From NCBI GenBank assembly GCA_025363655.1, contig JANYDK010000067.1:1-36879 (forward strand): 36,879 nt of DNA, read 5' to 3'. This stretch comes from Deltaproteobacteria bacterium (lineage in GTDB: Bacteria > Myxococcota_A > Polyangia > Polyangiales > JADJMO01). Below the pieces are notes generated by a model. That model was not told the origin of the DNA. It ran no database searches and saw only the letters and a program-made list of their open reading frames with translations. A program made the translations under genes and the position numbers. Shown here in pieces: positions 1 to 36,879 of the stretch (positions are counted from its first letter, which is position 1; the number at the start of each line of letters is the position of its first letter).

Positions 1-236
1 TGCAGCAGAAGAACGCCGCCGGAGACGTCGTCGCTTGCCAAAGCGCGTGCGAGAAGCTGGCGACCGATCCGTACTGCTGCAAGGGCGCGTTCAACACGCC
101 TGCGACGTGCCCGCCGACCGACTACTCGAAGGCCTTCAAGACGGCCTGCCCCGGCGCGTACTCGTACGCCTACGACGACAAGACCAGCACCTTCACGTGC
201 AAGGGTCGCGACTACGACGTCGCTTTCTGCCCGTGA
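1..236 (+). CDS. thaumatin-like protein, C-terminal part (5' end outside window)
   Basis: The reading frame that starts at base 3 is open from the window edge to TGA at 234-236 and gives 77 residues with no start codon, so the gene begins upstream. The fragment is Cys-rich and ends with the pattern [11 protein letters not shown], then a STFTC motif and a final Cys-Pro. This is the conserved C-terminus of thaumatin/PR-5 family proteins, where these cysteines form disulfides in a secreted beta-sandwich. Bacterial members are known, but their substrate (beta-glucan or another polysaccharide) is unsettled. The family assignment rests on this motif; the function is inference. The signal peptide and the acidic cleft cannot be judged because the N-terminal half is missing. 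Confidence 0.8.
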
Positions 237-259
237 GCTCATTGACCTAGATTTTCAGT

Positions 260-859
260 ATGAATCTCCTTCAGTTGGTCATCGTGACGCTCGCCATTTC
301 TCCGCTCGTCGCCTGCAGTGGAGCGACGCCGCCGCCTGCGTCAGGCGCGTCGAACACGTCGCCTGCTTCGAGCGCGTCGGGCTCTTCCGGCGCCGCCGAG
401 ACGCCGAAGGCCGCGCCGCTCGGGCTCGTGACACGCGCCGAGCTCGAAACACTCCCCAAGTTCGTCGATGCTTGGGCCAAAGGCGATGCTCCGAGCGCCG
501 AAGCCGCGAAAGCGCTCGCCCTCGTTCCACCGGGCGCCACCGTGCGCGTCTTCCTCGGCACCTGGTGCAGCGACAGTCGGCGTGAGCTCGTCCGCTTCTG
601 GAAGGCGGTCGATCTCGCGGGTGGCAAGCTGCCGTTCGCCGTCGAGCTGGTGGCGGTCGATCACGACAAGACCGATCCGGGAGGCCTCTCCAAAGGCGTC
701 GGGCTCCGCTACGTGCCGACGTTCGTGGTGCTCCGCGCAGGCAAGGAGCTCGGCCGCGTGATCGAGTCGGCGCCGGGCGGCATCGAGCACGATCTCGGGG
801 TGCTCCTGCGCGGTGAGAAGACCGGCGTCATCTCCGGTCGCAGCGACGTCGGCGCCTGA
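260..859 (+). CDS. lipoprotein with thioredoxin fold (WCSDS motif)
   Basis: 199 residues. The N-terminus is a lipoprotein signal peptide with the lipobox LVAC, followed by a Ser/Ala/Pro/Gly-rich linker (about 20-50) and a globular domain from about 55. That domain carries VFLGTWCSDSRRE (about 95-107), the thioredoxin active-site position, and a cis-Pro loop in RYVPTFVV. The active site is C-S-D-S, so only the first Cys is present. This excludes a classic dithiol oxidoreductase; a monothiol reductase or chaperone-like role is possible. WCxDS thioredoxin-like proteins are a recognised subgroup. It should sit on the periplasmic side of a membrane. ATG 260 is the only start that keeps the signal peptide. 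It lies 23 bp after the thaumatin-like gene and may be co-transcribed with it. Confidence 0.8.
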   Translation: MNLLQLVIVTLAISPLVACSGATPPPASGASNTSPASSASGSSGAAETPKAAPLGLVTRAELETLPKFVDAWAKGDAPSAEAAKALALVPPGATVRVFLGTWCSDSRRELVRFWKAVDLAGGKLPFAVELVAVDHDKTDPGGLSKGVGLRYVPTFVVLRAGKELGRVIESAPGGIEHDLGVLLRGEKTGVISGRSDVGA

Positions 860-870
860 TCACCCTGTCA

Positions 871-2709
871 TCATGGGCTCGCGCGGAGCACGCGCAGCAG
901 CCCGAGGTAGCCCATCATCACGTGTTGATCGTCGTCGATGCGGGTGACGCCGCCCCAGGGAATTCCGCGTACGCCACCGAGCGCGCGGGGCAGGTTCTTG
1001 ACGTAGTAGGCCGTGGTCTCGTCGAGTTGATCCCAGAAGAGGAGCGTCGCCGCCCGCAGGCCATAGGCGCGGAGCTCGAAGGCGTCGCGCGCGAGCCGCC
1101 GTGAGAGCTCGACGTCGGCGGCGTAGGCCTCGAGTGAAGTGCCGGTAGGAGACGGGTTGGGGAGCGAGGCGAAGGCGCCTTTGCCAGAGACGAGGCGATC
1201 TTCGTCGTCGTCTTGATCGCGCATCGTCTGCTCGGCGATGGCGAAGACGCGCGAGATGAAGCCTGGCTCGGGGCGATGGCGCACGAGCTCGCAGAGGGCG
1301 AGGGAAAACCAGTAGTCGCGGAGGTGTCCCTTCTTGGTCGCGTAGGGCGCGTCGAGTCGATGATGAGCCGCGCGCGCCGCCGCATCGAGCCATCGCGCGT
1401 CAGGATCGACGGCGTGCAGGCGCATCAAACCGAGCATCGCCTCGCCCGGATAGTAGAGGACGTCGACGACCTCACCGGGCGCGCCATCCGGCGAAAATGG
1501 CTGAAAATGCCCATCGTCGGCGAGCTGATGGAGAAGAAAGCGACCGAGCGAACGGAGCCGCGGCAGGTGCGTTCGATCGCCCGTCGCTTCGACCTCGGCA
1601 GCGAAGGCGAGGAGCGTGAGACCGGTGCCGCCGATGGGACCGAGCGGGTTGCTCTCGGCGGGGAGGTAACTCGCGCCATGCTCGACGTCGTCCTCGCTGG
1701 TGCCGAACGCGACCGCGACGCGCAGATGTCGTTCGAGACGATCGCGTGCACGTCGTGCAGCGTCGAGGATCGTCGGATCGCGCAGCTCACCATAGGCGGC
1801 GAAGAGCGCTGCGGTGGAGCCGGCGTGACGGAGCCAGTTGTAGGACTCGTCGTCGACGACGTCGGCGAGCGCGTCGTAGAGGTAGTCGAAGCGGCCGTCG
1901 GCTTGGACGCTGCGCGCGAGATGCGCAGCCGCGAGGCGGAGGTGCGTGCGGAGCGAATCGACGGTGACATCGTCTACGCCAGGCCGCGGAAGGCGGTTCG
2001 CGCGGAGGGGAGCAAGAGGACCGCCGGGTCGCGCTTCGACGAAGCCGACCGTGGAAAACGTGGTGATTTGGCAATCGTCGCAAGGCGCGCCGTATCGCAA
2101 TCGAAGGAGCGCTTCGAAGCGATCGCGCTCGAGGAGCGGCCCTCCTTCGTCCTCGCCGAGGAGGCCGCGCGTGGCCAGCTCGGAGCCCAGGACGAAGCCG
2201 AGGTGCGAGCCGTCGCCGGCACGTGCGAAGGCGAAACCCTCGCGACCGAAAGTCTCGGGATCGTCGAGCGTGGCCGGCCGAGGTGATGCAAAGGCGACGA
2301 CTTCGATCGAGATGCGAGCCGATGCGAGAGTCTCGCGATCGACGCCTGCCGTCGCCGACCGAGTCGCCTGCACCAAGGAATCGGCGAGGGTGACCCCGAG
2401 ACCGGTGCCGACGAGCGGCCCCGCGCCGGGGACGAAGTAGCTGACGAAGACGCGTGCGCCGGCCGTACGACGGGCGATGGGAGGCGCCGAAGCAGCCCCC
2501 TCGCCGGCCGCGAGCCCGCGCATCCAGGCGACGATCGGCTGGAATTTTTCGGGTGAAATGATCCTGGCCCCGAGCTGACCGTGAAGCGGGTCGCGCCGTT
2601 TGGCCGCGCCACGTCCGTGCGGGCGATGGCACCCGATCGCGCACACAGCGACGAACAGAATCAGCGAGACGAGCGAGACGAGAACGCGTCTCGCCGTGGG
2701 AGCCCTCAT
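871..2709 (-). CDS. lipoprotein: AMMECR1-like domain plus alpha/alpha-toroid domain
   Basis: 612 residues from ATG at 2709; the frame stays open further upstream, but this start gives a signal peptide and lipobox (AIGC, Cys27). Residues about 85-226 resemble the AMMECR1 fold: a VFVSYF strand, the segment RISIEVVAFASPRP, then GREGFAF, and a closing Cys-rich ITTFSTVGFVE segment. Residues about 250-612 are helical hairpins with DGRFDYLYD, YNWLRHAG and YYPGEAMLGLMRL, the pattern of six-hairpin glycosidase-like or epimerase-like (alpha/alpha) toroids. No catalytic residue can be named safely. The start codon overlaps the stop of the upstream beta-barrel gene (ATGA, 2706-2709), so the two are translationally coupled. 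The N-terminal domain call is moderate; activity is unknown, possibly on a cell-surface polymer. Confidence 0.6.
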   Translation of the reverse strand: MRAPTARRVLVSLVSLILFVAVCAIGCHRPHGRGAAKRRDPLHGQLGARIISPEKFQPIVAWMRGLAAGEGAASAPPIARRTAGARVFVSYFVPGAGPLVGTGLGVTLADSLVQATRSATAGVDRETLASARISIEVVAFASPRPATLDDPETFGREGFAFARAGDGSHLGFVLGSELATRGLLGEDEGGPLLERDRFEALLRLRYGAPCDDCQITTFSTVGFVEARPGGPLAPLRANRLPRPGVDDVTVDSLRTHLRLAAAHLARSVQADGRFDYLYDALADVVDDESYNWLRHAGSTAALFAAYGELRDPTILDAARRARDRLERHLRVAVAFGTSEDDVEHGASYLPAESNPLGPIGGTGLTLLAFAAEVEATGDRTHLPRLRSLGRFLLHQLADDGHFQPFSPDGAPGEVVDVLYYPGEAMLGLMRLHAVDPDARWLDAAARAAHHRLDAPYATKKGHLRDYWFSLALCELVRHRPEPGFISRVFAIAEQTMRDQDDDEDRLVSGKGAFASLPNPSPTGTSLEAYAADVELSRRLARDAFELRAYGLRAATLLFWDQLDETTAYYVKNLPRALGGVRGIPWGGVTRIDDDQHVMMGYLGLLRVLRASP

Positions 2710-3614
2710 GGCGAGGGAATGTGGTTGCGCATCTCGAGCGGCAAGGGCTCGGCGCGGTGGAGGTCGAAGCCCCAGACGACGAGCGCGTAGACGAACGACT
2801 GCACCAGCCCGCCGCGATCGAGCGGATGATCTTGCTCGTAGGCGATGTGCAGCTCCCACGGGGATTTTCGGAAGATCAGCTCTTCGGTGAAGTCGAGCTC
2901 GGTCGGCTGGAGGACGCGCTTGGCTTCGCGATCGGTGAACATCGTGCCGTCGAAGGCGAAAGAGAGGACGTCGGAGAAGATCGAGAGCTCGGCGTGGCCG
3001 CTGTAGCGCAAGAGCGCGTTGCCGGTGTTGTCGGGGCGCGCGAAGTAGCTCGGGTTGTAGGCGAACCAACCGAGCGTGACCCAGCCGGAGACGTCGCCGT
3101 CTTTCAAGTGACGCCCGGCGTCGGTGACCGAGGCGAGCGAGAAGAGCCAGCGCGCGCGCACGTCGACGTAGCGTTGGTTGCCCGAGCCTTGATCGACGGG
3201 GCTGTCGTGCTCGACGCGCACGCCGAGCTCGAGGGCGCCCGGGCCGAGGGGCCAGGTGGTGGTGATGCCAGCGATGGCGTCGAACTCGGTCGGACCGAGC
3301 TTGTTCACGCCTTTGCGGAGTCGATCGCTGAAGATGTTGATGTCGAGCGGGATGGAGAGGCGACGACCGACGAGATCGATGTCGGCGTGCACCGCGTAGC
3401 GCATGAGCGTGAGCCCGCTGTTGTCGGGGCGCGCCGCGTAACTGGGGTTGTCGAGGGCGACGCCGAGGCTGAAGGCGCCGGAGAAGCCGAAGCCGGAGTC
3501 AGCCCCGGAGACCGCGCCGCCGTGCGCGCCACTCCCCTGCTTGTCGAGCGCCATCGCGCTGCGACCCGCGAAGAAGACGACGACGGCGGTGAGGGTGGCG
3601 AGGGTGCGACGCAT
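2706..3614 (-). CDS. predicted outer-membrane beta-barrel protein with internal duplication
   Basis: 302 residues from ATG at 3614, chosen because it gives a signal peptide (residues 1-22, ending SAMA). The mature chain has alternating hydrophobic/polar strands rich in aromatic residues, no long helix and no TM helix, as expected of a small outer-membrane barrel. Two halves are clearly homologous: NPSYAARPDNSG (56-67) matches NPSYFARPDNTG (187-198), and each is followed by an LRY/MRY strand, an xFSD segment, a PTEFD/PTELD motif, an E-x-D-H-P/S-D turn and a final aromatic strand. The repeat offset is about 131 residues. I do not recognise a named family. Its 4-bp overlap with the following lipoprotein gene suggests the two products work together at the outer membrane. 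Confidence 0.65.
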   Translation of the reverse strand: MRRTLATLTAVVVFFAGRSAMALDKQGSGAHGGAVSGADSGFGFSGAFSLGVALDNPSYAARPDNSGLTLMRYAVHADIDLVGRRLSIPLDINIFSDRLRKGVNKLGPTEFDAIAGITTTWPLGPGALELGVRVEHDSPVDQGSGNQRYVDVRARWLFSLASVTDAGRHLKDGDVSGWVTLGWFAYNPSYFARPDNTGNALLRYSGHAELSIFSDVLSFAFDGTMFTDREAKRVLQPTELDFTEELIFRKSPWELHIAYEQDHPLDRGGLVQSFVYALVVWGFDLHRAEPLPLEMRNHIPSP

Positions 3615-3645
3615 GACGCCTCGAGGACGGTTGCGAACCGACTGC

Positions 3646-4143
3646 TCAGCGCTTCTTGGTCTTTCGGCGGGGGGAAGTCGAGTGCGTGTGGGGCTCGCCG
3701 TCGCCGTGCGAATGCGCATGGACGGGCGCGTGCCCACCGCCGACGCTGGTGAGGGTGAGCTTGCCGTGGACGACGCCGCGCGTGGCGAGGATGCGATCGC
3801 CTGCTTCTTTCAGCGTCGTCGCTTGACCGCGCATGACGATGACCTCGAGGCAGTGATCGTGATCGAGGTGCACGTGGAGCGTCGAGACGACGGCGTCGCC
3901 GAGGTCGTGTTGGATCTCGGTGAGCCGCTCGGAGAGCTCGCGCACGTGATGTTTGTAGACGATCATCAAGGCGCCGGCGACGTTGCCCCCGCGGACGATC
4001 GTTTCTTCGACGAGCCCGTTGCGGATGAGGTCGCGGATCGCTTCGCTGCGGTTGCCATACCCTTTGCGCTCGTTCTGGGCGTCGAATTGGGTCAGGAGCT
4101 CGCCGTCGATGGCGACCCCGAAGCGGACCAGATCGCTCGGCAT
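3646..4143 (-). CDS. nikR: nickel-responsive repressor NikR with His-rich C-terminal tail
   Basis: 165 residues. The N-terminal 45 residues form a ribbon-helix-helix DNA-binding domain (VRFGVAIDGELL ... NRSEAIRDLIR). The ACT-like C-terminal domain carries the square-planar nickel site: His79, His90, His92 and Cys98 in IQH-x10-HVHLDHDHC, with the same spacing as His76/87/89/Cys95 of E. coli NikR. After residue about 135 there is a tail not found in E. coli NikR, containing six His (138, 142, 144, 146, 152, 154) and ending in a Lys/Arg-rich stretch. The tail may bind or buffer nickel (inference). No nickel transporter or hydrogenase gene lies in the window. It is divergent from bamD with a gap of 36-57 bp, which must hold both promoters. 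Confidence 0.92.
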   Translation of the reverse strand: MPSDLVRFGVAIDGELLTQFDAQNERKGYGNRSEAIRDLIRNGLVEETIVRGGNVAGALMIVYKHHVRELSERLTEIQHDLGDAVVSTLHVHLDHDHCLEVIVMRGQATTLKEAGDRILATRGVVHGKLTLTSVGGGHAPVHAHSHGDGEPHTHSTSPRRKTKKR

Positions 4144-4179
4144 GAGGCGGGAGAGTAGCAGGTCGACGGCGGCTTTCGC

Positions 4180-5046
4180 TTGGAGTACGACGTCCCGGCC
4201 TTGGTCCGTCGCCCTCTCGCCGCCCTGTTTTTTCGGTTCGCCTTCGCCGGCGCGGCCGCGTGGACGCTCTTCGCCTGCGGCCCGACCAAGCAGCAGTACG
4301 GCACCGGCATCCTCCAGTACTCCGAGAACGCCAAGCGCGCGTACGAAGACGCGATGATCGCCTTCAAAGATCGCGACTGGCAGGAGGCGACGCTGCTCCT
4401 CCGCGACGTCCGTCGTCGCTTCAGCTTCAGCGCCTATGCGCCGCTGGCGCAGCTGCGGATGGCCGACATCGAGTACGAGCAGGAGAAGTGGATCGAGTCG
4501 ATCAGCGCCTACAAAGGCTTCCTCCGCGAGAACCCCAAGCACCGCGACGCGGCCTGGGCCTCGATGCGCATCGCGCGCTGCTTCTACAACCAGGTGAGCG
4601 ACGCCTTCTTGCTTCCGCCGCAAGAGACGCGCGACCAATCCGCGGTCATCGAAGCGGCGACGAAGATCAACGACTACGTCGAGCAGTACAAGCCGGGCAC
4701 CGAGTACCCGGACGGCGGACCCGAGTGGGAAGAGATGAAGGCGCTCGGCGCCGACGCCCGCGCTCGCCTCGTCGCCCACGAGCTCTACATCGCGCGCTTC
4801 TACATCAAGAAGGACAAGCTCGAGGCCGCGCTCGGTCGCGTCACCTACGCGGTCGTCAATTTCCACGGCAGCAAGCGCGACGCCGAAGCCCTCATTTTGC
4901 AGGGTGAAATCTTCCTCATGCTCAAGCGTCGCCCCGAGGCGCGGGCGAGCTTCGAGGTCGTCCTCAGCAAGTACGCCGCCGACCCGCGCATCGTGCAGGC
5001 GAAGAAGTTCCTCGCCCAGATGGACCTCGAGGAATCGAAGAAGTGA
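4180..5046 (+). CDS. bamD: BamD-type outer-membrane assembly lipoprotein
   Basis: 288 residues from TTG 4180. An in-frame TTG at 4201 would give a cleaner signal peptide (MVRRPLAALFFRF...) and is equally plausible. The lipobox is LFAC, so the mature protein is a lipoprotein on the inner face of the outer membrane. The rest is a series of TPR-like helical pairs: YEDAMIAFKDRDWQEA, FSFSAYAPLAQLRMADIEY, SISAYKGFLRENPKH and a final ARASFEVVLSKYAADPR. This is the BamD/YfiO/ComL arrangement, and the length matches the family. It is the first gene of a tight operon; its TGA overlaps the GTG start of the next gene (GTGA). Family knowledge: BamD helps insert beta-barrels such as those predicted nearby. 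Confidence 0.85.
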   Translation: MEYDVPALVRRPLAALFFRFAFAGAAAWTLFACGPTKQQYGTGILQYSENAKRAYEDAMIAFKDRDWQEATLLLRDVRRRFSFSAYAPLAQLRMADIEYEQEKWIESISAYKGFLRENPKHRDAAWASMRIARCFYNQVSDAFLLPPQETRDQSAVIEAATKINDYVEQYKPGTEYPDGGPEWEEMKALGADARARLVAHELYIARFYIKKDKLEAALGRVTYAVVNFHGSKRDAEALILQGEIFLMLKRRPEARASFEVVLSKYAADPRIVQAKKFLAQMDLEESKK

Positions 5047-5882
5047 TCGTCTCGCAGACGCGCTCTCCGGGGGACTCGCCTCCGCAGGGTGACGTCTGGG
5101 ATCTCCCCGCGGCCGAGGCGACGTTCGCCTTCCTCGACCTCGAGATGACCGGTCTCCAGGTCGAAGAAGATCGCGTCGTCGAGATCTGCATCGAGCGCGT
5201 GCGCGGCGGTGAGCTCCTCGGTCGGCTCGAGCGCGTCGTCGATCCCGGCGAGCGGAGAGGTGCCGAGCACGTTCATGGCCTGGGGGACGAAGCGCTCGCC
5301 AGCGCTGCGCCTTTCGCCGAGCTCGCCGACGAGGTGGTCGCGCTCCTCGACGGCGCCATCGTCGTCGCCCACGGTGCTCCTTGGGACCTCGCGTTCCTGC
5401 GCGCCGAGCTCACTCGGCTCGGGCGCGAGAGCTCTGCGCCGACGCACGCCATCGACACCTTGGTGCTCTGCCGGCGGGCGTTTCATCTGCCGTCCTATGC
5501 GCTGCAAAAAGTTGCGGCTTCGCTGACGATTTCCGTGTCCCGGGCCCATCGGGCTGCCGACGACGTGCAAACGTTGCGCAGGGTCTTCGAGCGGGTGGTC
5601 GCCGAGCTGGCCCCCAAGGCCGCGCGCGATCTATGGGACGTGCGCGTCGGCGAGCGGGTGCCACGCCCCGAAATCGTAGAAGCCCTACAAAATGCGCTCG
5701 ATGCGGGCGGAAGGGTGGACGTCGTCTACCGCCCGGCCCATCGGTCGCCCGAACGGCTGGCCATGGTGCTGACCGCCCTGGTCCCGCCGCACGCGATCGG
5801 CTACCTCCTCCCCGGCCGGGGACGGCGGGAGCTGCGGATCGACCGCATCCTCCGCGTGGAGCCAGCCGAAGCCGAAGGGTAA
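5043..5882 (+). CDS. DnaQ-like DEDDh 3'-5' exonuclease
   Basis: 279 residues from GTG 5043, overlapping the bamD stop by 4 bp. Residues about 25-190 are the DnaQ/RNase T exonuclease fold. ExoI is FLDLEMTGL (with Asp and Glu), ExoII is the VVAHGAPWDLAFLRAEL segment (Asp), and ExoIII is HRAADDVQTLRRVF (His and Asp), so all DEDDh metal ligands are visible. About 90 residues follow, with WDVRVGERVPRPEIVEAL and a VDVVYRPAHRSPERLAMVL segment. The latter resembles a small strand-rich WYL/SH3-like module, which would be unusual in a free-standing epsilon subunit. The role is probably DNA repair or nucleic-acid trimming rather than replicative proofreading, but this is inference. It lies 7 bp before the next gene, within one operon. 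Confidence 0.85.
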   Translation: MIVSQTRSPGDSPPQGDVWDLPAAEATFAFLDLEMTGLQVEEDRVVEICIERVRGGELLGRLERVVDPGERRGAEHVHGLGDEALASAAPFAELADEVVALLDGAIVVAHGAPWDLAFLRAELTRLGRESSAPTHAIDTLVLCRRAFHLPSYALQKVAASLTISVSRAHRAADDVQTLRRVFERVVAELAPKAARDLWDVRVGERVPRPEIVEALQNALDAGGRVDVVYRPAHRSPERLAMVLTALVPPHAIGYLLPGRGRRELRIDRILRVEPAEAEG

Positions 5883-5889
5883 TGTCTCG

Positions 5890-7407
5890 ATGTCACAGGT
5901 AACCGCTGCTCGCGCTCCCGCCCGTACGTGGCGACGGATCCTCGTCGCGCTCGCCGTCGTCGCGTTGCCGTTCGTCTCGGGGTGTCCCGAAATCGAAGAC
6001 GGCGGCTCGGTGAAGCACGAGTGCGAGCCCATCTCGCAGAAGTGGTCGAAGCGCGCCGCCGAAGACTACAAATCGGGCGACCTCGACGACGCGCAAGACA
6101 GCATCGCGAAGGGCCTCGAGCACTGCCCGGACGATCCGGAAATCCGCATGATCGCCGCGCGCATCGCGCTCGCGCGTCTCGACTTCAAGGGCGCGACCAA
6201 GGCGCTCGAGGGCGTGCAGGGCTCGGAAGCGGCGAGCATCCGCGCGCGTGCGTTTTGGTACAGCGACGACCTCCAGCACACCGCCGAAGAGCTCTCCGCC
6301 GCGCTGGAAGATCCCGACTTCAAAGACCCGTGGGCCAAGCCGGTCCGCGAGCTCGCAGGCACGCAAGGAAGCGGACGTCACCCGTTCCAGTTCCGCGAAG
6401 GCGGCGCGCGCCTCGTCGAAATCAAGATGCCGCGCGATCTCGGCTACGCGCTGATGGTGCCCGTCGAAATCGACGGCCAGGCGACGATGGCGCTCGTCGT
6501 CACCGGCGTCCCCGAGGTGATGCTCGACAGCAAATCGCGCACGAATCCCGGCTGGGTGAGCATCAAGTTCGGCTCCGGCGATCGCTCCATCGAGCTCCGC
6601 GACGTGCCGGCCCTGGTGCAAGATCTGACGCCGTTCACCGCGCAGCAGCAGGTGCCGATCGGCGCGCTCCTGGGGGTCAACCTCCTCCGTCGCCTCCACC
6701 TCACGTTCGATCGCCGCGGCGATCAGTTCATCATCCGTCGCGACGAGCCGCCGCCCCCTCCCGCGTTCACCAAGGTGCCGGTCACCTACGTGCGCGGCGG
6801 CGGGATGATCGTCCGCAGCACGTTGAAGAAGGAGTTCGAGGTCAGCTCGGGGCTCTGGATCAACACCGGCGATCCGTTCACCCTCGCGCTCCCCGATCCG
6901 ACTTGGAAGAAGCTCGGCGTCGATCCGCAGACGCTCCCGACCTTCGCCAGCGTCGCCCACGGCAAGCTCACAGACGTGCGCGTCGGCGGGCTCGATCTCG
7001 GCCCCGTCGAGTCGGTCGCCGGCATCAGCGGCATGGAAGAGAAGCTCGGACAGCTCGACGTCGACGTCGCCGGCGCGATGGGCGTGGGCTTCCTCACCGC
7101 GATGCGCGTCACCCTCGCCGATGGGGGTCGCAGCCTCTGGCTCGAGACCGACGAAGACACCAGCTCGGTGCTCGCGCCGCCGGTGCCGATCGGTGGAGGC
7201 ACCAACGCCGCGCCGACCGCGACGGGAATCACCACCGCCTCGCCGACGTCTTCTGCCAAGCCGCCGCCCGCAGCGTCGGGTTCGGTGAAGCCGCCGCCCG
7301 CGACCTCGACCTCGGCCAAGCCTCCCGCAGCCAAGCCGACGATCACGGTCGCGCCGCCGCCGAAGCCGGCTCCCACCGTCGCCCCGAAACCGGCCGCGTC
7401 GAAGTAA
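5890..7407 (+). CDS. lipoprotein with two degenerate retropepsin-like domains
   Basis: 505 residues. The signal peptide ends in lipobox VSGC (Cys32). Residues about 50-155 form TPR-like helices. Then come two copies of an aspartic-protease-like (retropepsin) domain. The first has MALVVTGVPEVMLD (199-212) and LLGVNLLRRLHLTF. The second has LWINTGDPFTLALPD (321-335) and AMGVGFLTAMRVTL. In active enzymes the D-T/S-G triad supplies the catalytic Asp; here the triads read V-T-G (Val203) and N-T-G (Asn324), so neither domain should cleave. The C-terminal 80 residues are a Pro/Ala/Thr/Lys linker-like tail. Operon position after the exonuclease (7-bp gap) and before the carbonic-anhydrase-like gene (2-bp gap). 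A structural or peptide-binding role in the envelope is inferred. Confidence 0.7.
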   Translation: MSQVTAARAPARTWRRILVALAVVALPFVSGCPEIEDGGSVKHECEPISQKWSKRAAEDYKSGDLDDAQDSIAKGLEHCPDDPEIRMIAARIALARLDFKGATKALEGVQGSEAASIRARAFWYSDDLQHTAEELSAALEDPDFKDPWAKPVRELAGTQGSGRHPFQFREGGARLVEIKMPRDLGYALMVPVEIDGQATMALVVTGVPEVMLDSKSRTNPGWVSIKFGSGDRSIELRDVPALVQDLTPFTAQQQVPIGALLGVNLLRRLHLTFDRRGDQFIIRRDEPPPPPAFTKVPVTYVRGGGMIVRSTLKKEFEVSSGLWINTGDPFTLALPDPTWKKLGVDPQTLPTFASVAHGKLTDVRVGGLDLGPVESVAGISGMEEKLGQLDVDVAGAMGVGFLTAMRVTLADGGRSLWLETDEDTSSVLAPPVPIGGGTNAAPTATGITTASPTSSAKPPPAASGSVKPPPATSTSAKPPAAKPTITVAPPPKPAPTVAPKPAASK

Positions 7408-7409
7408 TC

Positions 7410-7973
7410 ATGGCGCACTTGCTCTCGATCGAAGGCAGGAGCCCGCTCCTCGGCCGCGACGTCTGGCTCGCACCGACCGCGACGGTGATCGGCAACACCA
7501 CGCTCGGCGCCGAGTCGAGCGTGTGGTTCGGCGCGGTGCTGCGCGGCGACGAGCTCGCCATCGTCGTCGGCGAACGCACCAACGTGCAGGACAACGCCGT
7601 CCTCCACATCACCAGCGACAAGGGCGTGCCCGGCGAGCCCGATGCGCGCGGCGTGCGTGTCGGTCTTCGCATCGGCAACGACGTCACCATCGGTCACTCG
7701 GCGGTGGTCCACGGCTGCACGCTCGGCGATCGCGTGCTCGTCGGCATCGGCGCCATCGTCCTCGACGGTGCCGTCGTCGGCAACGACGTCGTCATCGGCG
7801 CCGGCACGCTGATCACGCCGAACACCGTCATCCCCGACGGCGTGATGGTCCTCGGCCGGCCTGGTCGGGTCGCGCGCAAGCTCACCGAGGAAGACCGCTT
7901 TTGGTCGCACAAGGCCGCGGGGCTCTACGTCGGCTACGCGCGCAAGTTCGCGCAAGAGCATCCGACCGAGTGA
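7410..7973 (+). CDS. gamma-carbonic-anhydrase-like hexapeptide-repeat protein
   Basis: 187 residues forming a left-handed beta-helix of hexapeptide repeats, full length for the gamma-CA/YrdA/PaaY family. Residues matching the Methanosarcina Cam active site are visible: Arg45 and Asp47 in VLRGDE, Gln60-Asp61 in NVQD, and the three zinc-ligand positions His66 (NAVLH), His96 and His101 (IGHSAVVH). A roughly 15-residue loop after His66 is longer than in YrdA. The protein may bind zinc or iron and act on CO2/bicarbonate or an acyl-CoA thioester; homologues often show weak or no anhydrase activity, so the name stays cautious. It is cytoplasmic and the last gene of the bamD operon. Confidence 0.88.
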   Translation: MAHLLSIEGRSPLLGRDVWLAPTATVIGNTTLGAESSVWFGAVLRGDELAIVVGERTNVQDNAVLHITSDKGVPGEPDARGVRVGLRIGNDVTIGHSAVVHGCTLGDRVLVGIGAIVLDGAVVGNDVVIGAGTLITPNTVIPDGVMVLGRPGRVARKLTEEDRFWSHKAAGLYVGYARKFAQEHPTE

Positions 7974-7991
7974 CCTGAGCGCTCAGGTCAC
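7970..7991. terminator. perfect 22-bp palindrome spanning both convergent stop codons
   Basis: The half-site GTGACCTGAGC (7970-7980) is followed with no spacer by its exact inverse (7981-7991). The TGA of the carbonic-anhydrase-like gene (7971-7973) and the TGA of the converging TIGR02265-like gene (complement of 7988-7990) both lie inside it. As RNA it would fold on either strand into a stem of about 9 bp with a 4-nt turn, so it probably ends transcription in both directions; there is no clear U-tract. Confidence 0.6.
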
Positions 7992-8818
7992 GGCTTCTTC
8001 TGGCTCGGAGGCGGCCTCTCGGAGAGCTTCTCGGTGGGTTTGTCTGCCGGCTTGTCTGCCGGCTTCTCTGACGGCTTCTCGTCGGGCTTCGGTTCGATCG
8101 ACATCCGGCGCGAGCTTCGGTGCGGTTCGGCCGTGAAAATACGGCCCGAGCTGCGCGTCGGCTCGACGACGCTGATGCGCGACGTCGACGGTGGCATCGG
8201 TGGGGGAGCGACCGACGCGGCGCCATCGGAGCGCTTCTTCTCGGAGGCTTCGATGACCGCCGTGCCCGACCATCGGAGGTGCCAAAGGCAGCGCGCATCG
8301 CCTCGCGCACGACATTCGACGTGTCGCACGCTCGGCGTCGTGCCTCCCATCGCCAGCACCACCTCGCGCGCCCACCCGGTGAGCGTGCTGCAGAAGAGCA
8401 CGTGCGGGGTGACGACGCCGCGCACCTCGATGGTCGACGAGTAGTCGTCGAAGTGGAGGAGGTTCATCGAGCCTTCGTCGTTGAAGCGGCTCCACAGCTG
8501 CGTGATGCGCTTCATGAGGAACTCGGGGCGCGCCGCGTAGAAGACCATTCGCAGCGCGGTGCCGCGGAGGTTCACCCGGGCGCCCGCAGCCCCGATGTCT
8601 TCGGCGACGCGACCGTCTCCGTGACCGAGGAGGCGATCGGCGGCCGCGAGGAACTCGACGAACTCGGCGACGGGGTGCCACTCGATGGCGATGGCCGACG
8701 TGTAGCGCTCGCGCACCTCGGGTCCGCACGCGCGGATGACGTCGCGGAGGGCCCCCTGCCCGTACGACTCTTCTATCCACTTGACCGCGTTGAGCAGCCC
8801 CTGCGCCTTTACCTGCAC
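7988..8818 (-). CDS. TIGR02265/DUF2378-like protein with Lys-Pro tail
   Basis: 276 residues from GTG 8818; no in-frame ATG lies just upstream. Residues 1-200 follow the pattern I associate with TIGR02265/DUF2378 proteins, a family common in myxobacteria: an N-terminal helix pair (VKWIEESYGQGALRDVI), AIEWHPVAEFVEFL, RPEFLMKRITQLWSRFND, and a terminal CRARGDARCLWHLRW strand pair resembling the end of V4R/heme-NO-binding-like folds. No biochemical function is established. Residues about 205-276 are a disordered tail with a four-residue Lys-Pro repeat (EKP/DKP), encoded by a 12-bp tandem repeat near 8035-8090. It is co-directional with the aminotransferase gene 42 bp upstream, so an operon is likely. 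Confidence 0.65.
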   Translation of the reverse strand: MQVKAQGLLNAVKWIEESYGQGALRDVIRACGPEVRERYTSAIAIEWHPVAEFVEFLAAADRLLGHGDGRVAEDIGAAGARVNLRGTALRMVFYAARPEFLMKRITQLWSRFNDEGSMNLLHFDDYSSTIEVRGVVTPHVLFCSTLTGWAREVVLAMGGTTPSVRHVECRARGDARCLWHLRWSGTAVIEASEKKRSDGAASVAPPPMPPSTSRISVVEPTRSSGRIFTAEPHRSSRRMSIEPKPDEKPSEKPADKPADKPTEKLSERPPPSQKKP

Positions 8819-8860
8819 CTTGGCATTCGAGGATAGCGCACGCCTCGACCGAGGGCCCTC

Positions 8861-10111
8861 TTACGCGCGAAGAGCCTTGTCCATCGTCTCGACGAGGCGG
8901 GCGACGTCGCGTTCGGCCACCGAGCAGAGCGCCACGCGGAGACCGCCTGCTTTGTCCACCGTGCCTTGGGGCACGACGTAGACGCCGTGCTCACGCATCG
9001 CCGCGCCGATACGCTGCGGATCTTTGCCGGCTGGGACGAAGACGGTGCTGAAGAAACCTCCGTCGTAGCGCGGATAGCGGAGCGACGTTCCCTTGGCAGC
9101 CTCGTTGAACGCGCGGACGCGGCCGTCGAGCAGTTGCTTCGACTGCGCTCGCTCGGCGTCGACCTTGGCGCGGAGGGGCGCCTCGCCGAGGATGCGTGCG
9201 ATCGCGAGCATCGACGGGTGGTTGCAGTTCGACCAGGTGCCGCGGCACGAGTAGGTGAGCGCGTCACGCGCGCGGTTGCGACGGGCGACGTCGGGATCGA
9301 CGACGATCATCGCGCCGACACGCGCGCCGTACTGGGCGAACGATTTCGAGCCCGACCACGCGAAGGAGAGGCCGACCTTGCCGACCAGCGGACCGAGGTG
9401 TGCGAGGAAGGCGCGCGGATCGCCTGATCCATAAAGATAGTATGCGATGTCGACGAGGACGTTGATCGGGCCTTTTTCCCCGGCCTTCGCGAGCACGTCG
9501 ACGACCGCGCGCCACTCGGCGTCGCGCATCGAGTAGCCGGTCGGGTTCTGACAAGGATCGTTGAGGAAGAGGAGCGCGCGACCCTGCGTGGCGAGGTGGG
9601 CGTGCAGCTTCTGCTCGAGCGCACCGACGTCGAGTGACGTCTCGCCGTTGCTCGTCGCGGAGAACATCGAGAAGGTGTCGAGGCCGCGATCGCCTTCGTC
9701 GGCGATGGTTTTGTACGGGCCCCAGTACATCGACGACGTGAGCAGCGACTGGCCGCGCTCGAGGTAGGCCTCGGTGGCGAGACGAAGCGCGCCGGTGCCA
9801 CCAGGGCTGGCGACGGCGATGGCGTGCTCTGCGAGGGGCGTCCCCGCGAGGACGTCGCCGATGACCGCTTGGAGATAGCTGGCGGGCCCGGCGAGCGGCG
9901 CATAGGTGGCGGCTTGCACGGCCGGGACCTCGCGCAACGTCTCGACGACGCTCGGGAGGATCGCGAGCTTGCCCTCGTCGTCGAGGAGCGCGCCGACGGT
10001 GGCGTTGACGATCGACTCGCCACGCGCGCGGCGGGCGTTGGCCTCGGTGTTGAGCGCGAAGATCGGATCGTCGGCGGGTCGCGCGGCGCGCGAGGGGATG
10101 AGGAGCTCCAT
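8861..10111 (-). CDS. class I aromatic/aspartate-type aminotransferase
   Basis: 416 residues from ATG 10111; the frame is open further upstream, but this start fits the family N-terminus. The PLP fold-type I signature is complete: ASPGGTGALR for phosphate binding, Asn189 in QNPTG, Asp221 and Tyr224 in DIAYYLYG, the Schiff-base Lys256 in SGSKSFAQYGARVG, and Arg264 for the substrate carboxylate neighbourhood. The pattern matches the Asp/Tyr aminotransferase (AspC/TyrB) branch. It transfers an amino group between aspartate or an aromatic amino acid and 2-oxoglutarate in the cytoplasm. Substrate preference cannot be read from the sequence. A 12-bp palindrome lies just upstream in the gap shared with the divergent PTP-like gene. 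Confidence 0.88.
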   Translation of the reverse strand: MELLIPSRAARPADDPIFALNTEANARRARGESIVNATVGALLDDEGKLAILPSVVETLREVPAVQAATYAPLAGPASYLQAVIGDVLAGTPLAEHAIAVASPGGTGALRLATEAYLERGQSLLTSSMYWGPYKTIADEGDRGLDTFSMFSATSNGETSLDVGALEQKLHAHLATQGRALLFLNDPCQNPTGYSMRDAEWRAVVDVLAKAGEKGPINVLVDIAYYLYGSGDPRAFLAHLGPLVGKVGLSFAWSGSKSFAQYGARVGAMIVVDPDVARRNRARDALTYSCRGTWSNCNHPSMLAIARILGEAPLRAKVDAERAQSKQLLDGRVRAFNEAAKGTSLRYPRYDGGFFSTVFVPAGKDPQRIGAAMREHGVYVVPQGTVDKAGGLRVALCSVAERDVARLVETMDKALRA

Positions 10112-10134
10112 GGGTTTCGGCGCTTGAGATGGCT

Positions 10135-10146
10135 CATGGCGCCATG
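10135..10146. promoter_or_regulatory. 12-bp perfect palindrome in a divergent intergenic region
   Basis: CATGGCGCCATG is exactly self-complementary and lies 24 bp upstream of the aminotransferase start, in the 149-bp gap before the divergent gene at 10261. It could be an operator for either gene, but a GC-rich 12-mer of this kind can also arise by chance. Confidence 0.25.
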
Positions 10147-10260
10147 GGGAGCAAGCCGAACGGCGCTGCGGCAGAATCCGACACGGGAACCGCCAAAAAA
10201 CGCACAGCGCAGCGCGTTGCAGTACGCGAAGAGCTCTCCTCAGGCTAGGCTTCACGCGCC

Positions 10261-11076
10261 ATGATGACGCGGCGCGAGCTCATCGATCGAGTGACCACCC
10301 GCATGCGTGCGCGCGGTGGTGACGGACGCGTCGAGGCCTCGCTCTGTTTCCTCCGCGCCATCCTCTCCGGCGTCGGTGACGATGCGCCGGTGCCGGCCGC
10401 CGCGCTCGCGCGGGTGCATGAGTTTCTCCGCATCGACGACGACGGGGACGAGCTGCTCGACAGCGAACCGCCGCCGCCCGCGCCGTCTCGTCGCAGCGGC
10501 CGCATCTCGACCGCGCCCCCGCAGCGGATGACGCGCATCCTCTTTCTCGGTCGCAACGACGCCGTTCGTCTCCCGATGCTCGACGCCGTCGCGACCGCGC
10601 GCTTCTCCGGCATCGCCGAGGTGCGCTCGGCGTCGATCGCGCCCATCGCCGCCGATCCGCGGGTGATCAAGGTGCTGCGCCACGCCGGCATCGAGACCGA
10701 CCACCTCGCCGCGCGCACCGTCAGCGTCGACGATCTCTCGTGGGCCGATCTGGTGATGACGGTCTCGGGCTCGCGCGAAGATTGGGAGCGCTTCATCCCG
10801 CGCTCGATGTCGCACGATCATCATCCGATCCCCGATCCCGAGCTCGACGCCATCCCTGCCGACGCCGATCCGCTCGACGCGCTTCGCTACACGCTTCGAA
10901 TGGTCGAACGCGCGCTCGCGCAAGTGCGTCCGGCGCGTCCCTCACGGTTTCCGCCGCCGGTGCCGATGTCGTTGTCGAGCGAAGGTCGACTGCGGAGCGC
11001 GACGAGTAGCCCGATGCGCACGAGCAGCACCAAGCTCCCCGCCCTCGCGCGCATCGACACCGAAAAAGACGACTAG
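10261..11076 (+). CDS. LMW-PTP/ArsC-fold protein lacking the catalytic cysteine
   Basis: 271 residues (an ATG-ATG start). Residues 1-62 are a helical N-terminal segment and 63-88 a Pro/Ser/Arg linker. Residues about 91-215 follow the low-molecular-weight protein tyrosine phosphatase fold: first strand and P-loop ILFLGRNDAVRLPM, then DPRVIKVLRHAGIETDHLAARTV, WADLVMTVSG and a PIPDP motif at the position of the family's general-acid Asp loop. In active members the loop is C-x5-R-S; here the Cys is Gly97 and the Ser is Leu104, with Arg103 kept, so phosphatase or arsenate reductase activity is not expected. The C-terminal 50 residues are basic and disordered. A phospho-ligand-binding or regulatory role is inferred. 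It stands alone between oppositely oriented genes. Confidence 0.7.
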   Translation: MMTRRELIDRVTTRMRARGGDGRVEASLCFLRAILSGVGDDAPVPAAALARVHEFLRIDDDGDELLDSEPPPPAPSRRSGRISTAPPQRMTRILFLGRNDAVRLPMLDAVATARFSGIAEVRSASIAPIAADPRVIKVLRHAGIETDHLAARTVSVDDLSWADLVMTVSGSREDWERFIPRSMSHDHHPIPDPELDAIPADADPLDALRYTLRMVERALAQVRPARPSRFPPPVPMSLSSEGRLRSATSSPMRTSSTKLPALARIDTEKDD

Positions 11077-11093
11077 GGGCCCCGGCGACGAAC

Positions 11094-13919
11094 TCAAGGG
11101 AACGCGGAGATTCCCCATTCGCCGCCGCCGAACCAGAGACCGCGGGTGTCGTGGGCGAGGAAGTCGAGGGCGATGCGGGTCGAGCGCGCGCTTCCTTCGT
11201 AGGTCACTCGATCGGGGCCGATGCGGAAGACGTCGTAGCCGATCGCGCCCCATCCGGAGGGCATGACGAGTCGTTCACCGACGGCGCCGATGGCGAGGCC
11301 CGCGAGGAGATCGTCGACGCTGAGCGGGTGATCGACGAGCGACGCCGGCTTCGACAAATCGACGGCATGGACGCGCGAGGTGCCGACGGGGCCCGCGACC
11401 GAGAGATAGAGGGTCGAGCCGCGCACGAGGGGCAGACCGATCGCGCCGCCGAGCGCCACGCGTGAGAGCTCGACGAGGCCCGCTGCGCCTGATTTCTCGG
11501 TGACGACGACGCTGGAGGCGGACGTCGAGCGGACGACGTAGTCGGTGGTGACGTCACCGGCGACGTTGCCGAGGGTGACGCCGCTCGCCGGACGTGTCGT
11601 CACCTTCGGGCTCGCGCGATCGGTGACGTCGATGACGTCGACGAAGCTGCGCACGAGGCTCGTCGTCGACGCGGGACCGACCGGCTCGACGTGCGTGGCG
11701 AGGAGCCTGCCATCGCTCACCACGAGGTTGCCCCAGAAGCCGTCGGGGTTCTTCGTCAGCGGCACGGAAGAAGCGTGCGGCGCGGTCGCATCACGCAGAT
11801 CGACGAGCCAGAGATCGTGCGAGGCCGGAGCGTAAGGCTCGTGCGCGCGCGGCCAACGACGGATGGCGAGCAGATCTTTGGAGACGAGGACCGCGGGCGC
11901 GCCGTTGCACCACGTGTCGGCGTCGAGCGGCGCTTGACGCGTTGGTCCATCGCCGGAGCGAGACCACGCTTCGTTGGTCGGAAGCACGACCTGTCCGAGC
12001 AGCTTCGGCGTCGCGCCGGAGAGATCGAAGACCTGCACGCGATCGGTCCAGAGCTTACAAGTGCCGCTCGCACAGGGCGCGTCGATACGAATCGTGCTGA
12101 CGACGATCGCCTGCGTTTCTGGGGTGAAAATTGCGTACGTCTCGCCGTCGAGGGGGAGCTCGGGCGCGGAGGAGAGCCCCGTGAGCTCGGCTCCGTCACC
12201 GCCGTCGAGGAGCCGGAGGGCGCTCCCGGTCTCGGGACCGATGCGCGACGAAAGCTCGAGGAGCTTGGCACCGGCAATGGTCAGGCCGTGCACGTCGCGC
12301 GCGAGGAGCGTCTCCGACGAGAGCTTCGGGGTCGTGCGCGCATCGACGACCGCGAGCGACGAGAGACCGGTTCCGAGCACCCGATCGCCGGACGCGACGA
12401 CGTCGCCGATGGGATGCGTCGCTTCGACCACCGTTCCGAGCCCGAGCACGCTCGTCGTCGCCGGAAAGACGCGAATGCCGTATTTTCCAGCCGCCGCCGT
12501 GGGCATGACGAGAGAGCTGGCGGTGAGCAGGAGGCGATCGATGCCCCCGTCGGGCGGACTCTCGGGCGCCTCGAAGGTGGTGGTGTCGAGGGTCGTCGGC
12601 TTGGTGACGTCGGTGACGTCGAGCATCGTCACGCGTCGTCCTTCGACGCCCGCCTCGAGCGTTCGATCGAGGACGTAGAGCTTGGTCGCGGTGGCGCGCA
12701 GATCGAGGACCGGACCGAGATCGTCGAGCGCGGGCGCGAGCGCTGGGTGCGCCGGATCTTTCAGATCGAACACCGTCAGCGCCGTCCCGGTGGGCGGCGC
12801 GAGCCAGAGTCGACCTCCTTCGAGGCGCGCGACCGGCGCATCTCCGGTGACCGGGATCGGCCGCTCGGAGCTCAGATTGGGCGTGTCGATGAGGGTGAAA
12901 TCGACGGTGCTGAGCTGCCAGCGAGCGTCGGCGGTGCACGTCGGGCTGGTGCACCCGACGACCTGGACGAAGCGCCCATCGAAGAAGAGCCCGCTCCGTG
13001 GATCGGCGAAGCCCTCGTCGGCGATGCGCGCGGTGGTGCGCAAGGTGCCGTGAATGATGAGCGTGCCCGAGACGTTGGTGAGATCGATGAGCTGGACGTC
13101 GGTCGCCGAAAGTAGCGCGCCGTAGGGCTTTCCGACGTCGGCGGGCACGGCGGAGGCGACGACGATCGCGTCGGGCGTCATCACCGTCTCGACCGCGCGG
13201 CCGGCGAACGTGACGTTGCCGACCGCAGTGAAGCTGCTGCTCCCGAGCTTGTACGACTCGATCGCGTAGACGGGATCGCCTGCCAGGTGACCCGCGTCGC
13301 CATAGCGAAAAACAGGGCCCCGCGTCGCCAGGTAGAGCCGATCGCCTACCACCATCGCCTTGCGCACCCAACGCGGGAGGCGCGCCTCGGCGAGGATCTT
13401 CGGCGCCGAAAGATCGCGTAGGTCGACGAGGCGGAGGAGCGAGCCGTAGAAGGGTTTGCCAGCGTCGGCGTCGTAGACGTCGGTGACGATGGTGAGCGCG
13501 ATGCCGCCCGCGACCTGAAGGAAAACGGGGATACCCGGATTGGGAACGCGCGCGCGCAGCTTCGGGTGATCGACGTCGGTGGCATCGAAGACGAGGAGCC
13601 CGCGCCGCGGATGGAGCTGGTGCAACGTCGTCCCCTCGAGCGCCAAGAGCGGCTTCCCATCGATGGCCCAGGGCACGTGCGGCGGCGGCGCCACGGCAGA
13701 CTTCTTGGCCGACGCGCAGTAAGGAAAAGGCTGCAAATCACTGGCGATCGTCCCGCCGTCGGCCGCAGCATCGGAGACGTCGGCGACCTCGAGACCACCA
13801 TCGACGGGAGGCTTGTCGCCCTCGTCGCCACCTTTGCAGGCGAAGGGCGCGAGGCCGACGACGAACGCGACGAGCGCGAACAGCGGTGCGAACCCGACGC
13901 GATACGCACGCTTGCTCAT
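11094..13919 (-). CDS. large secreted beta-propeller lipoprotein
   Basis: 941 residues. The signal peptide ends in lipobox LAPFAC. An Asp/Gly/Ala-rich linker follows (about 29-60), then some 850 residues of repeating four-strand blades with the recurrent elements VxLxDxTDxxxPxxL (for example LDVTDVTKPTTL, IDVTDRASPKV, VDLRDLSAPKI) and GxRLYLAT-type strands. This is the LVIVD/beta-propeller style of exported bacterial proteins. Cysteine pairs (CTSPTC, CASGTC) suggest disulfides. It probably binds or senses something at the cell surface; no enzyme site is seen. Its ATG overlaps the TGA of the upstream EEP gene by 4 bp, so it is translationally coupled. Confidence 0.7.
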   Translation of the reverse strand: MSKRAYRVGFAPLFALVAFVVGLAPFACKGGDEGDKPPVDGGLEVADVSDAAADGGTIASDLQPFPYCASAKKSAVAPPPHVPWAIDGKPLLALEGTTLHQLHPRRGLLVFDATDVDHPKLRARVPNPGIPVFLQVAGGIALTIVTDVYDADAGKPFYGSLLRLVDLRDLSAPKILAEARLPRWVRKAMVVGDRLYLATRGPVFRYGDAGHLAGDPVYAIESYKLGSSSFTAVGNVTFAGRAVETVMTPDAIVVASAVPADVGKPYGALLSATDVQLIDLTNVSGTLIIHGTLRTTARIADEGFADPRSGLFFDGRFVQVVGCTSPTCTADARWQLSTVDFTLIDTPNLSSERPIPVTGDAPVARLEGGRLWLAPPTGTALTVFDLKDPAHPALAPALDDLGPVLDLRATATKLYVLDRTLEAGVEGRRVTMLDVTDVTKPTTLDTTTFEAPESPPDGGIDRLLLTASSLVMPTAAAGKYGIRVFPATTSVLGLGTVVEATHPIGDVVASGDRVLGTGLSSLAVVDARTTPKLSSETLLARDVHGLTIAGAKLLELSSRIGPETGSALRLLDGGDGAELTGLSSAPELPLDGETYAIFTPETQAIVVSTIRIDAPCASGTCKLWTDRVQVFDLSGATPKLLGQVVLPTNEAWSRSGDGPTRQAPLDADTWCNGAPAVLVSKDLLAIRRWPRAHEPYAPASHDLWLVDLRDATAPHASSVPLTKNPDGFWGNLVVSDGRLLATHVEPVGPASTTSLVRSFVDVIDVTDRASPKVTTRPASGVTLGNVAGDVTTDYVVRSTSASSVVVTEKSGAAGLVELSRVALGGAIGLPLVRGSTLYLSVAGPVGTSRVHAVDLSKPASLVDHPLSVDDLLAGLAIGAVGERLVMPSGWGAIGYDVFRIGPDRVTYEGSARSTRIALDFLAHDTRGLWFGGGEWGISAFP

Positions 13920-14779
13920 GCCAGCTCCAGCTCGATGCCGATGCCGAAGTGATCGCTGGCGAAGACCGGCGGCTCGTCGACGTGTCCGATTGAATCGGCG
14001 AGCAAGAGGTGCGGCTCGGAGATGGCGCGCACCCGTGCGTCACCGAAGATGTAGTCGACGCGCACGTCGGTCGCTCTTTCGTCGAGCCGCGCCACGATCG
14101 CGTTCTTCGTCCGGCTGTAGGTGTGAAGCCCGTATCCCGCCGCCACGTCGTGGAACCCGAAGGCGCGCATTCGGGGCACGAGGAGCTGGTGGTACTCGTC
14201 GCTCCCCTCCGGCACGTTGAGATCGCCGCAGATGATCGTGGGAAGCCCGGCGCCGGGTAAATCAGGCCGTTCGAGCGCCGCGAGGAGCGCCTCGAGCTGG
14301 GCCATGCGCGCGGGCTTGTAGACGTGCGGCGCGAGGATCGGATCGTCGGATTGGAGGTGCAGGTTCACCAGCCGATAGCGCTCGCCCTCGTGCGTGCGCG
14401 GCGAACAGACCGCGAAGCCCTTGATCGCCCAGGCATCGAAGCCGCAGCCTCGCTCGGCGAACGTTTCGAAGGAGACCTCGAGCGGGCTGGTGTCGATGAT
14501 GACGAGCCCGCCGCCGAAGCGACTGCGCGCGAGGACGTGCGGGAGCTGCCGATCGTGCCAGAGGTGACGGCCGAGTCGATCGGCGACGTCGTGGAAGAAG
14601 GTGGCGACGTCGTCGAGGAAGCTCTCCTGCACGCAGACGACGTCGTAGGCGCCGAACGCACGCGCGATCGCCTCGACACGAAAACGCGCCGGATGGTGGG
14701 GTTTGCCGAGGACCACCCCGAGGAGCCCGGAGGGGACGCCGAAGCAATTCCAAGTGGCGACGCGCACGCGGCTGGACAC
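13916..14779 (-). CDS. endonuclease/exonuclease/phosphatase (EEP) family protein
   Basis: 287 residues from GTG 14779. The EEP fold (DNase I, sphingomyelinase C, inositol phosphatases) is shown by VRVATWNCFG (Asn), VVCVQESF (metal-binding Glu), LVNLHLQSDD (His), ICGDLNVPEGSDEY (Asp and Asn), DVRVDYIFGD and the final VFASDHFGIGIEL (Asp-His pair). All catalytic positions are present, so it is probably an active Mg2+-dependent phosphodiesterase. VNLHLQSDD and the SDHFG ending look closer to sphingomyelinase-like members than to AP endonucleases. No signal peptide is visible, so export is unclear. It is translationally coupled to the propeller lipoprotein that follows. Confidence 0.85.
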   Translation of the reverse strand: MSSRVRVATWNCFGVPSGLLGVVLGKPHHPARFRVEAIARAFGAYDVVCVQESFLDDVATFFHDVADRLGRHLWHDRQLPHVLARSRFGGGLVIIDTSPLEVSFETFAERGCGFDAWAIKGFAVCSPRTHEGERYRLVNLHLQSDDPILAPHVYKPARMAQLEALLAALERPDLPGAGLPTIICGDLNVPEGSDEYHQLLVPRMRAFGFHDVAAGYGLHTYSRTKNAIVARLDERATDVRVDYIFGDARVRAISEPHLLLADSIGHVDEPPVFASDHFGIGIELELA

Positions 14780-14871
14780 GACGATGGCACTCTAGCAGTC
14801 GAACGGGCCGTGCGCCGACGCCGCTGACAGGTGCAAACCGAGCGGAAAAATGCGTCTCGTCGCGAACCTCG

Positions 14872-16827
14872 TCAAGAACCGAGACGACGGACTTCGAGGT
14901 CTTCCCAACGCGCGACGAGGCGGGCCGCTTCGGCCTTGGCGGCGACGTGCTTGGCTTGGAGACCGGCGACCTCGCCGCCGCGGTTCACGTAGAGCGTCGG
15001 ATCGGCGAGCGCCGTCTCGAGCTTGGCCGCGACCCGCTCGGCGGCGTCGATGGCGTCGAGGATGCCTTCGAGCTCGACGCGCTCGGCGTAGGTGAGCTTG
15101 CTCTTCTTCGGCGCCTCGACGGGCGCAGCGGCGGCGGTCGCGGCGGCCTTCTTTTCGACCTTCTCCGCGGCGAGGCGCTCCTCTCTCATTGCCTCTTTGT
15201 GCATCATGTAGTCGCTGAAGCCGCCGGCGTGCTTCTCGACGGTGCACGGCTCGCCCGGCCCCTTCGGCCGCTCGAAGCTGAGGATGGCGGTGGCGACACG
15301 ATCGAGGAACGCGCGATCGTGGGTGACGACGATGGCGCAGCCCGGATAGTCGACGAGGAGCCCCTCGAGCGCCGAGAGCGTGGGCAAATCGAGGTCGTTG
15401 GTCGGCTCGTCGAAAAGGAGAAGATTGGCGCCGAGCTTGAGCAACTTGGCGAGCGCGACACGTGCGCGCTCACCGCCGGAGAGGGCGCCGATTTTCTGCC
15501 GCTGCTTGCTCGGATCGAAGAGGAAGAGCTCGAGGTAGCTCCGGAGGTCCATCGTGTTGTTGCCGATGATCACCGTCGAGCCGGCGTCGCCTTTGACGTC
15601 GTCGAAGATCGACTTGTCGTCGTCGAGCTGCGCGCGGCGCTGATCGAGATAGGCGACCTTGGTGTTCTTCCCGAGCACGATCTCGCCCGAGTCGGGCGGC
15701 ACCTCGCCGAGGAGCGCGCGCAGGAACGTGGTTTTTCCAGCACCGTTCGCGCCGATGATGCCGATGCGCTCTCCGGCGGCGACGAAGAGATCGAAGGGCG
15801 CGACGAGCGTGCGGCCTCCCTCCGTCGGGACCTTGAGCGAGAGCTGACGGCACTCGAGGATGGTCTTGCCCTGCCTGGACGAACCGACCTGCAACGTCAC
15901 CTGACCAGGCCTCCCGGAGTTGGCCGCGGTCTCCCCTTCGAGCGCGTGCGCGCGGTTGATGCGCGCCTTCTGCTTGGTCGTGCGCGCCTTCGGTCCGCGC
16001 GAGAGCCACTCACGCTCACGACGAAGGATGTTCTGCCGATTGCGCTCGGTGCGATCTTCCTGCTCGAGGAGAATCGCCTTCTTTTCCAGGTAATCGCTGT
16101 AGTTGCCGTCGTAAGGAATGAGCCGGCCGCGCTCGACCTCGATGATGCGCGTGGCGATCGCGTCGAGGAAGTAACGGTCGTGCGTGACGAGGATGATCGC
16201 CCCGAGGAACTCGTGCGCGAGGTGCTCCTCGAGCCACTCGGCGGTCTCGGCGTCGAGATGGTTGGTCGGCTCGTCGAGGATGGCGACGTCGGGCCGCGCG
16301 ACGAGCAGCCGCGCGAGGGCGATGCGACGTCGCTCTCCACCGCTTCGCTCCCCCACTTTTCGATCGGGATCGGCGACGCCGAGCTTGTCGAGCATCGCCA
16401 GCGCGCGGTGCCCTTGATCCCAGCCTCCGAGCCGCTCGATGTCCTCGGCGAGCGTCGCCGCCTCTTGCACCAAGGCGTCGTGCTTGCCCTCGTCGTCCTT
16501 CTCCAGCAGCGCCGTCACCACCGCGTGCCGCTCCATCGCCGCGCGCCACGCCGAGAGCGCATCTTCGACGATCGTCCGCGCGCTCTTCTCCGGATCGAGC
16601 ACCGGCTCCTGCGCCAGATAACGAATGGTGAGCCCGCGCCGCACCGCCACGCTCCCCCCGTCGGCGATCTCTTCCCCCGCGAGGATCTTCGCCAGCGTGG
16701 ATTTTCCAGCTCCATTCGCGCCGATGAGGGCGACCTTCTCGCCCCGTCCGAGCGTGAACGACGCATCTTCGAGCACGACCTGCGGGCCGAAGGCCTTCTT
16801 GAGATTTTTGGCGGTGAGGGCGGGCAT
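14872..16827 (-). CDS. uup: ABC-F family ATPase Uup
   Basis: 651 residues with two ABC ATPase domains and no membrane segments. Domain 1 has Walker A GANGAGKS (36-43), signature RSGGERRRIALARLL and Walker B VAILDEPTNHLD. The inter-domain ABC-F linker contains RNRQNILRREREWLSRGPKARTTKQK, split here by description only: RNRQNILRRE then EWLSRGPKART. Domain 2 has Walker A GANGAGKT, signature LSGGERARVALAKLL and Walker B LLLFDEPTNDLD. A C-terminal coiled coil of about 90 residues (after an Ala-rich stretch; KSKLTYAERVELEGIL) is the Uup-type DNA-binding extension. Family knowledge: Uup acts in the cytoplasm on ribosomes or branched DNA intermediates. Monocistronic by position. Confidence 0.93.
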   Translation of the reverse strand: MPALTAKNLKKAFGPQVVLEDASFTLGRGEKVALIGANGAGKSTLAKILAGEEIADGGSVAVRRGLTIRYLAQEPVLDPEKSARTIVEDALSAWRAAMERHAVVTALLEKDDEGKHDALVQEAATLAEDIERLGGWDQGHRALAMLDKLGVADPDRKVGERSGGERRRIALARLLVARPDVAILDEPTNHLDAETAEWLEEHLAHEFLGAIILVTHDRYFLDAIATRIIEVERGRLIPYDGNYSDYLEKKAILLEQEDRTERNRQNILRREREWLSRGPKARTTKQKARINRAHALEGETAANSGRPGQVTLQVGSSRQGKTILECRQLSLKVPTEGGRTLVAPFDLFVAAGERIGIIGANGAGKTTFLRALLGEVPPDSGEIVLGKNTKVAYLDQRRAQLDDDKSIFDDVKGDAGSTVIIGNNTMDLRSYLELFLFDPSKQRQKIGALSGGERARVALAKLLKLGANLLLFDEPTNDLDLPTLSALEGLLVDYPGCAIVVTHDRAFLDRVATAILSFERPKGPGEPCTVEKHAGGFSDYMMHKEAMREERLAAEKVEKKAAATAAAAPVEAPKKSKLTYAERVELEGILDAIDAAERVAAKLETALADPTLYVNRGGEVAGLQAKHVAAKAEAARLVARWEDLEVRRLGS

Positions 16828-16917
16828 CGGGGGAAGGAGGGTGTACTCGGTTGGGAGGGGCGGTGCACGATCCGCGGGCGCGGGGGCGGGGACGGAGGTA
16901 GGCGCGGGCGCGGGCGC

Positions 16918-18072
16918 TCACGCGTCGAGCATCTCCGACATGAAGTGCACGAGCTCCAGCGTCGCCATCATTCCGCCTTCGTCCCCGAGCTCGGCGTGGC
17001 CAATCTTCGGCGTCACGAGCAAGTGCACTTCACCGGTTTTTTCCGCTTCGATCGCAGCAAACCGCGCTTCCGAGGGCGGAACGACGTTGTCGTGCGCTCC
17101 ATGAAGAAGGAAGACGGGCACCGGGATGAGATCCATGTGACCGATCGCCGAAGCCTCGAGCATCGTCTTCTCCAGGTCGGGCATGGCGGCGCGCAACTTC
17201 GGCGCGAGCGCCTGGGTGTCGCGGCGGAAGATGCGCTCGAAGACGGCGCGCCCCTCGGGAGAGAGGTGCAAGGCCTCCTGCCAGGCGAGCGGATAGGTCT
17301 CGTGGAGGAACGCGCGAACGGCGCGACGGAGCCACGGGGCATCTTCGGCAGAGACGAATCGTTCGGGAGCGCCGTAGACGAGGACCGCCATTCCGTAGTC
17401 GTGGGCGCGCATCGGCACGTCGCCATCAGGGGTTTCGGCGACGTCGCTGGCGAAGAAGCGGGCGACGCGGCGCATGTCGTGATGACCGCCGATCGAGACC
17501 ACGTAGGCGAGATCGGCTGAAACGACCGGCTCTTCGGCGACGCGAAGCGAGAGCCCACCGCCGAAGCTGACGCCCATCAAACCAACGCCACCCGGCGCCA
17601 CCAGATCACGGCGCGCCGCGAGCCAGTGCACCGACGCCCGGAGCGTCTCGAGGTTCGAGGGATCGTCGACGTGATAATCGGCGAGCGCGGAGAGCTCGGG
17701 CGTGAGGACGACGAGGCCGCTCTCGGCCATCGATCGCGCGAGCCCGACGAGGCGCGGTTCGTCGATGCCGAGGTGATGCACGCCATGCGCGAGCACCACG
17801 CCACGCGGCGGCGTGAGCGAAGGCCACGAGGTCGTCGGCAGATAGATGCGCGCGCGAATCGGCGGCGACGTGGCTTCGGGCGCCTGCGGGAGGGTGAACG
17901 TCCCGCTGTCGACGTCGACGAACGAAGGCAGCGGCGAAGGACCGGCGAGCCGAAGCAAATGCGCCGCCGCGCGCACCTGGCGGAAGGCGAATGGAACGAG
18001 GAGCGCGAACAGGATCACGAAGCCGAGGAGGAGACGACGACGCAGACGACCAGCGGACGCGCGCTTTGCCAT
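16918..18072 (-). CDS. membrane-anchored alpha/beta hydrolase
   Basis: 384 residues from ATG 18072, chosen because it puts an Arg-rich stretch and one TM/signal-anchor segment (LLLGFVILFALLVPFAF, about 14-30) at the N-terminus; the frame stays open upstream. The hydrolase domain has the oxyanion region VVLAHGVHH, nucleophile Ser169 in GVSFGGG, the acid Asp in LLHGAHDNVVPP and the His in PKIGHAEL, so the triad is complete. The substrate is unknown; the fold resembles dienelactone-hydrolase or esterase proteins. It is divergent from another alpha/beta hydrolase across a 217-bp gap holding a 16-bp palindrome. Confidence 0.8.
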   Translation of the reverse strand: MAKRASAGRLRRRLLLGFVILFALLVPFAFRQVRAAAHLLRLAGPSPLPSFVDVDSGTFTLPQAPEATSPPIRARIYLPTTSWPSLTPPRGVVLAHGVHHLGIDEPRLVGLARSMAESGLVVLTPELSALADYHVDDPSNLETLRASVHWLAARRDLVAPGGVGLMGVSFGGGLSLRVAEEPVVSADLAYVVSIGGHHDMRRVARFFASDVAETPDGDVPMRAHDYGMAVLVYGAPERFVSAEDAPWLRRAVRAFLHETYPLAWQEALHLSPEGRAVFERIFRRDTQALAPKLRAAMPDLEKTMLEASAIGHMDLIPVPVFLLHGAHDNVVPPSEARFAAIEAEKTGEVHLLVTPKIGHAELGDEGGMMATLELVHFMSEMLDA

Positions 18073-18152
18073 GGCGGCATTGACGTTCGATGCCGGCACT
18101 TCGTTCCCGCGGCCGATTTCGTTCTCTTCGCGACGGAACCGATCGTCGACGC

Positions 18153-18168
18153 GAAAATGGCCATTTTC
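18153..18168. promoter_or_regulatory. 16-bp perfect palindrome between divergent hydrolase genes
   Basis: GAAAATGGCCATTTTC is exactly self-complementary and AT-rich in an otherwise GC-rich gap. It lies 81 bp upstream of the minus-strand hydrolase start and 122 bp upstream of the plus-strand one, a good place for a dimeric repressor or activator to control both. No regulator gene is adjacent. Confidence 0.45.
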
Positions 18169-18289
18169 ATGGCCGATCGGTGATCGGTCGCGACAAACGT
18201 CGGCTCGAGGCGACGATTGGACGACCATGTTTTGCGCTCCTGTCGAAGCATGTCGCGGGACGTGCGCGCCGCGGCTAAGCTCCGGCGCC

Positions 18290-19138
18290 ATGTCGGTCAG
18301 CACCCGCGAAGAAGGAACGCTCGCGCAGCGCGCAGTCTCGGCGCCGTCCCTCTCGTTTCGCACCGTCGTCCCCGAAGGCGCCAAGCTCGGCGTGGTGCTC
18401 GTCCACGGATACGGCGAGCACCAAGGGCGATACCGCGAGGTCGTCGCGCGCTGGGTCGACAAGGGCGTGGCGGTCATCAGCTACGATCAACGCGGTCACG
18501 GCTGGTCGGAAGGCCCGCGCGGCCACTGCGATCGCTTCTCCGACTACCTCGAAGACGCCGCCGACATCCTCGCCAAGTTCCGCGAGCGCACCAGCGACCT
18601 TCCGCTCTTCCTCTTCGGTCACAGCTTCGGCGGCCTCGTCGCCGCCAGCTTCGCGTTGACGTTGCCGCACGCGTTCAAGGGCCTTGCCCTCAGCTCGCCG
18701 TTTTTCGGGCTCGCGCTCGAGGTGCCTGCCGTGAAGCGCGTCGCCGGTCAGCTCTTCTCGCGCATTCTTCCGACGCTCTCGCTCCCGACCGAGATCTCCG
18801 GCACCGACGTCACCCACGATCCGGCGATCGCGCGCCTCTACGAGAACGATCCGCTCGTGAACAAGGTCGCAACCGCGCGGTGGTTCACCGAGACGCAGGC
18901 CGCCCAGCGCGATCTCTACGCGCGCGCCGCGCAGATTCGTCTGCCCGTCGTCTGCATCCAGGCCGGCGCCGACAAGCTGGTGAGCGCGGCCACCTCGCGG
19001 ACCATCTTCGACCGCATGGGCAGCACCGACAAGAAGTTCGAGGAGCGCGCTGGGCTCTTCCATGAAATCCTCAACGAGCCGAAGGTCGGAATGGAAATCG
19101 CCGATCAATTCGCCGATTGGATGCTGGCGCACGTCTGA
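18290..19138 (+). CDS. monoacylglycerol-lipase-like alpha/beta hydrolase
   Basis: 282 residues from ATG 18290. The monoglyceride lipase/lysophospholipase (Hydrolase_4) pattern is complete: VVLVHGYGEHQGRY (oxyanion loop with the family's HGxxEH), SYDQRGHGWSEGPRGH, nucleophile Ser112 in FGHSFGG, the Asp in IQAGADKLV and the His in GLFHEILNE. It has no signal peptide, so it is probably a cytoplasmic or membrane-associated serine hydrolase acting on mono- or lysoglycerolipids. Substrate by homology only. Divergent from the anchored hydrolase gene, with which it may share regulation. Confidence 0.85.
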   Translation: MSVSTREEGTLAQRAVSAPSLSFRTVVPEGAKLGVVLVHGYGEHQGRYREVVARWVDKGVAVISYDQRGHGWSEGPRGHCDRFSDYLEDAADILAKFRERTSDLPLFLFGHSFGGLVAASFALTLPHAFKGLALSSPFFGLALEVPAVKRVAGQLFSRILPTLSLPTEISGTDVTHDPAIARLYENDPLVNKVATARWFTETQAAQRDLYARAAQIRLPVVCIQAGADKLVSAATSRTIFDRMGSTDKKFEERAGLFHEILNEPKVGMEIADQFADWMLAHV

Positions 19139-19153
19139 GCCTGCCCCGGTTCC

Positions 19154-19193
19154 CGAGCGCTAACGAGCGCTACCGAGCGCGAACGAACGCGTG
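19154..19193. repeat. four 10-bp tandem repeats upstream of recQ
   Basis: Units CGAGCGCTAA, CGAGCGCTAC, CGAGCGCGAA and CGAACGCGTG follow head to tail in the 112-bp gap between the lipase-like gene and recQ. Spacing near one helical turn could allow cooperative protein binding on one DNA face, but slippage is an equally good explanation. Confidence 0.4.
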
Positions 19194-19250
19194 CGCACGC
19201 AACCGGCGAGATTCTCCTGCCGAGCGCGGGGCATGTTAGAGAACCTCTCC

Positions 19251-21185
19251 ATGGCGATCGCCCCGCGCGCGCCGCAGCCGCCGCCCCTCCCGCCGTCGTA
19301 CGACATCGACACGGTGCTCCGTGAGCGCTTCGGGCTCGATTCCTTCCGACCGGGTCAGCGCGAGGCCATCGAGACGCTCCTCGGCGATCGAGGCCGCGTG
19401 CTCCTGGTCGCGCCCACCGGCGGCGGAAAATCGCTCACCTATCAACTTCCGGCCACGGTGCTGCCGGGGCTCACCATCGTCATCTCGCCGCTCGTGGCGC
19501 TGATGGAAGATCAGGTGCGCGGTCTCTCTGCGCGCGGCATTCCGGCGACGTTCCTCGCCTCGTCGATGGACATGTCGGAACGGCGCGCGCGCGAGCAGAT
19601 GGCGCGTCGGGGCGAGGTGAAGCTCCTCTACTGCGCGCCCGAGCGGCTCTCGTCGCAAGGCTTCGTCGACTTCCTCGCCGGCTGTGACGTCGAGCTGGTG
19701 GCCATCGACGAGGCGCACTGCATCTCGCAATGGGGCCACGATTTCCGGCCTGAATACCTCCGCCTCGGCGAGCTCCTCGACCGCGTGCGCCCGCCTCGGG
19801 TGCTCGCTTGCACCGCCACCGCGACGCCCCGCGTGCGCGACGAAATTCGCGAGCGGCTCGGCCTCGACGCGGCCGCCGAGTTCGTCCGTGGCTTCGCGCG
19901 CGAGAACCTGCACCTCGCCGCGAAGACCATCGACGGCAAGAAGGACGGACGACGCCTCCTCCACCAAGCGCTCCGCGACGTCATCGGAACGCCCGCCAAG
20001 CCTACCGGGGCCTGCATCGTCTACGCGGCGACGCGCAAAGGCACCGACGAGCTCTCCGCCGAGCTCGCGCAAAAGGGCTGGAATGCAGCCGGATATCACG
20101 CCGGAATGGACGCCGATGCGCGCGCCTCGGTGAACGCGCGCTTCGCCTCGGGCAAGCTCGACGTCGTCGTCGCCACCAACGCCTTCGGGATGGGCATCGA
20201 TCGCTCCGACGTGCGCCTCGTCGTCCACGCGCAACCCCCCGCGTCGCTCGAGGCGTACTACCAAGAGGTCGGTCGCGCCGGTCGCGACGGCGAAGAGGCG
20301 CACGGGCTGCTTTTGTGCAGCGGATCCGACGTCGCGCTGCGGAGGCGGCTCTGCGAGTGGGGCATCGACGGACCGGCGCAGCCCGAGGTCGCGGCGCGCG
20401 CGTGGAACCTCTTCCGCGAGCTCCTTCGCTACCTCGACGCGGCGAGCTGTCGCCACGACTTCATCCTTCGTTACTTCGGCGACGAGCGCGAGGTCCTCGG
20501 CGGCTGCGGTCACTGCGACGTCTGCGGCGCGGTCGACGAAGGCGAAGACGAAGCGCGCGAAGACTCGGCAATCGTCGTGCGAAAAGCGCTCGCCGGCGTC
20601 GCCCGCGCCAAGCAACGCGCCGGCATCGTCGCCATCGGAGAGATGCTCTCCGGCGCCGACACCGAACGCACGCGCCGCTTCGGCTTCACCGCGCTCTCCA
20701 CCTTCGGCCTCCTCAAAGATCGCTCGAACGCCTTCGTTTTGGCGGTTCTGCGCTCGCTCCTGGCCGCCGGTTGGATCGATCTCACGACCCACGAGCACCC
20801 CGTCCCGTACATCACCAAGGCCGGCTGGGAAGTGATGACCGGCACCGGCCCGGTGCGCCTCCGCCTCCCCGATCCCGACGCGGACAAGCGGCGCGGCTCC
20901 ACGACCGAAAAGTCACGCAAACCCTCCGCCTCCGCAGCGACACGCCTCGCCAGCCTCTCCGCCGAAGACGCCGCCCTCTTCGAAGCGTTGCGCGTGCATC
21001 GCGCCGAGTGCGCCAAGAAGCGACGCTTGCCCTCGTACGTCGTCGCCCAAGACGCCACCCTCTTCGAAATCGCCCGCCATCGTCCGAAGAGCGAGACCGA
21101 GTTGCTCGCCATTCGCGGCATGGGCCCCCTCCGCGTCGAGAGCTACGGCACCGGCCTCCTCGAGGTCGTACGGAAACATTCCTGA
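19251..21185 (+). CDS. recQ: ATP-dependent DNA helicase RecQ
   Basis: 644 residues from ATG 19251; in-frame upstream starts at 19191 and 19233 would only add residues not typical of the family. Superfamily 2 motifs are complete: motif 0 FRPGQREAI, Walker A APTGGGKS (54-61), DEAH box 153-156 followed by the RecQ aromatic loop CISQWGHDFRPEY, motif III CTATATPR, motif V ATNAFGMGIDRSDVR and motif VI YYQEVGRAGRDG. The RecQ zinc-binding cysteines follow (CRHDF ... GGCGHCDVC), then a winged-helix domain and a C-terminal HRDC domain (ALRVHRAECAKKRRLP ... LLAIRGMG). The enzyme unwinds DNA 3' to 5' in recombination repair. Confidence 0.95.
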   Translation: MAIAPRAPQPPPLPPSYDIDTVLRERFGLDSFRPGQREAIETLLGDRGRVLLVAPTGGGKSLTYQLPATVLPGLTIVISPLVALMEDQVRGLSARGIPATFLASSMDMSERRAREQMARRGEVKLLYCAPERLSSQGFVDFLAGCDVELVAIDEAHCISQWGHDFRPEYLRLGELLDRVRPPRVLACTATATPRVRDEIRERLGLDAAAEFVRGFARENLHLAAKTIDGKKDGRRLLHQALRDVIGTPAKPTGACIVYAATRKGTDELSAELAQKGWNAAGYHAGMDADARASVNARFASGKLDVVVATNAFGMGIDRSDVRLVVHAQPPASLEAYYQEVGRAGRDGEEAHGLLLCSGSDVALRRRLCEWGIDGPAQPEVAARAWNLFRELLRYLDAASCRHDFILRYFGDEREVLGGCGHCDVCGAVDEGEDEAREDSAIVVRKALAGVARAKQRAGIVAIGEMLSGADTERTRRFGFTALSTFGLLKDRSNAFVLAVLRSLLAAGWIDLTTHEHPVPYITKAGWEVMTGTGPVRLRLPDPDADKRRGSTTEKSRKPSASAATRLASLSAEDAALFEALRVHRAECAKKRRLPSYVVAQDATLFEIARHRPKSETELLAIRGMGPLRVESYGTGLLEVVRKHS

Positions 21186-21219
21186 GGCCCCCTACCCCAG
21201 CCCTTCCCCCGCCAGCGCT

Positions 21220-22149
21220 CTAGTCCGTGAGAAACCCGACGAAGCGTTCGCCGATTTGGTGCCCGAAAAATAGCCACTCCAGCGCGGCGAGGATGAGGAA
21301 CGGACCGAACGCGATACGCGCGCCCGCGACGCCGGGTTCGGGCGGCAATGCGACGGGATCGTCTTCCGGATCGAGCGGGTCGCCTTCGGCTTCGGCGGCT
21401 TCGCGTTCGGCGATGACCGATTCGGGCTCTTCGATTTTGCCTTTGCGGGCGAGGACGACGATGGCTGCGAGGGTGCCTTGGATCGAGCCGGCGAAGAGCG
21501 CGAAGAGGACGCCTTGCCAGCCGAACCAGGCGCCGACGAGCGCGAGGAGCTTGGCATCGCCGAGGCCCATGCCCTGTTTTCCGCGGACGAGGCGGTAGAG
21601 GACGATGAACGGCAGGTAGATGACGAAGAAGCCGACCATGAGGCCGATCGCCGAGCGCGCGAGCCCGACCTCGGGACGCAGCGTAGACGAGAGGAGCGCG
21701 AAGATCGCCCCGCCGATGGTGATTTGGTTGGGAAGGAACATGTGATCGAGATCGATGAACGCCGCCGCGAGGAGCGCATGGGCGAGGGCCATGTCGGCGA
21801 GCGCGCGGGCGACGAGCGGTAAAACAGGGCTCGAAGGGTGCGCTCGCAGCACCACCACCTCGACGACGGCCCAAGCGAGGACGCCGCCGAGGAGCTCGAC
21901 GAACGGATAACGCGGCGAGATGGTCGCCCCACAACAGCGCGCGCGGCCGCGGAGGAGCAGCCACGACACGAGCGGGATGTTGTCGTACCCGGCGATCGGC
22001 TTGCCGCAGGCGCAGTGCGACGCCGGCGTGACCACGCTCTCTTCGCGCGGCACGCGCCAGATGACCACGTTGAGGAAACTGCCGACGAGGAGCCCGAGCA
22101 GGATCGCGAACGTGCGGAGCAGCCACGGTGGGAGGTCGGCGAGGATCAT
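21220..22149 (-). CDS. pilD: type IV prepilin peptidase/N-methyltransferase
   Basis: 309 residues, polytopic. The N-terminal cytoplasmic methyltransferase region has GSFLNVVIWRVPRE, a zinc-type cysteine set in SHCACGKPI and RARCCG, and ISPRYPFVELLGG. The aspartic peptidase motifs of the GxGD family are present: AAFIDLDHMFLPN (first Asp) and GMGLGDAKLLALVGAWFGW (GxGD). About 50 hydrophilic acidic residues (EEPESVIAEREA...) are inserted between two late TM helices and are not usual. It cleaves prepilin leaders and methylates the new N-terminus for type IV pili or type II secretion pseudopili. No pilin gene is adjacent. Confidence 0.92.
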   Translation of the reverse strand: MILADLPPWLLRTFAILLGLLVGSFLNVVIWRVPREESVVTPASHCACGKPIAGYDNIPLVSWLLLRGRARCCGATISPRYPFVELLGGVLAWAVVEVVVLRAHPSSPVLPLVARALADMALAHALLAAAFIDLDHMFLPNQITIGGAIFALLSSTLRPEVGLARSAIGLMVGFFVIYLPFIVLYRLVRGKQGMGLGDAKLLALVGAWFGWQGVLFALFAGSIQGTLAAIVVLARKGKIEEPESVIAEREAAEAEGDPLDPEDDPVALPPEPGVAGARIAFGPFLILAALEWLFFGHQIGERFVGFLTD

Positions 22150-22305
22150 GCGCGAAGGACCGCCATCGTACCCAAGTCACCAGAGGGCGGATCTTTCCGT
22201 GCGAAAAGCGTCACGCAGCGCGTCGTTACGTTTTGCATAGCCTCATGATGGGAATGTGTTTGCTGGGGTGCGCGCGGGCTCCGAGCAGGAGTACCATGCG
22301 CGTCG

Positions 22306-23754
22306 ATGTTCGAATCCGCTTCCCCACCACGTCCGGCCCCGCTTCGTCGCGCTAAAATCGTCTGCACCGTCGGGCCGGCGTCGAGCACGCCCGAGCAACT
22401 CGACGCCTTGATCGCCGCCGGCATGGACGTCGCGCGGCTCAACTTCTCCCACGGCACCCACGAAGAGCACCGCGCGCGTCTCACCAACGTGCGCGCCGCC
22501 GCCGCGCGTGCGAAGCGCCCCGTCGCGGTCCTCCAAGATCTCTGCGGCCCGAAAATTCGAGCGGGAAACATGCCGGGCGGCGCCACCATCGTCGCCTCGC
22601 ACGATCAGGTGATCCTCGTCGAAGGTCACGAGCCTCCCTTCGAGGGCGCGATCCCCATCGGCTACGAAGGCCTCGCCGAGGACGTGCACGTCGGCGATCG
22701 CATCCTCATCGACGACGGTCGGGTGGCGATGCGCGTCGTCTCCATCGTCGGAGAGAAGGTCAATTGCGAGGTCGAGCAAGGCGGGCGCATCCAGAACCAC
22801 GCCGGCGTCTTCCTCCCGAGCCGCAGCCTCCGCATCGAGGCGCTCACCGAGAAAGACAAAGGCGATCTCGAGTTCGGCCTCTCCATCGGCGTCGACTACG
22901 TCGGCCTCTCGTTCGTCCGTCACGCCAAGGACGTCGAGCAGCTGCGCGAAATCTGCGAAGCATGGGGCCGCCCGACGCCGATCGTCGCCAAGATCGAGAC
23001 CCCGTCGGCCATCGACAACCTCGACGCCATCGTCCGTGCGTCCGACGCGGTGATGGTCGCGCGTGGCGATCTCGCGGTCGAGCTCTCGCCCGAGCAAGTC
23101 CCGGTGCTGCAGAAGCGCATCCTCGCGGTGGCGCGTCGTCATCGTCGTCCGGTCATCGTCGCCACCGAGATGCTGCAATCGATGGTCAAGTCGACGCGCC
23201 CGACGCGCGCCGAAGCCACCGACGTCGCCTCGGCGGTCTACGACGGCGCCGACGCGGTGATGCTCTCGGCCGAGACCGCCAGCGGCGATCATCCGTCGCT
23301 CGTCGTCGAGATGATGGCCAAGATCATTTTGATGGCCGAGGGCTCGCCTTACTACTCGCCGCCCGTCGACGTGCTCGAGCACGGAAAAACCAGCGTTCCC
23401 GAGAGCCTCGCGCGCAACGCCTGCGACATCGCGGTCGAGGTCAAAGCTCGCCTGGTGGTCGCCCTCACGCACAGCGGCGACACCGCGCGGCTCGTCTCCA
23501 AAGGGCGACCGAGCGTGCCGATCGTCGCCTTCTCACCGATTGAAACCACACGTCGTCGACTCGCGCTCGTTTGGGGCGTGGTCCCGCGCAACATCGCGCT
23601 GATGAAGACCGAAGAGGAAATTCTCAACCTCGCCTCGGCCTCGCTCGTCGGCATGGGCCTCTGCGTGCCGGGCGATCGCGTCGTCATGGTCTACGGCGCG
23701 CCGCTCAACGTCAAAGGCACGACCAACGTGGTCCGGGTTCACGAGATTCGTTAG
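22306..23754 (+). CDS. pyk: pyruvate kinase
   Basis: 482 residues, normal family length. It starts with AKIVCTVGPASSTPEQLDALIAAGMDVARLNFSHG in spirit: the KIVCTVGPAS and ARLNFSHG motifs are intact. QDLCGPKIR, the catalytic Lys in VAKIETPSAIDNLD, the metal-binding MVARGDLAVEL, and the MLQSMVKSTRPTRAEATDV and GADAVMLSAETASG segments follow. The C-terminal alpha/beta regulatory domain contains LTHSGDTARLVS. It converts phosphoenolpyruvate and ADP to pyruvate and ATP in the cytoplasm. The start ATG 22306 is supported by the short N-terminus before the first strand. A hairpin terminator follows the stop. Confidence 0.97.
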   Translation: MFESASPPRPAPLRRAKIVCTVGPASSTPEQLDALIAAGMDVARLNFSHGTHEEHRARLTNVRAAAARAKRPVAVLQDLCGPKIRAGNMPGGATIVASHDQVILVEGHEPPFEGAIPIGYEGLAEDVHVGDRILIDDGRVAMRVVSIVGEKVNCEVEQGGRIQNHAGVFLPSRSLRIEALTEKDKGDLEFGLSIGVDYVGLSFVRHAKDVEQLREICEAWGRPTPIVAKIETPSAIDNLDAIVRASDAVMVARGDLAVELSPEQVPVLQKRILAVARRHRRPVIVATEMLQSMVKSTRPTRAEATDVASAVYDGADAVMLSAETASGDHPSLVVEMMAKIILMAEGSPYYSPPVDVLEHGKTSVPESLARNACDIAVEVKARLVVALTHSGDTARLVSKGRPSVPIVAFSPIETTRRRLALVWGVVPRNIALMKTEEEILNLASASLVGMGLCVPGDRVVMVYGAPLNVKGTTNVVRVHEIR

Positions 23755-23775
23755 ATCGGCTTGCTGACTGTCGCA

Positions 23776-23808
23776 CGGGCTTTGTCGCGCAGGAGCGCGA
23801 AAAGCCCG
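23776..23808 (+). terminator. hairpin downstream of pyruvate kinase
   Basis: The arm CGGGCTTT-g-TCGCGC (23776-23790) pairs with GCGCGA-AAAGCCCG (23795-23808) around the loop AGGA: 14 base pairs with one bulged G, starting 22 bp after the pyk stop. The following bases (CTCCGATTTCG) are only weakly U-rich, so it is a probable rather than certain intrinsic terminator. Confidence 0.65.
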
Positions 23809-23835
23809 CTCCGATTTCGAACTAGACACTCTCAT

Positions 23836-23853
23836 CCCCGGCCGTCGCCGGGG
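23836..23853. terminator. short GC-rich hairpin
   Basis: CCCCGGC, a CGTC loop, GCCGGGG: a perfect 7-bp stem between the pyk terminator and the hairpin at 23864. It has no U-tract on the plus strand. Read on the minus strand it would directly follow the 29-codon ORF at 23860-23949 and could end that transcript. Confidence 0.35.
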
Positions 23854-23859
23854 CCCCTG

Positions 23860-23949
23860 TCAGTCATCGAAGCGACGGCGAACGAGGCTCCTCGCCGTCG
23901 CTTCCGATGATTTTTGCGTCGTCATCTTTTCACTGCGGTTCGTCGTCAT
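23860..23949 (-). CDS. small ORF, 29 residues, with consensus Shine-Dalgarno
   Basis: ATG at 23949 is preceded by AGGAGGTG (complement of 23952-23959), a perfect 8-nt complement to the 16S rRNA 3' end, ending 2 nt before the start; few genes in this window have a site as good. The peptide begins MTTNRSEKMTTQKSSEAT and ends in SLVRRRFDD, so it is hydrophilic, Ser/Thr-rich and basic with an acidic end and no Cys or TM segment. No known family. The last third of the ORF also forms one arm of the long hairpin at 23864-23910. It may be a real small protein or a regulatory leader; conservation has not been tested. Confidence 0.45.
   Translation of the reverse strand: MTTNRSEKMTTQKSSEATARSLVRRRFDD
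23864..23915 (+). terminator. long hairpin followed by T5
   Basis: TCATCGAAGCGACGGCGA (23864-23881) pairs with 23892-23910 over 18 bp with a single bulged base; a 10-nt loop separates the arms and TTTTT follows at 23911-23915. On the plus strand this is a textbook intrinsic terminator, perhaps a second stop for pyk read-through. On the minus strand the same bases encode most of the small ORF. Confidence 0.6.
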
Positions 23950-24401
23950 GACACCTCCTCGGTGATCGTCCTGGCGCACGCTGCCTCGTCTCGGGAACGT
24001 CGCGCGCCGTCTCTCGTGTCGGTTGCAAGGCGGTTGCAAGGCGGTTGCAAGTACCGCAACGGCCCCTCCTAGACGGAGATTCCAGGCCTCGCAGCGTTTG
24101 CCAACATGTCGTGCGCGATGCAGCCGACGGTCATCTCGTCACGGCTCGAGACGCGAGTCGCATCACTTTTTGCCAACGTGCTCGCACCCGCTGGCGCTCT
24201 TCGCGAGGCGCGTTACACTCGATGAGTCGACGTCGAAGCAACTGCCTCGCGTCGATGGCTCTCGAGAAGGGAATCCCCTGGGCTCATCCACGGAGCGAGC
24301 ACGCTCCGCCTCGCGACCCGACACGATGCGAACGCGCGCTCCGGCCAGCCTCTTGGACTGACCCCACCGCGCGCCGGCCCAGCCGGAGGAGGAGACACAT
24401 C
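23950..24401. other. gap with no convincing gene
   Basis: Apart from the 11-bp tandem repeats at 24021-24052, I see only two similar short elements, GTTTGCCAACATG near 24098 and TTTTGCCAACGTG near 24168, about 70 bp apart. These could be half-sites for one regulator. Longer open frames here lack ribosome sites and have shadow-like composition. Promoters for the small ORFs presumably lie here, but no clear -35/-10 pair was found. Confidence 0.4.
24021..24052. repeat. three 11-bp tandem repeats (GGTTGCAAGGC)
   Basis: GGTTGCAAGGC occurs at 24021, 24032 and 24043 (the last copy lacks its final bases). Each contains the palindromic core TTGCAA. The 11-bp spacing is one helical turn, so the cores would face the same side of the DNA. 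It lies in the gap between the two divergently oriented small ORFs. Confidence 0.55.
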
Positions 24402-24446
24402 ATGCAAAGTACCCGTGGCCTCGAGCTCGAGGGTCCGGTCAGCTAG
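24402..24446 (+). CDS. 14-residue small ORF, possible leader peptide
   Basis: ATG 24402 follows GGAGGAGGAGA, with GGAGG at 24388-24392 and an ideal 9-nt spacing. The peptide is MQSTRGLELEGPVS, then TAG. Six short hairpins and a strong terminator follow before the kinase gene at 24778, the arrangement of a leader peptide/attenuator. There is no run of one amino acid as in classic amino-acid operon leaders. Expression is inferred only from the ribosome site. Confidence 0.4.
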   Translation: MQSTRGLELEGPVS

Positions 24447-24449
24447 CGA

Positions 24450-24673
24450 GCGTGATCTCACGCGCCACGCGAAGAGAGTGACATCTGCACTCTCGGCAGA
24501 CCTGCAGTGTCTCCGAGTCTCATCACGACTGGCGCCCCGTAGCCGCGCAATCGGCTGCAACAAAACAGGCCCCCGTCGGACGTGAGTCTCCTCAGAGACG
24601 GACGCCTCCATGCATAGAGGCCGATGTACCGGTGGGGCGGGTGGCAAGAACGCCACCCGCCCTATCGCTTTTT
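24450..24673 (+). ncRNA. candidate structured leader RNA or small RNA
   Basis: Six local hairpins follow one another: GCGTG/CACGC at 24450-24463; CTCGG(c)AGAC/GTCTCCGAG at 24492-24517; AGCCG/CGGCT at 24541-24556; GTCTC/GAGAC at 24586-24599; GCCTC/GAGGC at 24604-24621; and the terminator stem at 24635-24662. No known riboswitch class was recognised. In GC-rich DNA 5-bp stems are common by chance, so the strength of the call comes from their density, the terminator at the end and the position between a small ORF and the kinase operon. Confidence 0.35.
24635..24673 (+). terminator. strong intrinsic terminator before the kinase gene
   Basis: GGGCGGGTGGC (24635-24645), loop AAGAAC, GCCACCCGCCC (24652-24662): a perfect 11-bp stem, followed by TATCGCTTTTT. 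It ends about 100 bp before the GTG start of the kinase gene. It must therefore terminate a transcript that starts within the 1-kb gap, or attenuate the kinase operon. Confidence 0.8.
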
Positions 24674-24777
24674 GTCCCACTCGATTTGCACCGAGATTCG
24701 TCCGTCCGCGCCTAAATCCAGGGTCGCGCTCCCCGCGAAGTCCCTTCTCGGGGTAGTCTGCGCAAGGAGGAGGGGTC

Positions 24778-26595
24778 GTGGCGACGAAGCTGGAGGTCAG
24801 CCCAATCGACGTGCCTGCATCAGGCCCGTCACCGACCGACAGGCCGCAAGGCGCGAGCAAGTATCGCGACCTCGTCGAGCTTGGCAGCGGCGGCATGGGC
24901 GACGTCTACCTTTCGGTCGTCCATGGGCCCGCGGGGTTCAGCAAGCTCCTCGTCGTCAAACGCCTGCGTGTCTCGCTCGCCGAAGACCCGGAGCTGTTGG
25001 CGATGTTCCTCACCGAGGCCCGCCTGGCGGCGCGGGTCAGTCACCCGAACGTCGTGCAGACGATCGAGGTCGGCAACGACGGCTCCCGTCACTTCATCGC
25101 CATGGAGTACCTCGACGGGCAGTCGCTCCAGGGCCTCCTCCGCAAGTCGCAGGAAGTGGGCGGGCTTCCGCTGGCCATGCACCTGCGCATTCTCTCGGAA
25201 GCTCTCGCTGGGCTTCACTACGCGCACGAGCTCGCCGACATCGACGGTATGCCGCTCGGCGTCGTCCATCGCGACGCGACGCCACACAACGTCTTCGTCA
25301 CCTACGACGGTCAGGTCAAGGTCGTCGACTTCGGCATCGCCAAGGTCGGCGACGGCGACCGCACCCGCACCGGCGTCATCAAGGGGAAGGTGCCGTACAT
25401 GTCGCCCGAGCAGGTCGACGGCACCGACGTCGATCGCCGCACCGACGTCTACGCGGTCGGCGCCATGCTCTGGCAAGCGGCGACGGGACAACGCTTGTGG
25501 AAGGGCCTCAGCGACCTCCAGGTGATGACCCGCGTGCACCAGGGGATGATCCCGCGTCCGCGCGACGTGAACATGCTGGTGCCCGAGAAGCTCGACCGCA
25601 TCATCATGCGAGCGCTCGCGCACAAGAAGGAAGAGCGCTACGCCACCGCGGCCGAGCTGCAGGCCGAGGTCGAGCAGCTCATCGACGAGCTCGGCGGTCG
25701 CAACTCCGCGCGTGAGGTCGGCAAGTTCGCCAGCGAGCTCTTCGCCGAAGAGCGGGTGAAGCTGAAGAACATCGTCGAGACGCAGCTGCGTGCGCTGCGT
25801 GAGTCGAGCGCGCGCGCGGTGCCGCTCAACGGGCAAGATCTCCCGCCGGGGACGCTCTCGATCGCCGCCATCCAATCGGCGTATCCGTCGACCGACACCA
25901 ACCCCGAGGGCGTGCACGCGCACCAATCGGCGAGCTTCCCCGGAGCCGCGCAGCCGCGGACCTCGCAACTGGAGGCGACGCCGGTTCCGCGTCGCAGCTC
26001 GACCCTTCCCTTCATCCTCGGCGGGCTCGCCGCGGCCGGGGCGATCGGCGCCTTCGTCGTCTTGCGCGGAGCCGGCTCGAAGTCGAGCGAATCGACCGCG
26101 CCGCCGACGATGACCAACACCTCGACGATGACGGCGGCGGGTGGCCAGAGCACCACCAAGAGCGACGGTGTGTCGGGCGTCGCCGGTACGCTCGTCCAAC
26201 TCGAGATCACGGTCGATCCAGGCGAGGCCCGGGTGTGGCTCGACGACGGCGCGATCAGCTCGAAATACAGCTCGAAGATGAAGCTCGACGGCGCGTCGCA
26301 CCACGTCCGGGCCGAGGCGCCGGGCTACGTCGGCCGCAACGAGTGGATCAAATTCGACCACACGCCGATCGAGCTCCACTGGACGCTCACGGCGGGTTCT
26401 CCGGATGCGCCGACGGCGACCGCGAGCGTGAAGCCTTGGTCGGTGTCGACGAAGATCCCCACGACGGCGACGGGCACCGCGACCACCACCGCTTCGGCGG
26501 CGCCGACGTCGAGCGGACCGACCGAGCTCGACAAACCGATCCCGAAGACGAGCAAGACCGCCAAACCGATCGACACGAGCGATCCCTGGAAATGA
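24778..26595 (+). CDS. Ser/Thr protein kinase with TM segment and PEGA domain
   Basis: 605 residues from GTG 24778, with AAGGAGGAGG just upstream. The kinase domain spans about 29-305: Gly-loop LGSGGMGDVY (35-44), Lys61, HRD 164-166 with Asn171, DFG 184-186 and MSPEQ (208-212) at the APE position; all catalytic residues are present. A linker and one TM helix (about 410-430, LPFILGGLAAAGAIGAFVVL) lead to an outside domain (about 472-540) of PEGA type: EITVDPGEARVWLDDG ... HHVRAEAPGYV. The tail is Thr/Ser/Ala-rich. This is the myxobacterial Hanks-kinase layout: sensing outside, phosphorylating inside. Its TGA overlaps the start of the TPR-PEGA gene, so both are one operon. Confidence 0.93.
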   Translation: MATKLEVSPIDVPASGPSPTDRPQGASKYRDLVELGSGGMGDVYLSVVHGPAGFSKLLVVKRLRVSLAEDPELLAMFLTEARLAARVSHPNVVQTIEVGNDGSRHFIAMEYLDGQSLQGLLRKSQEVGGLPLAMHLRILSEALAGLHYAHELADIDGMPLGVVHRDATPHNVFVTYDGQVKVVDFGIAKVGDGDRTRTGVIKGKVPYMSPEQVDGTDVDRRTDVYAVGAMLWQAATGQRLWKGLSDLQVMTRVHQGMIPRPRDVNMLVPEKLDRIIMRALAHKKEERYATAAELQAEVEQLIDELGGRNSAREVGKFASELFAEERVKLKNIVETQLRALRESSARAVPLNGQDLPPGTLSIAAIQSAYPSTDTNPEGVHAHQSASFPGAAQPRTSQLEATPVPRRSSTLPFILGGLAAAGAIGAFVVLRGAGSKSSESTAPPTMTNTSTMTAAGGQSTTKSDGVSGVAGTLVQLEITVDPGEARVWLDDGAISSKYSSKMKLDGASHHVRAEAPGYVGRNEWIKFDHTPIELHWTLTAGSPDAPTATASVKPWSVSTKIPTTATGTATTTASAAPTSSGPTELDKPIPKTSKTAKPIDTSDPWK

Positions 26596-27593
26596 TGCGA
26601 CGCCTCCGCACCACCGCGCTCCTCCTCGCCGTGGCCCTCGCCGCGCCGTCCGTCGCATCGGTCGTCCGCGCCGCGCCCGACGACGCTTCGAAGAACGAGG
26701 CCAAAGAGCGCTACGACAAGGGCGTGAAGCTCTACAAGGACGGCGCCTACGAGGCCGCGCTCGTCGAGTTCCAGCGGGCGTACGATCTCAACCCCAGCTA
26801 CAAAATTCTCTACAACATCGGGCTCATCCTCCAGCAGCTGAACGACTTCGCCGGCGCGATGAAGGCGTTCCAGCGCTATCTCTCGGAGGGGAAGAGCGAC
26901 GTCACGCTCACGCGCAAGGTCGAGGTCGACAAGACGCTGAGCGCGCTGCGACAGAACGTCGGCACCGTCGACGTGCAGATGAACGTGCAGGGCGCCGAGG
27001 TGAAGGTCGACGACGTCGCCGTGGGTAGCTATCCGCTTCCCGAGGCGCTCCTCGTCAACGCCGGGCGGCGGCGCATCAGCGCGACGAAAGACGATCTCAC
27101 CGACACCAAGGTGATCGACATCGCTGGGGGCGAGAAGGCCACCGTCACGCTCAAATTGGTGACGCCGCCGAAGAACGGCGCGACGACGAGCACGACCGCC
27201 ACCAGCCTGGTGCAACCGCCGCCGCCGCCCTTGGTGACGCCGAGCAAGAGCGGGACGCCGTGGGTCCTCTGGTCGATCACCGGTGGCCTCGCGATCACCG
27301 GCGGCGTCTTCGGCATCCTCGCGCTCAAGTCGTCGTCGACGTTGAAGAACGATCGCGACGTCTTCGGAGTCACCCACTCGACCCTGGACGATCAGCAGAG
27401 CAAGACCAAGCAATTCGCGCTCATCGCCGACATCGCCTTCGCCGGCGCGGTCGTCGCGGGTGGACTGTCGCTCTACTTCACGTTCAAGTCGGACAAGGAA
27501 GCGCCGAAGCCGGGGGCCGCGAAGACGACGACCACGCCCACCACGCAGCTCGGAATCGGTCCAGGAACGGTGTCGCTCGCAGGCACGTTCTGA
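26592..27593 (+). CDS. TPR-PEGA envelope protein
   Basis: 333 residues from ATG 26592, overlapping the kinase stop (ATGATG start). A signal peptide (1-27) is followed by TPR helices (about 37-110: AKERYDKGVKLYKDGAYEAAL, here in two parts AKERYDKGVKLY and DGAYEAALVEFQRAYDLNP, then YNIGLILQQLND). A PEGA-like strand domain covers about 115-200 (VDVQMNVQGAEVKVDDVAVG). Two hydrophobic segments (WSITGGLAITGGVFGILAL and LIADIAFAGAVVAGGLSLYF) sit near the C-terminus with Pro/Thr-rich linkers. TPR-PEGA proteins next to Hanks kinases are common in myxobacteria. Translational coupling suggests it is a partner or substrate scaffold of the kinase (inference). Confidence 0.85.
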   Translation: MMRRLRTTALLLAVALAAPSVASVVRAAPDDASKNEAKERYDKGVKLYKDGAYEAALVEFQRAYDLNPSYKILYNIGLILQQLNDFAGAMKAFQRYLSEGKSDVTLTRKVEVDKTLSALRQNVGTVDVQMNVQGAEVKVDDVAVGSYPLPEALLVNAGRRRISATKDDLTDTKVIDIAGGEKATVTLKLVTPPKNGATTSTTATSLVQPPPPPLVTPSKSGTPWVLWSITGGLAITGGVFGILALKSSSTLKNDRDVFGVTHSTLDDQQSKTKQFALIADIAFAGAVVAGGLSLYFTFKSDKEAPKPGAAKTTTTPTTQLGIGPGTVSLAGTF

Positions 27594-27595
27594 GC

Positions 27596-27611
27596 GAAAC
27601 CCCTAGGTTTC
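27596..27611. terminator. short bidirectional hairpin between convergent genes
   Basis: GAAACC, loop CCTA, GGTTTC: a 6-bp stem lying between the TPR-PEGA stop (27591-27593) and the stop of the converging binding-protein gene (27610-27612), which it slightly overlaps. It is weak but in the right place. Confidence 0.4.
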
Positions 27612-29268
27612 ACGGACAATCGCTGATCGAAGCGAGCGACTTCTTCGACGCCTCGTAATACCCGACGTTGACGAAGCCCGAGGCGACGCCGGCGTCGGCC
27701 TTCATGCACCAGACGCGGATGTCGGAGTCGGCTTCGCCGGCGTCGTTGAAATCGAGCGGGCCCGAGGCGCCTTCGTAGTTGATGTCTTTGTTCTGACTGA
27801 AGGCCTTGAAGGCCTCGCCGATGCCGCCGCGACCGGCGAGAATTTTGTCGGCGGCGAGCGTCGCGGTGCGCCGGAGACCGACGGCGAGCGTGGCGCCGGT
27901 GAGCTGCTGCGTCGCCTCGGCACCCGCGGCATACCCGAGGAGGTACGTCGCGTCGTAGGCGGCAGCGGTGTACTGGTCGGGGCTCGCGCCGCCGATGTAC
28001 GCCGCCGAGTAGTTCTTGGAGAACGAGTCGAAGGGCGACCAATTGGTGGCGTCGGGACCAGGCACCGTGCCGACGATGCGCCTTCGGAGCTCGTCGTTGG
28101 CGCCGACCAACTTCACCAGCTCGGGGAGCTGCGCGCCGTCGGTGAGCACGTATTGAGCCTTGAAAGTAGCCGTCGCCGGCCATTTCGCTTCGATCGTCTT
28201 GAGGATGTCGACGACCTCGGCGGTGCCGACGATGACGACGATGTGGGGGAGATCGTCGGGCTTCGAGACCACCGAGGCGGCTGCATCGACGTAGGTCGTG
28301 GCGGCCGGCGGATCGGCGTACATGACGTCACGCCAATTGCCGCCGTTGCCCTTGGCGTCGGTCTTGTTGAAGCGGACTGTCTGGTAGATGACGTCGCGAA
28401 GACCGGTGCCGTAGGCGTCGCCCTTGTAGACCGTCGTCAGCTTGGTCGGCAGACCTCCCGCAAGAGGGTGACCTGCCGTCTGCAAAACGCCTTCGATGTG
28501 CGTCACCAGCTGCACCATCGCCGCCGCCTGCACGGTGTCGGACGGGGCAGTGCGCCACACCAGGTTGTCGTCGGTGAGTGTGCTGATGAAGGGGCTCGTC
28601 GCCGACGGCGAAATGAGGAGCACACCCTTGCGGATGGTGACCGTGGTCGCGACCTTGATGAGCACACCGCTGAACGCCGGGCCGATGATCGCCGGCACGT
28701 GCAAATCGTCGACGAGGTGCGTGGCGGCGCGAATCGGATCTTCGGCTTCGTTGCAGGCGACCAGCGCATAGGGCCGATTCGGTTGTCCCGGTGCGCCGAT
28801 GAGCCCGTCGTAGGTGGCGAACTCGCTGCGCGCCAGCTTGGCGCCGTTGAGGATGGGCGCGCCGAGGCTGGCGTTGGGCCCGACGAGCGGGAGCATGACG
28901 CCCATGAAGACCGTGGAGTCGTTGGCGAGATCTTTCGGGTCGGCGACCACTTCCCGACAGTCGACCGAGAGGAGCTGTGCGCAGCGGTGATCGCTCTTGC
29001 GACACGTCCACGGATCGCTGGCGTCGCGACCGTCGAGGCACTGCGCGTTGGTCAGGCAGCCGCCGCAGGTGTGATCGGGACCGCAGATGGTGCCGCCGAA
29101 CGAACCGCCTTTTCCCGTGCAATCGGCCGACGACGAGCATTGCTCGACGGTGCTGTCGACGACGAACGAACAATCGACGAGCGCACACGTCGACGTCAGC
29201 AGCGCCAGTAGCCCCCAATTCGAGGCTCGCCGTCCAAACATCCCCCACCCCCGTTGCATGATCTCCAT
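27610..29268 (-). CDS. LivJ-type periplasmic-binding-fold lipoprotein with Cys-rich N-terminus
   Basis: 552 residues. ATG 29268 and an in-frame ATG at 29259 are both possible starts. The signal peptide leads to ALVDC as a likely lipobox (Cys33). Residues about 43-105 hold a Cys-rich module (CSSSADC ... CGPDHTCGGCLTNAQC ... CRKSDHRC). The rest has the type I periplasmic-binding fold of branched-chain amino-acid receptors: MLPLVGPNASLGAPILNGAKLA, quoted in part as MLPLVGPNASLG, then PAIIGPAFSGVL, LLISPSATSPF and LVWRTAPSDTVQA. No permease or ATPase genes are nearby, so a surface receptor or sensor is more likely than a transport subunit. It faces the kinase-PEGA operon. Confidence 0.8.
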   Translation of the reverse strand: MEIMQRGWGMFGRRASNWGLLALLTSTCALVDCSFVVDSTVEQCSSSADCTGKGGSFGGTICGPDHTCGGCLTNAQCLDGRDASDPWTCRKSDHRCAQLLSVDCREVVADPKDLANDSTVFMGVMLPLVGPNASLGAPILNGAKLARSEFATYDGLIGAPGQPNRPYALVACNEAEDPIRAATHLVDDLHVPAIIGPAFSGVLIKVATTVTIRKGVLLISPSATSPFISTLTDDNLVWRTAPSDTVQAAAMVQLVTHIEGVLQTAGHPLAGGLPTKLTTVYKGDAYGTGLRDVIYQTVRFNKTDAKGNGGNWRDVMYADPPAATTYVDAAASVVSKPDDLPHIVVIVGTAEVVDILKTIEAKWPATATFKAQYVLTDGAQLPELVKLVGANDELRRRIVGTVPGPDATNWSPFDSFSKNYSAAYIGGASPDQYTAAAYDATYLLGYAAGAEATQQLTGATLAVGLRRTATLAADKILAGRGGIGEAFKAFSQNKDINYEGASGPLDFNDAGEADSDIRVWCMKADAGVASGFVNVGYYEASKKSLASISDCP

Positions 29269-29354
29269 AAGTCGTGAATGCCAAGCTTACGCCCCTCGGC
29301 GCCGCACGTCTGCCCAGTCTTGGCCCTCCCAGGGCGAGGAAGTAGACCGGACGG

Positions 29355-30287
29355 ATGTTCCGGTTGCCGCGCTACGACGCAGGATTTTGGCGTGCATGCG
29401 CCCGTTTTGGGGCCACGCGTTTGCCGCGCGCGGTGCTTCGCCATTCACCGGGACCGATCGGCATCGCCCTCGGTGCGGCCAATGCAACCATTCGTGCGCA
29501 GGTCCTCGACAATTTGCGCCTCATCCACGGACCGCGTTCCGGCGCGCGCACGAGCCTCGAGGAGGCCTTCGACGTCGCCGCGACGTTTGCGTCGTTCGGG
29601 CACTGTCTCGCGGAAGGCCTCGCTGCGGGTTCGGACGAGCCGCCGCACTTTCGCTATGCGCTCGAAGGGCGCGAGCACTTGATGCGCGCGAAGGACGACG
29701 GGCGCGGCGCAGTGCTCGTCACCGGACACCTCGGGTCATGGGACGTCGCGGGCAGCGTGATGGTGCAGAGGGGATTCGATTTGGCGATCGCGATGGCGCC
29801 TGAGCGTGATGTCTCCGCGCGGGCGATCAGTGATGCGGGGCGCGTGCGGGCGGGGATCAAGGTCTTTCACGTCGGCGCGGATCCGCTGGCAGCGCTGCCG
29901 CTCGCTCGTCATGTGCGGGAGGGGGGCGCGGTGGCGTTGCAGATCGATCGCGTGCCCGAGGGCATGCGTGCGGTGCCGACGCGTTTGTTTGGGGCGGCTT
30001 GGGCGCTGCCGATTGGGCCGTTTCAATTGGCGCAGGCGACCGGGGCGCCGATATTGCCGTTGTTTACGGCGCGGCTTGGGTATCTGCATCACTTGGTGGT
30101 TTGTGAGGCGCCGATTCGGTTGAAGAAGCGGCCTTCGGGGGAAGAGTTGGCGGTGGCGGTGCAGCAGGTGACGTATGCGTTCGAGCGGTTTGTGGCGCGG
30201 TTTCCGACGCAGTGGTTTCACTTCGCGCCGCATCCGCGGGTGGTGGACGTGGTTGGGGATGTGGCGGTGAAGAGGGAAGCGAGCTGA
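29355..30287 (+). CDS. LpxL/HtrB-type acyltransferase
   Basis: 310 residues. The lysophospholipid/lipid A acyltransferase signature is H-x4-D/E; here VLVTGHLGSWDVAG with His125 and Asp130. Later conserved elements are GGAVALQIDRVPEG, TRLFGAAWALPIGPFQLA and PTQWFHFAPHP, matching the FPxxWFxF-type end of LpxL proteins. N-terminal helix amphipathic rather than a clear TM. It probably transfers an acyl chain to lipid A or another lipid at the inner membrane. Codon use changes inside the gene: leucine is mostly CTC in the first half and TTG in the last 350 bp. Confidence 0.82.
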   Translation: MFRLPRYDAGFWRACARFGATRLPRAVLRHSPGPIGIALGAANATIRAQVLDNLRLIHGPRSGARTSLEEAFDVAATFASFGHCLAEGLAAGSDEPPHFRYALEGREHLMRAKDDGRGAVLVTGHLGSWDVAGSVMVQRGFDLAIAMAPERDVSARAISDAGRVRAGIKVFHVGADPLAALPLARHVREGGAVALQIDRVPEGMRAVPTRLFGAAWALPIGPFQLAQATGAPILPLFTARLGYLHHLVVCEAPIRLKKRPSGEELAVAVQQVTYAFERFVARFPTQWFHFAPHPRVVDVVGDVAVKREAS

Positions 30288-30425
30288 GCGACGCCGGTCA
30301 GTTCGAAACCGACCACGCGTCGCGCATGGCTCTCGGCTGCTTGAAATACCGATTTGGAGCACGCGTGCTCGCCTCGTCGAAGTATGCGTACGCCGGCCCC
30401 GACTGAAGCACCTCGAGATGACCAC

Positions 30426-30704
30426 ATGCTCACGATCGTCGAATTGACCTACAAGGTCCCCATTGCGCAAGTGGAGGCCGCCACCGATTCCCATCGCGCC
30501 TTCTTGCGTACGTTGCAGGAGAAGAATCTCCTGCTCGTCGCCGGTCCACTTTCCCCGCGGACAGGTGGAATCATGGTCTTCGCCGTCGAAACGATTGAGG
30601 AAGCCGAGGAGCTGCTCGAAGGCGACCCCTTCAAGCAGGCCGGCATTGCCGACTATGCATATCGACTCTGGAACCCCGTCATCGGCGCCGAACGACTGGC
30701 CTAG
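30426..30704 (+). CDS. YciI-like protein
   Basis: 92 residues from ATG 30426. It shows the ferredoxin-like YciI/DGPF fold: an opening strand MLTIVELTY, the conserved His in DSHRAFL, AGPLSPRTGGIMVFAV, and the Asp in EGDPFKQAG. His and Asp form the putative active site known from Haemophilus YciI. Function unknown; many act near oxidative or chlorinated-compound metabolism. Its TAG stop (30702-30704) overlaps the stop of the converging LysR gene in the palindrome CTAG (30701-30704). Clustered with LysR and OsmC genes. Confidence 0.85.
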   Translation: MLTIVELTYKVPIAQVEAATDSHRAFLRTLQEKNLLLVAGPLSPRTGGIMVFAVETIEEAEELLEGDPFKQAGIADYAYRLWNPVIGAERLA

Positions 30705-31597
30705 GGTCGAGGAGACTTCGCGTCGCGCACGAGAAGGTCGATGAACGCGCGCGTCTGCGGCGGCAGATGGCGCGATGGCAAATAGAGCGCGTAGATTTTC
30801 CTGGTGACTGGCAGGCTGCCCGGAAGAACTTCCCGCAGCGATCCGGCCGCCACGTCGTCTCGCGCAAGGTAGTCGGGGAGCTCGGCAATGCCGAGTCCGC
30901 CACGCACGGCCTCACGCGCGGCGAGAATGCTGTCGGTGGCAAAGACGACCCGGCCACGTCGCATCGTGGTCGCCCCGCCGCTGTACGCGATGACTGCATG
31001 CGAAGCGAGCTCGTCGAGCGTCGTCGGCGTGTGCGCGCGACGCAGGTATGCGGGGCTGGCATAGAGCCGGCGCCGATCCTCGGTGAGCGGCCGGGCGACG
31101 AACTCGGCGGGCAGCGCCGAGAGCACGCGCACGGCGACGTCGATGCGCTCGACGATCATGTCCACCAGGCGATCTTCGCACTTGAGGTGCACGTCGAGCG
31201 CCGGGTGCTTGCCTGCGAGCGCGACGAGCAAAGGCGCCACCTTCACCGAGCCGTAGACCGTGGGCGCAGACACGCGGAGGGTTCCCCGCAAGGTGTCGTC
31301 GCGTGCATTGCGGGAGGACGTCTCGCGCTCGAGCCCCTCGAGGTCGACGATCAGCTTGCGCCCGCGCGCGACGTACGCCTCCCCCGCATCGGTGAACGCC
31401 ACGCGACGCGTCGTTCTTTGAAGGAGCCGAACCCCGAGCCGCTCCTCGATGCGTGTCACTGCCTTGCTGACCGCGGAGGGCGACAGACCCAGGCGCGCGC
31501 TCGCGGCGGTGAACGAGCCGCCATCGGCAATGGCCACGAGCAGCTGAAGCCCGCGCGCGGCATCCGCGGCGTCGATCGATTTGCGACCCTTGACCAT
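30701..31597 (-). CDS. LysR-family transcriptional regulator
   Basis: 298 residues. The N-terminal winged helix (about 15-72) is typical: FTAASARLGLSPSAVSKAVTRIEERLG, here cited as SFTAASARLGLSPSAVSKAV, then RLLQRTTRRVAFTDAGEAY. The C-terminal part is the two-lobed inducer-binding domain (LRVSAPTVYGSVKVAPLL, LASHAVIAYSGG, GGLGIAELPDYLA). It belongs to the group of LysR proteins that often regulate divergent redox genes. It is divergent from the OsmC-like gene with 140 bp between, so that gene is the probable target. The inducer is unknown. Confidence 0.93.
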   Translation of the reverse strand: MVKGRKSIDAADAARGLQLLVAIADGGSFTAASARLGLSPSAVSKAVTRIEERLGVRLLQRTTRRVAFTDAGEAYVARGRKLIVDLEGLERETSSRNARDDTLRGTLRVSAPTVYGSVKVAPLLVALAGKHPALDVHLKCEDRLVDMIVERIDVAVRVLSALPAEFVARPLTEDRRRLYASPAYLRRAHTPTTLDELASHAVIAYSGGATTMRRGRVVFATDSILAAREAVRGGLGIAELPDYLARDDVAAGSLREVLPGSLPVTRKIYALYLPSRHLPPQTRAFIDLLVRDAKSPRP

Positions 31598-31631
31598 CGC
31601 CTTGGAGAATACGCGGGATCGTCGTCATTCG

Positions 31632-31644
31632 TGAATCTCGTTCA
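31632..31644. promoter_or_regulatory. candidate LysR operator (T-N11-A) before osmC
   Basis: TGAATCTCGTTCA is a T-N11-A element with dyad arms TGAA/TTCA. It is embedded in a longer imperfect inverted repeat (CGTCA ... TGACG, 31624-31649). It is 35 bp from the LysR start and 94 bp from the OsmC start, the usual place for a LysR recognition site controlling both. Confidence 0.5.
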
Positions 31645-31737
31645 TGACGGCATCGACCACGTACGTCATTGTCGAGAGCTCGCGAGAGGCGCACCGTGCC
31701 GCGTGTCGATGCAACTCAACAACGGAGGACGAACGAT

Positions 31738-32151
31738 ATGAAGCGCAGCGCCAATGCCATTTGGGAAGGAAGCATCAAAGAGGGTAAGGGGACGTTCGGG
31801 GTCGCCAGCGGCGCCATCACGGCGACGCCGTACAGCTTCAAGACTCGCTTCGAACAGACGCCGGGAGCGAACCCGGAGGAGCTCATCGCTGCGGCGCATG
31901 CGAGCTGCTTCAGCATGGCGCTCGGGGCTCAGCTCGGCGAGCGCGGCATCACGCCGGAGTCGGTGGAGACGAGCTGCGACATCACCTTCGAGAACAAGAC
32001 GCTGACGAAGAGCGCGCTCACGACCAAGGTCACGGCACGCGGCGCCGACACGGCGAAGATCGAGGAAGCGGCAGCCGCCGCCAAAGCCGGTTGCCCCATC
32101 TCGAAGGTCCTGAAGCTCGATATCGTCCTCGAGCTAGCGATCGTGAATTGA
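31738..32151 (+). CDS. osmC: OsmC-type hydroperoxide reductase
   Basis: 137 residues from ATG 31738 with GGAGG 9 nt upstream. The OsmC fold is clear: AIWEGSIKEGKGTF, Arg37 in FKTRFEQ, GANPEELIAAAHASCFSMAL with peroxidatic Cys57, and AAAKAGCPISKVL with resolving Cys119. These are the two redox cysteines of OsmC/Ohr proteins; the length and the AGCPIS motif favour OsmC over Ohr. It reduces organic hydroperoxides in the cytoplasm. Probably controlled by the divergent LysR regulator. Confidence 0.93.
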   Translation: MKRSANAIWEGSIKEGKGTFGVASGAITATPYSFKTRFEQTPGANPEELIAAAHASCFSMALGAQLGERGITPESVETSCDITFENKTLTKSALTTKVTARGADTAKIEEAAAAAKAGCPISKVLKLDIVLELAIVN

Positions 32152-32229
32152 CCTCGCGAAGGCGGAGCGAGTTCGGGGCCAGCACTTGGGAGAGCTCGGC
32201 GCGGCGATCGGCCAACCGAAGACGAATCG

Positions 32230-32412
32230 CTATTGCGCCTTGAGTACCCAGGCGTCGGTGCGCTTCAAGACGATCGCGTGGATGAGCGCGATCGGAAAGA
32301 GGAAGCACGCGTAGAGGTACCAGGTGCCAAAGCCATACCCTTTGCTCCTGGCGATGAACGCGGGGATCGACCAGACGCAGAGGGCGACGACGAGGACGAC
32401 GATGAGTTGCAT
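32230..32412 (-). CDS. small two-TM membrane protein
   Basis: 60 residues from ATG 32412. Two hydrophobic helices (LIVVLVVALCVWSIPAFIA and FGTWYLYACFLFPIALIHAIVL) are joined by a short basic loop RSKGYG, with a charged end KRTDAWVLKAQ. Similar small proteins with a G-x-W-x-L-Y ... FPIALIHA second helix are widespread and unnamed, as far as I recall. The hydrophobic pattern makes a real gene likely. It converges with the OsmC gene. Confidence 0.65.
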   Translation of the reverse strand: MQLIVVLVVALCVWSIPAFIARSKGYGFGTWYLYACFLFPIALIHAIVLKRTDAWVLKAQ

Positions 32413-32707
32413 GGCCGCCCGTCCAGCAATGCTCGGGCCACTCGGCGGGCCAGAAAAGCTGCGGGCAATCTCGGACGTTCTGCGCGCCACGTAGGACGCG
32501 CAGGCGTTGCATGCAACAGGGCTCGTCGTCGCACCTCGTTCCCCTTCAAGCCCCGCAAGACGCGGCACAAGACCTTTGCGGTGGCCGGCGGCATCCGAAG
32601 AACGTGCCCACGATGCAGGCCGACGACAACGACTATCCTCACTTCGAGAGTTCCGATTTGCAGATCGTCTCGAATTGTACGGCATGCACGTTGCTGAATC
32701 GGCGCCC

Positions 32708-33835
32708 ATGAACGAACGTCGGTCGACAGCCATGTTCATTGCGCCACTCGGGCTACCCCTCGCGCTCACGCTGCTCGGGTCGATGGCTTGCGATCGTGGC
32801 TGCGGCGCAAAGGCCGTATCGGTGAAGGAACCATCGGTGAAGGCGGTCTCGGCCGAGACGCACCCGAGCACGTCTCCCGATGCAAAGCCTCCCAGTGGGC
32901 CTCCCGACGCAGTCGGGCTCCCTACGCCGGGGCGCATTCCGCCTGCGTTCCTCGGTCACTATGTCGTGAGGCTGGGCAAGCTGGAAGAGACAGGGCGCTT
33001 GGTCGTCATCGACGTTGGTCCCGGCGACGTCGTGAGCGCGCCGCGGACCATCTTCGAGTCGGCCGACGAGAGCGCGGGCCTCCCCTTCGTCTCCGTGCGC
33101 GGCGATCGAATCGCGTTCACCGGAATTCTCTCTATCGAACAGGCACAGAACATCTACGTTTCGACCTTCGTCGATCCGTCCCCGGTTTCGATCGCCCAGT
33201 GCGAGTTCGCCTGTGGGCTCATGGGTGTCGGTGCCGACGACGAGCTCTGGTTCGTGGACTACGCGACGTCCTCGTCCAGCGGTCAGATCGCCCACGTGCC
33301 GCTGGCCGGCGGCACCAAGGTCCATTGGCCACATGCCTTCGCCGACTGCGCGCTCACTCCGATCGTCTCCGAGGACGGGCAACGTCTCCTCCTCGGCGTC
33401 GACAACTTCGTCGGCCGGCCCGAATGCAGGAAGGGCTCCTATCAGGGTGTCTACGTGATTCCGATCGGCGATCACGCGCGTCGTGATCTGGCGCCGAAGC
33501 GCAGCCCCTGCTTGAACGCCAAGGCGACGACGAACGCGGATCTCGTGATCTCGCACCTGGACTTCGATGGGCCCGATCGCATGGTGTTGGCCGTGAATCC
33601 GGGTTGGGAGGCCGACGCCGCCGTCGAGCCGAATGGGACTTGGTCGTATCTGCTCGATGGCTCCGAGCGGCGAGCGGCGAGCGGGGAGAAGCAAGTGCCG
33701 AGGGTGCGGACGATTGGCGGGCAGGACTTTCTCGTCGTCGGGAGTGAGGATGAGGATTCCGAGGATGCGGGGAAGGACTTGATTCGGATTCTTGGACCGT
33801 TTCCCTCGATTTTTGGATTCGCATTTCATCGGTGA
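32708..33835 (+). CDS. uncharacterised lipoprotein, possibly beta-propeller-like
   Basis: 375 residues from ATG 32708. The signal peptide ends with LLGSMAC; a Lys/Ser/Pro linker follows (about 35-75). The remainder is strand-rich with recurrent DxELWFVDYATS, QRLLLGVDNF, GVYVIPIGDHARRDL and MVLAVNPGW segments suggestive of a small beta-propeller. Several cysteines (CEFACG, DCAL, ECRKG, SPCLN) may form disulfides. No recognised family. The last 150 bp use noticeably more G- and T-ending codons than the rest. Confidence 0.65.
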   Translation: MNERRSTAMFIAPLGLPLALTLLGSMACDRGCGAKAVSVKEPSVKAVSAETHPSTSPDAKPPSGPPDAVGLPTPGRIPPAFLGHYVVRLGKLEETGRLVVIDVGPGDVVSAPRTIFESADESAGLPFVSVRGDRIAFTGILSIEQAQNIYVSTFVDPSPVSIAQCEFACGLMGVGADDELWFVDYATSSSSGQIAHVPLAGGTKVHWPHAFADCALTPIVSEDGQRLLLGVDNFVGRPECRKGSYQGVYVIPIGDHARRDLAPKRSPCLNAKATTNADLVISHLDFDGPDRMVLAVNPGWEADAAVEPNGTWSYLLDGSERRAASGEKQVPRVRTIGGQDFLVVGSEDEDSEDAGKDLIRILGPFPSIFGFAFHR

Positions 33836-34113
33836 GGGAGAAGGGGCACTCGTCTGCGCCCGCGGCGGATTCGAGGAGGCAGCGAGTGCACCGCGGCGCC
33901 TTCCCACCTCTCCAACGAGTCCGAGACTCTCGGCAAACTCCGCCAGTTTCACGCCCGCGGCGCTCCGCGACGTGCGCGAGAACCTCCTGCCGAAGATCGG
34001 GATACGCACGGCTCACTCTTTGCGGTGGGAACTCGCGAGCGCGTCGCGAACAGGCTCCATCGTCGTCAATTTCGATATTTGGATGTGTAGTCCACGACAC
34101 GCCCAATCTCGGG
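33836..34113. other. gap with no convincing gene
   Basis: Frames run open on both strands here, but none has a credible ribosome site or known motif. On the minus strand it is the region where the missing part of the truncated TPR gene would have been; I see no further TPR motif in it. Confidence 0.4.
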
Positions 34114-34365
34114 TCACGACGGGCTGGGGGAGGGCCTACAATCAGCGCGTGTGACGCGATGGGCGCGGATCGAGGCCGCGAGCGAACGCGCCCAGTCTCC
34201 GGTTTGCTTGCGCGCGATGCCGAGGTTGAGGTGGGGCGCATACCAGCCCGGAGCGAGAGCGAGCACCTGCTCGTAGAACGGCGCTGCCTCGGCGTAGCGT
34301 CGCTCGTCCGCGAGCGCGACTCCGGCATCGTTGGCGCGAATGGCTTCAGGGTCGAGATCGGGCAT
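34114..34365 (-). pseudogene. truncated TPR protein gene
   Basis: 83 residues from ATG 34365. The first 70 form a TPR pair: IRANDAGVALADERRYAEAAPFYEQVLALAPG in outline (AGVALADERRYAEAAPFYEQ, then VLALAPGWYAPHLNLGIA), and KQTGDWARSLAASIRAH. After this the frame continues as TRADCRPSPSPS and stops. Proteins of this type normally carry further TPRs and a second domain, so I read it as a 5' remnant cut at about 34150. The start and upstream bases are part of a 38-bp direct repeat also found at 35365-35402. It could still be expressed as a short TPR protein. Confidence 0.5.
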
Positions 34366-34397
34366 GTGCGTGACGGCAGAGTAGCCGTGGCGGGCCC
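34360..34397. repeat. 38-bp direct repeat, copy A
   Basis: Matches 35365-35402 at 33 of 38 positions without gaps: GGGCATGTG, one mismatch, GTGACGGCAGAGT, nine partly changed bases, GGGCCC. On the minus strand this copy is the start codon and leader of the truncated TPR gene. Flanking bases do not match. Confidence 0.7.
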
Positions 34398-34463
34398 AGC
34401 TGTTATCTTGTCGGAGCCACAATCGTCTGCAAACCGCTCGTCCAAGCTTGTAACGGAGTACAT

Positions 34464-35333
34464 ATGCGCGCTGTTCTTCGGCTGCTGACGACGCTGTCCG
34501 CGACGCTCGTCGTCGCGAGCCTTCTCGACCTGGAGCCCAAGGCCGGCGCTGCGCCGACTCAGCCGACCGCATGTAAAGCGGGAACGTACTTGGTGGCGGG
34601 TACCGCAACCTGCGCGGCGTGCCCAGCGGGCATGGCGGGGAACGGTGGCGTGTGCACGCAGTGCAGTGCGGGGACGTACTCGCCGTCGGGCGCAGCGGCG
34701 TGCCTTCCGTGTGCCGCGGGCACGTCCTCATTGGCAGGAGCCGCGTCGTGCTCGAAGACGTGCGGTCCCGGAACGTACGCGTCGCCAGGAGCGATGGGTT
34801 GCATGGCGTGCCCAGCGGGCATGGCGGGGAACGGTGGCGTGTGCACGCAGTGCAGTGCGGGGACGTACTCGCCGCCGGGCGCAGCGGCGTGCTTTCCGTG
34901 TGCCGCGGGGACGTCGTCGTCCGCAGGAGCCGCCTCGTGCTCGAAGACGTGCGGTCCCGGAACGTACTCATCGCCAGGAGTGCTGGGTTGCGCGGCGTGC
35001 CCGGCCGGCACGGCGGGGAACGGTGGCGTGTGCACGCAGTGCAGTGCGGGGACGTACTCGCCGTCGGGCGCAGCGGCGTGCCTTCCTTGTGCCGCGGGCA
35101 CGTCCTCATTGGCAGGAGCCGCGTCGTGCTCGAAGACGTGCGGTCCCGGAACGTACGCGTCGCCCGGAGGGCTGGGTTGCGCGGCGTGCCCAGCGGGCAT
35201 GGCGGGGAACGGTGGCGTGTGCACGCAGTGCAGTGCGGGGACGTACTCGCCGCCGGGCGCAGTGGCGTGCTTTCCTTGTGCCGCGGGGACGTCGTCGTCC
35301 GCAGGAGCGGCGTCGTGCACGCCGAAACCCTGA
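34464..35333 (+). CDS. secreted Cys-rich repeat protein (ephrin-receptor/TNFR-like modules)
   Basis: 289 residues. A signal peptide (about 1-29, ending AGAA) is followed by almost four copies of a 63-residue module. Each module has four sub-units of about 16 residues with the forms CPAGMAGNGGVCTQ, CSAGTYSPSGAAACLP, CAAGTSSLAGAASCSKT and CGPGTYASPGAMGCMA. This is the C-x-x-G-T-Y spacing of GCC2/GCC3 (ephrin-receptor-like) domains, which form disulfide ladders in extracellular proteins. Modules 1 and 3 resemble each other, as do 2 and 4. No other domain is present, so it may be a surface or matrix protein. GGAG lies 5 nt before ATG 34464. It sits between two 38-bp direct repeats. Confidence 0.82.
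   Translation: MRAVLRLLTTLSATLVVASLLDLEPKAGAAPTQPTACKAGTYLVAGTATCAACPAGMAGNGGVCTQCSAGTYSPSGAAACLPCAAGTSSLAGAASCSKTCGPGTYASPGAMGCMACPAGMAGNGGVCTQCSAGTYSPPGAAACFPCAAGTSSSAGAASCSKTCGPGTYSSPGVLGCAACPAGTAGNGGVCTQCSAGTYSPSGAAACLPCAAGTSSLAGAASCSKTCGPGTYASPGGLGCAACPAGMAGNGGVCTQCSAGTYSPPGAVACFPCAAGTSSSAGAASCTPKP
34621..35319. repeat. 189-bp tandem repeat, about 3.7 copies
   Basis: GCCCAGCGGG-like starts occur at 34621, 34810, 34999 and 35188, exactly 189 bp apart. Copies 1 and 3 share TCGCCGTCGGGCGC and TCATTGGCAGG; copies 2 and 4 share TCGCCGCCGGGCGC and TCGTCCGCAGG. This indicates a 378-bp dimer that was duplicated as a unit. Confidence 0.9.
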
Positions 35334-35364
35334 TCCAGATCGGTCCGCGGTTCCTCTTCGGCGC

Positions 35365-35402
35365 GGGCATGTGAGTGACGGCAGAGTCGTGGTGACGGGC
35401 CC
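35365..35402. repeat. 38-bp direct repeat, copy B
   Basis: Second copy of the element at 34360-34397, in the same orientation, 1005 bp downstream and just after the Cys-rich gene. Here the minus-strand ATG it contains opens into the antisense of the Cys-rich gene, which is not a credible coding region. Confidence 0.7.
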
Positions 35403-35456
35403 GAGGCACGACGACTCTCGACCGAGAGCCGGAGATCGCGGACCGCTCCCCGGCCA

Positions 35457-35603
35457 TCGACACGCGTGTCGAAACTTTCGACGCGTGTGTCAAAGCTCTC
35501 GACGCGTGCGCCTAAACTTTCGGCGCATGTGCCAAAGCTTTCGACACGTGCGTCAAACCGTTCGACGTAGACGTCGAACTTTTCGACACACCGTCCTGAA
35601 CGA
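35457..35603. repeat. array of seven 21-bp degenerate repeats
   Basis: Seven head-to-tail units of exactly 21 bp start at 35457, 35478, 35499, 35520, 35541, 35562 and 35583, with the form TCGACRCGTGTGTCAAARCTT. Several units have inner dyads (CGACACGCGTGTCG, CGACGTAGACGTCG). Translated, both strands give seven-residue repeats (minus strand VESFDTR, VERFDAR; plus strand VETFDAC with a stop in unit 3). It may be a decayed heptad-repeat gene or a set of protein-binding sites. Confidence 0.75.
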
Positions 35604-35612
35604 CCGAGAGCT

Positions 35613-35650
35613 GAGGTGACAGTTTTGACCGGCAGCCTGGGTGACACTTT
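35613..35650. mobile_element. possible IS481-family terminus
   Basis: The minus strand reads TGTCACCCAGGCTGCCGG, then TCAAAACTGTCACC. Ends of IS481-family elements often carry such GTCACCC...CCGGT repeats. A transposase remnant of this family lies 240 bp away on the same strand. The opposite end was not found. Confidence 0.4.
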
Positions 35651-35889
35651 CCGGGCCCTCGTGACCTCGTGCCCGGAGGTTCGGCGACGCTGACTCCGAG
35701 GGCGTGCTCACTGACCGACGTGCTGGTTATCGAAAACCCGATGGGCGGGTGCATTCACCTCCTGCATGAGAAGCGCCGACGGGAAGCTTGGCGCAGAGAG
35801 AGCGAGCTTGGGTGACGCTGTCTGTCAGCTCTGGTTCGCTCTCGGTCGTTGTAGTCGAGCTTCGCGATTGCGAATGCGGAGCTCGCCCA

Positions 35890-36129
35890 AGGCGGATAAC
35901 AGCGCGTCTTGTCGCCGAGCGCGAAGTCGCCCTTGAAGTCGACGCACCAGACGTCGTTGGCCTGCTGCCCCACGGTCAGCGACGACACGCTCGGCGGCGT
36001 GCGTACACGCCGTCTGCGAGGGCGTATAAGCCCGTTTCGCTTGAGCACCTCGCCGATCGTGCTCACCGCCGGCATCGCTGCCATTCCGCGGTCGAGCAAG
36101 ACGGCGCGCAGCTTAGCGCGCGGGTCGAG
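35890..36129 (-). pseudogene. IS481-family transposase fragment
   Basis: About 80 residues on the minus strand match the middle of IS481-type transposases: KLRAVLLDRGMAAMPAVSTI, GEVLKRNGLIRPRRRR, then the integrase-core start NDVWCVDFKGDFALGDKTR and CYP. The first Asp of the DDE triad is in VDFKGDF. Upstream (no helix-turn-helix) and downstream (no second Asp or Glu) the similarity stops abruptly, so both ends are deleted and it cannot be active. The fragment has no internal stop, suggesting a fairly recent deletion. Confidence 0.75.
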
Positions 36130-36234
36130 ACGTTGCTCACCTCGGATTCGGCACGGACCCCGCCGAACGAAGGTGCGCCCGCCGTGCCGGGCACCTTCCA
36201 GAGCCCGACGCCGGGACGAGGTGGCCACTTCATC

Positions 36235-36735
36235 ATGCAGCGCGCGCAGATCGCCTGCGCGGCGCTGGTGGCCGAGGAGCTCGCCCGCGCACAGTCGGTC
36301 GCGATGGACTTCGGACCTTACGTCGAGCTCGCACCGATCGCTGCGCGGCTCGGGCTCGCGTCCCAATGGTCGAGTGAGCGCGAAAAGGCGGTGGCCTGGC
36401 AGGCCTACGCACGGAGCCAAGAGGTGGTGGCGTGGAAACCGGTGCTCGATGCGCTCGCATCGTTGAAGCCGGCGTTCGAGTTCGCGCTCAGTCGCAACAC
36501 CGCCATCGCGGCGAAGTATTCGTCGCTGGCGCTCTTCTTCCGGCTGGCCAAGCAGCCGGGGCAGAAGGCGAGTCGCACCCGTCACGCCAAGAAAATGGCG
36601 ACCGGCACGCAGGGGAAGCCGCCCGCTTCACCGGTGGGCGCGACGTCCGCATCGTCAGCGCCATCTGCGGCAACCGCGCCTTCGACGGGATCCGCTGCGC
36701 CGCCGGCGACGCGGGACGACCACGTAGTCGCGTAG
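36235..36735 (+). CDS. orphan ORF, possibly 5'-truncated
   Basis: 166 residues from ATG 36235; the frame stays open upstream into the transposase remnant, so the original start may be lost. The first 110 residues are helical (ALVAEELARAQSVAMDFGPY, EREKAVAWQAYARSQEVVAW, KPAFEFALSRNTAIAAKYSS), followed by a basic patch and an Ala/Ser/Pro/Thr-rich tail of about 45 residues. I do not recognise a family. It lies between two transposase genes and may be a remnant of a gene broken by insertion. Confidence 0.4.
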   Translation: MQRAQIACAALVAEELARAQSVAMDFGPYVELAPIAARLGLASQWSSEREKAVAWQAYARSQEVVAWKPVLDALASLKPAFEFALSRNTAIAAKYSSLALFFRLAKQPGQKASRTRHAKKMATGTQGKPPASPVGATSASSAPSAATAPSTGSAAPPATRDDHVVA

Positions 36736-36740
36736 TCGGC

Positions 36741-36813
36741 TAGTAGTTCGTCAGCCCCCCGGCGATGGGTGAAAAGTTGCCCGGTCGTGCGCGAATCGCC
36801 GAGCACGTCGAGC
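36741..36813 (+). mobile_element. possible left end of an IS630-type element
   Basis: TAGTAGTTCGTCAGCCCCCC followed by GGCGATGGGTGAAAAG lies directly before the transposase start. IS630 elements duplicate a TA target, and such TA sites are present here. The right end lies beyond the window, so the boundary cannot be confirmed. Confidence 0.3.
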
Positions 36814-36879
36814 ATGAAGCGATATCGAGTTCAGCTCACGATCGACGAGCGCGCGGGCCTCGAGGCGATGTTGGCGCAT
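36814..36879 (+). CDS. IS630-type transposase, N-terminal fragment (continues beyond window)
   Basis: The 22 residues present, MKRYRVQLTIDERAGLEAML and two more, match the usual start of IS630-family transposases (K-R-Y-R-V-x-L-T-x-x-E-R). The frame is open to the window edge. Too short to judge integrity; the helix-turn-helix and DDE domain would follow outside. Confidence 0.6.
   Translation, partial: MKRYRVQLTIDERAGLEAMLAH

Follow-up and report, generated by a model that had tools for sequence, protein, structure and literature searches.

Positions 24214-24673 of the window (the whole 36,879-nucleotide stretch of DNA analysed here) hold an RNA gene composed of a promoter-like site, a structured 5′ domain, a hairpin abutting the Shine-Dalgarno (SD) site, a micro-ORF, a variable region and a terminator. 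We think it probable that the RNA made from this gene is structured, transcribed independently and engaged by ribosomes, and that what is conserved is the act of translation and not the peptide. The RNA gene had not been catalogued before; none of the RNA family libraries searched contains it, and no description of it was found in the largely open-access literature searched.

Layout of the element

The element, on the forward strand throughout, begins at about 24214, well upstream of position 24402 where the initial annotation had placed its start. It opens with a promoter-like -10 hexamer, TACACT (GTTACACT, 24214-24219), from which a transcript start is predicted at about 24226. In the minimum free energy (MFE) fold, the arms CGCGTCG (24248-24254) and CGATGCG (24324-24330) close a 5′ structured domain (24248-24330) that contains the hairpins hA (TGGG-CTCA-TCCA, 24279-24290) and P0 (CGGAGCG-AGCA-CGCTCCG, 24291-24308). 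Helix P1 (24333-24373) pairs 24333-24338 with 24368-24373 around a variable inner part, and hairpin P2 (CCGGC-CCA-GCCGG, 24374-24386) stacks on P1 and touches the SD site AGGAGGAG (24387-24394), which is nearly invariant in the alignments; in the general layout this hairpin abuts AGGAGG and the ORF has 13-17 codons. The ATG at 24402 starts 7 nt after AGGAGGAG and opens a micro-ORF of 14 codons (MQSTRGLELEGPVS, 24402-24446), whose stop, a TAG ending at 24446, holds a position conserved across loci. The variable region (24447-24616) carries lineage-specific hairpins and differs widely in length among members; a DNA search of relatives found no similarity to it outside the family. The intrinsic terminator (24630-24673) has a perfect 11-bp core stem (24635-24645/24652-24662), extended to 16 pairs, and TTTTT at 24669-24673. 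The RNA from 24402 to 24675 folds at -130.3 kcal/mol compared to -102.5 kcal/mol in 200 dinucleotide shuffles (z = -5.1), none of which equalled it.

Several of these features had been noticed in the initial annotation: the 14-codon ORF with its strong ribosome site, the perfect terminator stem with its T-tract (24635-24673) and its position about 100 bp before a kinase gene are all present, the kinase GTG at 24778 lying 104 bp past the terminator. The five short hairpins described between 24450 and 24621 stood in part: the stretch is structured, but not as five simple conserved hairpins, since it varies in length and some of it pairs back to the ORF.

Distribution among myxobacteria

The DNA search of relatives matched 24330-24446 in same-family genomes at sites without the kinase downstream. 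The layout was also preserved in weaker matches from other families of the order, with ACxCG and CGxGT arms that change in sequence, a GCCGG hairpin, GGAGGAGG and ATGCAAAGTACC. An exact pattern scan of genome contigs returned 17 stretches, titled as strains of Sorangium cellulosum, as MAGs of Sorangium, Byssovorax and Labilithrix, and as other MAGs of myxobacterial or deltaproteobacterial origin. So ce26 and So0157-2 are among the Sorangium cellulosum strains with the element. A covariance model built from 12 sequences located the element in 123 of 183 genomes of the order, which from these titles we take to be Polyangiales, and one built from 71 sequences in 140 of the 183, nearly always as one copy. 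With 87 sequences, the model found it in 165/289 genomes of the class sample and in 76/377 genomes of the phylum sample, again almost always once; one strong match lay outside the class (E = 1.2e-11). Loci outside the order that were read by eye (L163-L168) kept the whole layout, with short ORFs such as MQSTSTSSKEGRS ending in a stop. Genomes devoid of the element may reflect insensitivity of the model or loss. A mobile repeat was ruled out by the single copy per genome. The initial annotation's reading hinged on conservation of the stems or the ORF in relatives, and the element is conserved there.

Covarying helices and long-range pairing

Covariance analysis in relatives, which had been suggested at the outset, showed that the helices covary. 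Over 87 sequences, 97.9% of P1/P2 cells were paired, all six P1 pairs showed changes on both sides, and the P1/P2 covariation score was 0.427; shuffles gave 0.168 and slid pairings no more than 0.07. For P2, 100% of cells were paired and two of its four pairs had changed on both sides. The R2 and R3 alignments were fitted to the structure; the first MAFFT alignment gives the same P1/P2 picture. In the 5′ domain, pairing was assessed on a structure-unaware MAFFT alignment: hA paired in 87% of cells (49 loci) versus 27-51% when slid, with two-sided changes in 4/5 pairs, and P0 in 80% versus 40-51%, with two-sided changes in 5/6 pairs. The helices closing this domain differ in sequence between loci (GATGCCGG/CCGGCATC in L128, GTGCAGG/CCTGCAC in L145). 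By this comparative standard, the compensatory changes in several helices identify the element as a structured RNA gene. The loops of the two hairpins recur among member loci, NTNR in hA and AGCA in P0 (24279-24308 in the window), and may serve in protein binding or tertiary contacts.

The central part of the ORF is complementary to RNA past the stop, a pairing that we named P4. In permutation tests, which leave the relatedness of the sequences uncorrected, native pairs scored above swapped ones, with z = 6.7 in the last 75 nt before the terminator (54 loci) and z = 5.9 within 90 nt of the stop (84 loci), while a control region showed no complementarity. In the window, the 5′ arm TGGCCTC (24416-24422) lies within the ORF and the 3′ arm GAGGCCG (24617-24623) is 7 nt 5′ of the terminator hairpin. 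The MFE fold of the window contains this pairing; the window's own arm is not above average (residual -0.1), the support for P4 being family-wide. Two further pairings were considered. A downstream anti-SD that would sequester the SD was rejected: CCTCC occurs in 17 of 54 tails compared to 11.4 expected, which is not convincing. A GUAC-GUAC closing pair joining codons 3-4 to the terminator foot is suggestive only (7/26 loci that have AGTAC versus 1/28 that lack it).

Probable transcription unit and neighbourhood

In 30 of 85 loci an extended -10 motif, TGNTANNNT, stands 5′ of P1 at a similar distance, compared to 4.7 expected from shuffles; at the aligned place the window has GCGTTACACT, without the TG. 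Most members also carry a strong hairpin and T-tract 3′ of the ORF, usually within 63-300 nt. Neighbouring ORFs were called around 71 loci by a simple heuristic. The nearest downstream ORF was on the same strand in 35 cases and on the opposite strand in 34, and these ORFs fell into 52 families (69 loci). The kinase is next downstream on the same strand in the window only. At a same-family locus (L031) a lipid A acyltransferase gene lies directly downstream, which in the window is 5 kb away with the kinase between, and pyruvate kinase is upstream of the element both in the window and in L032. Given the promoter-like site, the terminator and neighbours that are random in strand and family, we infer that the element is its own transcription unit, running from about 24226 to 24673. 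The suggestion in the initial annotation of an independent small RNA thus gained support from order- and class-wide conservation without a fixed neighbour.

In the window, 24778-27593 encodes a Ser/Thr kinase (605 aa) and then a TPR protein. The PEGA label given to this operon was not borne out: with Pfam at E ≤ 1, neither the kinase nor the TPR protein after it has a PEGA domain hit. At about 20 loci, not including the window, tRNA-Gly(CCC) is found near the RNA, often downstream on the same strand (L040, L041, L045, L050, L054, L092-L098, L100, L103, L106, L108, L110, L116, L135 and L147). A functional link to this tRNA was set aside: the arrangement is syntenic in a subset of loci only and looks like subclade synteny.

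Search for known RNA classes

With Rfam 15, the window gave no match at gathering score, and within 24150-24780 nothing at E ≤ 10 approached its cut-off; among nine member loci, tRNAs alone passed theirs. The element is not tmRNA: ARAGORN and Rfam were both negative at its position, and a canonical tmRNA lies elsewhere in the same genomes (in this one at G000:C142). Nor is it 6S RNA, for which there is a candidate elsewhere in the genome (G000:C96:67086-67275, 41.2 bits versus a cut-off of 46.4). The 6S candidates of four out of seven other genomes tested were also below Rfam's 46.4 cut-off; therefore the 6S model may under-call in this group. A CsrA-sponge RNA of the CsrB/RsmY type was discarded, CsrA being absent from seven of eight genomes, including the window's genome, and so was an Hfq-dependent sRNA, with Hfq in 0/8 genomes.

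Translation signals of the micro-ORF

In 81 of 84 loci the ORF frame meets its first stop at codon 12-18; for the other two frames the counts are 11/84 and 2/84. All three triplets serve as the stop (TAG 43, TGA 21, TAA 20). Since the stop is held at this length with any of the three triplets, termination there seems to be selected. ORFs were chosen with a length filter of 9-24 codons and three loci were dropped; on reading their sequences, L146 has 15 codons, L133 has 21 and L150 has a GTG start. The pN/pS ratio was 1.14 in the ORF frame (21 independent pairs) and 1.08 and 1.03 in the other two, values that come from 21 short pairs in which RNA structure constrains the same bases, so that weak peptide selection is possible. 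Differences by codon position numbered 32/35/43. The N-terminus of the peptide is often M[QHD]ST, and the reading frame over the shared RNA motif CTCTCA.CCGG differs between L116 and L119. The ORF contains an SD-like GGAGG, and a programmed frameshift there was considered and dropped, since inspection by eye showed neither a common slip site nor a frame that continues. Compared with what defines a dual-function sRNA, the start, SD, ORF length and stop are conserved and peptide selection is not detectable. The simplest reading of these sequence comparisons is that being translated matters and that the peptide does not.

Alternative readings

Peptides under 20 aa are known from dual-function sRNAs, and the element could be a structured small mRNA or such an sRNA, making a 13-17-aa peptide with a folded leader that only tunes its translation. 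The perfect SD, the conserved start, frame and stop, and a recurring M[QHD]ST..G start with E[GV] near the end would all fit; however, pN/pS stays at about 1.1 as in other frames, and the C-terminal half is kept as RNA pairing whose frames differ between lineages, which leaves this reading unlikely, about one chance in a handful. We would put lower still a plain trans-acting sRNA with an ORF that is incidental or merely protects from decay. It would account for the own promoter-like site and terminator, the single copy and the covarying structure, but a stop kept so narrowly in place with all three triplets would be needless in an untranslated RNA, and we regard this reading as distinctly improbable.

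The third reading, one of the two offered in the initial annotation, is that the element attenuates transcription of the gene downstream, here the kinase, or acts on it as a riboregulator. The small ORF, the long-range pairing and a terminator shortly before the kinase start are what it would call for, but the kinase lies directly 3′ on the same strand in the window only and the genes next to the element elsewhere are unrelated. The random downstream neighbours refute attenuation as a family-wide role, and we consider it very improbable for the window as well.

Proposed mode of action

Our preferred reading, an RNA conserved for being translated, takes the element to be a structured RNA gene of about 450 nt that stands alone, occurs in single copy and lies outside the kinase operon. 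RNA polymerase would start near 24226 and stop at 24673, as the conserved signals suggest. The 5′ domain (hA, P0, P1 and P2) would present an open and very strong ribosome site, from which a ribosome would initiate at 24402, read 14 codons and terminate at the conserved place, as indicated by the start, SD, frame and stop. Through P4, the central part of the ORF would pair past the stop and, because one P4 arm lies inside the ORF, the ribosome and the long-range helix would exclude each other. Translation signals are under selection and the peptide is not detectably so, which is why we propose that ribosome transit or occupancy, and not the peptide, is used, in a regulatory RNA that is gated or engaged by ribosomes and acts in trans. 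It is speculation to see a switch in the exclusion between ribosome and P4, or to assign the RNA a trans-acting role on some target. More specifically, translation of the micro-ORF could be the working or sensing step of the RNA, ribosome transit opening the long-range helix, toggling the RNA between two states and reporting translation status to a target; we advance this version tentatively and hold it less likely than otherwise.

A heavily structured RNA that is present once per genome, is retained in most of an order and extends across the class likely has a basic role. Conserved translation signals around a non-conserved peptide would be unusual in a free-standing RNA, an arrangement open to direct test in culturable Sorangium strains, and the Hfq-less myxobacteria would gain a broadly conserved candidate regulatory RNA.

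Comparison with known systems

Like the Pxr sRNA of Myxococcus, the element is a myxobacterial sRNA gene. Pxr is a short triple stem-loop belonging to another suborder, Cystobacterineae, at whose base its origin has been placed (PMC5568312); going by this description, the element differs from it. With tmRNA (RF00023) it shares a structured RNA with an internal short reading frame, but its initiation would be of the ordinary SD/AUG kind and the tmRNA model does not match it. It resembles trp-type leader-peptide attenuators in its short ORF with a strong SD, its translation-meltable structure and its terminator, and differs from them in having no linked downstream gene, a random neighbour strand and no conserved regulatory codon run. 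Spot 42/SpfP is a dual-function sRNA. So is VcdRP, with a 29-aa peptide (PMC8672173). The element is like these RNAs in being intergenic, with its own promoter-like site, an intrinsic terminator and a short ORF inside. RNAs of this kind have a functional peptide and/or a seed region, usually with Hfq, whereas here Hfq is absent, the peptide drifts and covarying structure dominates.
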